Below are positions 1 through 59,367 of a stretch of 59,367 bases of DNA, in pieces. The DNA is from Candidatus Poribacteria bacterium (GTDB taxonomy: Bacteria; Poribacteria; WGA-4E; WGA-3G). A model generated the notes under the pieces. It did no database searches. It was not told where the DNA came from and was given only the letters and a program-made list of their open reading frames with translations. Made by a program: the position numbers and the translations under genes. The stretch covers positions 1 through 59,367 of the forward strand of contig JAJECK010000141.1 in assembly GCA_022822085.1 (NCBI GenBank). Reading direction: 5' to 3'. Positions within the stretch are counted from its first letter, which is position 1, and each line of letters starts with the position of its first letter.

Positions 1-13
1 ACGGTGCTTTGGC

Positions 14-60
14 GAGGGTGGCAAAGGTTGAATGATATTTCCGATGCCTTTGCCATCCTC
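14..60. repeat. 14-bp inverted repeat upstream of the Asp-box gene
   Basis: The arms GAGGGTGGCAAAGG (14-27) and CCTTTGCCATCCTC (47-60) are complementary with one mismatch and enclose a 19-nt loop. This is a stable hairpin. No T-run follows on the + strand, so it is not a clear intrinsic terminator. It could be the end of an upstream transcription unit or one of the short palindromic repeats common in this window. Confidence 0.5.
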
Positions 61-92
61 AATACCTCACAAGAAGGGGGAGTAACCAACAA

Positions 93-131
93 ATGAATCT
101 TATAGAATTATTCGAAAAAACTTATGGGTAA
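93..131 (+). other. 12-codon leader ORF with the best ribosome binding site
   Basis: A purine-rich Shine-Dalgarno stretch (AAGAAGGGGGAG, 71-82) is well placed for ATG 93, not for ATG 124. The frame from 93 encodes 12 residues, MNLIELFEKTYG, and stops at TAA 129-131, just after the downstream ATG in another frame. Either this is a translationally coupled leader peptide, or the first exon-like piece of the downstream protein has been cut off by an indel in the A6 run at 115-120. The sequence alone does not decide. Confidence 0.4.
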
Positions 132-2199
132 TAGTAAGACACATGAGGGGGAAAGCTACATTGTTTACGATAAAGGCATGAGTTTTAAACTACATAAACT
201 ACCAGTTGATGGAACTGAATGGCAACACGTTAGTGATTTTAGGCCGTCACATACAGATGATTTTTGGGAAAGAGTTACTATGATGGCAAAGTGGAACGGT
301 ACTCTCTATATTGTTGCATCTGTAGATAAAATAGGAAGAGAAACCGCACTAAACGAACTTTTCGCTTCAACGGATGATGGGGAAACCTGGGTTTCACTCG
401 GTAGATGTCCAGAAGGATGGGAGGTTGGATTAGCGGTGATGGATGATAAGTTTTACCTTGCTCTTGAACATGAGATTTTCGTATCTGAGGATATTGGAAA
501 GACCTGGAATGTTGTTGACGAGGGATTGAAAGGAGAAGTGAACACATTGAAGGTAATTCAAAACACGCTATTCGCAACAACAAGCACAGGCCTATATTAC
601 CTTGATGGTGATAGTTGGCGACGTTTGCAATTTCCGATCCCTGTTCCGATCCCTCAAGTAAAAACAATTGTTTCGCTTGCAGGAACTGAAAATTATCTAT
701 ATGCCCTGACAACATGGGATTGGCAAAATGTTGGACAGCAGGAACAGACTTGGGGGCTTTTCCGATCAACCGATAAAGGACAGTCGTGGACAGATATAAC
801 ACCGAAAAATGCCTCGCTTATCATGGGAGCTGAACCGTTTGAAGATGAACCTCAGGCAACGCTTGTCGCAGTGAAAAACACAGTATTAGTCATAGGTTGG
901 CGAGGCACTGCGGTGATTCGCTCAATTGACAACGGCGACACATGGACGCTTGAGAAAACTACCAATATTTCACTGATGCCTTATAGTGTTCACAATGCAA
1001 TAGCGTTAAATGAAAATACATTTTATTTACATGGACCTTCTGGATTCTATCGCTCAATTGATGGAGGCATATCGTGGAAAAGACTTGATACAGGGACGAC
1101 AAGCAACATAATTGACCTGATCAGTGTTAAGACAAGTAAAGAACAAAACACATCTAACTTCCTCTATGCAATGTTCTCCGGAAGTGTATATGATCGAGAG
1201 AAATGGGTGTTTAAATCCAATGATGAGGGAAAATCTTGGCGTGTAGTGAATCCAAAAATAGAAATTAAAGAAGATATACCTTCCTTTACTCGGATAGTAG
1301 GGTCTGATGGCGTGCTTTACGCAAAAAGTCGAGGACCCACCAGCTGGGCCCTCATGAGTCTGTATCGTATTTCTGAGGATCGCAATACGTTAGTACCGAT
1401 TAAAGACATGCCAGTCTTTAGCGCATCATCACTATTCAACCTACTGTACTATAGAGAGCCTGATAAAGGATCAGATAAGTCCTACTGGGAACAGTTGCAA
1501 GAAAGTTCTGTAGGTGCAACACAGTTCTTTAAATGGTTGGCTCAAATGGGTTCTTTACAACACAAAGGCTTTCGTCGCTCATACCAAGACAAACTTCGTG
1601 AATTTGGGTTAAGGGGACCGTTTGCAGTCAGTGGCGATACGTTTTATATGGAATACAACTTTAAGCTCTTCCGATGGGAACCGGGTGATACTGAATGGTA
1701 CGACACCGAACAGGAAGAAACCGCTAATTTGTCTTGGAAAATAGTAGAGCGGGAGCTCAAACTTGCCGTTTCAGATTACACTGTCTACGTTGGAAAACGG
1801 GATGGTCGCCTCGTTGTATCGTTTGATGGCGGAAATAATTGGCTTGATTTCACACCAGCACTGCCGTTTCCATTTAAAACTTTCAAAAAGATTATATTTG
1901 CGGGTACTACTGTATATGTGGCAACAGACGCGGGAGTTGCTACATCAAGTAACGGGAAACAGTGGCGCGCTATACTCGATTCGGAGGGAACAAATCTAAT
2001 CATGGAACACTTGGCTGTTGATGGCACAACGCTTTATGGTATCAACAATAACACTGGCATCTATCGCTTGGAAAGCGATGTTTGGGAACAGGTTATTTCA
2101 GATATACCTGAGAACATAACATCTCTTGCTGTTGATCGGAATACCTTATACGTGGGAACACAAAATAACGGCATGCTTCATTACAATCTTGAAGAATAA
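124..2199 (+). CDS. Asp-box (BNR/sialidase-type) beta-propeller protein
   Basis: A 691-residue protein with repeated Asp-box motifs of the S-x-D-x-G-x-T/S-W type, for example STDDGETW, SEDIGKTW, STDKGQSW, SIDNGDTW, SIDGGISW, SNDEGKSW and SFDGGNNW. These turns are diagnostic of multi-bladed beta-propellers of the sialidase/BNR or VPS10-like superfamily. Such folds bind glycans or proteins. No catalytic sialidase residues (RIP motif) are evident, so an enzymatic role is not claimed. No signal peptide is visible at ATG 124, and the good ribosome binding site belongs to the overlapping mini-ORF at 93, so the true N-terminus may be longer and frameshifted. The region around residues 440-530 is less repetitive and may be an insert between blades. 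It is the only gene on the + strand in the first 29 kb and is convergent with the next gene. Confidence 0.8.
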   Translation: MGNSKTHEGESYIVYDKGMSFKLHKLPVDGTEWQHVSDFRPSHTDDFWERVTMMAKWNGTLYIVASVDKIGRETALNELFASTDDGETWVSLGRCPEGWEVGLAVMDDKFYLALEHEIFVSEDIGKTWNVVDEGLKGEVNTLKVIQNTLFATTSTGLYYLDGDSWRRLQFPIPVPIPQVKTIVSLAGTENYLYALTTWDWQNVGQQEQTWGLFRSTDKGQSWTDITPKNASLIMGAEPFEDEPQATLVAVKNTVLVIGWRGTAVIRSIDNGDTWTLEKTTNISLMPYSVHNAIALNENTFYLHGPSGFYRSIDGGISWKRLDTGTTSNIIDLISVKTSKEQNTSNFLYAMFSGSVYDREKWVFKSNDEGKSWRVVNPKIEIKEDIPSFTRIVGSDGVLYAKSRGPTSWALMSLYRISEDRNTLVPIKDMPVFSASSLFNLLYYREPDKGSDKSYWEQLQESSVGATQFFKWLAQMGSLQHKGFRRSYQDKLREFGLRGPFAVSGDTFYMEYNFKLFRWEPGDTEWYDTEQEETANLSWKIVERELKLAVSDYTVYVGKRDGRLVVSFDGGNNWLDFTPALPFPFKTFKKIIFAGTTVYVATDAGVATSSNGKQWRAILDSEGTNLIMEHLAVDGTTLYGINNNTGIYRLESDVWEQVISDIPENITSLAVDRNTLYVGTQNNGMLHYNLEE

Positions 2200-2245
2200 T
2201 ATCCCTGTTTGGCAGTGCTGAATGCCTCATTTATTATCTATAGAA

Positions 2246-5200
2246 TTATAACTCCGCGCTGACTGTCATCTCTAAGCGATGTTCAGGTTTGCGTTGTTTT
2301 GTTGAAAGTAACCGATAATTCAATCTAAAAAGCAGATCGGTAAATTTGCGTAACCGATAATCCGCATTAGCACGCACTTCATGGCTTATACCTTCGTAGA
2401 AGTAGTATTGTGCATAAGGAACACCACCATCACTCTTGCCATAGCCAAGAGTATGGGTAACTTCAATTCGTCCCTTGCCGAATATACCGTAAATAATCCG
2501 ATTGTCAAAGGAGAAGGTGCGTGTCTTGGCATCAGGTTCATCATCAAGTTGCTCTATATCTGTAGTGCGTTTATATCCACCAGTACCGCTCCATCGCAAT
2601 GTCCGACTAATTTCATACTGCAGTTTCAATTCAGTTATCTGCTCAAATTGGCGTAGGTCAGAAATAGGTGTTGATGTCATCAAATCGGGGTTAGAAACCC
2701 CTCCTACATTAGAAAGGTTCAATTGACTATAACTCTCTGTTTCTCTACGTCGTTCCCAGTTGGCACCGATAGAGAGCCGTTGTGTTGGGTTGATAGAAAA
2801 AGAAAGATCCCAGGTTCTATGTTTTCTATGCCGTTCCTGGGTGTTGATTCGTCGATTGAGCGACCGTCCCATCCGGAGATTGCCTTCAATACTGAACAGC
2901 GGTGATGGAGAGAATTCAATCCGATGATGTTGGTTAACACGTCCGAATAGTGTTTCTGAACCTTGCAGGTTTTGCAGCAGATATAATGAAATAGCATCTT
3001 CCGCTTCCTGCTCCTCAGTAAGCCACAAGCGTGTCTGGATTCTGAGTGCCTTGATGAACCAAGTGAAAGGATTGGAATTTTCAGTGTTCTCTTGTTGATT
3101 GAGACTACCTGGCCCCCTACCAAAGTTTCGGGAACGTCTGGCAAAGAACTGCCGAGGCTGGAAGCGGAGTCGGAATGCAGCATCAACTGCTGTTGTGGGT
3201 TTGTCTCCAACATTTTGATAGATCTTGATATATGTGCCTTCCTCTGGATCCTCTACATAACGTAGATCATCTAATCTAACGTAAAAGCCTTCGCCCGGTT
3301 GGATTCTATGTCCTGTGAGTGGGTGTATGTCGGTATAGATTTCACGACGTTGGGTCGTCAGTTTTTTGTCCAATTCATAAGTAATTTCAGCATCTATTGC
3401 CCGACTGAACGGTGTCAATTGGATGGTAGTATCTGCTAACTGCGTTGTTGTGTCTGTTCCGAGATCAGAATGTGCTTTTACCATTCTGCGTGCAAGGTTT
3501 GTTCGTAAGTTAACCCAATTGCCTTGTTGTGAAAAGAGACCAACTTTCCATGTCTGTGCTGTTGTAGAACGAAGCCAATCAGAAATGCCTATATTCTGAC
3601 CGTCAAGTGTCAACAATGGTTCTTTGCCAAAGGACTGTTCAAGTTCGTAACTTGTTTGAATTGCAGCCCATTTGAAATCTATCAAGTTGATATGTCCAGA
3701 AGTGCGATTACGCCTGCGGTTTCGGAAAGCGGAGAAATCATCAGTTGAGAGGAATCGGTTGTATGTACCAATAAATTCAAAAGGCGAGAGAAGATAAGAT
3801 AGACTTCCTTCTTGCCTTATTTTCTGGATGCTTTCATCCGTATTCTCTGTCTCCTTGTTTGGTTCTATCAGAGATGTGCTGCGATAGTCATTCCAGCGTA
3901 GATTGGGTAACCGCTGCAGAAACGACATCTTTCCAGTCGGTGTCTTTGGGGCAAGTTCGCTTTCCAAAGCACTCGGTCTCCGCGCACTATCTCTTTGATA
4001 TTGCGAAGACGAGGTGTATAGATTTTCCACTTGTGGTGAAGCCGCTGTCAAAGCTGCGCCTCTGCTCGCCTTTGGTGTGAAACTGCCCCCCCAATTGATA
4101 TTATTACGTCGGGTTGTCGGCCCTTCTAATGCTGATTCAGTTGTTCTACCTGCACCAACATCAAACTGTAACCATTGGTACGGCAGCAATTTGAAACCGA
4201 GATTTAAGGTCTGTTCATCTGACGCTTGTGATACAGAAGTAGGGTCAAACAGGAATGCATCCTCAAATCCTTCGGTTGCGTATTGCGTCACATACCTATC
4301 ACGGTTCCGATTGTTCCGTGATGCACCGACAGGTAAAAAGTTTGCATCCATTGTTCGCACATCAAGATTACCGATCAGTTTTGGATTTAGTTTCTTTGAC
4401 CAAGTAGGAATGTCCCAACTTGTGCTACCGATGAGTTTCCAAGCGTTGCTTACATCCTTTCTGTCCACTGTGGAATAGGTGTTCTTATCAACTGCACTCA
4501 TAGCGAATTCTCCGTTGATCCATGTCTGTTCAGCAAGATTAAGACGACTCTCTAATCCCCACACAGTGTGTTTCTGCGGAGGTATAAGCAGTGTGCCATC
4601 ACCTTCTGGGTCAAGATGATTTAGACGGAGAGAAGCCAGATCATCCTCATTAAGCAAAACTAATGCTTGTTCGGGATCGTCCATATCGGATTCTACTGCG
4701 TAAGATGTCCCGATGGATAACCATTGCCCAGGGAATATGAAAACGTTGTTGATTCCATACAGATTCTGTTGATATGCCCGATCTTCAGGGATATACTCAA
4801 AATCGACACGGATAACGTCATTGCTTGTAATCAGATGTTTGCTGTTGAATTCAATAATCGGATCACCGTATTCGCGAATGATGTAATCGTTATTTTCACC
4901 GCGTCGCATCTTCTCACCGTTAAGCCATACAATCTCACTACCTGCCTTGACGATGACAAACTGATTATTCACATCAAGTCGATATTCACTGCGACCTTCC
5001 TTTCCACGAATAACCTTGCTTGTGGACTGTCCTTTTGGCAATGCGCTTGGAATGAGATGAAATTGTCCCCACTCAAAATCCCCTTCAACTTTAACACCCT
5101 CTAATGCGCGCGGAAAAAAGATAAATTCGGATGGACCTAAAGATGCATTGAAATCCCCTAAAATGCCTGTCACATTCGGATGCATGATACGGATGAGTTT

Positions 5201-5893
5201 CTGATTGATGTCCTGTATATCTTCGGTCATCCCTTCGGGTTGAATGGGTAAATCTTGGTCAGATAGCATTGCCAACACCTCAATGTTATCCGAGACGTTA
5301 CCACGCACATTGATACGGAACTCCTGATTCTGTGATAGGGAACGTCCACTTCCGACAGCAATACCAAACGTCCGACTACCGGAATACTCTAACTGTGATG
5401 GTGAAGTTGGGGATGGTGTGCGGGGAGTAGTTGTCGGTTTGCTTTCCAAATCGGTGGATATGTCCTTTGTCGTCTCTGATAGATCGTCAGGTGGTGTTCC
5501 GTAAAGGGCTCGTTTATATATCCTCTGTATATTGAACGGGATTGCTCTATAGGTTATAGTCCATGTGATGTCTTTTTGTGCAGCAACAGATTCATCAAAG
5601 ATAATCTTGCCTGTTGTATAGTCAATTTGGTAGTCTTTTCCACGGACCAGAATCTTTCCTTTATTATCCGTAATCTGCTCACTCTTTTGAAAAATAGGTG
5701 GGTGTTTGACTATCCATTCAGTATTTCCTGCTTGCAACTTTATATTTTCGGACTTTTCAATTATGGAAAAGGAAGGTAATTTGAGGGGTGGGTTCTGTTT
5801 TTGGGTTTCAGTCTCTGTATATGCAAAATTGATGGAAGAACAGACGATAGTACATATAAACAGTGGAAGTAGGAGTTTTGTATACCATGCCAT
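2246..5893 (-). CDS. SprA-like outer-membrane beta-barrel protein
   Basis: A very large exported protein (about 1,215 residues) with an N-terminal signal peptide (hydrophobic LLLPLFICTIVCSSI, cleavage near FAYT). Residues about 40-130 and 310-380 carry two copies of a G-x-DY-x-I-DY-x-x-G-x-I-x-F type module, which is found in SprA and related large translocon or adhesin proteins of the FCB group. The C-terminal half is rich in alternating aromatic/charged strands (LRWSGTGGYKRTT, LLFRLNYRLLS) and ends in a short strand, as expected of an outer-membrane barrel. I chose ATG 5893 over ATG 5908 because GGAAGG lies just upstream of it. It follows the NHL lipoprotein gene by 26 bp, so the two are probably co-transcribed. 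The role is unknown; surface secretion or adhesion is an inference from the family. Confidence 0.7.
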   Translation of the reverse strand: MAWYTKLLLPLFICTIVCSSINFAYTETETQKQNPPLKLPSFSIIEKSENIKLQAGNTEWIVKHPPIFQKSEQITDNKGKILVRGKDYQIDYTTGKIIFDESVAAQKDITWTITYRAIPFNIQRIYKRALYGTPPDDLSETTKDISTDLESKPTTTPRTPSPTSPSQLEYSGSRTFGIAVGSGRSLSQNQEFRINVRGNVSDNIEVLAMLSDQDLPIQPEGMTEDIQDINQKLIRIMHPNVTGILGDFNASLGPSEFIFFPRALEGVKVEGDFEWGQFHLIPSALPKGQSTSKVIRGKEGRSEYRLDVNNQFVIVKAGSEIVWLNGEKMRRGENNDYIIREYGDPIIEFNSKHLITSNDVIRVDFEYIPEDRAYQQNLYGINNVFIFPGQWLSIGTSYAVESDMDDPEQALVLLNEDDLASLRLNHLDPEGDGTLLIPPQKHTVWGLESRLNLAEQTWINGEFAMSAVDKNTYSTVDRKDVSNAWKLIGSTSWDIPTWSKKLNPKLIGNLDVRTMDANFLPVGASRNNRNRDRYVTQYATEGFEDAFLFDPTSVSQASDEQTLNLGFKLLPYQWLQFDVGAGRTTESALEGPTTRRNNINWGGSFTPKASRGAALTAASPQVENLYTSSSQYQRDSARRPSALESELAPKTPTGKMSFLQRLPNLRWNDYRSTSLIEPNKETENTDESIQKIRQEGSLSYLLSPFEFIGTYNRFLSTDDFSAFRNRRRNRTSGHINLIDFKWAAIQTSYELEQSFGKEPLLTLDGQNIGISDWLRSTTAQTWKVGLFSQQGNWVNLRTNLARRMVKAHSDLGTDTTTQLADTTIQLTPFSRAIDAEITYELDKKLTTQRREIYTDIHPLTGHRIQPGEGFYVRLDDLRYVEDPEEGTYIKIYQNVGDKPTTAVDAAFRLRFQPRQFFARRSRNFGRGPGSLNQQENTENSNPFTWFIKALRIQTRLWLTEEQEAEDAISLYLLQNLQGSETLFGRVNQHHRIEFSPSPLFSIEGNLRMGRSLNRRINTQERHRKHRTWDLSFSINPTQRLSIGANWERRRETESYSQLNLSNVGGVSNPDLMTSTPISDLRQFEQITELKLQYEISRTLRWSGTGGYKRTTDIEQLDDEPDAKTRTFSFDNRIIYGIFGKGRIEVTHTLGYGKSDGGVPYAQYYFYEGISHEVRANADYRLRKFTDLLFRLNYRLLSTKQRKPEHRLEMTVSAEL

Positions 5894-5919
5894 CCTTCTA
5901 CCTTCCATTCCTATATATC

Positions 5920-7008
5920 TTATTCTTTTGAATTTGCATCAGATGTAGAATTGGTCTTGAATATCACATTGAAAACTTTAATGTCTCCTGCTTCTGTGTC
6001 ACTTACATATACCTGTCCTTCTTGTGAAACAGCGATACCGCATGGATTCAAAAGCGTTTTCACTGTGAATTCCGTAACCGAGCGACCTTCTGGTGTAAAT
6101 ATCTGAATCCTCCGATTACCACTGTCGGTGACATATATATAATTCCAGTCGTCTATTGCAATCCGCTTCGGTTCTCGGAATTGACCGAGTTCGCTGCCTT
6201 TCTCACCCCACGTCTTCGTCGGATTTCCACTGAAATCGTAACTCACAATTCGATGGTTGCCCGTATCCACGACATATACTGTCCCATGCGGATTAACAGC
6301 AAGATCAGTGGGATTCCAGAACTGTTCTCGATGACTACCGAAACTTCCCATATCGTTTATAGGAACGAGGTTTTTGCTGAATTGTACCCAACGGTGATTG
6401 CGTGTGTCTACTACATATACCTCTCCATTCCGACCAATACCGATACCTTCAGGAGCATCAAACTGATAGTCGTCAGATGTTGTTGCAATCGGATAAAATA
6501 TCCTGTTCACAAGATTACAATACTGCACTCGATTGTTACCTGTATCTGCAACATAGAGCGTGTCCAAACTGAGTGCGAGATCGTTAGGATAATCAAATTC
6601 CCCTTCACGCCATCCAAAACTACCGAATTCAGTAATGAAATGTCCATCCGTATCAATCACCTGTACTCTGTTGTTCCCTGCGTCTGCCACGTATAACTGC
6701 CGATATGGGTCTAAAACAATTCCCATAGGCATAAGAAATTCGCCTGCTCCCTGTCCAGTTCTACCAATCGTTTTGAGGTAAACCACCCCTAATATAGGCG
6801 GAGATTCTCGTGTTCTGATAGAAGAGACGAGATCTACGTTTGGAACTATTGGGGGTTGTAGGACACCTTTACCATCAGGTTCAGGCATGGCACAACTTAT
6901 GAAACATAGGAGCGTAACACAAATGAGAAATGTACCGCAGCGAAATGACTTTACCTTCGCATTCTTAATTGTAGAAAAGAGAGATGGAGGCGTTGTTAAC
7001 TGAACCAT
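5920..7008 (-). CDS. NHL-repeat beta-propeller lipoprotein
   Basis: About 362 residues from ATG 7008. The open frame extends further upstream to 7089, but that part overlaps the previous gene and would place the hydrophobic segment too far inside. The N-terminus has a basic stretch, the core CGTFLICVTLLCFIS and a lipobox-like FISC, so it is probably a lipoprotein. The rest is NHL repeats (VADAGNNRVQVID, VADTGNNRVQYCN, VDTRNHRWVQF, VDTGNHRIVSY, TDSGNRRIQIF, SDTEAGDIKVF), which gives a six-bladed propeller. NHL propellers bind proteins or ligands and some have lyase activity; nothing here indicates catalysis. It sits 22 bp after a second lipoprotein gene and 26 bp before the barrel gene, which suggests an envelope operon. 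Confidence 0.75.
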   Translation of the reverse strand: MVQLTTPPSLFSTIKNAKVKSFRCGTFLICVTLLCFISCAMPEPDGKGVLQPPIVPNVDLVSSIRTRESPPILGVVYLKTIGRTGQGAGEFLMPMGIVLDPYRQLYVADAGNNRVQVIDTDGHFITEFGSFGWREGEFDYPNDLALSLDTLYVADTGNNRVQYCNLVNRIFYPIATTSDDYQFDAPEGIGIGRNGEVYVVDTRNHRWVQFSKNLVPINDMGSFGSHREQFWNPTDLAVNPHGTVYVVDTGNHRIVSYDFSGNPTKTWGEKGSELGQFREPKRIAIDDWNYIYVTDSGNRRIQIFTPEGRSVTEFTVKTLLNPCGIAVSQEGQVYVSDTEAGDIKVFNVIFKTNSTSDANSKE

Positions 7009-7030
7009 TGAAAAATGTGAGAAATTGGCA

Positions 7031-7708
7031 TCAACCCCGTTGCACCCTAAATTTGAAAACAAATGATGTCTGCTGTTCATTAAATTCACTCGTCACACCG
7101 GGAACAATAATCCGAAGATTATTTGATTTGGTGCTCCGTTTTGGAAAATAGAGATAGAACAGCGAGTTATTTTTCGGCATTACGTTAGTCTTCTTATAAT
7201 CATCTGTTGGCAAAACGGCAGCATCCCCTTGAATACGAATAGTTTTGTCATATCGGAAGACATCTGCTGCAAATTCAGGTGGTAACTTCGGTTTAAAATT
7301 CCTTGGTAAATGGAATGATAGTTGTGACTTATCAACTTGATTTACCATATTGCCAGTTTGGTCAAGTAGTTGACAATCTTCTCTTTTGTATGTAATCCAG
7401 TGGTCTGTGCTATTGGAAATTAGTATAGCGAATGCATCGAGGTTTTTTACTTCATGGAGCGGTACTGCCATGGCGACAATTCCATTTTTCCTGTATATCA
7501 CGGTGCCGGTTTGTGGCGTAATAATGGCATTCGGATCAAATACTGGTACAATCCGTTCAGGTCTAAAGATGTCTACGATAAAATCTCGTGTCTTTGCACA
7601 TCCACTAAAAGATCCAAAGAGTACTATGATCACAAAGAGTTGAAGTATAAACCTCCAAATACGATCTAAGTTGTGGACGGTTTCTGTAGTCTTATACTGT
7701 AATTTCAT
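7031..7708 (-). CDS. Predicted lipoprotein of unknown function
   Basis: A 225-residue protein starting at ATG 7708, which has a strong Shine-Dalgarno (AAGAGGAG) 7 nt upstream; the frame is open to 7768 but that would overlap the ROK gene. A long charged N-region is followed by FILQLFVIIVLFGSFSGC, a signal with lipobox FSGC. The mature domain is a beta-rich sequence with no motif I recognise (AVPLHEVKNLDAFAILISN, FKPKLPPEFAADVF). That pattern resembles periplasmic immunoglobulin-like assembly or stress lipoproteins. It lies between the ROK kinase (22 bp gap) and the NHL lipoprotein (22 bp gap), so it is probably part of the same operon and works in the envelope. Confidence 0.6.
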   Translation of the reverse strand: MKLQYKTTETVHNLDRIWRFILQLFVIIVLFGSFSGCAKTRDFIVDIFRPERIVPVFDPNAIITPQTGTVIYRKNGIVAMAVPLHEVKNLDAFAILISNSTDHWITYKREDCQLLDQTGNMVNQVDKSQLSFHLPRNFKPKLPPEFAADVFRYDKTIRIQGDAAVLPTDDYKKTNVMPKNNSLFYLYFPKRSTKSNNLRIIVPGVTSEFNEQQTSFVFKFRVQRG

Positions 7709-7730
7709 CAAAATACTCCTCTTATGTCTG

Positions 7731-8696
7731 TTATTGGTCAGTATATGGTAACATCGCTGCTCCGACAAGCCCTGCGTTGTTTCCTAATTTTGCTGGCACG
7801 ATTTCCATTTTACGAGGGATATCCATTGCGCGTTTTGCGAATTCTGAGCGAATATGTTGAAAAAGTAGGGCTTCCCCTGCTGCTGCAATTCCTCCACCTA
7901 TGATTGCAATTTGCGGGTTGAGAATATGGGCAATAGATGTCAATGCTACTCCGATATATCTTCCGGTCTCAGAGAAGATTTCTTGAGCAAGTGCGTCCCC
8001 AGCGGACGCTGCTTGCGCGATCCGCTTCGGTGTTAATCCCTGAGGTTTCAAGCAGGTTTTCTGTCCCTCAGTGATCTGTTGTTGTGTGCGTTCAACGATG
8101 TGTCTTGCACCAGCATAAGCTTCGAGACAACCGTGATTCCCGCATCCGCACTGACGTCCATTCGGTTGAACAACGGTGTGTCCTAATTCACCTGCTGTAT
8201 TCCAACTACCGTGATATACTTTTCTGTTGATGACAACTCCCCCACCGACCCCTGTTCCAAGTGTAAGTGCTACAACATTTTCATACCCAATACCCGCACC
8301 GTGGTGCAGTTCACCCAGGACCATCACATTTACATCATTGTCAATATAGAGTGGAATGCTTAAACCATCAAGTTCAGCAGAGATATAATTCAGTAGCGGG
8401 ATATCTGTCCAACCAGGAAAGTTCGGTGAAAAGTGGATGATGCCACTACCAGCAATGATAAGACCGGGAGCACCTAAACCAATTCCAATAATCTTCTGTC
8501 TAATGTCATCACTACGATCTGATTCTGCTGTTTTAATTACTTGTTGGATTGTCTGAGCAATACGCGCAGCAATTGCTTTTGCGCCCTCATTTACACGAGT
8601 AGAAACGACTATACGACATGAAAGTTTACCGTCTGCAGTCAATAATCCTGCTTTAATGTCAGTCCCACCCAGATCAATCCCGATACTATATTGCAT
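7731..8696 (-). CDS. ROK-family sugar kinase (glucokinase-like)
   Basis: About 321 residues from ATG 8696; a TTG at 8735 would add 13 residues, but family members start close to the YSIGIDLGGTDIKAGLL phosphate-binding motif, which begins at residue 3 from this ATG. A second nucleotide-binding segment (VVALTLGTGVGGGVVINRK) and the ROK zinc-binding signature CGCGNHGCLEAYAGA are intact. The catalytic Asp is in YIDNDVNVMVLGE. ROK kinases phosphorylate glucose, N-acetylglucosamine, mannose or similar sugars with ATP; the substrate cannot be told from sequence. No DNA-binding N-terminus is present, so it is an enzyme rather than an NagC-type repressor. It follows galK by 66 bp on the same strand. 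Confidence 0.88.
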   Translation of the reverse strand: MQYSIGIDLGGTDIKAGLLTADGKLSCRIVVSTRVNEGAKAIAARIAQTIQQVIKTAESDRSDDIRQKIIGIGLGAPGLIIAGSGIIHFSPNFPGWTDIPLLNYISAELDGLSIPLYIDNDVNVMVLGELHHGAGIGYENVVALTLGTGVGGGVVINRKVYHGSWNTAGELGHTVVQPNGRQCGCGNHGCLEAYAGARHIVERTQQQITEGQKTCLKPQGLTPKRIAQAASAGDALAQEIFSETGRYIGVALTSIAHILNPQIAIIGGGIAAAGEALLFQHIRSEFAKRAMDIPRKMEIVPAKLGNNAGLVGAAMLPYTDQ

Positions 8697-8762
8697 ATAC
8701 GAGTAACTTTCTGCGGCAGTTAATATTCCTCCCAATGCGAATTGATGACTGCCAATTTTATC

Positions 8763-10013
8763 CTAAGTTTCGGAAATCCATTTGATTCTTGCACCGTCAC
8801 CAACATTGCATACATAGATGTCGGGTTCAATACCAGTCCTTTGTGTATACTCTTTCATTACCCGACTACGTAACGTCTCCACAGCGTCCTGATAGATTAA
8901 ATTCACTGTACATCCACCGAATCCTGCTCCTGTCATTCTTGCTCCAATGACTCTATCAATGCTTTGTGCAATATCAGTTAGGACATTTAATTCATCACAA
9001 CTTACCTCATAAGCATCTCTTAAACCAGCATGAGATTCATTCATAAGCGTGCCAAAAGTGCTGATGTCCTTTGTTATGAGTGCATTAACGGCAGTTTGGA
9101 CACGTGTGTTTTCCTCTACAACATATCTACACCTTTTTTGTGTAATCTGTGGTAATTCTACTTCATATTTTTTGAAGTCTTCTAATGTGACATCGCGAAG
9201 TGAAGTGATGTTAGGCATCCATTGTTGCATAATCTCAACACCCCTTTCACATTCAGCCCGTCGTTTATTATACTCTGAAGAAGCGAGTTCACGTTTGACA
9301 TTTGTATTACAAATTACAAGCAGAATATCCTCCAAGTTTAGGGGGACATGTCTGTATTCAAGCGAACGGCAATCCAAAAATAGGGCATGGTCAGTTTTTC
9401 CTAATAAGGATATTGTGGGATCCATGATTCCGCAGTTGACACCAGCAAACTCGTGCTCTGTACGTTGGCAAAGTGCTGCTAATTCAGTAGGAGGGGGTTG
9501 AATCACAGAAACACGACTTTTGGTATTTATGCTTGTGTCTGCTATTTGTAGACCACATACCCCCAAAAAAGCAAGTGAGGAGGCAACTGAAAGAGCTGCG
9601 GAAGAACTGAGTCCTGCACCGATTGGGACATTGCCAGAAATAACTGCTGACATGCCCTGCAATGTGTGTCCAATTTTATTCAATACCTGAGTTTGGAGTA
9701 GATGTGCGACACCTTTTAAATAGTTGCTCCAAGCAGGTGTTTCCGAATTATCGGGTGCATCCAAACTGAAGGTATATTCCTCATCCATATCTAAGGCGTG
9801 AAGATGTACCTGACGGTCAGACCGTTTGCTGCCGACAATGTGTATATATTTATCAATTGCAACAGGAAAGACGTAACCGTCATTATAATCTGTATGTTCA
9901 CCGATAAGGTTGACCCGTCCTGGTGCGGATATAATGAAATCTGGGGAATGACCGAAACGGTTAATAAATTCCAGTTCCAATCTATTGGTAATATCAGGTT
10001 CTATATCTTTCAT
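8763..10013 (-). CDS. galK: Galactokinase
   Basis: A 416-residue GHMP kinase that phosphorylates alpha-D-galactose to galactose-1-phosphate (Leloir pathway). The galactokinase signature PGRVNLIGEHTDYNDGY is at residues 31-47, the GHMP ATP-binding loop PIGAGLSSSAALSVASS is near residue 130, and the C-terminal GHMP motif is MTGAGFGGCTVNLI. GIMDPTISLLG contains the catalytic-base aspartate region. Length is close to family norms, with a small insert around residue 165 (STNTKSRVS region). No strong Shine-Dalgarno is seen before ATG 10013. No other Leloir gene is in the window; the neighbour is a ROK kinase. Confidence 0.92.
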   Translation of the reverse strand: MKDIEPDITNRLELEFINRFGHSPDFIISAPGRVNLIGEHTDYNDGYVFPVAIDKYIHIVGSKRSDRQVHLHALDMDEEYTFSLDAPDNSETPAWSNYLKGVAHLLQTQVLNKIGHTLQGMSAVISGNVPIGAGLSSSAALSVASSLAFLGVCGLQIADTSINTKSRVSVIQPPPTELAALCQRTEHEFAGVNCGIMDPTISLLGKTDHALFLDCRSLEYRHVPLNLEDILLVICNTNVKRELASSEYNKRRAECERGVEIMQQWMPNITSLRDVTLEDFKKYEVELPQITQKRCRYVVEENTRVQTAVNALITKDISTFGTLMNESHAGLRDAYEVSCDELNVLTDIAQSIDRVIGARMTGAGFGGCTVNLIYQDAVETLRSRVMKEYTQRTGIEPDIYVCNVGDGARIKWISET

Positions 10014-10056
10014 TTGATTTTTTGCTTGGCTGGAACTCGTCTGTGTTCGTCAATGT

Positions 10057-10821
10057 TCAATCAATTATTGGAGAAACAGCAAAAAACTTAAGAAACTTTA
10101 CTAATTCTGTATGTAATTCCGTTCGTGGGATATAACAATCCACACTAATGTCTGGAACGATTTCTCCATTTTTCTCAGGTAGAAGTTGTTCTTCGGGAGC
10201 ATGCAAAGCAGGTTGCGGATTGATTCGTGACATATTTTCTGTTCGTGCTTCACTTTCAGCGATGACAATTTCTCCAACTGGGAGGTGTGTGGTAAGCTGG
10301 GAGACATCTGTTTCGGTCAGGACAGTAAGGTGCGGTAGAGATGCCTCTGCTAACTCCTCTAACTGAATCATCAATGGTACTATATCGGAAAAAGAATATT
10401 GTGCTTCTATCGGTCTTGCGGTAATAATCGAAAGCAGTGGAATTGATTTCTCTAATGCGATTGTGATTGCCTCAGAATAAACCTTTAGATGTTCTTGCTC
10501 TAGCGAAGTTTCAGGATGTAGGATAAACAGACTTACTGGATAATCTGCAATGGTCTCTTCAATACTAATAACACCAATTGAAATTCCATTTTCGTTGTTT
10601 ATATCATCGGCATTCGTATCTGTAGCATCATTAAAAGTATCGTCTCCCAGTAAGAGTTTTATTCGATTTTCAATAGATATAACATATAGTTTTTTACATT
10701 TCGGACAGATATAACAATTACGTTCTAATTCTCCCCGAAAAGCCACTTCGCCACAATGTGTGCATTTATGCCATAAACTGATGTTATCTTCAGTGATTTC
10801 AGTACTTCGAACTGTTTCCAT
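10057..10821 (-). CDS. Degenerate AccD-like (carboxyltransferase beta) protein
   Basis: 254 residues. The N-terminus matches the zinc ribbon of acetyl-CoA carboxylase carboxyltransferase subunit beta: LWHKCTHCGEVAFRGELERN followed by CPKC, with exact C-X2-C-X15-C-X2-C spacing (Cys20, 23, 39, 42), then ENRIKLLLGDDTFND as in AccD. The following domain keeps the crotonase-like outline (AITIALEKSIPLLSIITAR, ELAEASLPHLTVLTETD). However, the Gly-Gly motifs that bind CoA/acyl groups (SGGARMQEG and TTGGV regions in true AccD) are replaced by TARPIEAQYS and ETDVSQL. It is therefore probably a non-catalytic paralogue. It lies 38 bp downstream of a STAS anti-sigma antagonist gene, which hints at a regulatory job. 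No accA partner is in the window. The family call is from remembered AccD sequence patterns. Confidence 0.65.
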   Translation of the reverse strand: METVRSTEITEDNISLWHKCTHCGEVAFRGELERNCYICPKCKKLYVISIENRIKLLLGDDTFNDATDTNADDINNENGISIGVISIEETIADYPVSLFILHPETSLEQEHLKVYSEAITIALEKSIPLLSIITARPIEAQYSFSDIVPLMIQLEELAEASLPHLTVLTETDVSQLTTHLPVGEIVIAESEARTENMSRINPQPALHAPEEQLLPEKNGEIVPDISVDCYIPRTELHTELVKFLKFFAVSPIID

Positions 10822-10859
10822 TTTATTGCCTATAATATTTGTAAATATAAATCCAAGAA

Positions 10860-11204
10860 CTATAGAAAACTCGCAATTGCATCATCTTCAGTTTCGTATC
10901 GGTCAAAAATAGTAACAAGTTTTGCCATAATGATGAGACTTCTGATGTTTCCGCCAATATTGAGAAGAGCAATTCTTCCACTATTTCGTCTTATAGAAGC
11001 GTAAGCTGCGACAATCACCCCTAACCCTGAACTATCCATCATTTGGACTCGTTCTAAATTCAAGATCATAAACACTGGTTCACCGTCTGCTTCACGAATT
11101 TGGTCATCAATAATGTTTTTCAGTGCGATGGTGTTAGGACCAACGAGGTTCCCTTCAATATCTAAAATAATTACACTCCCCTTATTCCGTAAGTTAATTT
11201 GCAT
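10860..11204 (-). CDS. STAS-domain anti-sigma factor antagonist (SpoIIAA/RsbV type)
   Basis: 114 residues, entirely one STAS domain. The phosphorylatable serine motif is MMDSSGLGVIVAA (Ser58/Ser59), which is the site acted on by RsbW/SpoIIAB kinases and reset by PP2C phosphatases. Shine-Dalgarno AAAGGAG lies 5 nt before ATG 11204. It is the last regulator of the cluster and sits directly upstream of the AccD-like gene (38 bp). It probably binds the anti-sigma kinase encoded at 12007-12483 when dephosphorylated, releasing that kinase's sigma partner. The sigma factor itself is not in the window. Confidence 0.88.
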   Translation of the reverse strand: MQINLRNKGSVIILDIEGNLVGPNTIALKNIIDDQIREADGEPVFMILNLERVQMMDSSGLGVIVAAYASIRRNSGRIALLNIGGNIRSLIIMAKLVTIFDRYETEDDAIASFL

Positions 11205-11363
11205 AAATTCTCCTTTCCTTCAGAATGTCTGTCTTCCTGATATTTTCTGTCCCAATAGCGAGTGCGTATGTATCCGAAGGTCATATAAGTTGTATACTAA
11301 TACATCTGCATTAGTATTATCTGACTACTTTGCAGACGACATATAAAGTATTCCGTATATCTA

Positions 11364-11829
11364 ATACCATTTCTATAAATTATTATCTCATTTACGGTTG
11401 CTATGGTTTTAGTTTTTTAGGACACAAACTAAATGAAGATTAATTTATTAATCAGGTAATTATCATTACCCCATCCGTGTTAACTTGGGGTTTGCAGTTT
11501 ATTATTCGTGTTCTTTAGTCCCGTCGGGACGCAATGTTTATAGTAAAACGTGTCCCGATCCCTCTTTAGTCCCGTCCGGACGATATGTGTGGTGTAACGG
11601 GATTATATAAACATATCGTCCCTACCAAATCAACGGTATGAATGCCATTTAGGCATTCCCTGGGACTAAAGAAACCGTGTTCAACCGTGATCTATAAACA
11701 TATCGTCCCTACGGGACTGAAGAGCACTTGAATGTTCCGAATATGCATGATGAAAAATGACCGATTTAATTACTTAATCTTCATACAGTTTGTGCTACAA
11801 AAAAGAGACATTATTATTAGAAATGGTAT
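11364..11829. mobile_element. MITE-like element, 466 bp, no coding capacity
   Basis: The ends are inverted repeats: ATACCATTTCTATAAATTAT on the left and, read on the other strand, ATACCATTTCTAATAATAAT on the right. The inner arms remain related for about 90 bp (both contain CACAAACT and TGAAGATTAA). TA at each CCATTTC end fits a TA target duplication, as in IS630/mariner-type transposition. It fills most of the 800-bp gap between the STAS and RsbW genes. Two shorter relatives lie at 12503-12615 and 14639-14786. No transposase with these ends is in the window. Confidence 0.7.
11516..11719. repeat. Four copies of a TAGTCCCGTxGGGACG palindromic unit
   Basis: Inside the 466-bp element, the unit TAGTCCCGTCGGGACG...ATGTTTATA occurs twice on the + strand (11516-11542 and 11565-11590) and twice inverted (11606-11623 and 11691-11719, reading TATAAACATATCGTCCCT). 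The GTCCCGTCGGGAC core is itself a palindrome. Spacing is irregular and copies alternate in direction, so this is a REP/MITE-like cluster, not a CRISPR array. The remaining sequence to 12006 shows nothing coding. Confidence 0.65.
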
Positions 11830-12006
11830 AAGTTGCCATATACAAGATTGATAACAGAAAGGTCCTGTTCTCTGACCAAACAAGGATTTCCACTAATAGT
11901 GATGCGGTTTGTTCAATATCGGGTTAGAACCGCTTCCTACAAGAGAGACTGTAATCGGGTTAGAAACCGCTTCTACAAAACTTTTGCGTATAGGTATGAA
12001 CTTGGA

Positions 12007-12483
12007 TTACTTATATTTAACCATTTTGACGATGGTACCGTTAGCGTCGTATTCTACCTCATCCATACATGCTTCCATGAGGAATAAGCCTCGACCACTA
12101 CTTTTTAGGAGATTTTCAGGTTCCAGTGGATTCGCGACTTCTTCGCGTTCAAACCCAATTCCTTCATCTTTTACGACAATCGTAAGTCTATCCTCGTCAA
12201 TAAGAAACTCAAAAGTAGCAGTCTTATTGATGTCTTCTTTATTGCCGTGCTTGATTGCGTTTGTCCCTGCTTCAATGACAGCGAGATTCACATGTTCCTG
12301 CGCTTCTTCATCAAAATTCATCTCTCTCAGAATATCGCTGATAACAGTGTCAAGTAGATAAATCAACTGCATTGTGCTTGGGAGAGAAAGGAATATTCTC
12401 CATTGATTATTCTCGCCCACGAGTTCTGCTCCTTCCTTGTGAATGCTAAGCTTCCGCGCTGAATCTGTGAATGAAACTACCAA
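12007..12483 (-). CDS. RsbW/SpoIIAB-type anti-sigma regulatory kinase
   Basis: About 158 residues, one GHKL ATPase domain. The N box is EAGTNAIKHGN (residues 71-81), the G1 box is DEGIGF, and the G2 box is SGRGLFLMEACMDEVEY, typical of serine-kinase anti-sigma factors. These proteins bind either a sigma factor or an unphosphorylated STAS antagonist and phosphorylate the latter. The longest frame starts at a TTG (12483) without a good ribosome binding site, so the first 20-30 residues are uncertain. MITE-like elements flank it on both sides (ending at 11829 and starting at 12503), which separates it from its presumed partners. Partners by context are the STAS protein at 10860 and the phosphatase at 12655. 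Confidence 0.87.
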   Translation of the reverse strand: MVVSFTDSARKLSIHKEGAELVGENNQWRIFLSLPSTMQLIYLLDTVISDILREMNFDEEAQEHVNLAVIEAGTNAIKHGNKEDINKTATFEFLIDEDRLTIVVKDEGIGFEREEVANPLEPENLLKSSGRGLFLMEACMDEVEYDANGTIVKMVKYK

Positions 12484-12502
12484 TTCACATTGGTGTGAAA
12501 TA

Positions 12503-12615
12503 ATACCGTTTCTATAAATTATTGTCTCATTTACGGTTGCTATGGTTTAGTTCTTTAGGACACAAACTAAAAGTTTGTGGGACAAAAAAGAGACATTACA
12601 TATTAGAAATGGTAT
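12503..12615. mobile_element. Short MITE-like element, 113 bp
   Basis: The left end ATACCGTTTCTATAAATTAT and right end ATTAGAAATGGTAT are the same termini as the 466-bp element. The left 70 bp is almost identical to that element (TTTACGGTTGCTATGGTTT, AGGACACAAACTAAA). The centre folds as CACAAACT/AGTTTGTG. It appears to be an internally deleted form of the larger element. It fills the gap between the REC-SpoIIE and RsbW genes and probably interrupted an originally tight operon. Confidence 0.72.
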
Positions 12616-12654
12616 AAGAAAATTTAAGTATTGAAGTATCCAGTCCGTTTGATT

Positions 12655-13905
12655 TTATGTTGCTTTAGGATCAGTGCGTTTAATTACAACCACTGCGCGG
12701 TCATCCTTAGTTTGTGTTGTCCCGCTAAATTCCATTAGTTCCTTTTGAAGAACTGCACATAGAGATTCTGCGGATAAAGTTATATATTTTGAGAAACACT
12801 CAATCAAACGGTCTTCACCATAAAAATCATTTGGTTCTTGCCCTTCTGTTTCAGTTACACCATCAGTATAAAGTACAAGGACATCTCCTTGTGTTAATTG
12901 GCAAGTATCTGATGAAAAAGTGGCTATATCAAATGCCCCTATCAACATACCACCCGTTTCAAGTAGTTCAAACTTTTCTTCATTTTGATTTTGATTTTCG
13001 GAATTCTCTGAGTCTGTTATGAAATGAATGGGCGGACAGTGTCCACCGTTTGCATAGGTAAATCTCCCTGAATCTAATTCTAAAATTCCGTAAACCATTG
13101 TGGCAAATTGTTCAAGGTCGGTGTTTTGAAAAAGTAGTGTATTGATACCTTTAAGAATGGTTGCTGGACAGTCTGTCTGATTACTCAACAAGCGTGAAGC
13201 AGTCTGAATCATGACCATTAAAAGCGCGGCGGGGATTCCATGTCCTTTTACATCGCCCAACACCACACCGATGCGTGTATCAGTCAAAGGTATAAAATCA
13301 TAAAAGTCTCCGGAAACAGAGGTAGAACTTCGGAACAGTGTTGCGATATCGAACCCATCATAGGTTGGTGGTTTTTCAGGAAGCAACTTCATTTGTATTT
13401 CGGCAGCTGCTTGTAGATGTGAACCGAGTTCCGCAACCCCTTCTTCACTGAAACTGTCTCCCATAGCGTTAATTAAAGGGTTAATATATTTTACAGGTCG
13501 CGTCCGTCCCAAGACTGCATTGATTCGGGCAGTTACCTCTCTTAGGTCAAAAGGTTTTGTTATATAATCATCTCCGCCAAATTCCAAACCTTTCAACTTA
13601 TCTTCAGTCTGCGACTTTGCTGTCAACCACAGAACAGGAATTGCACGTGTATCAGTATCATCCTTTAATCGCTTTATAACTTCTAATCCATCCATCTGGG
13701 GCATCATGACATCAAGCAAAATCAGGTCAGGTTGTTCTGCCTTCGCATTTTGAAGTCCGAGGGGTCCCTCATTTGCGGTGATGACATTGAATCCGTCTGA
13801 AGTTAAACTCATTTCAAGCAAAGCGAGTATATCAGGATCATCATCAATGACTAATATGGTTTCGATTGATGGAGTTGAATCGGACACGTAAATTGTTTCG
13901 GACAT
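12655..13905 (-). CDS. Response regulator fused to SpoIIE/RsbU PP2C phosphatase
   Basis: 416 residues. An N-terminal receiver domain (about 15-135) has the acidic pocket VIDDDPD, phosphoacceptor Asp65 in LILLDVMMPQMDG and Lys118 in YITKPFD. It is joined by a short linker to a PP2C-like SpoIIE phosphatase (about 180-415) with metal-binding SGDFYDF and VLGDVKGHGIPAALLM and a C-terminal DDRAVVVIK. Known homologues dephosphorylate STAS antagonists when the receiver is phosphorylated, activating a sigma factor. The histidine kinase at 14770-17328 is the obvious candidate to phosphorylate the receiver. AAGG lies 8 nt before ATG 13905. Confidence 0.92.
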   Translation of the reverse strand: MSETIYVSDSTPSIETILVIDDDPDILALLEMSLTSDGFNVITANEGPLGLQNAKAEQPDLILLDVMMPQMDGLEVIKRLKDDTDTRAIPVLWLTAKSQTEDKLKGLEFGGDDYITKPFDLREVTARINAVLGRTRPVKYINPLINAMGDSFSEEGVAELGSHLQAAAEIQMKLLPEKPPTYDGFDIATLFRSSTSVSGDFYDFIPLTDTRIGVVLGDVKGHGIPAALLMVMIQTASRLLSNQTDCPATILKGINTLLFQNTDLEQFATMVYGILELDSGRFTYANGGHCPPIHFITDSENSENQNQNEEKFELLETGGMLIGAFDIATFSSDTCQLTQGDVLVLYTDGVTETEGQEPNDFYGEDRLIECFSKYITLSAESLCAVLQKELMEFSGTTQTKDDRAVVVIKRTDPKAT

Positions 13906-13982
13906 ATTTTTGCCTTAAGTTTTCAAGTCAGAAATTTGGTTGAAGTTATAGTTCGTCATTGTGGTTTCCTTTCGTCAGAGCT

Positions 13983-14576
13983 CTATTGTTGCAAGGAAAC
14001 CGATTTCCGCACGTGCCAAATAGGATCCTGAAGCAATAGCTGCCTTATACGCTCAATGAATATTGTGTCTTTTGAGGCAATTGCCATCTTGAAGGCAGCT
14101 TGTCTTATGTAAGGGTCCTCGTGTTTACAGAATTGGTCAGCGATTTCTTTCGCGTCATTTGGATTAAGGCGTGCCAAGCTGAGGAGTGCTCGCCGCTTGC
14201 AGTAGTCGTCGGGGTCTTGAAGCCCTTTTTTCAGGAGATTTTCCGCCTTCCGACCAGCACAACTAAGAACATCATACACTTGCCACCGTGTACTTGAGTA
14301 TGCCGATTCTGTCAGCAAACGCAATACGTCCCAACATCGATCTATGTGGGTTCTTGCACAATCAGCAAGATGTTCTCCTTCTTCTGAAATTGCCCAACAT
14401 TTGTCGATATACTGGATATCCTCTTGCTTTGGGGATTGCCGGGTCATTTCGTAAATAGCGGCATCCATCAAAAGTCTCCATCTGGGATAATCTTCCTGCC
14501 AACCATCATCGTTTTGGTCTGCCGTGCTCGCCCACTCTTCCCAATCTTTGTATCTTCTTTCTATATCACTTGCCAT
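13983..14576 (-). CDS. HEAT-repeat protein
   Basis: About 197 residues. The C-terminal 110 residues form three or four HEAT/PBS-lyase-type helical repeats (WDVLRLLTESAYSSTRWQVY, GLQDPDDYCKRRALLSLARL, FCKHEDPYIRQAAFKMAIA, LLQDPIWHVRKSVSL). The N-terminal part is acidic and tryptophan-rich (WEEWASTADQNDDGWQEDY). The reading frame can begin at GTG 14600, but AGAGG directly precedes the second of two adjacent ATGs (14576), so I start there. It lies between the histidine kinase and the response-regulator phosphatase genes on the same strand, so it may be a scaffold or modulator for that signalling pair. That role is an inference. Confidence 0.7.
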   Translation of the reverse strand: MASDIERRYKDWEEWASTADQNDDGWQEDYPRWRLLMDAAIYEMTRQSPKQEDIQYIDKCWAISEEGEHLADCARTHIDRCWDVLRLLTESAYSSTRWQVYDVLSCAGRKAENLLKKGLQDPDDYCKRRALLSLARLNPNDAKEIADQFCKHEDPYIRQAAFKMAIASKDTIFIERIRQLLLQDPIWHVRKSVSLQQ

Positions 14577-14638
14577 CATTTCCTCTACTGCTGTGTCCAC
14601 CTAATTTACGCCCTCAAATTGTAAATCTACAATTAATC

Positions 14639-14786
14639 ATACCATTTCTATATGATAACATAACATTATTTCGTAGGTCGGGTAGAAGCAGTAGCGAAAC
14701 CCGACTTCTTATAGCGTCATGTCGGGTTTCGTTCCTCAACCCGACCTACAATATATTATGACAATTTGGTCAATTAGAAATGGTAT
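14639..14786. mobile_element. MITE-like element, 148 bp, overlapping the end of the histidine kinase gene
   Basis: The termini ATACCATTTCTATATG (left) and CAATTAGAAATGGTAT (right) match the elements at 11364 and 12503, but the interior is different: it carries a separate palindromic repeat (14673-14749). The right end lies inside the histidine kinase frame and provides its last codons and TGA stop. This suggests insertion into the 3' end of that gene. Confidence 0.72.
14673..14749. repeat. GTAGGTCGGG palindromic repeat, copy 1
   Basis: The arms GTAGGTCGGG and CCCGACCTAC enclose internal copies of CGAAACCCGACTT and GTCGGGTTTCG, so the whole unit is a nested hairpin. A close relative lies at 45179-45260. 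It is non-coding and carried here inside a MITE. Confidence 0.75.
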
Positions 14787-17328
14787 CATAATTCGTCGGT
14801 GTAAAATAAAGTCTTTTAAGATAAAACGGAATCCAGAATTGAAAGTTGCAACCTTTCCCATTTTCTCCCGAATCTACCCATATTTTTCCTTTGTGTGCTT
14901 CAGCAAATCCCCGTGCAATTGCGAGTCCTAAACCTGTGCCGCCCTGTTCACGGGTCTGTACATTCCCGAGTTGTTGGAATTTATCAAATACATTTTCACG
15001 TTCTTGAGCAGGTATTCCAGGTCCTGTATCAAGTACTTCCACGTGAATACCTTCCTTTTCCTCAGTGTAAGAACTACTGTCTTCAAGCGGACATTTCTTG
15101 TGCGAAATTTTTACAGTAACTCTTCCGTCAGTAGGTGTGAATTTTATAGCATTCCCAACCAGATTTGTAAAAATTTGACCGAGTCGTTCTTCGTCTCCAT
15201 TTATGTTAGGTAAATCCGGTTGAACACTCAACTCTAAATTGATTGCCTTTTCATCTGCTTGTAGTTTGAGTTCTTCCAGACGTTGCTGTGCAATATCCGC
15301 AAGATCAACAGACTCGAGTTTCATGACAATCCGTCCTGCTTCAATTCGGGAAATATCCAGCAAATCGTTAATCATCATCTCAAGGCGTTTTGATTGTCGA
15401 TGTGCGCGGGTCAAACTAAGTTGTTGAGCATCGTTAACAGGACCTGCTTTTCCATCAAGTATCAGTGCTATGAAACCGATGATTGAAGCCAAAGGGGTAC
15501 GCAATTCATGTGAAACGAGTGCTACAAAATCAGATTTCATCTGATCTATTTCGTGTTCACGTGTTATATCGTCAAAGACATAAACCATTCCCGCCATTTC
15601 TGTATTTTCATCAGATATATTATCACCATTATCTGATGTTTGAATAGTGGAAAAATAACTCGTTACTACACGGAGTATACGATTTTCACCTTCTTGATCA
15701 GAGCTAACTTCAACTGTAATCCTTGTATCTTTCCCATGTGTATTCGCCAAAACTGTTAGGTCTGTGGTTTGCAATAATTGGGTGAACCGTTCGGGAAACT
15801 CTGAAGTCTCACTAAAATTAAGCAGATGTTTCGCTGCGGGGTTAAAATAAAGAATTGTATCATTTGTATCTACCACGATGAGTCCTTCACTAAGACAGTC
15901 CACAATAGTTGTCATTTGCTGCTCTGCACTGATAAGTTTCTCAACAGCGATTTTCAGGTTGTGGTGCATTTCAGTGAATTCATGTGCCAATATTCCGACT
16001 TCGTTTTTGCTATCAGCTGCAATTAACTCAGTTTCATCGTCTTTGAACCATCGCATATTTGCTATATTTTTTCGGACTTGATCGGATTCTTCTTGTACTA
16101 CCTCTTTCGCTTCTTGTCCGATCCGTTTTGCGGTTTCTGCAAGCTGCATCACAGGTAAGGAAATCCGTTGCGCTGCGACGTAGGCAACAGGAACGACGAT
16201 GAGACATGAGAGTATTGTCACCCAAAACACATATTGATTCAATTTCGCTACACCAGCGTACGCCTCTGAACTGGGATATGAAACAAACACGATCCATTTC
16301 GAGAAATTTGGTTCACTTTTCCACGTTTGCCATCTTGAAGGCGTAGTTCGTGCCCAACCGTATAAGCGAGATTCGTTGTTACGATCTGATTCGCCTTGTA
16401 CCACATAACCGTAAGTGTCTCCATCGCTCCCTTTTTTAGCTTCAGCAATTGCTCGTGCAACTGCTTGTTCAATAAGCATTTCCTGATTTATTTTATAACC
16501 ACTTTCCTCTGAAGCAGCGATGATGATTCCTGATTGTGATGTTAAAATTGTTTGTGTATTCATCTCTTCCATCGATTCAACAACATTTGAGAGTTCTGGT
16601 ATTGAAAAGGTAGCCTTTAATATTCCAACTACCTCGTTTCCACCGGTTGATGACCTTCTTGGACTTCTCTCTCGAATAAGAAATGCTATGGTGATATAAT
16701 GCCTTTTCAGCATCTCATCATATTTGACATCCTCGGCATAATCAAAACTGTATCCTTTATTGAATGCATGATTCCACCACTCTTGTTTCTTAACTTGTGT
16801 TGGTAATTCACCTTCTTTATAATCAAGTTCTTTATAATCAAGATCAGGATTGTTTGAACGCAAAACATATCCATCAATATTTGTAATTGTTACTTCACTT
16901 GTTATTGTTGCTCCGTTTCTGTCTCTATTTCTTTCACCTCTGTTCCTAAATCGTCTCCATCTTGGGCGACCAGCATAGGTTTCTAACAACCTTATACTAT
17001 CTTCTAAGCTTTCTCGTACCTCCCAGAAGACTTCTTTGTCTCCATTAGCAGTGTTAGATTTTATGACTTCAGGGACGAGATTAGATATTTCCCTTCTGAT
17101 GTTTCCAATCCTTTGATCAACGACACGATCAGCAAGAAACAACTTTTCTCGTGCAAGTAAAGCCAAGTTTTCACCTACATTTGTTCTTAGGGCTCTTCCA
17201 CCCAACACTTGGATAGTGAGTGAAACAACTAATAAAGGTGCAAGCGAAACGATGAGAAACAGGATTACTTGTTGACCTCGCAGTCCCATCTTAAACCAAG
17301 AATGTATTGCAGGTTTTTTCTTTTCCAT
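14770..17328 (-). CDS. Membrane sensor histidine kinase (Cache-HAMP-PAS-HisKA-HATPase)
   Basis: 852 residues. A transmembrane helix at about 17-40 (VILFLIVSLAPLLVVSLTI) precedes a large extracytoplasmic sensor of double-Cache type (about 45-360) and a second helix near residue 370 (VFWVTILSCLIVVPVAYVAA). A HAMP linker follows, then a PAS domain (about 475-590), HisKA with phosphoacceptor His in FVALVSHELRTPLASIIGF, and HATPase with NLVGNAIKFTP, DTGPGIP and GGTGLGLAIARG. It is an autophosphorylating inner-membrane kinase that senses a periplasmic ligand. AAAGGAG precedes ATG 17328. It is downstream of a STAS gene and upstream of the HEAT and REC-SpoIIE genes, so it probably phosphorylates that receiver. 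The last residues (YDTISN) and the stop codon come from a MITE end. Confidence 0.93.
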   Translation of the reverse strand: MEKKKPAIHSWFKMGLRGQQVILFLIVSLAPLLVVSLTIQVLGGRALRTNVGENLALLAREKLFLADRVVDQRIGNIRREISNLVPEVIKSNTANGDKEVFWEVRESLEDSIRLLETYAGRPRWRRFRNRGERNRDRNGATITSEVTITNIDGYVLRSNNPDLDYKELDYKEGELPTQVKKQEWWNHAFNKGYSFDYAEDVKYDEMLKRHYITIAFLIRERSPRRSSTGGNEVVGILKATFSIPELSNVVESMEEMNTQTILTSQSGIIIAASEESGYKINQEMLIEQAVARAIAEAKKGSDGDTYGYVVQGESDRNNESRLYGWARTTPSRWQTWKSEPNFSKWIVFVSYPSSEAYAGVAKLNQYVFWVTILSCLIVVPVAYVAAQRISLPVMQLAETAKRIGQEAKEVVQEESDQVRKNIANMRWFKDDETELIAADSKNEVGILAHEFTEMHHNLKIAVEKLISAEQQMTTIVDCLSEGLIVVDTNDTILYFNPAAKHLLNFSETSEFPERFTQLLQTTDLTVLANTHGKDTRITVEVSSDQEGENRILRVVTSYFSTIQTSDNGDNISDENTEMAGMVYVFDDITREHEIDQMKSDFVALVSHELRTPLASIIGFIALILDGKAGPVNDAQQLSLTRAHRQSKRLEMMINDLLDISRIEAGRIVMKLESVDLADIAQQRLEELKLQADEKAINLELSVQPDLPNINGDEERLGQIFTNLVGNAIKFTPTDGRVTVKISHKKCPLEDSSSYTEEKEGIHVEVLDTGPGIPAQERENVFDKFQQLGNVQTREQGGTGLGLAIARGFAEAHKGKIWVDSGENGKGCNFQFWIPFYLKRLYFTPTNYDTISN

Positions 17329-17372
17329 CCCTGCTCTCCTTTGGGTATCCGCTCAGAAACTCATTGCCTTAC

Positions 17373-17708
17373 CTATTCAAAAGCATTGTATGCAGCTTCT
17401 TCAGTCTCATATACCTCTAAAATTGATGTAAGACGCGTTACTTCCAGTATACTGGTTACAGCTTTTTGTGGATTTAGCAGCACCAATTTGCCACCGGATC
17501 TTTGCAAGACTTGAAATGCAAGAATAATTACACCCAGGGCAGTGCTATCAAGGAGTGGGACGTCCGTAAGATCAATGATAAGTTTGTTATTTCCATTTTG
17601 CAGCTGCTGTTCAATTTCGTCTTGCAACTGATCAACAATACCACCGATAATTTTGCCTTGAACGTGGACAATTGCAGTATTCAGAACATCCGTTGTAATT
17701 TGAAACAT
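17373..17708 (-). CDS. Second STAS-domain anti-anti-sigma factor
   Basis: 111 residues from ATG 17708, which has AAGGAG 9 nt upstream; an in-frame ATG at 17747 lacks such a site. It is a single STAS domain with the phosphorylation-site motif PLLDSTALGVIILA (Ser55/Thr56). It is only distantly similar to the STAS protein at 10860, so the two probably serve different kinases or have different regulation. It lies 44 bp upstream of the histidine kinase gene on the same strand, forming the head of the signalling block. Confidence 0.88.
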   Translation of the reverse strand: MFQITTDVLNTAIVHVQGKIIGGIVDQLQDEIEQQLQNGNNKLIIDLTDVPLLDSTALGVIILAFQVLQRSGGKLVLLNPQKAVTSILEVTRLTSILEVYETEEAAYNAFE

Positions 17709-17793
17709 TGCATAAAACTCCTTGCCTACTGAACTACTATTTATCAAACACGCGTTAGTGAGAAGTGTATCTATGAATAACCGATGGGAGTCA

Positions 17794-18477
17794 TCATAGG
17801 TTTTTACGAGCAGTATTGATTCTACTCACTACTACAAAAGAACGATTTAGTTCTGGTATATGACTTGTGTGTACGTTATCAATTTCTGCCCCAAGTTCAT
17901 GTAGGACTTTTTCCCCCTGACGGATCTCAGGACTATTTTCTTTTGATTTATAGGCTATCCATTTCCCTGTTTTATTTAGTAATGGTAAGCAATACCGCGC
18001 CGAATTTTCAAGTGATGCGACATAACGTGTCAGAACCCAATCGTAAGCATTTATAAATTCATCAGTTTCGGCACAAATTTCTGCCCGCTTCGCGATGACC
18101 TGAATTGACGGACCTAAACCTAATTGAGAAACAATATACTTTAGAAATGCAACCTTCTTTTGAGATGCCTCAACAAGCGTTAGATGGATAGATGGAACAT
18201 ATATTTTGATAACAATACCAGGAAATCCTGCCCCTGTTCCAATGTCAATCACTGCTTGTTTCTCAACGAAAGTATAATGTTTGAGAATACTAATAGAGTC
18301 GAGAAAATGTTTATATATCACCTCAGTGTCGTCATGTAGTGCGGTTAGATTTATATGAGTATTCCACCGTTGTAATTCTGAACGGTAAACGGTCAATTGT
18401 TCAATCTGCTTTGATGTAAGTGGAAACCCATGCCTATTGAACGTTTCTTCAAGTTGATGGCGGAATTGTATTTCCAT
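17794..18477 (-). CDS. rsmG: 16S rRNA (guanine-N7) methyltransferase
   Basis: 227 residues, a Rossmann-fold SAM-dependent methyltransferase that makes m7G527 in 16S rRNA (formerly GidB). The SAM motif I is VIDIGTGAGFPGIVIKI. The N-terminal helical part (LTVYRSELQRWNTHINLTA) and the VLTRYVASLEN segment are family hallmarks. It follows mnmG by 39 bp on the same strand, the classical mnmG-rsmG arrangement. In this lineage parAB does not follow; regulatory genes do. Confidence 0.95.
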   Translation of the reverse strand: MEIQFRHQLEETFNRHGFPLTSKQIEQLTVYRSELQRWNTHINLTALHDDTEVIYKHFLDSISILKHYTFVEKQAVIDIGTGAGFPGIVIKIYVPSIHLTLVEASQKKVAFLKYIVSQLGLGPSIQVIAKRAEICAETDEFINAYDWVLTRYVASLENSARYCLPLLNKTGKWIAYKSKENSPEIRQGEKVLHELGAEIDNVHTSHIPELNRSFVVVSRINTARKNL

Positions 18478-18516
18478 TTTTTGTGTCAGATAAGTAAGTA
18501 CCTCTATGATGTTCTG

Positions 18517-20391
18517 CTATCGGTTATGCTGATGTAGCATAACCATTAAAATTGAGATGTCTGCCGGTGAAACTCCTGGCACGCGCGATGCTTGTCCTAA
18601 TGATGCAGGTCGAATTTTTTCCAGTTTCTCACGTGCTTCAGTTTTCAGTCCGCGAACATCCACATATTTGAAAGTATCTGGAATGCGTAGATTTTCCATT
18701 TTTTTGAATTGATGAATTTGGCGTTGTTGTCGTTGAATGTATCCATCATATTTGATCTGTATTTCGACTTGTTCTTTCACTGCATTCGGAAGATCCTCGT
18801 CCGATGGTGCTAAACTGGCAATGTGTTCGTAACAGAGTTCGGGGCGTTTTAGCAGGTCTGCAAGTGCCGTAGGTTGTTTTAACTCTCCAGTTTCAACGAT
18901 ATCAGCCAATCTATCAATAGTTTCTATGTTTGGTGTCAAACGGGTTTGGTCTAAACGTGTCAGTTCTGTTTGGATAGATGCAGCTTTCTTTTGGAATTTG
19001 GCATACATTTCATCATCAATAAGTTCAATCTGTCTGCCTATTTCAGTGAGTCGGAGATCGGCATTGTCTTCTCTCAATGCTAACCGGTATTCTGCCCGTG
19101 ATGTGAACATACGATAAGGTTCGCGTATATCCAGAGTTACCAAATCGTCAATGAGAACGGCTATATATGCTTGGGATCTATCAAGGATGAGCGGATCTTT
19201 TCCTTTGACTTTTAGGGCGGCATTAATTCCTGCCATGAGACCTTGTGCGGCGGCTTCCTCATAACCTGTAGTGCCGTTAAGTTGTCCGGCAAAATATAGC
19301 CCGGGAACCGTTTTTGTTTCAAGTGTCGGTTGGAGTTGGGTGGCAGGTGCGAAATCATATTCAACGGCGTAACCGAAACGCATAATTTCAGCATTCTCTA
19401 AGCCTTTGATACTATGCACCATGTCTACTTGTACGTCTTCAGGTAGACTTGCAGATATGCCGTTTAAGTAAATTTCATCGGTGTCTACTCCTTCTGGTTC
19501 AACAAAGACTTGATGTTCGGTCTTTTCAGCGAAACGGGTAACTTTATCTTCAATTGATGGACAATAACGAGGACCAATGCCAACGATGCGACCACTGTAC
19601 ATTGCTGATCGGTGTAGATTCTCTCGGATTATATCATGTGTTTTTTCGTTGGTGTAGGTTAGATAACACGGCACTTGTGGCTGTGTTATTTGCTCAGTAG
19701 AGAACGAAAAGGGAAGCGGATCTTCATCACCCGGTTGGATTTCCATCTGGCTAATATCAATGGTGTGAGCATTGACGCGCGGGGGTGTTCCTGTTTTGAG
19801 TCTGCCAATTTCAAAACCGAGGTTTAGAAAACTTTCTGAGAGTTTCTCAGCAGAGGACTCGCCTGCCCTACCAGCACTGTAAGATACATCTCCGATATGA
19901 ACTGTCCCTCTCAAGAAAGTGCCAGTAGTGAGGATGACAGTTTCACCGTGATAAGCGGTTTGTGTTTGGCTCTTAATTCCAATACACCGCCCATTTTCGG
20001 TTAGCAATTCTTCAACCAAAACTTGTTTGATGTCAAGGTGTTCCTGTTTTTCCAACACCCGTTTCATTTCATCTTGGTATGCTTTTTTATCTGCCTGCGC
20101 GCGACTGGATCGGACTGCGGGACCTTTTTTGGTGTTCAAACGGCGGAATTGGATGCCGGTTTTATCAATGTTCTTTGCCATCTCCCCACCCAGCGCGTCT
20201 ATCTCCTTGACGAGATGTCCCTTTGCGAGGCCACCGATAGCGGGGTTACAAGACATCTTGGCAATCGTATCTAAATTGATGGTTACGATGAGTGTTTCGC
20301 ATCCCATGCGTGCAGCAGCAAGTGCTGCCTCACACCCCGCATGACCTGCGCCCACAACAATGACATCGTAATGTTTGTTATAAGTATTCAT
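18517..20391 (-). CDS. mnmG: tRNA uridine-5-carboxymethylaminomethyl modification enzyme
   Basis: 624 residues, standard length for MnmG (GidA). An N-terminal FAD-binding Rossmann motif VIVVGAGHAGCEAALAAARMG-type segment starts near residue 10. The family motifs CNPAIGGLAKGHLVKEIDAL, TGTPPRVN, GYEEAAAQGLMAGINAA and ADLRLTEIGRQIELID are present. It works with MnmE on wobble U34 of tRNAs reading NNA/NNG codons, using FAD and methylene-tetrahydrofolate. It is transcribed with rsmG. GAAGG lies immediately before the ATG, which is a close spacing. Confidence 0.96.
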   Translation of the reverse strand: MNTYNKHYDVIVVGAGHAGCEAALAAARMGCETLIVTINLDTIAKMSCNPAIGGLAKGHLVKEIDALGGEMAKNIDKTGIQFRRLNTKKGPAVRSSRAQADKKAYQDEMKRVLEKQEHLDIKQVLVEELLTENGRCIGIKSQTQTAYHGETVILTTGTFLRGTVHIGDVSYSAGRAGESSAEKLSESFLNLGFEIGRLKTGTPPRVNAHTIDISQMEIQPGDEDPLPFSFSTEQITQPQVPCYLTYTNEKTHDIIRENLHRSAMYSGRIVGIGPRYCPSIEDKVTRFAEKTEHQVFVEPEGVDTDEIYLNGISASLPEDVQVDMVHSIKGLENAEIMRFGYAVEYDFAPATQLQPTLETKTVPGLYFAGQLNGTTGYEEAAAQGLMAGINAALKVKGKDPLILDRSQAYIAVLIDDLVTLDIREPYRMFTSRAEYRLALREDNADLRLTEIGRQIELIDDEMYAKFQKKAASIQTELTRLDQTRLTPNIETIDRLADIVETGELKQPTALADLLKRPELCYEHIASLAPSDEDLPNAVKEQVEIQIKYDGYIQRQQRQIHQFKKMENLRIPDTFKYVDVRGLKTEAREKLEKIRPASLGQASRVPGVSPADISILMVMLHQHNR

Positions 20392-20402
20392 CCTTCATTA
20401 AG

Positions 20403-20457
20403 CCTTGACGATAAGAATAACCTGCTAAAATCCTTGATGATAAGAATAACCTGCTAA
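20403..20457. repeat. Tandem duplication of a 26-bp unit
   Basis: CCTTGACGATAAGAATAACC (plus TGCTAA) at 20403-20428 recurs at 20432-20457 with one base change (GACG to GATG). It lies just upstream of the mnmG start codon and downstream of the lipoprotein gene. It is either a recent slippage duplication or a pair of regulatory half sites; nothing else supports either view. Confidence 0.7.
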
Positions 20458-20465
20458 CTCAAATC

Positions 20466-20924
20466 TCAATTCCCTTCAAGTCCCGATTCATTAATACCCA
20501 CAAAATAATTCGGTTCTGCGTATTCAACGCCTGGAACCTCTTCCACTTTCTTTATAACCGGCAGGACATCAAACTCGCCTATATATATGACTTCAGTACG
20601 AATAAAATCAAATACATTTCTCACCTCTGGTGTGAATCCTTTTTCAACAAGAAACTGGTTCACAATGGGTATAGGTGACTCGTGCTGTGCCCAAGTTTCT
20701 TCGTCGTACTTCACCAATATGACACCACATTCATAATTACTATCTGGCTGACAGGGGATACTAAGTGTTGGTTCTTCGGGGTCCGGATCAGGCAGAACAT
20801 TGTTAATAGGGGATGGTTCAGGTTTCTCCTGTTTCTCACACCCAGAGAGCATCACTATACTGGACATAACTATAATAAAAGTAAGAAATTTCAAAACAAA
20901 ATTTCTGTGGTACGTATTCATCAT
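20466..20924 (-). CDS. Small lipoprotein with subtilisin-propeptide (I9)-like domain
   Basis: 152 residues. The signal FLTFIIVMSSIVMLSGCEKQ ends in a lipobox (LSGC), then comes a Pro-rich linker. The C-terminal 80 residues (CGVILVKYDEETW...VEEVPGVEYAEPNYFVGI) have the pattern of inhibitor_I9/subtilase propeptides, including the closing V-x-x-V-P-G-V-x-Y-A-E-P-N-Y. No protease domain follows. Free-standing I9 domains are known as protease inhibitors or chaperones. A membrane-anchored inhibitor role is an inference. It lies 74 bp upstream of mnmG on the same strand. Confidence 0.6.
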   Translation of the reverse strand: MMNTYHRNFVLKFLTFIIVMSSIVMLSGCEKQEKPEPSPINNVLPDPDPEEPTLSIPCQPDSNYECGVILVKYDEETWAQHESPIPIVNQFLVEKGFTPEVRNVFDFIRTEVIYIGEFDVLPVIKKVEEVPGVEYAEPNYFVGINESGLEGN

Positions 20925-21002
20925 CAGTTTATTACTTCCGGACCAACTGCCGGGCGCCTTTTATAGTGGAATCTATAAGGACTTGCACATATTTGTCCCG
21001 TC

Positions 21003-21121
21003 CACTTTCCAGTTTGCGTACACACTACTGCACAAACTGGAAAGCTTGTGGGACAGCACAGTCCGACGGTTTAGGTTTAACGAACCAAAAGTGTGCATAT
21101 ATTTTGGATTTTACTATAATG
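21003..21121. repeat. Palindrome plus dispersed repeat shared with 45070-45141
   Basis: CTTTCCAGTTTG (21005 region) and CAAACTGGAAAG form a hairpin of about 12 bp. It is followed by a segment (21053-21121: ACAGCACAGTCC ... AAAAGTGTGCATATATTTTG ... GATTTTACTATAAT) that recurs inverted near 45070-45141. There is no coding potential. The rest of the 20925-21182 gap shows no gene. Confidence 0.6.
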
Positions 21122-21182
21122 CCTGTAACTCCTGGAAAATCAGCAATAATTACGTCTGCGGATTTTAGGGTGTCCATGCGTC

Positions 21183-21368
21183 CTATTCCTTATCGCCTTC
21201 GACATCCCACCAATCTGTTGATTCTATGCTTGTTGCAATAGCTGCCAGTTTCTCTGTCTCAGTCAAAAGACCATTGGCAGAAGACCAGTACGCACTCAAC
21301 ATGCCAACCAGAACATTCTCTAAATTGATCCCTTGCGTTTTGGCAATTTGGCGAGCACATCGGTACAC
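21183..21368 (-). CDS. Small ribbon-helix-helix-like protein, start uncertain
   Basis: From GTG 21368 this encodes 61 residues. The homologous frame clearly extends upstream (HQVTLNIPDAVYRCARQ...), where V-T-L-N-I-P followed by two helices looks like a ribbon-helix-helix DNA-binding or antitoxin N-terminus. That part is open back to a TAA at 21408 but contains no ATG, GTG or TTG before the strand, so the gene has lost its normal start or uses an unusual one. The C-terminus is ESTDWWDVEGDKE. Upstream at 21458-21470 is a relic of the MITE terminus (ATACCATTTTCTA). No partner toxin gene is adjacent. Confidence 0.45.
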   Translation of the reverse strand: MYRCARQIAKTQGINLENVLVGMLSAYWSSANGLLTETEKLAAIATSIESTDWWDVEGDKE

Positions 21369-21535
21369 GGCATCGGGAATATTGAGTGTAACTTGATGTT
21401 CCTTATTTTACCTTTCTGTTTCTGATAAAAACGTTAAGTTTCCAGACCGAGAACATTATACCATTTTCTATAAAGAATACGTCAATCTTTTAATCTATTA
21501 TCTATCAAGGGTCCCGCATTTGTATTGCGTTTTGT

Positions 21536-22441
21536 TTATTCGCTGTTTTCGTTCAACGCTTGGGTGAACTCCTCCAGAGTTTCTACTTGCATGGCAACTT
21601 GAAACAGCTGTTTAAGGCGTTGGAGGTCATCAATCGCTTCTAAAGCGGGTCCAAATGTTGACACTGCTTCGGTCTCTAATCGAGAGATTAGGACTTCAAG
21701 GATAATCTCGCGTGTAACTTCTTGGGCACCTTGTTGTATGCCTTGCTGTCTTCCTCTTTCGTGTGCTTGTGGTGCTACGTATTCTACAATTGGTGGGTGT
21801 TGCATGGTTTCCTCCGAAATAATATCTAAAATTGTTTGTGAATCGTAAACTAAATTCCCTAAAATAACCAAACTTCCGAGATATTCAGGCTTGTTCGGGA
21901 CATCAATACTATCAGCTGTTTGAACGCACCGGCGAAGCCATTGCTCAGCATCTATGTCTGCTGGATGCTTCATGAGCGGTGTGAAAGGGACCAAACCTGC
22001 AAGCTTTAAATCGAGAATCGTTTGTCCATCTATTTCACTGAGCCGGAAAACTTGGTATTCAATAGAAATATTATGGTTTTCCAGATTTTGCGTGAACTTT
22101 CCCGGGTCGTTTCTCCCCGCATTAGGTCCTAAGTACAGGACATTGGAATACACTGGCAAACGGTAAAGTTCAATTGCTCTAATGATGTAGCCTGCCATCC
22201 GTAGTGACATCTCCGGGTCGTAGCTGTCAACGGGTTGGAACTCGAAATGCACAAGTGCTTCTGTTCCTTCGGAAACGACTTTGATAAGCGTGTCTGCCTG
22301 ATGCATTTCAACGGTTGGTTGTTCAGGCGTAATCACCTCCAGCACAGTGATATTTTCCAATCCGAACTTAAAACAGAGCTGGACAAAATCCTCTGGGTTC
22401 GTCTCGGCCTGTTTTTTAGAGGCAGTATCAAAACTTGCCAT
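21536..22441 (-). CDS. Rpn/PDDEXK-type putative transposase nuclease
   Basis: 301 residues. The core has the PD-(D/E)XK outline ADTLIKV ... ALVHFEFQ with conserved RMAGYIIRAIELYRLPVYSNVLYLG, as in Rpn (recombination-promoting nuclease, YhgA-like) proteins. The middle has LAGLVPFTPLM and the C-terminal third is helical with the GRQQGIQQGAQEV spacer commonly found in this family. Rpn proteins are soluble DNA endonucleases linked to RecA-independent recombination and, in some cases, defence. It is complete and in frame. It sits between the M28 peptidase gene and the small RHH-like gene. Confidence 0.75.
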   Translation of the reverse strand: MASFDTASKKQAETNPEDFVQLCFKFGLENITVLEVITPEQPTVEMHQADTLIKVVSEGTEALVHFEFQPVDSYDPEMSLRMAGYIIRAIELYRLPVYSNVLYLGPNAGRNDPGKFTQNLENHNISIEYQVFRLSEIDGQTILDLKLAGLVPFTPLMKHPADIDAEQWLRRCVQTADSIDVPNKPEYLGSLVILGNLVYDSQTILDIISEETMQHPPIVEYVAPQAHERGRQQGIQQGAQEVTREIILEVLISRLETEAVSTFGPALEAIDDLQRLKQLFQVAMQVETLEEFTQALNENSE

Positions 22442-22486
22442 CTGTTTCCTTTCACAGTTTTAAATGTAAGGATTTCATTATTACCT

Positions 22487-23428
22487 TTATAATCCTTCAT
22501 AAATAATATTGACAACCAATCTTCCCACAATTTCCAAACTTTTCGGACTGCATTTGTCCACTGTATCTTCAAGTGTGTGCCAGTGCGGATAATCAAAATC
22601 AATGATATTAACCATCGGGATGCCAGCTCTGATTAACGGCACATGGTCATCCAAGACTGCGGGACCGTCTCTGTCTTGAAATGGATCTAAACCGAGTTTC
22701 TTTGCGCGTTTCCAGATGCTATCTACGAATGCCGAATTTGCTACATAAGAGAACTGTTCTTTTGGTATTTCCAAATCCTTGTCGCCGATCATGTCCAACA
22801 GAATTCCGTAATCAGGTCTCCATTTTCCCATATTTTTTGCGAAATAACGGGAACCGAGGAACATTTGATCTGTTGTTTTTCCATAATCCTCTCCATCAAA
22901 CAATATGATGATGATTCGCCGCGGTGGCGGAGTAGTTTTTAATATTCTTGCGATTTCGAGTAGGACTGCCACACCCGATGCGCCATCATTTGCCCCGAGA
23001 ATCGGTTCTCGTTGATTATCAGCGTTCGGGTCTCTATCAGCACATGGACGTGTATCCCAATGCGCAGCGAGGAGCATGGTCTCACTGTGTTTGCTGCCAA
23101 ATTCAGCGATGATGTTGTTCATGTGGAGTGTTTTACGTTTTGGAGGATCGTCAATTGTGTCTACTTCAGAAGTATAAGGTTGAAGGGAAACTGTATCAGC
23201 ATATTTCTTGAGTTCTGCAAAAAGATAGTCTCGGGTTTTGGTATGTGCATCTGAACCAGGTGGACGCGGACCGAATTCACACTGCTTTTTCAAAATATCA
23301 AAAGCACGGTTGGCATCAAAGGGTATAGGTGTGAGTTTTTCTTGCGGATTTCCAGGTTCTGCACACGCCCAAGTGATGATTCCACAACACAGACATAAAA
23401 TGAGAACAGATAATCGTATAGTTTTCAT
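22487..23428 (-). CDS. Exported M28-family peptidase / glutaminyl cyclase-like
   Basis: About 313 residues from ATG 23428 (an alternative ATG is at 23446). The signal peptide is IRLSVLILCLCCGIITWAC. The catalytic domain has the M28 metal ligands in AAHWDTRP and GANDGASGVAVLLE, the acidic FDGEDYG and the C-terminal ligand region DFDYPHWHTLEDTVD. The tryptophan-rich HWDTRP and the FGPRPPGS segment are closer to secreted glutaminyl-peptide cyclotransferases than to aminopeptidases. Both are zinc enzymes with the same fold, so the exact reaction stays open. It acts outside the cytoplasm. Confidence 0.82.
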   Translation of the reverse strand: MKTIRLSVLILCLCCGIITWACAEPGNPQEKLTPIPFDANRAFDILKKQCEFGPRPPGSDAHTKTRDYLFAELKKYADTVSLQPYTSEVDTIDDPPKRKTLHMNNIIAEFGSKHSETMLLAAHWDTRPCADRDPNADNQREPILGANDGASGVAVLLEIARILKTTPPPRRIIIILFDGEDYGKTTDQMFLGSRYFAKNMGKWRPDYGILLDMIGDKDLEIPKEQFSYVANSAFVDSIWKRAKKLGLDPFQDRDGPAVLDDHVPLIRAGIPMVNIIDFDYPHWHTLEDTVDKCSPKSLEIVGRLVVNIIYEGL

Positions 23429-23548
23429 TGTCAATGCACTCGACATAATTAAAAGTAAATAAGGAAATCAGATATGAAATAATAATTTTCCTAACAATTT
23501 ATCCCATCTGACTTCCGTTTTGTTGATAGCGATTCCTATTAAGTAAGT

Positions 23549-24148
23549 TTAGACTTTTCGCCTACCTTCTAATGCTTTCGCGAGGGTTACTTGATCAATG
23601 TATTCTAAATCTCCTCCAACAGGGATACCGTAAGCGATTCGGGTGATGTTAACCTGAAACTGTTCAAGTTGCTGTATGAGGTAAAGAGCAGTTGCTTGTC
23701 CTTCTGTATCCCAATTTGTAGCGAGAATTACCTCTTCTACTGCCCCATTGTTGACACGATCAAAGAGGGAATCCATGCGTAGAGCATCAGGACCGACTCC
23801 ATCTAATGGTGATAAAACCCCGCCGAGAACGTGATAAAGTCCTTTATGACTTTCTGTGCGTTCAATTGCCCATAGATCATCGGGTTGTTCTACAACACAG
23901 ATGATCTGTGGGTCTCGTCTTGGATTTGAACAGATCTGACATGGGTTAATGTCAGTGATGGTACCACATATTGTGCAATCAGACAAGTTTTTTTTGACTT
24001 CTAAGATTGCTTCCGCTATCTGTTTGGTCTCCATATCTGGCAATGTTAGCATAAAGAAAGCTAACCTTTGTGCTGTTTTTGGACCGACCGTCGGTAGTTT
24101 CTGGAGCTGCAAGATAAGTCGCTCCAACGGTAGTGGATAACCCTGCAT
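23549..24148 (-). CDS. recR: Recombination mediator RecR
   Basis: 199 residues, full length. An N-terminal helix-hairpin-helix (LQKLPTVGPKTAQRLAFFML), a four-cysteine zinc motif (CTIC ... CQIC) and a Toprim domain (ICVVEQPDDLWAIERT, YHVLGGVLSPLDGVGPD) are followed by the Walker-like C-terminus (RIAYGIPVGGDLEYIDQVTL). It works with RecF and RecO to load RecA at gaps. It is 17 bp downstream of ybaB in a dnaX-ybaB-recR operon. Confidence 0.97.
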   Translation of the reverse strand: MQGYPLPLERLILQLQKLPTVGPKTAQRLAFFMLTLPDMETKQIAEAILEVKKNLSDCTICGTITDINPCQICSNPRRDPQIICVVEQPDDLWAIERTESHKGLYHVLGGVLSPLDGVGPDALRMDSLFDRVNNGAVEEVILATNWDTEGQATALYLIQQLEQFQVNITRIAYGIPVGGDLEYIDQVTLAKALEGRRKV

Positions 24149-24165
24149 GTATTTGCCTATTGATG

Positions 24166-24474
24166 TTATGGTAGTCCTGGGATCCTTAAATCGCCAGTAA
24201 GTTTGCTCACCTCATCAGACATCATTTCGTGTGATTGTTGTAGTGCCTCATTAACAGCTGCGACGACCAAATCCTCAAGCATTTCGGTGTCGTCTGGGTC
24301 AACGACTTCAGGTGTAATGCGAAGTGAAACAAGTTCCTGTTGTCCATTGACAACGGCAGTGACCATCCCCCCTCCGACAGTAGCTTCAACGGTCTGGTTT
24401 GCGAGTTCTTCACGGATTTCAAGCATACGCTTTTGCATCTGCTGTGCTTGTTTCATCAAATCATTCATTTTCAT
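24166..24474 (-). CDS. ybaB: YbaB/EbfC nucleoid-associated protein
   Basis: 102 residues with the family pattern MKQAQQMQKRMLEIREELA at the N-terminus, GGGMVTAVVNGQQELVSLRI in the beta sheet and LVVAAVNEALQQS in the C-terminal helix. It is a homodimeric DNA-binding protein. It lies between dnaX (79 bp) and recR (17 bp), the usual position. Confidence 0.96.
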   Translation of the reverse strand: MKMNDLMKQAQQMQKRMLEIREELANQTVEATVGGGMVTAVVNGQQELVSLRITPEVVDPDDTEMLEDLVVAAVNEALQQSHEMMSDEVSKLTGDLRIPGLP

Positions 24475-24553
24475 AATAGTAAAATGTGCCAGTTCCCTAA
24501 GAGAACCGGAATATCTCCTTCAACTGTGAATACAAAATTTAGTCATGTGTAAA

Positions 24554-26314
24554 TTAAATATTAATATCTAAGATTCTTGCGTCAAATAAGTCAAGCACGG
24601 GTTGGAGTTGTTCGTCTTCTTCGGCTTGACGTTTACGCATTGTAGGTGTAGTTGTCGCTTCTTCCTCAGGTGTTTCAGTGTGTTCTGTTGCTTGTGTTGC
24701 AACTTCTGCTCTCTCAAGTTCTATCTGAATTGGTTTTCCAATTACATCCGAAAATGTATTTGTAATATCCTGTTTTGCTTCATTAACTAAAGTAAAGTTA
24801 ACATCATGTGAACAGACGATTTTTATCCGATCTTCCCCATCTGCAGTAGGGGTCGCTTCCTTAAATGCTCCAAGGACTAAATATGGAGAAATAGACCTAA
24901 GTCGTGATTTTACTTCCTCCCAAATATCGGGCAGTTCATCTAAACTTCGCACAGATGATTGATGCGATTGATCGGTATGGGGTTGCGGTGCGCTATCATC
25001 TGGCTCGGAAGAGAGATCGGTTTTAGGTGGAGGTTCAGATTTTTGTGCGGGACGTTCAGTAGTTTCTAAATCCAGGACTGGGGCTGTAGAGGTGCTTCTC
25101 TGGGGTTTAGGTGGGATAATTTCTAATTCCGCATCGGAACTCCCAATTTTCTGTTCTATTGCAATTAGTTTGTTGATGATTTCGTCAAGTTGGATTCCCT
25201 CTTTGATAGCATTGATTTGAATCAGTGCGCTCTCAAATTGCAGTTGCGGATAGCCGTATTCCCTAATCTCACGGTTGGCATGCATCAGTATCTTGATAAT
25301 TCGGGATAGCCTTTCCACGGAAACTTGTTCAGATTTCTCTGTTAGGGCGGATAATTCAGATTTTGGACTATGGACAAGTTCACCGAGTTGGTTATCAATA
25401 GCGAGGAGTCGCAGGTCACGAAAATAAGCGATTATGTGGTGTAGACATTGTTCCAAATCCATTCCTTGTATAGAAAGTTTGTGTAATGTATCCAGGCTTG
25501 CAGTGAGGTCTCGTTCAATAATAGCCTGCGTAAGTTTGTGAAGGAGGGAACTTGACCCAAGTCCGAGTGTTTCTTCAACGTTATCAAGTGTCAGATTTTT
25601 CCCCGCAGATGAAACTAACCGTTCAAGTAGGTTTTCAGCGTCCCGAAGACAACCTTCGGATTGACGTGCGATCAGGGCAAGGACTTCATTATCTGCCGAT
25701 ATTTCTTCATCATCAGCAATTAATTGTAGGCGGGATATAATCTGGTCGGGAATGAGGTGACGGAAATCAAAGTCTTGACATCGTGAGACGATGGTTTTTG
25801 GTATTTGGGAGTGTTCGGTAGTTGCCATGATAAAGATGACATGTGGTGGAGGTTCTTCCAGTGTTTTCAGTAGTGCATTGAACCCTTCCGATGTGAGCAT
25901 GTGGACTTCATCGATGATGTATATTTTATATTTATAGGCTGCAGGTGAAAGTTTGACGTTCTCTCTGAGGTCACGAATCGTATCAATGCCACGGTTGGAA
26001 GCGGCATCCATTTCTATGACATCAAACGATGACCCTTGTGTAATGTCTCTACATGCATCACATTGGTTACAAGGTTCTCCCGTAGCTACATGCCCTAAAT
26101 CTGTTTCTTGAGTAGGATTCAAGCAGTTGACCGCTTTGGCAAACAGACGTGCTACAGTTGTTTTTCCAGTTCCTCTTGGTCCCCAAAATAGATATGCATG
26201 CCCAAGACGTTCTGTCCGAATTTGGTTTTGTAATGTAGCGGTCACATGTGCCTGTCCGACAACATCACTGAAGAATTGAGGTCGCCATTTCTGTGCAAAA
26301 ACTTCATAAGACAT
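24554..26314 (-). CDS. dnaX: DNA polymerase III subunit gamma/tau
   Basis: About 586 residues from ATG 26314 (MSYEVFAQKWRPQFFSDVVG), which is the family start; the frame is open to 26392 but those residues are not conserved. AAA+ clamp-loader ATPase: Walker A GPRGTGKTTVARLFAKA, the zinc-binding CNQCDACRDI cluster, Walker B IIDEVHML and sensor SRC motif in VSRCQDFDF. The C-terminal domain is linked through a Ser/Pro/Asp-rich linker (about 400-470) to a tau-type C-terminus (LRSISPYLVLGAF). I see no A-rich programmed frameshift site. It is downstream of the SRP RNA gene. Confidence 0.96.
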   Translation of the reverse strand: MSYEVFAQKWRPQFFSDVVGQAHVTATLQNQIRTERLGHAYLFWGPRGTGKTTVARLFAKAVNCLNPTQETDLGHVATGEPCNQCDACRDITQGSSFDVIEMDAASNRGIDTIRDLRENVKLSPAAYKYKIYIIDEVHMLTSEGFNALLKTLEEPPPHVIFIMATTEHSQIPKTIVSRCQDFDFRHLIPDQIISRLQLIADDEEISADNEVLALIARQSEGCLRDAENLLERLVSSAGKNLTLDNVEETLGLGSSSLLHKLTQAIIERDLTASLDTLHKLSIQGMDLEQCLHHIIAYFRDLRLLAIDNQLGELVHSPKSELSALTEKSEQVSVERLSRIIKILMHANREIREYGYPQLQFESALIQINAIKEGIQLDEIINKLIAIEQKIGSSDAELEIIPPKPQRSTSTAPVLDLETTERPAQKSEPPPKTDLSSEPDDSAPQPHTDQSHQSSVRSLDELPDIWEEVKSRLRSISPYLVLGAFKEATPTADGEDRIKIVCSHDVNFTLVNEAKQDITNTFSDVIGKPIQIELERAEVATQATEHTETPEEEATTTPTMRKRQAEEDEQLQPVLDLFDARILDINI

Positions 26315-26434
26315 GTTTGTAACCTTAGAAGACAGACAAATAATGGGTTCTGTTGTTATTTTGCATAATATGTCTCTATAAGACACCGCCATTTTTGTGC
26401 GGTATTCATGTTTTTAGTATTGAGTCATAATAAT

Positions 26435-26704
26435 GGCTATGCACCCAGATTTGACAAGCCTTTCCGGGCGTTGCCCATGTCGTTTGCTCAAGCCAGGCTA
26501 CCTTGCGTCACACGAGAAAACTTATCTGCCGCTGCTTCCTTCCAGACCTGACGGGGTTCAACAAGTTCTCGTTGCTCAAGACCCAACCATCAACGCCACG
26601 TGCATGGGACAGTCCCCACAAAGACAGGCCGCGTGCTGGGGATTCCGTTCTGCTATAGCGGATTGCAGATATAGGGCACCGCTACCTCCCCACCTAGCAT
26701 AGCC
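26435..26704 (-). ncRNA. ffs: Signal recognition particle RNA, large bacterial type
   Basis: On the minus strand, the universally conserved SRP domain IV is present (GTCAGGTCTGGAAGGAAGCA at about 26552-26531). The 5' part GCTAGGTGGGGAGGTAGCGG and downstream GCAATCCGCTATAGCAG are the Alu-domain signature of the long SRP RNA found in Firmicutes and other lineages. The ends GGCTATGC (26704-26697) and GCATAGCC (26442-26435) pair to close helix 1, giving about 270 nt. The RNA binds Ffh for co-translational membrane targeting. dnaX follows 120 bp downstream on the same strand. Confidence 0.93.
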
Positions 26705-26772
26705 AAGTCGTTATAATTGTCTGTCAAATATGCGAATTAAAATTGCTAAAAACCTAACCTAATCAATAAAAC

Positions 26773-26864
26773 TGGCGGAGAGAGTGGGATTCGAACCCAC
26801 GGTACTGCAAAACAGCACACATGATTTCCAGTCATGCCAGTTCAACCAACTCCTGCATCTCTCC
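26773..26864 (-). tRNA. tRNA-Ser (GGA)
   Basis: Minus strand, about 92 nt with encoded CCA. The acceptor GGAGAGA pairs with TCTCTCC and the discriminator is G. The anticodon loop is CTGGAAA (anticodon GGA, reads UCU/UCC), the long variable arm is class II, and the T loop is TTCGAAT. Confidence 0.95.
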
Positions 26865-26879
26865 GATATGGACTTGAAA

Positions 26880-26952
26880 TGGAGCAGACGGGATTTGAAC
26901 CCGTGACCTCATCCGTGCGAGGGATACGCTCTCCCAACTGAGCTACTGCCCC
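26880..26952 (-). tRNA. tRNA-Ala (CGC)
   Basis: Minus strand, 73 nt, CCA not encoded. The acceptor GGGGCAG/CTGCTCC contains the G3:U70 pair that is the identity element for alanyl-tRNA synthetase. The anticodon loop is CTCGCAC, anticodon CGC (reads GCG). The anticodon stem TATCC/GGATG has one G:U pair. Confidence 0.92.
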
Positions 26953-26990
26953 GAATTAGACATAAGTTTTATAACAATTATCCGTAAAAC

Positions 26991-27078
26991 TGGCGGAGAG
27001 AGTGGGATTCGAACCCACGGTGACTTGCGCCACAACAGTTTTCGAGACTGTCCAGTTCAACCGCTCCTGCATCTCTCC
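26991..27078 (-). tRNA. tRNA-Ser (CGA)
   Basis: Minus strand, 88 nt with encoded CCA. The anticodon loop is CTCGAAA in the stem ACAGT/ACTGT, so the anticodon is CGA (reads UCG). It is class II with a long variable arm. Acceptor and T arm are nearly identical to the tRNA-Ser (GGA) gene nearby, which suggests duplication. Confidence 0.95.
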
Positions 27079-27109
27079 CTATTAACTTTTGACTAAATGC
27101 ATCTAGCTT

Positions 27110-27589
27110 TTAACGGAGGTTCTTAAAATACGATTTCAACATTGCGCTGCTCTCTTCAGCACAGACACCGCTAATTAATTCCACTTGGTGATTCAATCGT
27201 GGGTCTTGGACAATGTTATAGAGTGATCCAGCTGCACCTGCCTTCGGGTCAGTAGTAGCATAAACAACCTTCGGAATTCGTGCCATAACGATTGCTCCTG
27301 CACACATCGGACACGGTTCCAAGGTTACATATAAGACGGTCCCAATCAAACGCCAATTCCCCAACTTTTGAGCCGCTTCCTGTATTGCGAGCATCTCTGC
27401 ATGTGCAATTGGATTACCAGATTGTTCCCGCTGATTATGGGCAGCCGCTATACATTTTCCATCTTTAACCAATATTGCGCCGACAGGCACTTCACCTACT
27501 TCACTTGCTTGTCGTGCCAATTCCAATGCCTTCTCCATCCAGAAGACATCACTCTCTAAATGTGGCTCAGCATGTTCGGTGTATGACAC
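27110..27589 (-). CDS. tadA: tRNA adenosine(34) deaminase
   Basis: 159 residues, cytidine-deaminase-like fold. The catalytic zinc site is HAE (His63, Glu65) and PCPMC (Cys93, Cys96). MARIPKVVYATTDPKAGAAGS and LNHQVELISGV are typical of TadA. It converts A34 of tRNA-Arg(ACG) to inosine. The gene for exactly that tRNA lies 44 bp upstream on the same strand, and downstream come tRNA genes, SRP RNA and dnaX. Confidence 0.95.
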   Translation of the reverse strand: MSYTEHAEPHLESDVFWMEKALELARQASEVGEVPVGAILVKDGKCIAAAHNQREQSGNPIAHAEMLAIQEAAQKLGNWRLIGTVLYVTLEPCPMCAGAIVMARIPKVVYATTDPKAGAAGSLYNIVQDPRLNHQVELISGVCAEESSAMLKSYFKNLR

Positions 27590-27632
27590 TATTTATATCG
27601 CTTGCATCTTAACTGAAGTCAAGAGACAAAAA

Positions 27633-27705
27633 GCGCCTGAGAGGATTCGAACCCCCGGCCTTCTGATCCGTAGTCAGATGCTCTAATCCACTGAGCTACA
27701 GGCGC
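27633..27705 (-). tRNA. tRNA-Arg (ACG)
   Basis: Minus strand, about 73 nt, CCA not encoded. The acceptor is GCGCCTG/CAGGCGC, anticodon stem TCTGA/TCAGA, loop CTACGGA with anticodon ACG, whose A34 is the TadA substrate (reads CGU/CGC/CGA as inosine). The base in the discriminator position appears to be U, which is unusual for tRNA-Arg. Confidence 0.93.
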
Positions 27706-27787
27706 GCAATTCACTAAAATCTTGGTGATTATTGCTTATAATCTTATCTGACCTAAATTACACTTTATGTGATTATAAGTTGAAAAA

Positions 27788-27872
27788 CGGAGAGGGTGGG
27801 ATTCGAACCCACGATGACTTACGCCATAACTGCTTAGCAGGCAGTCCAGTTCAACCACTCCTGCACCTCTCC
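27788..27872 (-). tRNA. tRNA-Ser (GCT)
   Basis: Minus strand, about 85 nt, CCA not encoded. The acceptor is GGAGAGG/CCTCTCC with discriminator G; the anticodon loop CTGCTAA gives anticodon GCT (reads AGU/AGC). Long variable arm present. Confidence 0.95.
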
Positions 27873-27880
27873 AAAATATA

Positions 27881-27968
27881 TGGCGGTGGGAGTAGGATTC
27901 GAACCCACGGTGACTTGCGCCACAACGGTTTTCAAGACCGCCGCTTTCGTCCACTCAGCCATCCCACC
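27881..27968 (-). tRNA. tRNA-Ser (TGA)
   Basis: Minus strand, about 88 nt with encoded CCA. The acceptor is GGTGGGA/TCCCACC; the anticodon loop CTTGAAA gives anticodon TGA (reads UCA and wobbles). The T stem has one G:U pair. It is 8 bp from the tRNA-Ser (GCT) gene. Confidence 0.95.
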
Positions 27969-28130
27969 ATTATTATTAAAGAAACAACTTTAATTTTAAC
28001 ACATATTACAGCCTTTGTCAAGCGAATTTGCACCAGGATTGATTTGTTTCCATATTTCTGACGCAATTTATCACATGTCTTATTTTTTATGAAGAAATAA
28101 TCTAATTTTTAGTAGGGTATCAGTGAACTT

Positions 28131-29156
28131 TCATTTGCGTTTAAGTTGGTCTTCCAAAAATGCAATGCCGGGAACCAGATCAATTTCATGTTCTCCTTGA
28201 AAGTGATCAAGGACTAACTTTTCGCGTTTTCCACATGCGCTGTATATCTTTTCAAGGTGTTGAAACGCTGCCAATGCATCCGATTCAATAAAGCACCGAT
28301 CATCTGATCCGATTTGCACCATACACGAACGCGGTGCGATAAGTCCAGCTACGTCGGCTATGTCGCCTGCTGCCCGTAGTCCAAACATAAATTGTGAACC
28401 GCATGTATTCCCGCGTCCACGATCCCCTAATGCATCTATCAACGTGCTAAGATAACAGACAATCACAGCTGCCTTGACCCTCCAATCGAAAGCTGCGATA
28501 TAGGTCGTCATTGTGCCACCAAACGAACATCCCATACATCCCAACCGATTTTCATCCACTTCAGGACGGGACTGAAGATAGGTTAAACACCTTTGGCCAT
28601 CTGATATATTGAGCTGCAGCAACTGATAGCCAAAATAGCCGAGTGCGAAATAAGCAGCATTACATCCATCTCTACCTGGACGACGCACCCACTCATCTCT
28701 ATCCTTCCGTTCACCGAAGCATCGCCAATCTGGTGCCATAGTGACAAATCCTCGTTTTGCGAGTTCCACAGCATACTGTTTCTGATAATCATCCACGATG
28801 CCAACTGCACCATCTTTACCAACCCCATGCCCATGGGCACAAAGCACCGCCGGGGCAGGATCGTCTTCACTTGCACTATCTGGTATCAATACATAAGCAG
28901 GGATTGAGGAGAATGCATCCGGATTGAATATTATCTTTTCTCGTGTATACCCATCCTGCTGGATCTGTTCTAATGTTTCTACTTCCAATGGGACGGGTTC
29001 AGGTCTTGGTCCTAAGTGCCGACGCATGTGCCGTCTGAATTGCATACGCCATTCTTTCCAATCCGTTTTGGTTGTGCCGTTGAATTGATGCGGTGGTGTT
29101 GTTTGCAGAAGTTGATCAACGCTCTGTTCTGCTGTCAAAAATCTCTCTATTGCCAT
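28131..29156 (-). CDS. Alpha/beta hydrolase (dienelactone hydrolase / acetyl esterase type)
   Basis: 341 residues, no signal peptide. The oxyanion region is PAVLCAHGHGVGKDG, the nucleophile elbow GCMGCSFGGTMTTYIAA has Ser in G-C-S-F-G, the acid is likely in SDDRCFIESD and the histidine in FQGEHEIDL. This order matches the abhydrolase_7/acetyl-xylan-esterase-like group that Planctomycetes and Poribacteria have in many copies. The substrate is probably an ester of a plant, algal or sponge glycan, which is only an inference. GGAGGG lies 8 nt upstream of ATG 29156. Confidence 0.82.
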   Translation of the reverse strand: MAIERFLTAEQSVDQLLQTTPPHQFNGTTKTDWKEWRMQFRRHMRRHLGPRPEPVPLEVETLEQIQQDGYTREKIIFNPDAFSSIPAYVLIPDSASEDDPAPAVLCAHGHGVGKDGAVGIVDDYQKQYAVELAKRGFVTMAPDWRCFGERKDRDEWVRRPGRDGCNAAYFALGYFGYQLLQLNISDGQRCLTYLQSRPEVDENRLGCMGCSFGGTMTTYIAAFDWRVKAAVIVCYLSTLIDALGDRGRGNTCGSQFMFGLRAAGDIADVAGLIAPRSCMVQIGSDDRCFIESDALAAFQHLEKIYSACGKREKLVLDHFQGEHEIDLVPGIAFLEDQLKRK

Positions 29157-29216
29157 AGTCTGTCCCTCCTATTGCGCTGCTTTTATAACATGCGGGTATT
29201 TTAGCACGAAAAGGTT

Positions 29217-29245
29217 TTGATGGTAAAGGCAATTTATGTTATAAT
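29217..29245 (+). promoter_or_regulatory. Sigma70-type promoter of the toxin-antitoxin pair
   Basis: TTGATG (29217-29222), a 17-nt spacer and TATAAT (29240-29245), 61 bp upstream of the antitoxin ATG. It is a near-consensus vegetative promoter in the divergent region next to the hydrolase gene. Confidence 0.6.
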
Positions 29246-29306
29246 AACGTATATCAGTTATGATAAAATATTGACTACCAGCACAAGCTAATGGAGGAGA
29301 AATATA

Positions 29307-29507
29307 ATGCCGCGGATCGAGAAAATTCAGCAAGCGATTCTCGCTTTACCTGAAGCCGAGTACAAACAACTGCGACAGTGGTTCAGCGAATTGGATTGGG
29401 AAAAATGGGACCGAGAGATTGAGGCGGATTCAGATGCAGGGAAATTAGATTTCTTAATCGCTGAAGCTAACGAAGAAAAAGAGAAAAGAATACTTAAGGA
29501 TCTTTAG
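29307..29507 (+). CDS. Antitoxin of a RelE/ParE-type TA pair
   Basis: 66 residues, acidic (KLDFLIAEANEEKEKRILKDL at the C-terminus), with an N-terminal amphipathic helix (IEKIQQAILALPEAEYKQLR). Small acidic proteins of this type are encoded immediately upstream of RelE-fold toxins, as here: the toxin frame starts at the base after the stop codon. GGAGG lies ahead of the ATG. The C-terminus would occupy the toxin cleft; the N-terminus would dimerise or bind DNA. No specific family name can be given with confidence. Confidence 0.72.
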   Translation: MPRIEKIQQAILALPEAEYKQLRQWFSELDWEKWDREIEADSDAGKLDFLIAEANEEKEKRILKDL

Positions 29508-29762
29508 GTGCACAGAACGATCTCGCGTTTCTGGAGATTTTTACAGCAGCTCCCAGGACCCGTACAAAAGATGGCAAGCCAGAATTTCGATCTACTCAAA
29601 GTTAACCCACGACATCCATCTGGACATTTTAAAAAAGTTGGCAAGTATTGGTCTGTTCGTGTAGGACAAGATTATAGGGCACTTGCCATAAAAGACGGAA
29701 ACGACTTCACTTGAGTTTGGATTGGTAAACACGGTGAATATGAGAGACTGATTAATTCCTAA
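29508..29762 (+). pseudogene. RelE/ParE-fold toxin interrupted by an in-frame TGA
   Basis: GTG 29508 follows directly on the antitoxin stop. The frame encodes ISRFWRFLQQLPGPVQKMA ... LKVNPRHPSGHFKKVGKYW and SVRVGQDYRALAIKDGNDFT, the pattern of a RelE-like mRNA interferase (R-V-G-x-x-Y-R-A). A TGA at 29712 then stops it. The same frame continues VWIGKHGEYERLINS to TAA 29760, exactly the last strand and helix of the fold. The family has Trp in this region, so TGA probably arose from TGG. The truncated 68-residue protein would lack the last beta strand and is likely inactive. Confidence 0.75.
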
Positions 29763-29774
29763 TTTTAATCCTTG

Positions 29775-29816
29775 TAAAAAAGAAAACACAGGGAAACAGA
29801 GTAAATTTCCCTGTGT
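29775..29816 (-). terminator. Intrinsic terminator for the gene at 29827-31710
   Basis: The arms ACACAGGGAAA (29786-29796) and TTTCCCTGTGT (29806-29816) form an 11-bp hairpin. On the minus strand it is followed by a T-rich run (complement of AAAAAAGAAAA at 29775-29785). It lies between two convergent genes and terminates transcription from the right. Confidence 0.75.
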
Positions 29817-29826
29817 CTAAGATTTC

Positions 29827-31710
29827 CTACCACGGCTGTTTATACGATGGGGCATTAACAAAACGTTCCATTCCCACCGCTAACTCAATCTGTGTATTTG
29901 GTGGTAAATGAACTTGAAGGTATGTTCCATTTACCTCAACCTTGTTATCACCGTTTGCACTGGCAGTTGTGAAATTGTGTTCACCCATTGAACCCGCCTG
30001 AACAATAACATCTCGTGCTTCAGATGGACTAAGGTTTATCAACTCCAGTTCAACTGTGTTAGCAGTCAATTTGGAAACCAAAGCAGCAACATCCTCAGGA
30101 AGTCCAGGACGGTTATTCTGTGCGTCAAAGTGCCGCACTCGCGTAACAAGCAATCCTCCATTGTAGTGTGGTAACGGACCACCACAGGTAAGTTCAACCA
30201 ACCCCTCACAGGTAACGGGATTGCGTCTTTGGAAATAAGCGTCTCCATAGCCTGCTGGATCCTCGTCGTCATTTTCCATGAAGTTGAGTCGCTGCTGAAC
30301 TTGGGATAAATTATGATTGAGGATTGATTCTGGATATTCAGGAAAATCCCCACGCATATACGCTAACCATCCACCATCGCGTCCACCTTGGTCTTTGGTG
30401 TGATGCCATGCGTTGATGTCAAATTTAGAACCTACCTTTTTCGCTATTTGCACCGCACGATCTTGGTCTTCATCCGCCATAGACATTGCCCATAAATGTG
30501 CCACATCAGACGGATGCATAGGCATAAACTCGAACCAACCGCCAATCTGTAAAGCAGTGTCATCCTCGTTTTTAATCGGATACTGAAGCCACGGACCAGG
30601 AACATAATTCCCCATGCCAGGATCACCATGCTTTTGCGGTACATAGAGCTGATCGTTATGCTCTATACCGTTCTCAATTAGTACATCAATCTGTGAACGC
30701 GGGAAGTCCATATAAGACAAATCTTGGTGAAGCAGTGCTGCATTCTGTCCAGCTACGCTGACAGCCTGACCGACGCTATGCCAACCGTGTGGATGACTCC
30801 AGCCATAACGAGCCCCATACCACTTGCCTTCCATGTGTTCTCCGATTTTCCCTGAAAGTCCAACGTTATCAGGAACAATACCACCATTTTCATCTCTGCG
30901 AACTATCCATGCCTCAACATATTCCTGAACCCATGCCTTGTATTTTTCCTCTCCTGCGTACATATAGGCATTGGTAGCGAGGGTTGTCGCCGCGAGATTA
31001 CCGACAGCATCACCTCTTCCTTGACGTTCATAGACCACGCGTCCCATCAGATCCCGCAAGTCATCGTTTTCCAGCATGACCTCACGACTTGTGCAGCCCG
31101 GAACATCAATAAACGGCAAATTGTACCCGTTTGGCGGGTAAAAAGATTCTCTTTCAAGGATCCAGAATGCCGGTCCTTTACTGCCGTTCATCACACACTT
31201 GATGATTTTGTGTTCTGGGTCGTAATTAAGTGCCTCCGGGTCCTCATTCATAAAGAACCCCGCAAACCGTTTTGCGCGATCAAGGTTCGTTTCGTGTGTT
31301 GGATCCGCCATGCACAGCATATAAAACAGATAGTTTCCTTCGCTTTGATGGAACCAGTCATATCCCGGTTGATACTCCTTATAGACCATCGGATAGTCGT
31401 GTCCAGAACCGAATCGCGTCATGTCTTTCGTGATAACTTCAAATTCGTGTTGTGCATCTACCAAGAACTGTGCATCTCCACCCAGCATGTAGAAAAGCGG
31501 CCAGTTATGGAAACTCTCATAAGAATCATCTAACCCGTCGAAACTTTGGAATTCTGGATGGTTAGGCCAGAACAGCGTCCCATCTGGACGCGTGTATTTC
31601 TTCAGGACTTTAGGTGCTGCGTCATTGATTTTGTCTATCAGTTCACGTTCAAGTACTGCCCATTCTGGTGGTGTCTGAACTCGTGTTTTTGCTTCAATTG
31701 TTGGAAACAT
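29827..31710 (-). CDS. Large protein of unknown function, possibly carbohydrate-active
   Basis: 627 residues, no signal peptide. It is rich in Trp/Tyr/His and in helical segments separated by aromatic loops (SFHNWPLFYMLGGDAQFLVD, YDWFHQSEGNYLFYMLCM, MADEDQDRAVQIAKKVG), a texture seen in alpha/alpha-toroid glycoside hydrolases and polysaccharide lyases. The last 120 residues look like a beta-sandwich (VELELINLSPSEARDVIVQA, VEVNGTYLQVHLPPNTQIEL). I recognise no catalytic motif, so function is not assigned. It stands alone between the TA pair and the accessory region, with its own terminator. Confidence 0.6.
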   Translation of the reverse strand: MFPTIEAKTRVQTPPEWAVLERELIDKINDAAPKVLKKYTRPDGTLFWPNHPEFQSFDGLDDSYESFHNWPLFYMLGGDAQFLVDAQHEFEVITKDMTRFGSGHDYPMVYKEYQPGYDWFHQSEGNYLFYMLCMADPTHETNLDRAKRFAGFFMNEDPEALNYDPEHKIIKCVMNGSKGPAFWILERESFYPPNGYNLPFIDVPGCTSREVMLENDDLRDLMGRVVYERQGRGDAVGNLAATTLATNAYMYAGEEKYKAWVQEYVEAWIVRRDENGGIVPDNVGLSGKIGEHMEGKWYGARYGWSHPHGWHSVGQAVSVAGQNAALLHQDLSYMDFPRSQIDVLIENGIEHNDQLYVPQKHGDPGMGNYVPGPWLQYPIKNEDDTALQIGGWFEFMPMHPSDVAHLWAMSMADEDQDRAVQIAKKVGSKFDINAWHHTKDQGGRDGGWLAYMRGDFPEYPESILNHNLSQVQQRLNFMENDDEDPAGYGDAYFQRRNPVTCEGLVELTCGGPLPHYNGGLLVTRVRHFDAQNNRPGLPEDVAALVSKLTANTVELELINLSPSEARDVIVQAGSMGEHNFTTASANGDNKVEVNGTYLQVHLPPNTQIELAVGMERFVNAPSYKQPW

Positions 31711-31815
31711 AACTTATTCCCCTAATAAAAAAAATGAATGTTTGGACTTCGGTTTATCGTTGCAGTATAGCACATTTTTGCATGTTTTTGTCAATTTTTG
31801 CTGGACAGAAACAAA

Positions 31816-31844
31816 TTGCAATGTGGGGTGAGTTGTGCTATACT
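31816..31844 (+). promoter_or_regulatory. Sigma70-type promoter upstream of the toxin/antitoxin-TPR genes
   Basis: TTGCAA (31816-31821), 17-nt spacer and TATACT (31839-31844), 60 bp upstream of the ATG at 31905. A GAAGGAACAG ribosome binding site follows before the start. Confidence 0.55.
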
Positions 31845-31904
31845 TATTTTATGCTTCTGTGCAAAAGAAATGAGGCACAGACACTAAATTTGAAGGAACA
31901 GTAA

Positions 31905-32192
31905 ATGAATATTCGCTTTAACACCGATCGAGAAACTGGCTTGCCTCATATTTATAAGCATGGTGTTAACGAGGATGAGGTTGAAGATGTTTTACTGAAT
32001 CCTGGCGAGGACAGGGCAGGAAGTAATAACTCAAGAGCTGCTATTGGTCAAACACGAGCAGGACGCTATTTACGAGTCATTTATCTTCGCGATCCCCAAC
32101 CCGATAGTGTTTTTGTAATTACGGCTTACGACTTAAAAGGAAAACCCTTAACAGCTTACCGACGACGACAACGACGGAGAGGCAGACGATGA
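31905..32192 (+). CDS. DUF4258/BrnT-like toxin
   Basis: 95 residues. HIYKHGVNEDEVEDVLLNPG, GQTRAGRYLRVIYLRD and VFVITAYDLKGKPLTAYRRR follow the pattern of DUF4258/BrnT-type RelE-fold toxins (His-Gly-hydrophobic, then GRTxxGRxLxVI, then VxxAxxxxxxExxxYRRR). The C-terminus is very basic (RRRQRRRGRR). The last 4 bp overlap the following gene (ATGA), the standard toxin-antitoxin coupling with toxin first. It probably cleaves RNA, but direct activity is not shown by sequence. Confidence 0.75.
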   Translation: MNIRFNTDRETGLPHIYKHGVNEDEVEDVLLNPGEDRAGSNNSRAAIGQTRAGRYLRVIYLRDPQPDSVFVITAYDLKGKPLTAYRRRQRRRGRR

Positions 32193-32671
32193 AACAGAAT
32201 AAATTTCCCCCTGGCTGGGATGAGGAACGCGTGCAGAGAGTCATTGATTATTACGAAAATCAGACGGAAGATGAAGCCGTTGCCGAAGATGAAGAAGCAT
32301 TTCGTAATGAATTTATCACAAAGGTAGAAATGCCCATGGAATTAGTGTCCGCTGTCCGGGAATTGGTTTCTAAACGTAAACAACGTTGTTTTGATTACGA
32401 TGAAAAAAACGATATTGAGAATGCTATTAAAGACCATAGGACAGCAATACAACTGAAACCGGATCTTACTGCAGCTTATGCTACTCTCGGAATAATTAGA
32501 CTATTACAGCAAAAATGGTCAGAGGCTAAAATAGACCTGACCGTTGCAAATGACTCAGGAGTAGATATTATTGCTATATATAATCTTTTCTACGATGACG
32601 TAGAAGACTTTGAAAAACAAAACAATGTTCAGTTGCCAAAAGACTTAGCGGTGATGTTAAACAAACAGTAG
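32189..32671 (+). CDS. Antitoxin fused to a TPR domain
   Basis: 160 residues. Residues 1-62 (KFPPGWDEERVQRVIDYYEN, EDEAVAEDEEAFRNEF, MPMELVSAVRELVSKRKQ) match the short antitoxins that accompany DUF4258 toxins in cyanobacteria and other bacteria, which normally end there. Here the frame continues into a TPR-like unit (IENAIKDHRTAIQLKPDLTA, AYATLGIIRLLQQKWSEAKI) and a tail (DIIAIYNLFYDDVEDFEKQN) like that of free TPR proteins. This is a fusion of an antitoxin with a TPR C-terminus. It overlaps the toxin gene by 4 bp. Confidence 0.68.
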   Translation: MKQNKFPPGWDEERVQRVIDYYENQTEDEAVAEDEEAFRNEFITKVEMPMELVSAVRELVSKRKQRCFDYDEKNDIENAIKDHRTAIQLKPDLTAAYATLGIIRLLQQKWSEAKIDLTVANDSGVDIIAIYNLFYDDVEDFEKQNNVQLPKDLAVMLNKQ

Positions 32672-32707
32672 AAACCGACTAAAACAACTTACCAATATGA
32701 GAAAATT

Positions 32708-32776
32708 GTGTCCTTTAACAATGAACAATCCACAATAATCAACGAAGATGTCCTGATAACCCACACTATTGAAAAA
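32708..32776 (+). repeat. Methyltransferase 5'-end fragment, copy A
   Basis: This 69-nt segment aligns without gaps to the methyltransferase gene at 38995-39063 and to 33293-33361. A 26-nt core (32731-32756) is identical in all three. Translated, it reads SFNNEQSTIINEDVLITHTI, the same as methyltransferase residues just ahead of the catalytic SPPY motif. Here it stops before that motif and is followed directly by the gene at 32789. Confidence 0.85.
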
Positions 32777-32788
32777 GAAAAGAGAAAA

Positions 32789-33250
32789 ATGAACATACTT
32801 GAGATGACAGATAAAGAACTATATGAACTCGGTCATAAGACACTCACAAATAAACTTGGTGCCGATCAGGTTGATCGGTTTTTCCAGCAGTGCAAACCGA
32901 GCAAGTATGATTACACTGCCGAAAGGCATAAATGGTTAGCCGATCAGCCGGATATTCCCACGATTGCAAAGCGGATCCAACAAAGAGAAGCAGAACGAAA
33001 AGAGGAAGAACGCATCAAAGCAGAAAGAGTTGCTGCCTGGCGCAAAGGCTTATTAGAACTCACCGATCTCGAAATCTATGAACTCGGACTGAAAATTCTT
33101 GTGGATAAACTGCATGTGTATGGATATATTGGTTTCTTCCAGCAGCATTTCAAAAACCTTAATGCTGATCAACCTATAGACCAACCGCAGCAATTTCAGT
33201 CGGATAGTGTCATGCAGACGATAAAAGAGAACAAACTTCCGCAAGACTAA
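32789..33250 (+). CDS. Unrecognised protein family, paralogue 1
   Basis: 153 residues from ATG 32789; the open frame begins at 32708 but that first part is the methyltransferase fragment. The protein contains two related helical units: MTDKELYELGHKTLTNKLGA near residue 5 and LTDLEIYELGLKILVDKLHV near residue 93. Between them lies a charged helix (RIQQREAERKEEERIKAERV). I know no family with these motifs. The first 51 nt are identical to the paralogue at 33372. The charged helix suggests a coiled coil. Function is unknown; its place between TA genes and CBASS suggests an accessory or defence-related role. Confidence 0.6.
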   Translation: MNILEMTDKELYELGHKTLTNKLGADQVDRFFQQCKPSKYDYTAERHKWLADQPDIPTIAKRIQQREAERKEEERIKAERVAAWRKGLLELTDLEIYELGLKILVDKLHVYGYIGFFQQHFKNLNADQPIDQPQQFQSDSVMQTIKENKLPQD

Positions 33251-33292
33251 ATGAAGTCCGAGTATTCGGAACACTTCAACATAGGAAAAAAT

Positions 33293-33361
33293 GTGTCCTT
33301 TGATAACAAACAATACACAATAATCAACGAAGATGTCCTGACAACCCGCGCTATTGAGAAG
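33293..33361 (+). repeat. Methyltransferase 5'-end fragment, copy B
   Basis: 69 nt, ungapped match to copies at 32708-32776 and 38995-39063; the 26-nt core is at 33316-33341. It encodes SFDNKQYTIINEDVLTTRAI and then runs into a stop (ATATAA). It is closer to the true methyltransferase (TTRAIEK) than copy A is, so the copies arose separately or have diverged. Confidence 0.85.
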
Positions 33362-33371
33362 ATATAAAAAA

Positions 33372-34010
33372 ATGAACATACTTGAGATGACAGATAAAGA
33401 ACTATATGAACTCGGTCATAAGGTACTTGCAGATAAACTTGGCACCGATCAGGTTGAACGGTTTATTCGCCAATGCAAACCGGGTGAGGGTGACTACTCC
33501 GTCGATCGCCATAAATTGTTAGCAAATCAGGGAGATATTGACACCATCGTCAAGCGGATTCAAGAGAGACGAAAAGCGAGAAAAGTAGAAGAAAGGGAAC
33601 GTGCTGAAAGATTCGCTGCACCTCAAAGCGAAATCCGAAAAATGACGGATATTGAAATTTTTGAAATCGGACTTAAAGTTCTCCTTGATAAACTTGGTGT
33701 TGCTGGATACTGGCGGTTTTTACAAAAGTGTCAAGAGGTTAACAGAGGTTATCCTATTAACTACATTCAAAACAAAGAGGATGCCGAAAAAGAAATTGCA
33801 CTTTACACGGCAGGTTTAACGCTTAATCCGAAAGTAGTCGAAGACTACATTAAACGCGGCAATGCCTATAATTACATCGGAGAATATGACAAAGCTATCG
33901 CAGATTATAGTGAAGCGATAAAACTTAAACCTGATTATGCTGAAGCTTACAGCAGTCGTGCAAAAGTCTATCTCAAAAAGTTGATTTTGAAAAACAATAA
34001 TATAAGTTAG
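33372..34010 (+). CDS. Unrecognised protein family, paralogue 2, with TPR C-terminus
   Basis: 212 residues from ATG 33372. The N-terminal 125 residues are paralogous to the preceding gene, with the same two units (MTDKELYELGHKVLADKLGT and MTDIEIFEIGLKVLLDKLGV) and a charged helix between them. The C-terminal 80 residues are two TPR-like helical pairs (KEIALYTAGLTLNPKVVEDY, GNAYNYIGEYDKAIADYSEA, IKLKPDYAEAYSSRAKVYLK), absent in paralogue 1. The protein ends abruptly in KKLILKNNNIS, so the TPR part may be truncated. It is convergent with the Cap4 gene. Confidence 0.62.
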   Translation: MNILEMTDKELYELGHKVLADKLGTDQVERFIRQCKPGEGDYSVDRHKLLANQGDIDTIVKRIQERRKARKVEERERAERFAAPQSEIRKMTDIEIFEIGLKVLLDKLGVAGYWRFLQKCQEVNRGYPINYIQNKEDAEKEIALYTAGLTLNPKVVEDYIKRGNAYNYIGEYDKAIADYSEAIKLKPDYAEAYSSRAKVYLKKLILKNNNIS

Positions 34011-34079
34011 TGGTTTACTACAGGCGATGCGCGTATAAAACTTAGCAACTGTATCAATCACTTATCACTTGACAAGGTA

Positions 34080-35519
34080 CTAGGTTGATATGAGGACTGT
34101 TGGAATATATCTATCTGTTGAAACCCATTCGTAGCATTGAATTTCACCAAGCGTATTCAAACGATGTCCCAAAAAAAGAGCAAACTGTGCAGGTCCAGCA
34201 AAGAAAAGGTGAATTTTCTTAGCTTGTGTTCTACTAATCAATTCTTGAATTATTGACTTCGCCTTTTGGACTGCCACGTTTGTTTGTTCATCTGATTGAA
34301 GAGCAGCGTTACTATATAAATAAAGTCGTTTTCCATTGAAATGTTTCGTTTCTAAGTATCGTTCTACATCTGCATTAGCAGTATCTTTCAGGATGGAAAT
34401 TCCCACTGCTATTTCATCATTTGATTCTCCATCTATAGATTGCTCCCAATGATAATCTGCTGTGTTTTCCTTAGCATGACTATTTGTCCACCAGATACCA
34501 TCTTTGGTTTGTATACCGATTGTAAAGCCAGAAACCGCAGAAAAAGTAGCACCAATTGCAATAGATGCAGATAGTCTGCGGTGTCCAATCAAATGTATGC
34601 GTCGAGTACGCTTTGTCGCAATTAACCATTCTTTTGTGGCACAGAGTTTGTCAGTAACCTTCCGGTTCCATTCATCTGTTGGGGGATAGTTACGATTGGT
34701 GCCTCCGAAAATGCTCTTCCAATCGAATTGGAGACAACCATCAGGACCTTTATCAATATTTTTTTCAAAGGCCGTGTGCATTCGAATAGTAAATTTTGCG
34801 CAGTCTTTTTCTGTGATTCCCTGCCAAATTGCGTTCTCTAGTTCGTGTCTATAGATTGATTGGTTCGTCCGTGATTTGACCAATTCTGTCAGTTGAGAAT
34901 AAGCGGCATCCGTAGATTTTCCTGACAACGTCCTAAATTCGGGAAAATAACGTTTCATCTCTTCAATAAATATTCCTCGTGCGTGTGTTTCTCCATCTAC
35001 GATACCAAGTTTAAAACGGACTTTTAAAAAGAGAAAATCAGCCATTTTTTTTGATTGCCCTCTGGACTTTACAACTTCAACAAAATCAGAATAGGAAATA
35101 TCTTGTATTTGCTTAACCGCATCATAGAATGAATAAGGATCTCGAACCCGTTTTAAAGAATTTGTGATTGGTTTGAGTTCGTCTGCAACTGATTGGCACA
35201 CTAGTACGAATTGCTGATGGGAATCCGGATCTTGCTGATCTATTTCCCGAAAGTTTTCAATCTCCTGCCAAAATTCATTCGGTTTTAAGCGATAGTTTTT
35301 GTATTCAACAAACTCGTGCCGAATACCAGCATCAGGAACAAAAAACTTCGCTTCAACATCACCTAAAGCTTCACGAATCATTTCTGTAAATCCATCTTGA
35401 GCAAGCCAATTGGGAATTTGGGTGATTGTTGAATTGAATTGGTATTGGAAGCCTTGTTCTGCGATATCACCTCCTCTAGCTTGCGGTGACAGTAGAGATG
35501 AAGGTTGTCGTTTCTGCAT
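34080..35519 (-). CDS. cap4: CBASS effector Cap4 (nuclease-SAVED)
   Basis: About 479 residues. The N-terminal domain has the DUF4297/PD-(D/E)XK outline: GGDIAEQGFQYQFNSTITQI, GDVEAKF (Asp54) and EFVEYKNYRL (Glu72, Lys74). The C-terminal half is a SAVED domain, with RRIHLIGHRRLSASIAIGAT, SAVSGFTIGIQTKDGIWWT and the closing KKIHLFFAGPAQFALFLGHR. In characterised systems SAVED binds a cyclic oligonucleotide and triggers dsDNA cleavage by the nuclease domain, killing the infected cell. The ATG at 35519 overlaps the Cap3 stop (TGATG), so it is translationally coupled; a TTG one codon upstream is unlikely to be used. Confidence 0.87.
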   Translation of the reverse strand: MQKRQPSSLLSPQARGGDIAEQGFQYQFNSTITQIPNWLAQDGFTEMIREALGDVEAKFFVPDAGIRHEFVEYKNYRLKPNEFWQEIENFREIDQQDPDSHQQFVLVCQSVADELKPITNSLKRVRDPYSFYDAVKQIQDISYSDFVEVVKSRGQSKKMADFLFLKVRFKLGIVDGETHARGIFIEEMKRYFPEFRTLSGKSTDAAYSQLTELVKSRTNQSIYRHELENAIWQGITEKDCAKFTIRMHTAFEKNIDKGPDGCLQFDWKSIFGGTNRNYPPTDEWNRKVTDKLCATKEWLIATKRTRRIHLIGHRRLSASIAIGATFSAVSGFTIGIQTKDGIWWTNSHAKENTADYHWEQSIDGESNDEIAVGISILKDTANADVERYLETKHFNGKRLYLYSNAALQSDEQTNVAVQKAKSIIQELISRTQAKKIHLFFAGPAQFALFLGHRLNTLGEIQCYEWVSTDRYIPTVLIST

Positions 35520-35989
35520 CAAATTATTTTCTCCTTTATCAACTCACATTCAAAAAATTGTCCATCTTGGAGAAAAACCGTTGCTGTTGCTTCAATTTCC
35601 TGGGGGGTTTTGAGCCGCACAATAATCAAGACAGCAAAATTTGCCCCGGTGTCAGAGTCGGTTACAATTTCCTGCATTGATTGGATGTCCTGTTGGCTCG
35701 GTATCGGTGGAAATGTAGGGTGTGAGTGCCATTCTCCGAGATAGTTAAATTTTCTATAGTTGTATCCTGTCTGTTTAAAAAACTTCTTTAAGGATCCAAC
35801 AGCGTCTCTTACTAAACGGAGAAAGAACAGAGCGTTTCCAAACTGTTTCTGAATAGTCAAGTCAACTATACGAAATTTCGCTTCATCAATGTGTTCTCCC
35901 ATGAGCACGCCACCGATTTCGCGTGCACCAGCTTTTTCAAGAGTAGGAATAAGCTTCTTTTGGATGTTAGTCGGTAGATAAATTATCAT
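35519..35989 (-). CDS. cap3: CBASS Cap3, JAB/MPN isopeptidase
   Basis: 156 residues of a JAB/MPN (Mov34) metalloprotease. Catalytic Glu24 lies in GAREIGGVLMGEH; the zinc motif is EWHSHPTFPPIPSQQD (His88, His90, Ser98, Asp101). In type II CBASS, Cap3 removes the conjugates that Cap2 makes between the CD-NTase C-terminus and target proteins. The start overlaps the end of cap2 by 23 bp and the stop overlaps the Cap4 start, which fits a single coupled operon. Confidence 0.88.
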   Translation of the reverse strand: MIIYLPTNIQKKLIPTLEKAGAREIGGVLMGEHIDEAKFRIVDLTIQKQFGNALFFLRLVRDAVGSLKKFFKQTGYNYRKFNYLGEWHSHPTFPPIPSQQDIQSMQEIVTDSDTGANFAVLIIVRLKTPQEIEATATVFLQDGQFFECELIKEKII

Positions 35990-37712
35990 TTTTCTGCTTT
36001 AAGATCAACTGCTCTATGAATTCAAGACTTTCATTGGTTTCCTTTTCTGATACTTCCAGTTCAGTTGGAATTGATTGGACATTCTTAAGATCTTTGGGAA
36101 TGGTATGGAACGGTTCTGTGAAAATCCACTCTCTGGTGAGGCCAATCAAGTATAGAGAATAAGGAAAGTTTGATGGCTCTCGTTCAATCAAAATATCAAG
36201 TGCCATTCGGGTAGCATTTGCAGCGATAACGGCAACATCCGCGTCACACGCTGCAATAGGTTCACCCTCAGAATTAACCGTAACATAATCTTCAGTTCCA
36301 TTTATCTCTTGAAGATCTAAACTCTCAAGATATTCATGGAGAGAAGAATGGGTAGTTATAGGATCTGGATCTTGATCGGGGCGAAATCGAGCTATCATTC
36401 CTCCAATTCCTCCTGCATAGATTTCGAACCAGACCAGAGGTTTCATCTGTTGACATGCCACAGTTGACAATTGGTTTAACACCTCGGGGTTAGCTGTGGC
36501 ATCAATGATGAGATCACATGCACCAAGTTGGGAAAGAATACTATCAACAATTCCTGCAGATTCTTGCCCTGTCAGCTTAAAACAGTAACTTTTCACGTTA
36601 ACATCTTGAGCAATAAGTTTCAATTGGTGTGTAATACCATCAACTTTGTGTTGCCCTACATCTTCCCAATTGAGTTCATGGCGGCAGATATTTTCCTGAA
36701 GAAACACGTCGTCGTCAACAAGGAGGAAGTCCCTGACTCCAGTTCGCGCTAGGGAAATGGCAATTTTACTGCCTGCCGAGCCAAGTCCAATGATTCCAAC
36801 GGTCTTACTGTTGAGATTAAAAAATTGCGGCAAAAGACGCGAATTTTCTTCATTACTATTGATATTTACCTGAGCGGAACGCTTCCATTTTTTCTCATTT
36901 GAGGTTAAGAATAGATGTAAACCTCCACTCTTATCAATGAATAGAGCAAGATTAGTTGACGTAGATTTGAGTTGTGAGATATCATAACCATGGGCTTCCA
37001 GAACACTGAAGGGTGAGTCCATACTTTCAAGTTTTAAAGCGTCGGCTTCCAGATTGGTCTTGAAGAAGTACCCTTCAATCTTGTTGGTGGTTTTTTTCAA
37101 TTCTGGCGGTAGTATAGAATGACACCAGATTTCACCATTAAGAGGAGAAAAACTTACTATAAAAGCGACTACATTTTCTCGAGAAGACATAACTTGAAAC
37201 TGAATGGTTCCCGACGATTTTTCTGGAAGTGATCGTGTATAAGAGGTAAGGGGCGCGTCAGCAATAAATCGGAAATGATTAAATCTTAATTCCTGACCTA
37301 ATGTAAGTGAATGTCTTGAGCGGGCAACAATTTGTGGTGAATCTTCTTCCGCAGGATTCTCAATTTCTAATAGTTTATGAGCACTTACAAGCATATCGGC
37401 ACCAGTAACTTTCTCGTGCCAATTGTCAGGTCCCCACTCAAGACAAAGTTCACCAGAACGGTACTGATGTGTTGACCAGTGTAGATTGACTTCGCGCGGA
37501 CACACAGTTGGTGGACTGGCAGGATAATTGGTTGGATAGAGCATGATTATCGGATAGTAGCGACCATGCACCTCAATATCAGCGACAAAGCATAATTTTG
37601 TGTCGTTATTCAATTTCCAGTCTGCTAACTTAAGCCAATCCTCCGTGGAAATCAATTTGGTAACTGCTTCTCGTTCTTTGTGCAATCTCGCGGGATTATT
37701 AAGGAACCACAT
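35967..37712 (-). CDS. cap2: CBASS Cap2, E2-E1 fusion ubiquitin-like ligase
   Basis: 581 residues. The N-terminal E2-like domain (about 15-120) has the catalytic-cysteine segment SGELCLEWGPDNW (Cys90). The C-terminal E1-like adenylation domain (about 300-540) has the nucleotide-binding GIIGLGSAGSK (307-317), DDDVFLQENICRHELNWEDV and, as probable E1 cysteine, GEPIAACDADVAV (Cys489). Cap2 activates the CD-NTase C-terminus and ligates it to other proteins, priming cyclic-nucleotide synthesis. The start overlaps the CD-NTase stop by one base (TGATG). Confidence 0.88.
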   Translation of the reverse strand: MWFLNNPARLHKEREAVTKLISTEDWLKLADWKLNNDTKLCFVADIEVHGRYYPIIMLYPTNYPASPPTVCPREVNLHWSTHQYRSGELCLEWGPDNWHEKVTGADMLVSAHKLLEIENPAEEDSPQIVARSRHSLTLGQELRFNHFRFIADAPLTSYTRSLPEKSSGTIQFQVMSSRENVVAFIVSFSPLNGEIWCHSILPPELKKTTNKIEGYFFKTNLEADALKLESMDSPFSVLEAHGYDISQLKSTSTNLALFIDKSGGLHLFLTSNEKKWKRSAQVNINSNEENSRLLPQFFNLNSKTVGIIGLGSAGSKIAISLARTGVRDFLLVDDDVFLQENICRHELNWEDVGQHKVDGITHQLKLIAQDVNVKSYCFKLTGQESAGIVDSILSQLGACDLIIDATANPEVLNQLSTVACQQMKPLVWFEIYAGGIGGMIARFRPDQDPDPITTHSSLHEYLESLDLQEINGTEDYVTVNSEGEPIAACDADVAVIAANATRMALDILIEREPSNFPYSLYLIGLTREWIFTEPFHTIPKDLKNVQSIPTELEVSEKETNESLEFIEQLILKQKNDNLSTD

Positions 37713-38707
37713 CAGGCAAACCCCCGGGGTTTATTGGGAGTTACAGGTCTGTTAGGAAAAGATGGTGATGTCAACCCTACAGGTGCTGCCAACAAACTTT
37801 CGGATTTTGTTCCTTTTGTTTCAGGAAACCGATCTCCAAAAATCTGTTGCCAGTGTTCGGTCGCTTTTTCTGGATCTGTTTCGTTTAACGCTTTTCGCCC
37901 AAGTTCGGCATGTTTTTTTACCTTGTTAAAAAAACCGTTGAAAGCATCTGATGTAATTCCATAGGTAACTGGAGTACCTGATCCGCCTGGATCTGCAATA
38001 GTTGGAACAATGTTTAAATCTACGTACGACTTGTACTTCTTGACAATCTCTTCAAAAGTTTTTACAAACAGTTCACCGTAGTAAGTTTCTACATAATCCA
38101 TACATTCAGCAATAATGCACTCAATAACAAATCCTTTGGGTTTCTTAGAAATAGTACGGTTTTCGCGTCTCCACCATTTGTTGAGTTTTACTAATGGCTT
38201 AAAGCGACCACTAGCTGCTTGGTTGGTTTCAGTCGTCCAAGTTGTATGCCTTGGCGGGTTGGTTAAAAGCCAACTTTCTTGTTTTCTATCAGGAATAAGG
38301 TACATTGCACCATAAGGTATTATCGGAACAACGTCCATGTCAGCTTTAGATGCTTCAATACCTACTGACCGGGCTTGTCTGCGGATGTTGGGATACTTTT
38401 TCTTCAAGGTTGTGTAAAGTAAGTCAACTACCTCTTTCGGTTCATCAGTCAAAGTGTGATTTGTCACAACGATAATATCAACATCTGGTCGTTCGGTCTC
38501 ACCTTTTTTGGAACGGGGACGAATAGCCGTATTTCGCTTATAAGAACCTGATAGGAAGGTATTCTTATAGTATTCTTTAAAGTCATCATCGTTTTTGAGA
38601 AAATCACGTAATTCTGTGTGGGCGGAAGAGGCGTTACTTTTAGTTGTAGGACTCGGTTCAATGTCACTCAGGAATTCAGTGAACCGAGCTTGTGGAATTG
38701 TCGGCAT
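37712..38707 (-). CDS. CBASS CD-NTase (cGAS/DncV-like nucleotidyltransferase)
   Basis: 331 residues. The Pol-beta-type active site has [14 protein letters not shown] (Gly-Ser at 54-55), [10 protein letters not shown] (Asp75, Asp77) and a third acid in [13 protein letters not shown]. The helical C-terminal lobe matches OAS/cGAS-like enzymes. The C-terminus is a flexible tail ending in RGFA; in type II systems the terminal residue is the point of conjugation by Cap2. The product is probably a cyclic di- or trinucleotide; SAVED effectors are often served by trinucleotides. GGAG lies 9 nt upstream of the ATG. It is the first gene of the operon. Confidence 0.88.
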
Positions 38708-38835
38708 AATTTCTTCTCCTTCGTCATAATACTTGATAACTTAATGATCAAGTAAAGATTCTTCTTCCCTAATGCTAAAGATGTATTGCTTTTAACGTCG
38801 TCTATTTAAATTCTTACTATCATCCCTACTAATGC

Positions 38836-38864
38836 ATTGTATCATATTTCAAATCGTTTGTCAA
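38836..38864 (-). promoter_or_regulatory. Promoter of the CBASS operon
   Basis: Read on the minus strand: TTGACA (38864-38859), 17-nt spacer, TACAAT (38841-38836). This is a near-perfect sigma70 promoter 129 bp upstream of the CD-NTase ATG, leaving a leader of about 120 nt. It diverges from the restriction-modification promoter 40 bp away. Confidence 0.72.
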
Positions 38865-38895
38865 ATTTTCCATTATGTTAACAATTAAATTTAAT

Positions 38896-38917
38896 TTACT
38901 TGTCACCTTACAAGTAA
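38896..38917. promoter_or_regulatory. Perfect palindrome over the R-M promoter -35 box
   Basis: TTACTTGT (38896-38903), 6-nt spacer, ACAAGTAA (38910-38917). It covers the -35 element of the promoter that faces the methyltransferase gene and lies 32 bp from the CBASS promoter. The position is that of a repressor or controller-protein operator. No C-protein gene is adjacent, so the DNA-binding protein is unknown. Confidence 0.5.
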
Positions 38918-38929
38918 ATATTGTATAAT
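38900..38929 (+). promoter_or_regulatory. Promoter of the restriction-modification genes
   Basis: TTGTCA (38900-38905), 18-nt spacer, TATAAT (38924-38929), 35 bp upstream of the methyltransferase ATG. The -35 element lies within a perfect palindrome. Confidence 0.65.
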
Positions 38930-38964
38930 GTATAGATATTATTCAGTTGAGGAAATGCAGCAAA

Positions 38965-39798
38965 ATGTACTTTCAGAAGTGCTTAGGAGAAAAAGTGTAT
39001 TTTAGTGACGAACAATCCACAATAATCAACGAAGATGTCCTGACGACCCGCGCTATCGAAAAGGATAGTGTTGATCTTATTGTCACATCCCCACCATACA
39101 ACGTTGATATAAAATATAACTCAAATGACGATGCACTCTCCTATACCGACTATCTCACCTTTTCCAAAGATTGGTTTTCCCGATGCTTGCAGTGGCTAAA
39201 ACCTGATGGACGTTTCTGCCTTAATATTCCTCTAGACAAAAACAAAGGTGGTCAACAACACGTCGGTGCGGACTTAACAAAGTTAGCAACCGGGATTGGA
39301 TTTCAATACCACTCTACAATTGTTTGGAACGAAGGCAACATATCAAGGAGAACCGCTTGGGGTTCATGGTTGAAGGCATCCGCGCCTTATGTTATTGCAC
39401 CTGTGGAGTTAATAGTCATTCTTTACAAGGATCAGTGGAAAAAAACAAGTGGTAGTGGCGAATCGGATATGAACAAAGAGGAATTCATGGAATGGACAAA
39501 CGGTCTCTGGACTTTCCCAGGTGAAAGCAAAAAACGGATTGGTCACCCCGCACCGTTTCCAATTGAGTTACCACGTCGATGCATTAAACTTTTTAGTTTT
39601 GTAGGTGATACAGTCCTTGATCCTTTTATGGGAAGTGGGACTACGTTAGTTGCTGCACATTTGAATAATAGAAATGGTATTGGAATTGAAGTTGATGAGG
39701 GGTACTGCAAACTTGCTAAAGAACGTTTAGATGAAGTCACGAAACAATTGAGTCTATTTGAAGAAGAGGATAAATCGGATGGCAAAAACGATTCGTGA
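38965..39798 (+). CDS. DNA methyltransferase (N4-cytosine/N6-adenine, beta class)
   Basis: 277 residues from ATG 38965 (a TTG at 38947 is in frame). Motif IV TSPPYN is at residues 41-46, before the SAM motif DPFMGSGTTL near residue 220, i.e. the beta-class order of amino-methyltransferases. Other conserved parts are LKPDGRFCLNIPLDKNKGG, TIVWNEGNISRRTAWGSW and IGHPAPFPIELPRRCIKLF. It modifies an exocyclic amino group in a specific sequence, protecting DNA from the HNH endonuclease encoded by the overlapping next gene. Its codons 11-33 are the source or sister of the 69-nt copies at 32708 and 33293. Confidence 0.88.
   Translation: MYFQKCLGEKVYFSDEQSTIINEDVLTTRAIEKDSVDLIVTSPPYNVDIKYNSNDDALSYTDYLTFSKDWFSRCLQWLKPDGRFCLNIPLDKNKGGQQHVGADLTKLATGIGFQYHSTIVWNEGNISRRTAWGSWLKASAPYVIAPVELIVILYKDQWKKTSGSGESDMNKEEFMEWTNGLWTFPGESKKRIGHPAPFPIELPRRCIKLFSFVGDTVLDPFMGSGTTLVAAHLNNRNGIGIEVDEGYCKLAKERLDEVTKQLSLFEEEDKSDGKNDS
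38995..39063 (+). repeat. Methyltransferase 5'-end segment, full-gene copy C
   Basis: The 69-nt counterpart of copies A and B, here part of the intact gene and followed by the catalytic region (SVDLIVTSPPYNVDI). The 26-nt core is at 39018-39043. Confidence 0.85.
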
Positions 39799-40372
39799 AC
39801 TTGTGCTGGAGTATTTCAAAGAGCATCCGAACGCAGAACTTCCACACGGTCCTGTAGTTGATTGGGTAACAGAGCAGTATGAAAAGGAACATGGAAATCC
39901 TCCTCGAGACCCGTGGCGAACCATCAGACAGTTACATCAAGATGGAAAACTGATTAAGATTAAAAAAGGGGTATACAAGTACGATCCGAGTTATGTACAC
40001 GAAGTTGTGTTGTTTGAGTTTTCCCCGCGGGATAGAGAAGCCATTTTTGAACGCGATGACCACCGTTGTGTTGTCTGTGGACGGGGACGTAAAGACGGTG
40101 TTGAACTTGCTGCAGACCATATTAAGCCGAAAGATAAAGGTGGTACAAACACAATTGATAACGGACAAACTCTCTGTTATGAACATAACTTGCGCAAAAG
40201 TAACTATTCCCAAACTGAAGCGGGTAAAAGGTATTTCATTAGGATGTATCAGACAGCATTGAAAAATCAAGATGAGAAGATGATTGCATTTTGCCAATCT
40301 GTTTTTGATGTTTACGATGAACATGATGTTGACAGGCATATTGACCGTCCCGACATAAAAAATTTAGTCTGA
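39779..40372 (+). CDS. HNH restriction endonuclease (probable Type II partner)
   Basis: 197 residues from ATG 39779, overlapping the methyltransferase by 20 bp. The N-terminal 70 residues form a winged-helix-like domain (TIRELVLEYFKEHPNAELPH, PWRTIRQLHQDGKLIKIKKG) that would give sequence recognition. The C-terminal HNH domain has CVVCGRG (Cys97, Cys100), the catalytic DHIKPKDKGGTNTIDN (Asp113, His114) and LCYEHN (Cys133, His136, Asn137). Gene order M then R in a coupled pair indicates a Type II restriction-modification system; the recognition site is unknown. GAGG lies about 9 nt upstream. Confidence 0.85.
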   Translation: MAKTIRELVLEYFKEHPNAELPHGPVVDWVTEQYEKEHGNPPRDPWRTIRQLHQDGKLIKIKKGVYKYDPSYVHEVVLFEFSPRDREAIFERDDHRCVVCGRGRKDGVELAADHIKPKDKGGTNTIDNGQTLCYEHNLRKSNYSQTEAGKRYFIRMYQTALKNQDEKMIAFCQSVFDVYDEHDVDRHIDRPDIKNLV

Positions 40373-40383
40373 TTTTGTTTTGA

Positions 40384-40412
40384 TTGACTGTTTACAGCAA
40401 ATATGTTATTAT
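40384..40412 (+). promoter_or_regulatory. Promoter of the DUF262 gene
   Basis: TTGACT (40384-40389), 17-nt spacer, TATTAT (40407-40412), directly after the HNH stop codon and 129 bp upstream of the DUF262 ATG. It would give that gene its own transcript. Confidence 0.55.
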
Positions 40413-40540
40413 TTCTTACAAGTAGTTATGTTAGAGCACAGTTAGTAATGGACTACCTTTTTATTTAAGCAAAAACATCAGGGCGATTATAAGATTGTAG
40501 GTGCATTATATACAGAAATGTAAAAACTTGGAGGAATATT

Positions 40541-41569
40541 ATGAAGACAACAGCGAATAATAAAACAATACGCGAATTACTGACAGCTATTCGGAACCAA
40601 ATTTTAGTTCCGAGTCCTGAGTTTCAAAGAAATTTAGTATGGTCGAATAAACACAAGAGTGCTTTTATTGAAACAGTTTTACTTGGATATCCTTTTCCAG
40701 AAGTATATATCGCTGCGGGTGAAGTAGATCTTGATACAGGACAGGGGACAGAAATGTTAGTAGATGGTCAACAAAGGCTTATGACGTTAAAACAGTATGT
40801 TGATGGATCTGAAGATTTGAATTTGTCGGGTGGAGTAATCCCATTTGCAGAACTTAGCGATGATCAAAAAAAGAGTTTCTATAATTATCCAGTTGTAGTT
40901 CGAGACTTGGGACAATCAAGTATAACTGAAATTAAGGAAATCCTTCAACGGATTAACTCAATGAAGTATTCTCTAAATGCTATGGAGATAAATAATGCAA
41001 GATATGATGGGGAAATAAAACAATTTGCTGAAAAACTTTCTCAAGACTCCTTTTTTGCAAAACATCGAGTCTTTAGTAAGACTGATGGCAAGAGTATGAA
41101 TGATGTTTCTTTCACTTTGTCTGTGGTAATTACGGCAATGTTAACTTATTTTAATTTAGAGAAAGAATTTGAAAGTTATCTTTACCACTATAACGATGAA
41201 TTTGAAGAGAAACAGAGATTAGAAACTGAATTTCAAGAGGTTTTTCAGTTTATAGATGAGTGTAATTTTCATAAAGATTGCCGCGCGTGGAGAAAACCGG
41301 AATTATTCACTTTGCTTGTAGAGATTCACAGGGCACTATTTAAAGCGAAGAAAAACATTAAACCAATAGAAGTAGGCAAACGACTTCAAAGGTTTTATGA
41401 CTTGGTAAATAAATTAGCGCGAACAGATGAGGAAATTGGAACAAAACATAGCAGAATACAGGAATATTATCAGGCTGCCATTCAAGGAATTCAAAGTAGA
41501 TCGAACCGCATTAGAAGGGGAGAAATCATACAAGCAGTAATTAATGGAGATTTTGAGTATGATAAATAA
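40541..41569 (+). CDS. DUF262-domain protein (ParB/Srx-like, GmrS/SspE-related)
   Basis: 342 residues. TIRELLTAIRNQILVPSPEF, QRNLVWSNKHKSAFIETVLL and the signature LVDGQQRLMTLKQYVDG define DUF262, the nucleotide-hydrolysing domain of GmrSD-type and SspE-type restriction factors. The HNH DUF1524 domain usually fused at the C-terminus is missing; the C-terminal half is helical without a known nuclease motif. It may be a stand-alone defence component next to the R-M pair. GGAGGAAT is well placed before the ATG. Confidence 0.82.
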   Translation: MKTTANNKTIRELLTAIRNQILVPSPEFQRNLVWSNKHKSAFIETVLLGYPFPEVYIAAGEVDLDTGQGTEMLVDGQQRLMTLKQYVDGSEDLNLSGGVIPFAELSDDQKKSFYNYPVVVRDLGQSSITEIKEILQRINSMKYSLNAMEINNARYDGEIKQFAEKLSQDSFFAKHRVFSKTDGKSMNDVSFTLSVVITAMLTYFNLEKEFESYLYHYNDEFEEKQRLETEFQEVFQFIDECNFHKDCRAWRKPELFTLLVEIHRALFKAKKNIKPIEVGKRLQRFYDLVNKLARTDEEIGTKHSRIQEYYQAAIQGIQSRSNRIRRGEIIQAVINGDFEYDK

Positions 41570-41620
41570 GATAAGTTTTTAAGTTACACATTTAATTTAA
41601 GCTGAATAACAGATAACATC

Positions 41621-42520
41621 ATGAAAATTGCAAATGCGCCATGCTCTTGGGGTGTGCTTGAATTTGATCTGCAAGGTAAATCCCCTGACTACACCGAAGT
41701 CCTAAACGAGATGCAGGCAATCGGTTACCGCGGCACCGAATTGGGAGATTGGGGATTTATGCCAACAGACCCCGCACAACTCCGAGACGAACTTGCAGCA
41801 CGCGAGTTAACGCTGTTAGGTGCTTTTGTGCCAGTTGCTTTGGCAGAGGCAGAGAGGCACACAGCGGGTGAGATAGCAGCATTGCAACATGCGCGTCTTT
41901 TGTCAGAAGTGGCGGGTGCCACACCGTTCATCGTGCTGGCAGATGATAACGGCACTATTGAACATCGCACACATAACGCAGGTCGTATCCATCATGAACA
42001 CGGCCTAACGCAGGAGCAGTGGGACACTTTTGTGCGGGGTGTGCATCGGACCGCGCAATCGGTGCGGGAGGAGACGGGACTCCGCACCGTTTTCCACCAT
42101 CATTGTGCAGGCTATGTAGAAACACCAGAGGAAGTGGACACGTTGATGCAACGCACCGATCCGAACCTGGTCGGGTTGTGTTTTGATACGGGACATTACC
42201 GATTCGGTGGTGGTGATCCGCTTGACATCTTTAATCGTCACGCTGAGCGGATATGGCACGTGCATTTCAAGGATTGCCAACCTAATATCGCTGCCCGTTC
42301 TCGTAAAGATGAATGGGACTACTTCAAATCTGTGGAGAACGGTGTTTTTTGTGAATTGGGAAAAGGGGATGTTGATTTTCCAGCGTTCATAGCGGAATTG
42401 CGAAATCGCAACTACGATGGATGGATTGTGGTTGAGCAGGATGTCTTACCGGGAATGGGAAGTCCATATCAGAGTGCAAAACGGAATTACCACTATCTGA
42501 GTTCAATCATCACAAAATGA
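41621..42520 (+). CDS. iolE: Inosose dehydratase-like sugar isomerase (TIM barrel)
   Basis: 299 residues, xylose-isomerase-like TIM barrel. The N-terminus IANAPCSWGVLEFD is typical of myo-inosose-2 dehydratase (IolE). Metal and acid residues lie in VFHHHCAGYVETPEE, GLCFDTGHYRFGGGD, WHVHFKDC and the terminal WIVVEQDVL. It would dehydrate 2-keto-myo-inositol. Base composition is clearly richer in G+C than the preceding genes, marking the right edge of the accessory region. It overlaps the next gene by 4 bp (ATGA). Related sugar-phosphate isomerases have other substrates, so the exact one is an inference. Confidence 0.83.
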   Translation: MKIANAPCSWGVLEFDLQGKSPDYTEVLNEMQAIGYRGTELGDWGFMPTDPAQLRDELAARELTLLGAFVPVALAEAERHTAGEIAALQHARLLSEVAGATPFIVLADDNGTIEHRTHNAGRIHHEHGLTQEQWDTFVRGVHRTAQSVREETGLRTVFHHHCAGYVETPEEVDTLMQRTDPNLVGLCFDTGHYRFGGGDPLDIFNRHAERIWHVHFKDCQPNIAARSRKDEWDYFKSVENGVFCELGKGDVDFPAFIAELRNRNYDGWIVVEQDVLPGMGSPYQSAKRNYHYLSSIITK

Positions 42521-43539
42521 ACACACCATCAAAAGTCGGTGTCGGTGTAATCGGAACGGGACGCATCGGCAAACTCCACATTGAACATCTATCCCAGAAT
42601 ATACCTGAAGCAGATCTCGTAGCAATATGCAGTTTAGACACTGAAACAGCAGCATCCCTTGCCGAACAGTTCAAAATCCCTACGATAACCACCGATTATC
42701 TCACTCTCATATCAAATTCACAGATTGATGCTGTGATAGTAGCATCTTCAACGGATACACACGTTGAGATATGTCAAGCAGCTGCTGCAGCAGGTAAACA
42801 CATATTTTGTGAGAAACCGATAGCCTTAGCGTTGGGCCAGATTGATGAAACCTTAGCATCCGTTGAAGACGCAGCAGTGAAGTTTCAAATTGGGTTCAAT
42901 CGTAGGTTTGATAAGAACTTTATGCAGGTTCGTGAGGCAATAGTCTCTGGTGAGATAGGGGAACCACACATTTTACGCATCACAAGTCGCGATCCTGCCC
43001 CTCCACCGATAGAATATGTCAAAATATCGGGTGGGATGTTCCTTGACATGACAATACACGATTTTGATATGGCACGGTATCTGATCAGTGGTGAAGTAGA
43101 CGAGATCTACGCTGTAGGAGATGTGCGGACTGATCCGAGAATCGGTAAGGTGGGAGACATTGACACTGCGGTAGTTACACTGCGGTTTCAAAACGGAGTA
43201 CTTGCGACCATTGATAATAGCAGACAGGCTGTTTATGGATATGATCAACGGGTTGAGGTGTTCGGTTCAAAAGGAATGATTTCGGCTGGGAATCCGTTGA
43301 CTAATACGGTAAATATCAGTGGTAGTGAAGGGAGTCGGACTGCATCGCCACCATATTTCTTTGTGGAACGTTACAAGGCGGCATATCTATCGGAGATGCA
43401 GGCGTTTATTCGTTGCATAACTGAGGATACAGAGTCTGCTGTTACTGGTGAAGATGGTCGTGTGCCTATTGTGATGGGGTATGCTGCATTAAAATCGCTT
43501 CGTGAAAACCGTCCTGTTCCTTTATCTGAAATCTCGTAG
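42517..43539 (+). CDS. Gfo/Idh/MocA oxidoreductase, inositol 2-dehydrogenase-like
   Basis: 340 residues. The N-terminal NAD-binding fold has VGVIGTGRIGKLHIEHL; the active-site segment is HIFCEKPIAL, and the catalytic SGGMFLDMTIHDFDMARYL contains the conserved Asp and His. GFNRRFDKNFMQVREAI is typical of myo-inositol dehydrogenases (IolG). With IolE it would give the first two steps of inositol catabolism, since the product of this enzyme is the IolE substrate. Overlap of the two genes by 4 bp supports joint action. Confidence 0.84.
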   Translation: MNTPSKVGVGVIGTGRIGKLHIEHLSQNIPEADLVAICSLDTETAASLAEQFKIPTITTDYLTLISNSQIDAVIVASSTDTHVEICQAAAAAGKHIFCEKPIALALGQIDETLASVEDAAVKFQIGFNRRFDKNFMQVREAIVSGEIGEPHILRITSRDPAPPPIEYVKISGGMFLDMTIHDFDMARYLISGEVDEIYAVGDVRTDPRIGKVGDIDTAVVTLRFQNGVLATIDNSRQAVYGYDQRVEVFGSKGMISAGNPLTNTVNISGSEGSRTASPPYFFVERYKAAYLSEMQAFIRCITEDTESAVTGEDGRVPIVMGYAALKSLRENRPVPLSEIS

Positions 43540-43551
43540 TTACATACAATC

Positions 43552-44283
43552 CTATTCGTGGCCACCAACTTCGCCAACTTCAATTTCAATCTCATCACGA
43601 TTACGGATACGCTCAACAAGACCGTCGCGGATATCCACAATACGATCAGATACATCCAACATTTTTAGGTCGTGTGTTGCTGAAATTACGGTGACACCTT
43701 GTTTTAAGTTAAGCTGCTTAATCAAGTCAATAATCTCGCGTCCGGTGATTGTATCAAGATTTGCAGTGGGTTCATCAGCAAGGACAATACTGGGATCGTT
43801 TGCAAGTGCTCTGGCAATAGCAACGCGTTGACGTTGCCCCCCAGAGAGCTCATCGGGTAGATGATACATTCTATCTCCTAACCCAACCATATCTAATAAT
43901 TTCTCTGCTTTTTCATTTCGTTCTTTATCAGGGATGCCTGCAAAAATCATCGGTAGTGTAACATTGCCGTGTGCTGTGCGAACATTCAACAGGTTGTAAC
44001 TCTGGAAGATATAACCGACTCGGTGGCATCGAAACGCTGCAATTTGCCTTTGCGATAGATGCGACATGTTCTGTCCATCAATGTATACCTCTCCCTCAGT
44101 GGGACGGTCAAGTGCACCAATCATATTGAATAGCGTGGATTTACCGGAGCCTGAGGGGCCCATCAACGAAATATATTCTCCGCGTTCGATTTCAATGTTG
44201 ATGCCATCCAAAGCGCGAAGCACGTTTGAACCCATACGATATTCTTTGACGACATCCTCAGTTTTTACAACTATGTCTGGCAT
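43552..44283 (-). CDS. ABC transporter ATP-binding protein (LolD/MacB type)
   Basis: 243 residues, a complete ATPase: Walker A GPSGSGKST, Q-loop in YIFQSYNLL, signature LSGGQRQRVAIARAL, Walker B VLADEPTANLD and H-loop ISATHD. The closest group is the MacB/LolD/FtsE type, which works with FtsX-like permeases to do mechanical work or extrude substrates across the periplasm. The partner permease is 36 bp upstream on the same strand. It is convergent with the dehydrogenase gene, with only 12 bp between. Confidence 0.92.
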   Translation of the reverse strand: MPDIVVKTEDVVKEYRMGSNVLRALDGINIEIERGEYISLMGPSGSGKSTLFNMIGALDRPTEGEVYIDGQNMSHLSQRQIAAFRCHRVGYIFQSYNLLNVRTAHGNVTLPMIFAGIPDKERNEKAEKLLDMVGLGDRMYHLPDELSGGQRQRVAIARALANDPSIVLADEPTANLDTITGREIIDLIKQLNLKQGVTVISATHDLKMLDVSDRIVDIRDGLVERIRNRDEIEIEVGEVGGHE

Positions 44284-44319
44284 AGTAAGTCCTTATTTAT
44301 TAGATATTGTGTATATTGT

Positions 44320-44997
44320 TCAAACTTCTGTCCGCATTGCTTCGGCTGGTGGAAGTTTGGCGGCACGCCAAGCCGGAAAAGACGAACCGATAATTGCCAA
44401 AATCATCCCAAGAATACAACCGAATAGAATCAGTAATAGCACACCCAGTTGAAACGCTCCATTCTCATGTTGCGCAGGCAATAAAGGAAAATAAAAGAAG
44501 AGATCAAGTCCATAGTTTTTCAATCCTAAAATAACTGCTCCCAACAAACCGATGAGGGCACCGATCAACGCCCCAGCAAACCCTTGGAACCCCGATTCGA
44601 GTAAGAACAGCCGCACCACAAATCCATCTAATGCTCCGAGACATTTCATCGTCCCGATTTCACGGAAACGTTCTGTCACTGCCATAAGCATCGAGTTTGC
44701 AATTCCCACAACACAAACTATCAGTGACATAATGATGAGCCAGATATCCTTCGTGGAAATTCCTTGTTCTGCTGCTTCGTCAAGATTTGTAATCGCAGAA
44801 CTTCTGCCGCTCTCCTGTAAGGCAAGTTCTATTTCATTATTTGTCCAAACGGAAACGAGAAATGCTATTCCGAGTGTGATACCGGCTGTTGTGATAATAG
44901 AACGTCCAAATCGAATTTTTAGGCTTTGAAAACTTATCCGTAGCGATTCTACAAATGGAAGATCAATCTGTTCTTCAATAGGTGTTTGCTGCTGCAA
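44320..44997 (-). CDS. Minimal FtsX/MacB-type ABC permease
   Basis: 225 residues from a TTG at 44997, which has AAGGAG 7 nt upstream; the frame is open to 45039 but that start has no site. The first helix (IITTAGITLGIAFLVSVWTN) is followed by only about 40 residues before the FtsX core helices (IWLIIMSLIVCVVGIANSML, MAVTERFREIGTMKCLGALD, VLLLILFGCILGMILAIIGS) and the end AAKLPPAEAMRTEV. The large periplasmic domain of MacB is absent, so this is a four-helix minimal permease. It pairs with the ATPase just downstream. Confidence 0.85.
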   Translation of the reverse strand: MQQQTPIEEQIDLPFVESLRISFQSLKIRFGRSIITTAGITLGIAFLVSVWTNNEIELALQESGRSSAITNLDEAAEQGISTKDIWLIIMSLIVCVVGIANSMLMAVTERFREIGTMKCLGALDGFVVRLFLLESGFQGFAGALIGALIGLLGAVILGLKNYGLDLFFYFPLLPAQHENGAFQLGVLLLILFGCILGMILAIIGSSFPAWRAAKLPPAEAMRTEV

Positions 44998-45069
44998 ATT
45001 TATGACTCCTTGAAATATAATAATATGCGATTGTAGCATATATGCAAATTCAGGTCAAGTTCTGTAAAT

Positions 45070-45141
45070 TATAGTAAAATCCAAAAATATATGCACACTT
45101 TTGGTCCTTGGAACTTAAACAGCCTTATTGGACTGTGCTGT
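45070..45141. repeat. Dispersed repeat, inverted copy of 21053-21121
   Basis: ATTATAGTAAAATCC, ATATGCACACTTTTGGT and GGACTGTGCTGT are, read on the other strand, the same sequence as at 21053-21121. It begins the 820-bp intergenic repeat cluster between the permease and WD40 genes. Confidence 0.6.
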
Positions 45142-45178
45142 AGCATAAACTTCCTAGTGGATAGTCCATTCTAATCTT

Positions 45179-45260
45179 GTAGGTCGGGTAGAGGCACGAA
45201 ACCCGACTTTCTTTATGATAAGTGGCTGCATGTCAGGTTTCGTGCCTCTACCCGACCTAC
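45179..45260. repeat. GTAGGTCGGG palindromic repeat, copy 2
   Basis: Arms GTAGGTCGGGTAGAGGCACG and CGTGCCTCTACCCGACCTAC form a perfect 20-bp stem. The loop carries further copies (AAACCCGACTT, TGTCAGGTTT). It is related to the unit at 14673-14749. Confidence 0.78.
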
Positions 45261-45309
45261 AAAGTTAGTGTAGACACAGCACTAGAGCGTATCTCATAAA
45301 TCACTTGTA

Positions 45310-45524
45310 GGGGCGGGGTCTCCCCGCCCTATAGGCGTCAATTTAGCGGAGATTTAAAGGTAGCAGGCACACGCCGTGTGCTGTCCGCAAGCGAAAAGAT
45401 CACAGCACACGGCGTCCGTGGACTACTTACTGAATACTATTATCGTGAACGGCACACGGAGTGTGCCTACTACTTTGCGGACATATTCTTAAATTGACGC
45501 CTATGGGGCGGGGTCTCCCCGCCC
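45310..45524. repeat. Two direct copies of a GC-rich palindrome
   Basis: GGGGCGGGGTCTCCCCGCCC occurs at 45310-45329 and again at 45505-45524, immediately on either side of the inner element. Each copy is a near-palindrome. They may be a long target duplication created by the inner element or a pre-existing repeat pair. Confidence 0.72.
45331..45504. mobile_element. Nested 174-bp element with perfect 15-bp inverted ends
   Basis: Ends ATAGGCGTCAATTTA (45331-45345) and TAAATTGACGCCTAT (45490-45504) are perfect inverted repeats. Inside are complementary segments CACACGCCGTGTGCTGT and ACAGCACACGGCGT, and a third related CACACGGAGTGTGCC, so the element can fold into a long structure. It sits inside the larger MITE, showing a later insertion. 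Confidence 0.68.
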
Positions 45525-45799
45525 GTTTAGAAGAATCCTTTCTACTATATAGGGACGAGGTAACCTCGCCCCTGCGATGAAGGTGTCCTATTATGATTTA
45601 TGAGATATACTGTACTTAACTTAATTTTCATATAAGGGGAATACGTAAGTCCTGGATTCAACTATAATATTACATTTGGAGAGATATACGTCAAACCTAT
45701 ATATAAGTTGAAAACACCGAACATTTTCATATCTAAATTGTTCGTAATAATATTAACAAATTTGTTTGAAGCAGTCAAGAGGTTTGGAGATCATGAGTA

Positions 45800-45828
45800 T
45801 TGTTTAATTGATTTATGTGTGTTATAGT
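45800..45828 (+). promoter_or_regulatory. Promoter of the WD40 gene
   Basis: TTGTTT (45800-45805), 17-nt spacer, TATAGT (45823-45828), 32 bp upstream of the ATG, with GAAAGGAAAT as ribosome binding site. Confidence 0.5.
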
Positions 45829-45860
45829 AACAATTGATTTTATGAAAGGAAATAATCTTA

Positions 45861-46778
45861 ATGAATACAGAAATAGAACAAGAAATACCCCGAGCGGAGT
45901 TACCAGAGGGTGCCAAATTTCGTTTTGGTAAAAGTAGTATTACAGGGAATATAGCGTTTTCACCTGACGGGACTCAACTTGCTGTTGCGGGTGATATTGG
46001 CACGTGGATTTATGATGCAAAATCGGGTGAGGAAGTAAGTCTACTGGCAGGACATACAGAGTATGTTTGGAGCGTTGCATATTCTCCGGATGGCGATACA
46101 GTCGCTACTGGTAGTTATGAAGAGATATGGTTATGGGATAGTGACGCGGGACTTCCTAAAGAAACACTTTCAGAACATAGAGATTATGTTAGAGCATTAG
46201 CATATTCACCTGATGGGAATACACTTGCAAGCGGAGGTGCTGATAACATTGGTATACTGTGGGATGTTTCCACAAATGAAGCGAAGGCTACACTCAAAGG
46301 ACATTCGGGATCAATTAGGAGTATTACATATTCACCTGATGGTAGCACGATTGCAACTGCAAGTTCAGACGAGACGGTGATTTTGTGGCAAGCAGCGACG
46401 GGTCAATCTAAAACAATACTCAAAGGGCATACACATGTTGTCAATTCAGTGGCGTTCTCACCTGATGGTGCAAACATCGTAACTGGGAGTTCAGATGGTA
46501 CTGTCAGGTTATGGGATGCATTCAATGTCCGAAAGAAAAACACACTGGTAGATTTTAAGTTTTATATTTGGGGAGTTACTTACTCGCCAGATGGCAACAC
46601 AATTGCAATTGGTGGGAGAGATGGAACAGTACGGATTGTGGATGCTGTTAATGGAAGTACTTCACAAGAGTTCAAAGGTCACATTGGATCTGTAAGAAGT
46701 ATCGCCTATTCACCTGATGGCAGCACAATCGCCAGTGGAAGTGAAGATCATTCTGTGCTTCTATGGAATGTTGACTAA
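45861..46778 (+). CDS. WD40-repeat protein, seven blades
   Basis: 305 residues consisting almost wholly of WD40 repeats. Seven copies of the A/T-(Y/F)-S-P-D-G motif are spaced about 42 residues apart (AFSPDGTQLAVAG, AYSPDGDTVATGS, AYSPDGNTLASGG, TYSPDGSTIATAS, AFSPDGANIVTGS, TYSPDGNTIAIGG, AYSPDGSTIASGS), most followed by xxLWD or equivalents. Seven blades make one closed propeller. No signal peptide and no fused effector domain: a cytoplasmic scaffold. Partners are unknown; it stands alone, convergent with RNase J. Confidence 0.85.
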   Translation: MNTEIEQEIPRAELPEGAKFRFGKSSITGNIAFSPDGTQLAVAGDIGTWIYDAKSGEEVSLLAGHTEYVWSVAYSPDGDTVATGSYEEIWLWDSDAGLPKETLSEHRDYVRALAYSPDGNTLASGGADNIGILWDVSTNEAKATLKGHSGSIRSITYSPDGSTIATASSDETVILWQAATGQSKTILKGHTHVVNSVAFSPDGANIVTGSSDGTVRLWDAFNVRKKNTLVDFKFYIWGVTYSPDGNTIAIGGRDGTVRIVDAVNGSTSQEFKGHIGSVRSIAYSPDGSTIASGSEDHSVLLWNVD

Positions 46779-46814
46779 TAGCGTATCTGCATTAGAATTC
46801 ATTAAATACTTGTT

Positions 46815-48539
46815 CTAAACCCGCATAACAACAGGTAGAACTAACGGACTCCGCTGCATCTGTTTTGCAAACAATTTGCGGAGTGTAATACGAATCTCAT
46901 CTTGGACTATTTCTGTTTCTTGTTTCTGTTCGTTTGTGAGGTTATCAATGACGTTGCGAGTAATCTCTTTTGCTTCGTTGATGAGCTCTTCTGACTCGTC
47001 TATATAAACAAAACCTCGAGAAATAATTTCGGGTTCAGTAGCCATTGCACTACCATCGCTGTGTAGCACGATGATAGGAATTACCATTCCATCTTGTGAT
47101 AGTTGGATTCTGTCTCTTAGAACAATATCCTCAAGTTCTATTTCAGGTTTTCCATCTACCAAGACTCTTCCAGAACGGCCTTGTCGTTCAAACACTTCAC
47201 AGGACTCAGATGTGAGTTGGATAAGTTCTCCATCTTCTGCGACATTTATGTTTTCTCTCGGTATACCGACAGATTCAGCAAGTTCAGCATGGCGGACAAG
47301 GTTCTGATATTCTCCGTGTATAGGAACGAAAAACTTTGGTTGCAGCAGATTTAGCATGAGTTTCAGGTCTTCACTGGAACCGTGTCCAGAAACATGGACA
47401 TTTGCATTGCGTTCATGGAATATGTTCACACCACGTCTTAGTAAATGGTTGATAACATTACCTACTGATTTCTCGTTACCAGGTATAATTCGCGCAGAAA
47501 TAACAACCGTATCGTTAGGTTCAACATTCAAAAATGGGTGGTTGTCAAGGGCAATCAACGCCATAGCTGACCGAGGTTCACCTTGGCTCCCTGTGCTTAA
47601 GATAACTATCTCATGGGGTTTGAACATTGGTGCATCTTTTGCATCAATTAGGTAATCAGGATTTATTTTAAGATGACCGAGTTCCGTAGCAATGCGTATA
47701 TTATTGATAAGGGAACGTCCAGTAACTGCAACGAGCCTGCGATGTTTCATTGCCAAATCTACAAATTGTTGGATACGGTGTAGACTGGAAGAAAAAGTGC
47801 AAAGATACAATCTTTGTTCAGTTTTCTGAAAAATATTGTCAATGGAATCATAGATACTCCGTTCAGACGGAGTTTGCCCAATCCAGTTTGCATTAGTGCT
47901 ATCAGAGAGCAGCAACTGAACTCCCTCAGCACCTAAACGTGCAAAAGTTGGAATATCTGTCAACTTTCCGTCGATTGGCGTTCCATCAAACTTGAAATCA
48001 CCTGTGTGGACAACAACCCCAACAGGCGTTTGAAGTGCTATAGCGACTGAATCTGGTATGCTGTGGGTAACATGAATGAACTCAGCAGAGAAATCACCTA
48101 AACTAACGTTGTCCCCGGGTGCAATTGCATTCAATGATGCTTTTGTCAACACGCCATACTCTTTCAGTCTACCACTTGCAATAGATAGAGTTAGTTGTGT
48201 CCCATAAACGGGCACATCTACCTGCTGGAGAACATACGCTAATGCCCCGATATGATCCTCGTGCCCGTGTGTGAGTAGAATGGCACGAACTTTTTCTTTT
48301 CTTTCTCTGAGATATTGGATATCAGGAAATATAAGATCAACACCTGGCATATCTGAATTTGGCAGCATAAAACCGGTATCTATGACAATAATGTCATTTT
48401 CGGTTTCGTATACCATCATGTTAAGTCCAAATTCGCCTAACCCACCTAATGGAATGATTGAAACTGGAGAACCAATTTCAGTATGATTCTCATGGAATTG
48501 ATTGTTCTGATTATCTGTTTGATATTCGGTATTTGTCAT
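46815..48539 (-). CDS. rnj: Ribonuclease J
   Basis: 574 residues, metallo-beta-lactamase/beta-CASP ribonuclease of the RNase J family, which performs endonucleolytic and 5'-exonucleolytic mRNA decay and rRNA maturation. The zinc motif is ILLTHGHEDHIGAL; VVHTGDFKFDGTP, LLSDSTNANWIG, VILSTGSQGEPRSAMALIA and HVSGHGSSEDLKLML (beta-CASP) are all present. The C-terminal domain (EPEIISRGFVYIDES) is the usual one. The first 25 residues are a polar extension. Confidence 0.95.
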   Translation of the reverse strand: MTNTEYQTDNQNNQFHENHTEIGSPVSIIPLGGLGEFGLNMMVYETENDIIVIDTGFMLPNSDMPGVDLIFPDIQYLRERKEKVRAILLTHGHEDHIGALAYVLQQVDVPVYGTQLTLSIASGRLKEYGVLTKASLNAIAPGDNVSLGDFSAEFIHVTHSIPDSVAIALQTPVGVVVHTGDFKFDGTPIDGKLTDIPTFARLGAEGVQLLLSDSTNANWIGQTPSERSIYDSIDNIFQKTEQRLYLCTFSSSLHRIQQFVDLAMKHRRLVAVTGRSLINNIRIATELGHLKINPDYLIDAKDAPMFKPHEIVILSTGSQGEPRSAMALIALDNHPFLNVEPNDTVVISARIIPGNEKSVGNVINHLLRRGVNIFHERNANVHVSGHGSSEDLKLMLNLLQPKFFVPIHGEYQNLVRHAELAESVGIPRENINVAEDGELIQLTSESCEVFERQGRSGRVLVDGKPEIELEDIVLRDRIQLSQDGMVIPIIVLHSDGSAMATEPEIISRGFVYIDESEELINEAKEITRNVIDNLTNEQKQETEIVQDEIRITLRKLFAKQMQRSPLVLPVVMRV

Positions 48540-48579
48540 ATAATTGTTAAGTTACAGTCAAAAATAGTCTATGGATTCC

Positions 48580-49605
48580 TTATTGCCAATGTAGGTCAAC
48601 ATAGTCATGAGTTGTTGAGGTAATTTGTTTCAAATTTCCAGATTCTACATCTATGATGAAGATTTCACTTGTTCGGCGTCTATTCGAATCTGCACCAATA
48701 AATGCTATCTGTTTACCGTCCGGACTCCATGTAGCGGAACGTCCTTGATATAGGCTGATATTCTGATAGCTTGTAAATCGTCCCTTTTCGACATTAGCGA
48801 TACAGATATCACCTGATGTATAAAATAGTATTTGTTTGCCATCTGGTGACCATTCCTCAATGGCTCCACAAGGTGGTTCATTGAGTTGTAGAAACCAAGA
48901 CCTTCCCATACTGACGACTTCGGGAGCAGCAATTGCCATAACCCCATCGGTAATAAATGCGATCCATTTCCGATCAGGTGACCACTTCGGCCATTGAATT
49001 CCCTCTGGCAACACTTCAATCAACCTTCTATTTGGTTGATTAATCTTTTCTCCTTTTACATCCCAATGTAACCACCCCTGCGCCCAGTATCGTGTACGCC
49101 ATTTACTAATATCACCTTTTACTGGGACCACCCAATTTTCAAGTCTATCTTTGGGTCGGTCGATTTCAACTACAACGAGAACAGCATGGCTCGTGGGGGA
49201 CCACCAGAAATCGTGTATGTTATAGATTTTCTTAAGCAATTGTGTTTTCTCAGATCCATCAGCCCACATCATATATAGAGATTTTGACCCATCCACACCA
49301 GAAATATACGCAATTAATTCTCCATCAGGTGACAATCGTGGTTTGCGCGATAATGCATCATCGGTAAGTCGTTTAAATTCTGTACCATCTGGATTCATGA
49401 TTCCGATATTATACTGATGGAATTCCCACCAATTAGATGTCCCCCGTGCCCTTTCCAACGTACGCGTTGATGCACGGAATCCATCTTCATTTTGTAAGGG
49501 TTCTTTGATAGTGAATACCAATTGTCCTTCATCAGCATGGATAGAAATGACTTTACAAGTCATCAAAACAATAATTATTAGACATATCATATATAGGGTC
49601 CGCAT
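48580..49605 (-). CDS. Exported TolB-like (PD40) beta-propeller protein
   Basis: 341 residues with a signal peptide (TLYMICLIIIVLMTCKVISI, cleavage near HADEG). Repeated PD40 motifs are KPRLSPDGELIAYIS, WPKWSPDRKWIAFIT, IEEWSPDGKQILFYT and SATWSPDGKQIAFIG. It is a periplasmic propeller like TolB or the N-terminal half of DPP-type proteins, but without a peptidase or Pal-binding domain. Function is unknown. It is 16 bp downstream of leuS on the same strand. Confidence 0.8.
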   Translation of the reverse strand: MRTLYMICLIIIVLMTCKVISIHADEGQLVFTIKEPLQNEDGFRASTRTLERARGTSNWWEFHQYNIGIMNPDGTEFKRLTDDALSRKPRLSPDGELIAYISGVDGSKSLYMMWADGSEKTQLLKKIYNIHDFWWSPTSHAVLVVVEIDRPKDRLENWVVPVKGDISKWRTRYWAQGWLHWDVKGEKINQPNRRLIEVLPEGIQWPKWSPDRKWIAFITDGVMAIAAPEVVSMGRSWFLQLNEPPCGAIEEWSPDGKQILFYTSGDICIANVEKGRFTSYQNISLYQGRSATWSPDGKQIAFIGADSNRRRTSEIFIIDVESGNLKQITSTTHDYVDLHWQ

Positions 49606-49621
49606 AAGTCCACCGTAATCT

Positions 49622-52177
49622 CTAAACGACGATATTAATCAACCCACGATTTGGGACGACAATCACTTTACGAATCTGCTTGCCATCGATAAACCGTTGA
49701 ACTTTTTCATCTGCAAGCGCAGCCGATTCAATTTCATCTTCAGTGGAATCGGCAGGAAGTTGCAGGCGGTTCCGAAGTTTTCCGTTTATCTGAACAACAA
49801 TTGTTACCATTGCAGCTTCCAGAACTTTTTCATCATATTGAGGCCACGTGTTATGTAAGATAAATCCAGATTCACCAAGTCGGGACCACAACTCTTGTGC
49901 AATGTGAGGCGCATAAGGAGATAAAAGATGTAGGAATATCTTTACTGTCTCTATCGGTAATGAATCTACTTGAGTTGCTGTATTGACGAATATCATCATC
50001 TGACTAATCGCTGTGTTCATCTTATCAATAGACTCTGTGTCTTCAGTAACCTGTTTGATTGTCTGATGAAGGTCGCGCCAAAGTTCTGATTCAGTTATGC
50101 CTTCAGCATCTGTCAGTTTCTTATTCAGTTCATTGTTATCACTGTCCACAACAAGCCGCCAGACGCGTTGGAGGAATCTATAGCATCCATCTACACCTGC
50201 ATCTTGCCACGGTGTACTTTGTGTAACTGGACCGATGAATAAAAGATAAAGCCGAAGCGTATCAGCACCAAATTTATCAATAACATCATTGGTATTGATA
50301 ACATTAAAACGTGATTTAGACATCTTTTCCATCTGGACGTTGAGTGGTTTTCCAGATGTCTTTGCTGTTACATTTTCTGTATCTCGCTTAATTTCGTGTG
50401 GATAATAGTATTTTCCTGCTTTATCTTGGAAAGATTCAGCCAGGATAGTTCCTTGATTGAGGAGTCGTTGAAAAGGTTCTTTCGTAGAAACTAATCCAGA
50501 ATCGTAAAGTACTTTATGCCAAAAGCGTGCATAAAGAAGATGCAGCACTGCGTGTTCGGCCCCACCCATATATTGGTCAACTGGCATCCAATAACGTTCA
50601 AGTTCCTGATCATAAGGGGCATTCGTATTGTGTGCATCCAGAAATCTCAGATAATACCAACAGGAACCAGCCCATTGAGGCATAATATTCGTTTCACGAG
50701 TTGCTATTCGCCCATCAGGGAGCGTAACTTTTAACCAACTTTCATCAGCCCGAGCAAGCGGGGGTTTACCGTCCTCTGTCGGTTTGTAGGCATCAATGGG
50801 GGGAAGTTCTATCGGAAGCTGATCATCTGGCAGTTGAACGATAGTGCCATCATCAAGATGTGCAAGCGGGAAAGGTTCTCCCCAATAACGTTGGCGGGAG
50901 AAAAGCCAATCACGAAGACGATACTGTACTTGACGAGTTCCTCTTTTCTCACTTTCAAGCCATGAGATCATCCTTTCTTTTGCATCATCAACTCTCAAAC
51001 CGTTGAGAAAATCTGAGTTAACACAGACACCGTCTCCTTCGTGAGCCTCCTCATTTATCGGTTTTTCTCCACCACTGATTACTTCAACGATTGGTATATC
51101 AAAAGTTGAAGCGAATTCATGGTCTCGTTCATCATGACCTGGCACAGCCATGATAGCCCCTGTTCCATAAGTCATAAGGACATAATCCGCAATCCAGATT
51201 GGAACAGGCTGGTTGTTACACGGATTGATAGCATACGCACCTGTGAAAACACCTGTCTTTTCAGTAGCAAGGTCTGTACGTTGTAGATCAGATTTATGAC
51301 TTGCTTCCGTCACATATTTATATACATCAGAGACCGATTCCGGCTTTGTTATCTGAGCGACAAGTGGGTGTTCTGGTGCGAGTACACAATAGGTTGCTCC
51401 AAAGAGTGTATCTGGTCGTGTTGTAAAAACGGTGAAGTTCATATCACTATCTTTTATGTCAAATATGATATCTGCCCCTTCCGACTTTCCGATCCAGTGC
51501 CTCTGCATCTCTTTCAAACCTTCAGGCCATTCCAAAAGTTCCAAGTCATCTAATAACCGTTCTGCATAAGCAGTAATTTTGAGCATCCACTGATTCATCA
51601 AACGCCGTTCAACAGGGTCACCTGTCTCAACATATTTACCGTCTTTGACCTCTTCATTTGATAGAACAGTGCCTAATGCCGGACACCAGTTCACTGGAAC
51701 TTCAGCGAGATATGCCAAGTCTTTCTCATATAAACGGAGAAAAATCCATTGTGTCCATCTGTAATATTCTGGGAGGGAAGTGTCAATCTTTCGTGACCAG
51801 TCGTAAGAGAGACCGATTCGTTGAATCTGTTGTTGAAATGTCTCTGTATTTCGTTTTGTTATATGAGCTGGATGTTCATTCTCACGAACAGCAGTTCTTT
51901 CGGTAGGCAGTCCAAATGCATCCCACCCCATTGGATGCATTACATTGTATCCTTGCATTCTTTTATAATTTGCGAGGACATCGGTGGGAACGTAGTTTTT
52001 AGCGTGTCCTATGTGTAGACCTGCTCCTGAAGTATAGGGAAACATTCCAAGTACATAAAATTTAGGTTTATTTTTTAAAGTCTCAATATCGTTTGGGATT
52101 TTGAATGCTTCCTCTTCATGCCACTTTGCTTGCCAATACGGTTCTATCTCTCCAGGGGCATAACTGTAGTTCTCCAT
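49622..52177 (-). CDS. leuS: Leucyl-tRNA synthetase
   Basis: 851 residues, a class I synthetase. The HIGH motif is in YTSGAGLHIGHAKNYVPTDV, the KMSKS motif in QMEKMSKSRFNVIN, and the CP1 editing site in FTTRPDTLFGATYCVLAPEH. The sequence MHPMGWDAFGLPTE is typical of bacterial LeuRS, and the zinc-ribbon region and C-terminal leucine-specific and anticodon domains are of normal length. It attaches leucine to tRNA-Leu. It is the first gene of a unit with the PD40 propeller gene. Confidence 0.97.
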   Translation of the reverse strand: MENYSYAPGEIEPYWQAKWHEEEAFKIPNDIETLKNKPKFYVLGMFPYTSGAGLHIGHAKNYVPTDVLANYKRMQGYNVMHPMGWDAFGLPTERTAVRENEHPAHITKRNTETFQQQIQRIGLSYDWSRKIDTSLPEYYRWTQWIFLRLYEKDLAYLAEVPVNWCPALGTVLSNEEVKDGKYVETGDPVERRLMNQWMLKITAYAERLLDDLELLEWPEGLKEMQRHWIGKSEGADIIFDIKDSDMNFTVFTTRPDTLFGATYCVLAPEHPLVAQITKPESVSDVYKYVTEASHKSDLQRTDLATEKTGVFTGAYAINPCNNQPVPIWIADYVLMTYGTGAIMAVPGHDERDHEFASTFDIPIVEVISGGEKPINEEAHEGDGVCVNSDFLNGLRVDDAKERMISWLESEKRGTRQVQYRLRDWLFSRQRYWGEPFPLAHLDDGTIVQLPDDQLPIELPPIDAYKPTEDGKPPLARADESWLKVTLPDGRIATRETNIMPQWAGSCWYYLRFLDAHNTNAPYDQELERYWMPVDQYMGGAEHAVLHLLYARFWHKVLYDSGLVSTKEPFQRLLNQGTILAESFQDKAGKYYYPHEIKRDTENVTAKTSGKPLNVQMEKMSKSRFNVINTNDVIDKFGADTLRLYLLFIGPVTQSTPWQDAGVDGCYRFLQRVWRLVVDSDNNELNKKLTDAEGITESELWRDLHQTIKQVTEDTESIDKMNTAISQMMIFVNTATQVDSLPIETVKIFLHLLSPYAPHIAQELWSRLGESGFILHNTWPQYDEKVLEAAMVTIVVQINGKLRNRLQLPADSTEDEIESAALADEKVQRFIDGKQIRKVIVVPNRGLINIVV

Positions 52178-52515
52178 AATGTGTAACTCTCCTAACTATT
52201 ATCCTCTCGGTCCATGAATGATGTCTACTTGTCTAAATGACTTGAATTATTAATTGTATTATTTGAAATCTATGTTATACTTAATTCGTTGTAGAATTTT
52301 AACACAAAATGGTATACTGTGTCAAAATAAATACATCCTTTTATCTTTCTATACATAGTTTCAATATGGGAATTGCTTTAAGGGATAGCATCCTGTCAAC
52401 AAAACTTACTAAATTCTCAATAGAAATGCAACATTTAAAGATTATCCTTAAAATAATGAGTTATAGTGTAGGTAAAAATTATTTTAGGTAAATTCAGAAC
52501 TGGAGTAGGTCACCT
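52178..52515. other. Non-coding gap between leuS and the PhoX-like gene
   Basis: No gene, tRNA or palindrome is evident. TTGTAT (52254-52259), 16-nt spacer, TATACT (52276-52281) could be a promoter for the + strand, which would leave a 230-nt leader. GGAGTAGG just before GTG 52516 is the ribosome binding site of the next gene. Confidence 0.4.
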
Positions 52516-53961
52516 GTGAAATTTAACATATCTCGCCGTCAGTTTCTCAGTTATGGTGCAGTAGCTGCTGCTTCTGCGGCTGTAGGATTCGGCTTTTCTG
52601 GTGTGAGTAAAAAACTAAAAAATCATATCCCCGGTTTAAAACCCGATCCCCCATATAGATTTAAACCGACGCGAAATCAACTCATAGATTTACCAGAGGG
52701 ATTCGTCACTCATGCATTTTCTCGAACAGGAGAGAAAATGGACGATGGATTATGGGTACCGGGCAAGCATGATGGAATGGCAGCATTTCCTGGACCTAAC
52801 GGTAAAACCATACTCATTCGTAATCACGAGTTGACCCCAACTGATAAGATTGTTGGACCATTTGGATGGAATAACGAAAAAATCAATCTTGTTGACACAG
52901 ATAAATTCTACGATTCAGGCCATAAGGTGGCTCCTTCGCTTGGTGCAACCACAACGTTGATCTATGATACTCAGACAATGACGCTTGAAAGTCATTTTCT
53001 GAGTCTGGTAGGTACTATCCGAAATTGTGCTGGTGGAATAACACCTTGGAATACTTGGGTAACTTGTGAAGAAACAGTACAAAAAGCTCAATTTACCTAT
53101 GAACAAGATCACGGATACAATTTTGAGGTACCCGTCACAACTTCACCAGGTTTAGTGGATGCAGTTCCCTTAAAAGCGATGGGTCGTTTTAATCACGAAG
53201 CGATCGCTGTTGATAACCGCACAGGTATTGTCTATCAAACTGAAGATAGAGATGATAGTTTATTTTATCGATTCTTACCAGATGAACCGGGACAACTTGT
53301 TAAAGGTGGACGGTTACAAGCACTGATAATCAGAGACAAGGGGGCTGCGGATACCCGTAATTGGAAAACGCCGGTTCATAAGATCGCACCGTGGTTATAT
53401 GAACCGATCCTTATCTCACAGAAGTTGGCAGTTGCTTGGGTGGATATTGAGAACGTGGAAGCCCCTGAAGACGATCTCAGAAAACAGGGTGTAGAGGGTA
53501 AAAATACTGCGATGTTTGCCCGCGGGGAAGGTATATGGTTCTGCGGAAAATCCTTTTATATTGCATGTACAAATGGTGGCATTGAGAAGAAGGGACAAAT
53601 CTGGCGATACACCCCAAGCCCCTACGAAGGCACGAGTCGCGAAGAAAAAGAACCAGGCACTATTGAACTCTTCATTGAACCGAATGATAGCACACTTATG
53701 GAAAACGCTGATAACCTCACGGTAGCACCATGGGGCGATCTGATCATCTGCGAAGATGGACCACAAGACCAATACATAGTTGGTGTAACACCTGAAGGTA
53801 ACACCTACCAATTTGCCAGAAATGCATCCAACACCTCAGAATTTGCCGGTTCAACTTTCTCCCCAGATGGAACAACACTCTTTGTCAATATCCAAAATCC
53901 GGGCGTAACTATTGCCATTACCGGGCCTTGGGGTGAAATTCGTCAGCGCAAATTGGCATAA
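52516..53961 (+). CDS. Tat-exported PhoX-family (DUF839) protein
   Basis: 481 residues from GTG 52516, which has GGAGTAGG upstream. The Tat signal is ISRRQFLSYGAVAAASAAVG. The body shows the PhoX/DUF839 pattern: DGMAAFPGPNGKTILIRNHE, GGITPWNTWVTCEET, GRFNHEAIAVDNRTGIVYQT, EDRDDSLFYRFLP, NLTVAPWGDLIICEDG and EFAGSTFSPDGTTLFVNIQN. Characterised PhoX enzymes are periplasmic alkaline phosphatases that use Ca and Fe, but many DUF839 members are untested. The protein folds as a propeller and is exported folded. Confidence 0.85.
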   Translation: MKFNISRRQFLSYGAVAAASAAVGFGFSGVSKKLKNHIPGLKPDPPYRFKPTRNQLIDLPEGFVTHAFSRTGEKMDDGLWVPGKHDGMAAFPGPNGKTILIRNHELTPTDKIVGPFGWNNEKINLVDTDKFYDSGHKVAPSLGATTTLIYDTQTMTLESHFLSLVGTIRNCAGGITPWNTWVTCEETVQKAQFTYEQDHGYNFEVPVTTSPGLVDAVPLKAMGRFNHEAIAVDNRTGIVYQTEDRDDSLFYRFLPDEPGQLVKGGRLQALIIRDKGAADTRNWKTPVHKIAPWLYEPILISQKLAVAWVDIENVEAPEDDLRKQGVEGKNTAMFARGEGIWFCGKSFYIACTNGGIEKKGQIWRYTPSPYEGTSREEKEPGTIELFIEPNDSTLMENADNLTVAPWGDLIICEDGPQDQYIVGVTPEGNTYQFARNASNTSEFAGSTFSPDGTTLFVNIQNPGVTIAITGPWGEIRQRKLA

Positions 53962-53993
53962 AATCTCCTCCCTCATACATATTTCCGTACTTA

Positions 53994-54353
53994 TCATCGT
54001 CCATCAGAATTAATATACAGCGTATCCCATAAATATTTTAATGACATGCGTCCACACGCAAGCAGTACAAAACCTAAATAATTTTCAGCATAATATTCCC
54101 AACGAACGACTAGACGCCGAAAATCCTCCAACCAACTGAAAAATCTTTCTACTTTGAAACGACGCTTATACCGGCGCAAACGCCGACCATCCTGTGTCGC
54201 CTGTTTTTTGCGATTCTTTTTATGAGGGGCTACTATTTCAGGACCACGGCCCCTCAAAGACGCATCTAAAGGATCAGAGTCATAGGCTTTGTCCCCAATC
54301 AACACTGCAGGGTCTTCGGATGTCCAACAGGCATCCAATGCCGGTTCAACCAA
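53994..54353 (-). pseudogene. IS5-family transposase, C-terminal fragment
   Basis: 119 residues matching only the C-terminal half of an IS5-type DDE transposase: VLIGDKAYDSDPLDASLRGR holds the second catalytic Asp and RRYKRRFKVERFFSWLEDF the final Glu; YYAENYLGFVLLACGRM follows. The first catalytic Asp and the N-terminal half are missing. Upstream the sequence changes into an IS1634 fragment on the other strand, so the element is broken there. The reading frame runs out through the inverted-repeat end (54018-54034), and the last residues are outside the element. It cannot transpose by itself. Confidence 0.82.
54018..54034. repeat. Terminal inverted repeat of the IS5-type element
   Basis: CAGCGTATCCCATAAAT, preceded by TA (54016-54017). 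It is the surviving end of the broken IS element and nearly matches the ends of the MITE at 45285-45612. The opposite end is missing. Confidence 0.6.
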
Positions 54354-54356
54354 CAG

Positions 54357-54742
54357 AATGTGTCTATAGAACGCGGTTTTCGGTTTTTGAAAGACCCATT
54401 GTTCTTGGCAAATAGTCTATACTTAGAAAAACCCCAACGGATTATGGCACTACTGATGGTGATGGCATTTTCGCTACTTGTTTATGCTCTTGCCGAACGA
54501 TGGGTTCGGCAGGAACTAAAAAACAGGATCAATACCTAATCAAAGCGGGAAACCGACACAAACCCCAACACTCCGTCGCATTTTTCAAATGTTTGAAGGC
54601 ATTCATATATTATTAATAAATATTATTAATAAGGCAAAATGATCAAGGACAACGCACTATTGTCCATCTAAATGAGGGACATTCTAAAATTACTAACATA
54701 TTAGGGAAAGAAGCCAAAAATGTATATTTTACAGATCCATAA
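54357..54742 (+). pseudogene. IS1634-family transposase, C-terminal remnant with frameshifts
   Basis: Frame 1 (from about 54357) reads RGFRFLKDPLFLANSLYLEK then RIMALLMVMAFSLLVYALAE, the C-terminal part of IS1634-type transposases. After a frameshift near 54530 it continues SGKPTQTPTLRRIFQMFEGI, and after another near 54635 it reads IVHLNEGHSKITNILGKEAK to a stop at 54740. At least two frameshifts and the missing N-terminus make it a dead remnant. The left end abuts the IS5-type fragment, so one element probably inserted into or recombined with the other. Confidence 0.8.
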
Positions 54743-54801
54743 CTGCGGAGTGTAGAATAAACATATACAACATATTATTTTATATTTAATATAATATTTT
54801 A

Positions 54802-54830
54802 TTGACTTAATATGAATTATTATGTATACT
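54802..54830 (+). promoter_or_regulatory. Promoter-like sequence with a long leader before the LamG gene
   Basis: TTGACT (54802-54807), 17-nt spacer, TATACT (54825-54830), a strong match. It lies 318 bp upstream of the LamG start codon. The leader from about 54837 contains a CCCATATTC/GAATATTGGG inverted repeat and other short hairpins. There is no ORF in the 54743-55148 gap. Confidence 0.5.
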
Positions 54831-55148
54831 TACCCATATTCTGCAGCGCATGAATATTGGGTTTATGGCACTTTTGATGCCCAAATTACCCTATTTTTTG
54901 ACTTAGATTGAATTAATTCCAGGGTTCAATCAGATCACAATAAATTAAGGAATTCAATATGGACAAGGGGCCATAGTTTCTCAATAATGTCAAAATACGA
55001 AAAAGGAACTGCGGAATATAGGATCGTAGAATTAAAAAAAATATACACTATTTCATTAGCGTAGTTAGAAAACCTAATCTACCGTGGGATGAAAGTGTCT
55101 ATTGATTATTAAATTTGCCAAATAAAATATATGAATAAGGAGTTTAAA

Positions 55149-55919
55149 ATGAAATCAAGAATAATATTGAGTGCATTAATCCTATTATGTGTTGGATTAA
55201 TAACTCAACCCCTGTTTTCTGTAAATATAGAAGACGATTTAGTAGCATATTGGTCATTCAATGAAATGAAGGGTGACACCGCAAGCGATTCAACCGATAA
55301 TGGTCACGATGGTATGTTAATTGGTGATCCGCAATGGGTTGATGGATATTATGGTGGAGGACTTGAATTCGATCAGGCTGGAGATGAGGTGAATATTCCT
55401 TTCCATAAAGACCTTAATCAAGAAACCTTTACCATTTGTGCTTGGGCAAACGTTGAACCTGGGAGTGGAGGACATCGTGCTGTTATTTCTTCTCGTCATG
55501 AACCCCCTACGGGTGGATATATCATTTACGCAGAACCCGGAAATACATGGCAGTTTTGGACAGGTAATGGAGCACCAGCATGGATCTCCGTTCAGGGCCC
55601 AAACGTGAACCTCGGTGATTGGGATCATGTTGCTGGTGTCTATGCAGATGGCAAACAAAAGTTTTATGTAAACGGAGAACTTGTAGGAGAAAAGGACTCT
55701 AACCCTAATTTTAATGATCAACAAGAGTTCCTCATAGGGGCAGGCGCGAATGAACGTGCAGCACATGAATACCTCTTTAAGGGTATAATTGACGAAGTGC
55801 GGTTGTATAATCGTGTACTTGATGAAGATGAAGTCGCTGCGGTCATGGAAAGTGAATCGCTATCAGTTGAGGCATCTGGGAAAATTGCTGTTACTTGGGG
55901 AGAATTAAAAGCAAAATAA
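55149..55919 (+). CDS. Secreted LamG-domain (concanavalin A-like) protein
   Basis: 256 residues from ATG 55149, which has AAGGAG 5 nt upstream; a leftward ATG at 55131 is less well placed. The signal peptide is IILSALILLCVGLITQPLFS. The mature protein is one LamG/concanavalin-like jelly roll: LVAYWSFNEMKGDTASDSTD, GLEFDQAGDEVNIPFHKDLN, WDHVAGVYADGKQKFYVNGE and FKGIIDEVRLYNRVLDEDEV. Such domains bind glycans or surfaces. The C-terminal tail (SGKIAVTWGELKAK) is conserved in the truncated duplicate downstream. Confidence 0.85.
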   Translation: MKSRIILSALILLCVGLITQPLFSVNIEDDLVAYWSFNEMKGDTASDSTDNGHDGMLIGDPQWVDGYYGGGLEFDQAGDEVNIPFHKDLNQETFTICAWANVEPGSGGHRAVISSRHEPPTGGYIIYAEPGNTWQFWTGNGAPAWISVQGPNVNLGDWDHVAGVYADGKQKFYVNGELVGEKDSNPNFNDQQEFLIGAGANERAAHEYLFKGIIDEVRLYNRVLDEDEVAAVMESESLSVEASGKIAVTWGELKAK

Positions 55920-55948
55920 CATATCTGAGAAGATATATTAAATAGTGA

Positions 55949-56413
55949 GTTGTTAGGTGTGGTACTGGCCATCGTGCAGTTGTTTCCTCACGTGACGACT
56001 TTCCACAACGAGGTTATATCTTCTATGCCACGCCGAACAATATCTGGCAGTTCTGGACAGGTGGCGGTGGATGGAAGACCGTTCAAGGACCAGCAGTAAA
56101 TCTTGATAACTGGGAACATCTTGCTGGTGTCTATTCTGATGGCTCACAGAAGTTTTATGTGAATGGCGAACTCGTAGGTGAAAGGGACGACGCTGCGATC
56201 AGTATTAATACAGCTCAGGAATTTCTCATCGGTGCAGGTGCAAATGAGACCGCAAATCACAATTACCGATTCAAAGGAATAATTGATGAAGTGTGTCTGT
56301 TTGATCGAACACTTGATGTAAGTGAAATCGGTGCATTAATGGAAAGTAATCCAACTGCTGTAGAAGCATCAGGTAAAATTGCAGTCACATGGGGACAATT
56401 GAAAACAAAGTAA
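55949..56413 (+). pseudogene. Truncated tandem duplicate of the LamG gene
   Basis: The frame from 55949 reads GTGHRAVVSSRDDFPQRGYI and continues through VNLDNWEHLAGVYSDGSQKF to the end ASGKIAVTWGQLKTK, colinear with residues from about 105 to the C-terminus of the preceding gene. The first half and the signal peptide are absent, and no start codon with a site precedes the homologous part (an internal ATG at 56159 would give an 84-residue fragment). It probably arose by duplication followed by deletion. A strong terminator follows. Confidence 0.75.
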
Positions 56414-56454
56414 TTGTGTTTTAGTTCATAACAATAGAATTGTTCGTTTATATC

Positions 56455-56493
56455 TGCCTACTATGAGAGAATATCTTTTATAGTAGGCATTTT
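56455..56493 (+). terminator. Intrinsic terminator after the LamG genes
   Basis: TGCCTACTAT (56455-56464) and ATAGTAGGCA (56480-56489) form a perfect 10-bp stem followed by TTTT (56490-56493). It separates the LamG genes from the VOC array. Confidence 0.78.
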
Positions 56494-56718
56494 ACTGTAC
56501 AGCAATTGATGTCTTTCAATGTATGGAATCTTTTTTTCTAAACCAGATATAAAAAGTGTGCAACGCTCAACCAATTGTATCGTTATATATTTCGTTGGAA
56601 ACAGATTTAACCCTCACGGATTTTTTCTGCATACACAATATACCTTAGCCTATCCCGTAGGCATTTTTTCATACATTCTAAAGTTGACTTTTATAATTTG
56701 ATTAAGGAGTAAATATAG

Positions 56719-57093
56719 ATGGGAAACCCTGTCACGTACTTTGAAATTGCAGGTAAAGACAGTGAAAAACTAAACGAATTTTACTGTTCTGTATTCGAAT
56801 GGAAAACACAAGTAAACCCTGAAGGTGGAAATTATTTTATTGACACAGATTCTGACCAAGGCATTCCTGGGCACATTTTACCTGTAACTGAGGATATGGG
56901 TATGGATAACGGAATATCCTTTTATATTGAGGTGGATGATCTGCAGGCGTATCTTTCTAAAGCAGAAAGCCTTGGAGGAAAGACAATCGTTCCGCCACAA
57001 GTGATTGGTGAAAATATGGGTTCATTTGCAATGTTTCTGGATCCAGGCGGAAATTGCATAGGTCTATATCGACATCCAGACTCACGTCAGTAA
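56719..57093 (+). CDS. VOC-fold protein, array member 1
   Basis: 124 residues, one vicinal-oxygen-chelate (glyoxalase/bleomycin resistance) domain made of two beta-alpha-beta-beta-beta modules. MGNPVTYFEIAG begins the first module and GIPGHILPVTEDM closes it; GISFYIEVDDLQAYLSKAES and FAMFLDPGGNCIGLY form the second. AAGGAG lies before the ATG. It is the first of six tandem paralogues. Free VOC proteins of this length dimerise; the substrate is unknown, and the metal-binding set cannot be assigned by eye. Confidence 0.82.
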   Translation: MGNPVTYFEIAGKDSEKLNEFYCSVFEWKTQVNPEGGNYFIDTDSDQGIPGHILPVTEDMGMDNGISFYIEVDDLQAYLSKAESLGGKTIVPPQVIGENMGSFAMFLDPGGNCIGLYRHPDSRQ

Positions 57094-57117
57094 ATAATAT
57101 GTAATGGAGAAAAACAG

Positions 57118-57474
57118 ATGGCAAATCCTGTAACGTTATTTGAAATAGCAGGCAGAAAAGAAGATTCAATTTGCGACTTTTATAGTTCGTTGTTCGATTG
57201 GGATATCAACCAAGATGATGACTGTGGGAATTATATAAATACGGGTTCGGCTGAAGGAATTCAAGGGCATATAGTGCAAACAACTGAGGAAATGCCTATT
57301 ACAAACCATGTCACTTTTTATATTCAGGTAGAAGATATACATGCGTCCGCTAAGAAGGTAGAAAGCCATGGAGGTAAGGTTGTTATGGGACCCATGCCTG
57401 TTCCAGAAGGAGAGGGACATTTCGCTATGTTCCTTGATCCAGGTGGAAACTGTCTCGGTCTATTTCAGTCATAA
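57118..57474 (+). CDS. VOC-fold protein, array member 2
   Basis: 118 residues, paralogue of member 1, 24 bp downstream of it, so co-transcribed. It shares ANPVTLFEIAGRKED, FYSSLFDWDIN, GIQGHIVQTTEEMPITNHV and FAMFLDPGGNCLGLF. It is slightly shorter in the first module. No separate promoter is seen. Confidence 0.82.
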   Translation: MANPVTLFEIAGRKEDSICDFYSSLFDWDINQDDDCGNYINTGSAEGIQGHIVQTTEEMPITNHVTFYIQVEDIHASAKKVESHGGKVVMGPMPVPEGEGHFAMFLDPGGNCLGLFQS

Positions 57475-57568
57475 GTTTTAGCGAAAAGTTGCATCTATTA
57501 TTCTCATTCCAAATAGGTGCAACACACAGTTATGGGATACTTTCGATATTTAATTGATGGAGAATATT

Positions 57569-57931
57569 ATGGACAACCCTGTGGTACATTTTGAAATAGC
57601 AGGTAGTGACGTATCAAAATTAATCGAATTTTACAAATCAGTTTTTGATTGGAAAATATTCCCACTAAACGATGAGTTGTACATTACAGATCCAGGATCA
57701 GATCAAGGGATAGAAGGACATCTATTTGAAACAACCGAAGATATGAATTTCACAAACCTTGTCATCATATATGTGATGGTTGATGAAATAGTGGAATGTT
57801 TGGAAAAGGCAGAGAAACTTGGTGGAAAAATCCTCGTTCAACCACAAGAAATACCGGGGAATGCAAGTCACTATGCACTGTTCCGTGATCCGAGTGGAAA
57901 CTCAATTGGCCTTTTACAACGAAGGAAATAA
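57569..57931 (+). CDS. VOC-fold protein, array member 3
   Basis: 120 residues from ATG 57569, with TGGAGAATATT ahead; the frame is open from 57554, but that ATG has no site. It shares NPVVHFEIAGSDVSKLIEFY, GIEGHLFETTEDMNFTN and YALFRDPSGNSIGLLQ. It keeps the fold but has FRDPSGN where the others have FLDPGGN. Confidence 0.82.
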   Translation: MDNPVVHFEIAGSDVSKLIEFYKSVFDWKIFPLNDELYITDPGSDQGIEGHLFETTEDMNFTNLVIIYVMVDEIVECLEKAEKLGGKILVQPQEIPGNASHYALFRDPSGNSIGLLQRRK

Positions 57932-57975
57932 TTGTGTCGACAATTTCTACCAATAAGGTTTAGGAGTGAATATAA

Positions 57976-58356
57976 ATGGGCAATCCTGTCGTGAATTTTG
58001 AAATTGCAGGTTATGAAGGGAAAATGTTAGCCGAATTTTATGGCACGGTGTTTGGCTGGAAAATGAACGAATATGAGGAAGGATATTATGGGATTGAAAT
58101 TGGAGATGATACATCCAAAGAAATTGAAGGACATATTTATCCTCCTAATGAAGAAATGAAATTAGTTGACAACGTGCCTTTTAGTAATAATGTTACCATC
58201 TATGTATCAGTAGACGATATAAATGCTACAATGAATAAACTTGAAAACATAGGTGGTAAGATACTTATGCATCCTACAGTTGTATCAGACAAAGGTGAAC
58301 AAATTGGGATGTTCATTGATACGAGTGGCAATCGAATTGGACTATACCAGAAATAG
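57976..58356 (+). CDS. VOC-fold protein, array member 4
   Basis: 126 residues, the most divergent member. GNPVVNFEIAGYEGKMLAEF, EIEGHIYPPNEEM, VTIYVSVDDINATMNKLENI and IGMFIDTSGNRIGLYQK show the same fold. It has an insert of a few residues (KLVDNVPFSN) between the modules. TAGGAGTGAAT provides the ribosome binding site. Confidence 0.82.
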   Translation: MGNPVVNFEIAGYEGKMLAEFYGTVFGWKMNEYEEGYYGIEIGDDTSKEIEGHIYPPNEEMKLVDNVPFSNNVTIYVSVDDINATMNKLENIGGKILMHPTVVSDKGEQIGMFIDTSGNRIGLYQK

Positions 58357-58395
58357 TAGAAAACCATAAAAATGAATAATAAAGGAGTAATTACA

Positions 58396-58785
58396 ATGGG
58401 TAATCCAGTCCTGTTTTTTGAAATTGCTGGAACGGATGGTGAATTGTTGCGCGACTTTTATCGTGACCTATTTGATTGGACCATATTACCGTTTGGGTGG
58501 GAGACACCGCATTTTCCAAATGATATTTTAGCAATAGATCCGACCTCACCTCCACTCGAGGACAAAGGCATTAAGGGACATATTTATCCACTTTCTGATG
58601 AAATGGAGTTTAACAATCGTGTCTCTATATTCATACAGGTTGATGATCTACAAACTTTCCTTGAAAAAATAGAAAATAACGGTGGGAAAATTCTTGTCAC
58701 CCCGCAAGTGCTTCCAGATGGTATGGGCTCAATTGCGATGTTCCTTGATCCGAGTGGGAATGTTGTCGGTTTGCATCAAAATTAG
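58396..58785 (+). CDS. VOC-fold protein, array member 5
   Basis: 129 residues from ATG 58396, directly preceded by AAAGGAGTAATTACA. The open frame begins 8 codons earlier (MNNKGVIT), but that stretch contains the ribosome binding site itself. GNPVLFFEIAGTDGELLRDF, GIKGHIYPLSDEMEFNNRVS and IAMFLDPSGNVVGLHQN identify it. It has a longer loop (PFGWETPHFPNDILAIDP) in module 1. A 66-bp repeat follows it. Confidence 0.82.
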   Translation: MGNPVLFFEIAGTDGELLRDFYRDLFDWTILPFGWETPHFPNDILAIDPTSPPLEDKGIKGHIYPLSDEMEFNNRVSIFIQVDDLQTFLEKIENNGGKILVTPQVLPDGMGSIAMFLDPSGNVVGLHQN

Positions 58786-58793
58786 ATGATTAT

Positions 58794-58859
58794 TATAGTA
58801 AAAACCATAATTACCTGCACATTGGCGAGGTTAGGAAACCTCGCCAGCGTGAGTGTGGG
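58794..58859. repeat. 66-bp repeat, copy 1
   Basis: Identical over 66 bp to 59285-59350. It contains the hairpin GGCGAGG-TTAGGAAA-CCTCGCC and lies after VOC member 5. Confidence 0.9.
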
Positions 58860-58902
58860 TATAATATATTAATAAAAAATGAATAACAAAGGAGTAATTA
58901 CA

Positions 58903-59259
58903 ATGGGCAATCCAGTCATGTGGTTTGAGATAGCAGGTAAAAATGGAGAGGAATTATGTGAGTTCTACAGTTCATTATTTGAATGGGAAGTTTCTCCAGA
59001 GACAAACGGGGTACATCTATGTGATCCGTCTCCTGATGAAGGTATTAAAGGACATATATTCCCAACAACAGATGATATGCCAACCACAAATCACGTCATG
59101 ATTTATATTTCGGTTGATGATCTTGAAGCATGCGTAGCAAAGGTTGAGAGTAATGGTGGAAAGATCGTTATTCCACCGACTGAAATTCCGGGTGGTATGG
59201 GTTCATTTGCATGGTTTGCTGACCCAGGCGGAAACTTAATTGGTCTACATAAACAATAG
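58903..59259 (+). CDS. VOC-fold protein, array member 6
   Basis: 118 residues from ATG 58903, with the same AAAGGAGTAATTACA leader as member 5; the two genes were probably duplicated together with their leader and the 66-bp repeat that follows each. GNPVMWFEIAGKNGEELCEF, GIKGHIFPTTDDMPTTNHVM and FAWFADPGGNLIGLHKQ identify it. The array may continue beyond the window. Confidence 0.82.
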   Translation: MGNPVMWFEIAGKNGEELCEFYSSLFEWEVSPETNGVHLCDPSPDEGIKGHIFPTTDDMPTTNHVMIYISVDDLEACVAKVESNGGKIVIPPTEIPGGMGSFAWFADPGGNLIGLHKQ

Positions 59260-59284
59260 ATCAAATTCCTTTTCAATACCAGAC

Positions 59285-59350
59285 TATAGTAAAAACCATA
59301 ATTACCTGCACATTGGCGAGGTTAGGAAACCTCGCCAGCGTGAGTGTGGG
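59285..59350. repeat. 66-bp repeat, copy 2
   Basis: Identical to 58794-58859, after VOC member 6. Only 17 bases remain after it in the window. Confidence 0.9.
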
Positions 59351-59367
59351 AGGATTGTTGTTCATTA

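Follow-up and report, generated by a model that had tools for sequence, protein, structure and literature searches.

What is a homologue of the acetyl-CoA carboxylase subunit AccD doing in a partner-switching cluster? Partner switches are best known for controlling sigma factors, and the outputs of several have not been identified. The locus raising this question lies on Candidatus Poribacteria contig JAJECK010000141.1 (GCA_022822085.1), and the whole contig of 59,367 nucleotides is the window analysed here (Table 1). In a first-pass annotation, made from the sequence alone, the gene product was described as an AccD-like pseudoenzyme encoded within a partner-switching cluster, 38 bp behind the gene for a STAS antagonist. 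Both statements held: the protein, which we call pseudo-AccD, matches AccD, has lost the catalytic loops and is linked to RsbW and STAS genes, and the STAS gene ends at position 10860, with pseudo-AccD starting at 10821.

Table 1. Coordinates of the pseudo-AccD gene, its neighbours and other annotated features of the window
Feature	Position	Strand	Remarks
Pseudo-AccD	10057..10821	-	254 aa, ATG start; AccD fold, without catalytic loops
C-terminal AccD signature (residues D228-R233)	10123..10140	-	Kept in 56/57 and 57/57
Site of AccD D-P-T-x-G-G-x-x-A-S loop (residues 170-184)	10270..10314	-	Glycines lost, helix absent in model
Site of AccD S-G-G-x-R-M-Q-E loop (residues 134-143)	10393..10422	-	Glycines lost
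Zinc ribbon C20-X2-C23-X15-C39-X2-C42	10696..10764	-	Best-kept stretch of pseudo-AccD
STAS1, anti-sigma antagonist	10860..11204	-	D-S-S-G-L-G phosphosite intact; TIGR00377 above cutoff
Intergenic dispersed repeats, RsbW-STAS1 interval	11351..11834	.	Also 12501-12618
RsbW/SpoIIAB-type kinase	12007..12483	-	Pfam HATPase_c_2, E 1.1e-26; N, G1 and G2 boxes present
Response regulator receiver + SpoIIE-type PP2C phosphatase	12655..13905	-	Phosphatase E 2.8e-46
HEAT-repeat gene, flanked by the phosphatase and histidine kinase genes	13983..14600	-	Sporadic passenger, 3/54 related loci
Sensor histidine kinase	14770..17328	-	HAMP-like, PAS, HisKA, HATPase
STAS2, second antagonist	17373..17747	-	
CBASS-like SAVED-endonuclease effector	34080-35522		PADLOC
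CBASS-like E1-E2 protein	35967-37712		PADLOC
CBASS-like oligonucleotide cyclase	37712-38707		PADLOC

AccD descent, fold and catalytic loops

The window protein is an AccD homologue, with a likeness to AccD well beyond chance. It matched the Pfam family Zn_ribbon_ACC above cutoff (E 1.2e-7) and the NCBIfam accD model (TIGR00515) with an E of 8.7e-13 and 48 bits, a score that did not reach the equivalog cutoff of 317. Using relatives taken from 85 genomes of the phylum (alignment A2, 55 sequences), we obtained a family profile that matched solved AccDs over their full length, among them E. coli 2f9y_B at E 7e-37, and that, compared profile to profile with Poribacteria's catalytic AccD, reached a probability of 99.8%. 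An AlphaFold model of pseudo-AccD (mean pLDDT 78.5, pTM 0.75, most of the core >90) had AccDs as its best PDB fold matches (5kdr_B, Z 19.5; 2f9i_B, 19.4; 2f9y_B, 18.6). These matches covered both the ribbon and the crotonase core, confirming the crotonase outline that had been made out in the single sequence. The top hits of both the profile and the structure comparison were thus AccD and no other zinc-ribbon family. Assignment to a different ribbon family was also rejected by the Pfam results, with Zn_ribbon_ACC found in the window protein and in 51 of 55 family members. The ribbon spacing C-X2-C-X15-C-X2-C, previously noted as exactly that of AccD, is indeed exact in the window protein, and its four cysteines are invariant in all 57 members of the family. 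The protein as a whole is acidic (pI 4.5), and the charge of its ribbon is about +4.

We counted active-site residues in a joint alignment of 57 pseudo-family sequences and 24 true AccDs. The glycine-loop positions G132, G163, G164, G204, G205 and G229 (E. coli numbering) are retained in 22-24 of the 24 true AccDs and in 1-10 of the 57 pseudo-family sequences. Individually, G163, G164, G205 and G229 are present in every true AccD and in 8, 4, 1 and 1 members of the pseudo family, respectively, and G204 is found in 22/24 and 10/57. Also missing from the pseudo family is the MQMAKT helix, which follows the first oxyanion loop. Other positions are kept throughout, namely P155, E220 and R263 (57/57) as well as R60 and D258 (56/57). 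The Pfam domain Carboxyl_trans was matched by none of 55 pseudo copies and by all 23 true copies, and the AlphaFold model has no helix at the expected place of the second glycine loop. The loss of the Gly-rich CoA/acyl-binding loops, first read from one sequence, is therefore borne out by the 57-member counts and by the helix missing from the model, and the check for an intact active site gave the same picture in sequence and structure.

Judged from alignment and model, the conclusion that pseudo-AccD is a catalytically dead AccD paralogue is well supported. A divergent carboxyltransferase that is still active on another acyl-CoA would account for the retained fold and zinc ribbon, but is highly improbable given that both oxyanion-hole glycine loops are absent in nearly all members, that the model lacks the second-loop helix and that Carboxyl_trans went unmatched in 55 members.

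Distribution, selection and the division between paralogues

Pseudo-AccD was found in 78 of the 85 Poribacteria genomes. Four of the seven genomes without it (G015, G043, G047 and G069) also lack an orthologue of the cluster phosphatase and the downstream lipoprotein-like gene, so that the entire region is either absent or unassembled there. In a fifth, G073, the phosphatase is matched only in part and the gene downstream is on a separate contig, which fits a contig break; the remaining two genomes, G055 and G059, are themselves incomplete. Scanning GTDB contigs with the single sequence gave no match to pseudo-AccD. An alignment scan returned 54 loci, all from Poribacteria; it was keyed on one 10-residue pattern, and other phyla were covered through this pattern alone.

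In the tree, the pseudo family forms a single clade (support 100/99) in which members from two outlying classes branch first and which, going by this topology, is of one ancient origin. The clade is placed near the Poribacteria AccD with weak deep support, and a sister grouping was not rejected (AU test, p 0.447). Pseudo-AccD evolves fast relative to true AccD and to the neighbouring genes. Pairwise dN/dS among close pairs was 0.12-0.22, indicating purifying selection; these values rule out a decaying pseudogene. The window's own genome encodes an intact catalytic AccD beside topA (G000:C91) and a single AccA, and across the phylum true AccD and AccA occur in the same genomes as pseudo-AccD.

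The two paralogues have retained ribbon and core reciprocally. As a canonical reference we used nine AccDs from Pseudomonadota, Bacillota, Actinomycetota and Fusobacteriota, with E. coli and plasmid or chromid records as sources. Ribbon similarity to this set was 0.50 for pseudo-AccD, 0.51 for the canonical proteins among themselves and 0.31 for the catalytic AccD of Poribacteria; core similarity was 0.22 for pseudo-AccD and 0.54 for the catalytic copy. In 20/20 genomes it was the pseudo copy that had the more canonical ribbon, and in 20/20 the true copy that had the more canonical core. Similarly, Zn_ribbon_ACC was matched by 7 of 23 true copies versus the 51 of 55 pseudo copies, and W24, K26 and the L-E-R-N stretch show the retention of the ribbon by eye. 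This conservation could, on the other hand, reflect an RsbW- or STAS-binding face only. In a Sinorhizobium meliloti gene annotated as accD (L177), the ribbon cysteines are lost (PETG and PQSG), which hints that certain lineages may not need the ribbon for catalysis.

These comparisons bear on the possibility that freed pseudo-AccD acts as a decoy, either competing with AccD for AccA or joining the complex as a dead beta subunit, and thereby throttles malonyl-CoA synthesis, a mode of action also ascribed to the dead BADC subunits of the plastid enzyme. Such a role would make sense of a protein that keeps the whole AccD fold and the C-terminal signature in genomes that also carry true AccD and AccA. 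We nevertheless consider it distinctly unlikely: the core is 22% like canonical AccD compared with 54% for the true copy and, with the MQMAKT helix lost and the glycine loops gone from around the alpha-beta active site, the usual AccA interface is probably not kept.

Linkage to an RsbW/STAS module

In the class of the window genome, the genes usually follow the order STAS2, histidine kinase, receiver-SpoIIE phosphatase, RsbW, STAS1 and pseudo-AccD, often with galK and a ROK kinase gene next. The two outlying classes have parA, parB, STAS, RsbW and pseudo-AccD, with no histidine kinase or phosphatase gene in the cluster. The first-pass annotation had proposed looking at whether homologues always neighbour STAS genes. 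A STAS gene was found at ≤600 bp in 52 of 55 loci, and all 55 loci with enough flanking sequence had RsbW upstream of pseudo-AccD and encoded on its strand; at some loci, the STAS and pseudo-AccD ORFs overlap by 4-8 bp. Since STAS1 is missing in three loci, all of one family, the tightest link is to the RsbW kinase and not to the adjacent STAS. The linkage of pseudo-AccD to the RsbW/STAS module is well supported, and this linkage across 55 loci, together with the gene order in the outlying classes, defines a core of STAS gene, RsbW and pseudo-AccD. STAS2 is probably the STAS of this ancestral three-gene unit. In a single genome, a gene for an FAD-dependent oxidoreductase lies between RsbW and pseudo-AccD, at the usual place of STAS1 (L048:5638-6747).

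The spoIIA and sigB operons have the gene orders spoIIAA-spoIIAB-sigF and rsbV-rsbW-sigB. By analogy with them, the STAS-RsbW-pseudoAccD order of the outlying classes puts pseudo-AccD at the sigma position. No cognate sigma factor gene was present among the cluster genes scanned, and many sigma-factor genes are located elsewhere in the genome. Because the phosphosite D-S-S-G-L-G of the STAS protein is kept (first S 45/45, second S 43/45) and the N, G1 and G2 box patterns of RsbW are found in most members (51, 52 and 47 of 54 loci, respectively), the switch itself looks functional at the sequence level. An Rfam search of the cluster gave no match, and promoter-like sites in it were not more frequent than in shuffled sequence. 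In the window, an insertion several hundred bases long separates RsbW from STAS1. It is built from dispersed short repeats, for which the genome gave 112 matches, and is absent in the two close relatives that were aligned.

Two further readings can be weighed against this conservation. A neutral relic, or a chance neighbour without a role in the switch, would be in keeping with evolution that is fast compared with true AccD and the neighbouring genes. The data on linkage and selection already contradict it: linkage to RsbW stayed fixed through class-level rearrangement, the gene is retained phylum-wide and dN/dS is 0.12-0.22. We give this reading almost no credence. Alternatively, pseudo-AccD could be a scaffold or specificity factor that holds RsbW, STAS and the phosphatase together, with a protein encoded at another locus, whether a sigma factor or not, as the real output. 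The constancy of RsbW (55/55) while STAS1, histidine kinase and response regulator come and go could be explained in this way, as could the many sigma-factor genes of the genome. Against it stands a conserved cluster without a sigma gene, and we know of no partner switch that needs an adaptor of this kind, so that we regard a scaffold as unlikely.

Elsewhere in the window, a CBASS-like anti-phage locus extends over 34080-38707, with strong PADLOC matches for all three genes. Furthermore, an ORF at 27732-28061 (+) containing 'GIRTHDDLRHN' and 'SRIRTHGDLRHNG' runs antisense across the tRNA-Ser genes 27787-27873 and 27881-27968; the motif of this spurious protein is thus tRNA antisense.

A possible mechanism and its relation to known systems

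We favor a model in which pseudo-AccD is the output partner switched by RsbW and STAS and its ribbon acts on acetyl-CoA carboxylase or its mRNA, and we put the probability of this model at roughly 0.4. It draws on the AccD descent, the dead site, the evidence of selection, the presence of RsbW at 55/55 loci, the spoIIA-like gene order of the outlying classes, the joint absence of gene and cluster from at least four genomes and the reciprocal retention of ribbon and core; the acidic pI of 4.5, the sigma factors encoded elsewhere and, with regard to ordinary AccA assembly, the loss of the MQMAKT helix count against it. Its strongest rivals are the scaffold role and the AccA decoy. We infer from gene context that pseudo-AccD is a regulator; it may also bind RNA or DNA, as raised in the first-pass annotation, the ribbon being its best-kept stretch. 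The gene order, short of proof, points to a client of RsbW, and the arrangement suggests that what this switch governs is not transcription initiation; the contact between RsbW and pseudo-AccD, its release by STAS and the target are putative.

According to the switched-partner model, RsbW would bind and silence pseudo-AccD as it would a sigma factor. Dephosphorylation of a STAS protein would be the work of the histidine kinase together with the response-regulator/PP2C phosphatase, and STAS in this state would take RsbW and so free pseudo-AccD. The free protein would then carry out, via its kept ribbon, the regulatory part of what ancestral AccD did, its most likely target being accA/accD mRNA or the carboxyltransferase complex, and membrane-lipid synthesis would be tied to the sensed signal. 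The zinc finger of E. coli AccD has been reported to bind accA and accD mRNA (PMC3896788). In its broadest form, the proposal is that the two jobs of AccD have been divided, with one paralogue in charge of catalysis and the other of ribbon-borne regulation under an RsbW/STAS switch at the sigma place, so that a sensor kinase would steer acetyl-CoA carboxylase and lipid synthesis; this we consider doubtful.

Pseudo-AccD resembles known AccDs (2F9Y, 2F9I, 5KDR; TIGR00515) in ribbon spacing, whole fold, C-terminal D-x4-R signature and length. Unlike them, it has neither the catalytic glycine loops nor the MQMAKT helix, and it is encoded in a signalling operon. The module shares with SpoIIAA-SpoIIAB-sigmaF and RsbV-RsbW-sigmaB the DSSGLG STAS, a kinase with the N/G1/G2 HATPase boxes, the SpoIIE-type phosphatase (in most of the phylum) and the gene order of the outlying classes. 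It differs from both in that the third gene encodes pseudo-AccD and not a sigma factor, and in that the phosphatase is fused to a receiver domain and adjoins a histidine kinase. The same RsbW/STAS core is present in the non-canonical partner switches SypA/SypE, BtrV/BtrW and HmpV/HmpW, whose output is non-sigma or not known and for which the sections of the review drawn on here describe no AccD-type partner (PMC8256260).

In the literature collection searched, no paper turned up on AccD as a pseudoenzyme or on acetyl-CoA carboxylase in connection with partner switching. With its fixed place at the sigma position phylum-wide, a dead subunit of a metabolic enzyme would be a concrete candidate for a metabolic output of a partner switch. 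As a natural protein with the ribbon and without catalysis, it would also allow the mRNA role of the AccD ribbon to be tested apart from the enzyme. The plastid acetyl-CoA carboxylase is regulated by BADC, a non-biotinylated dead subunit. Like BADC, pseudo-AccD would be a paralogue of an acetyl-CoA carboxylase component that has lost its activity and been put to regulatory use; unlike pseudo-AccD, BADC derives from the biotin carrier and not from the carboxyltransferase, and it works without a partner switch.
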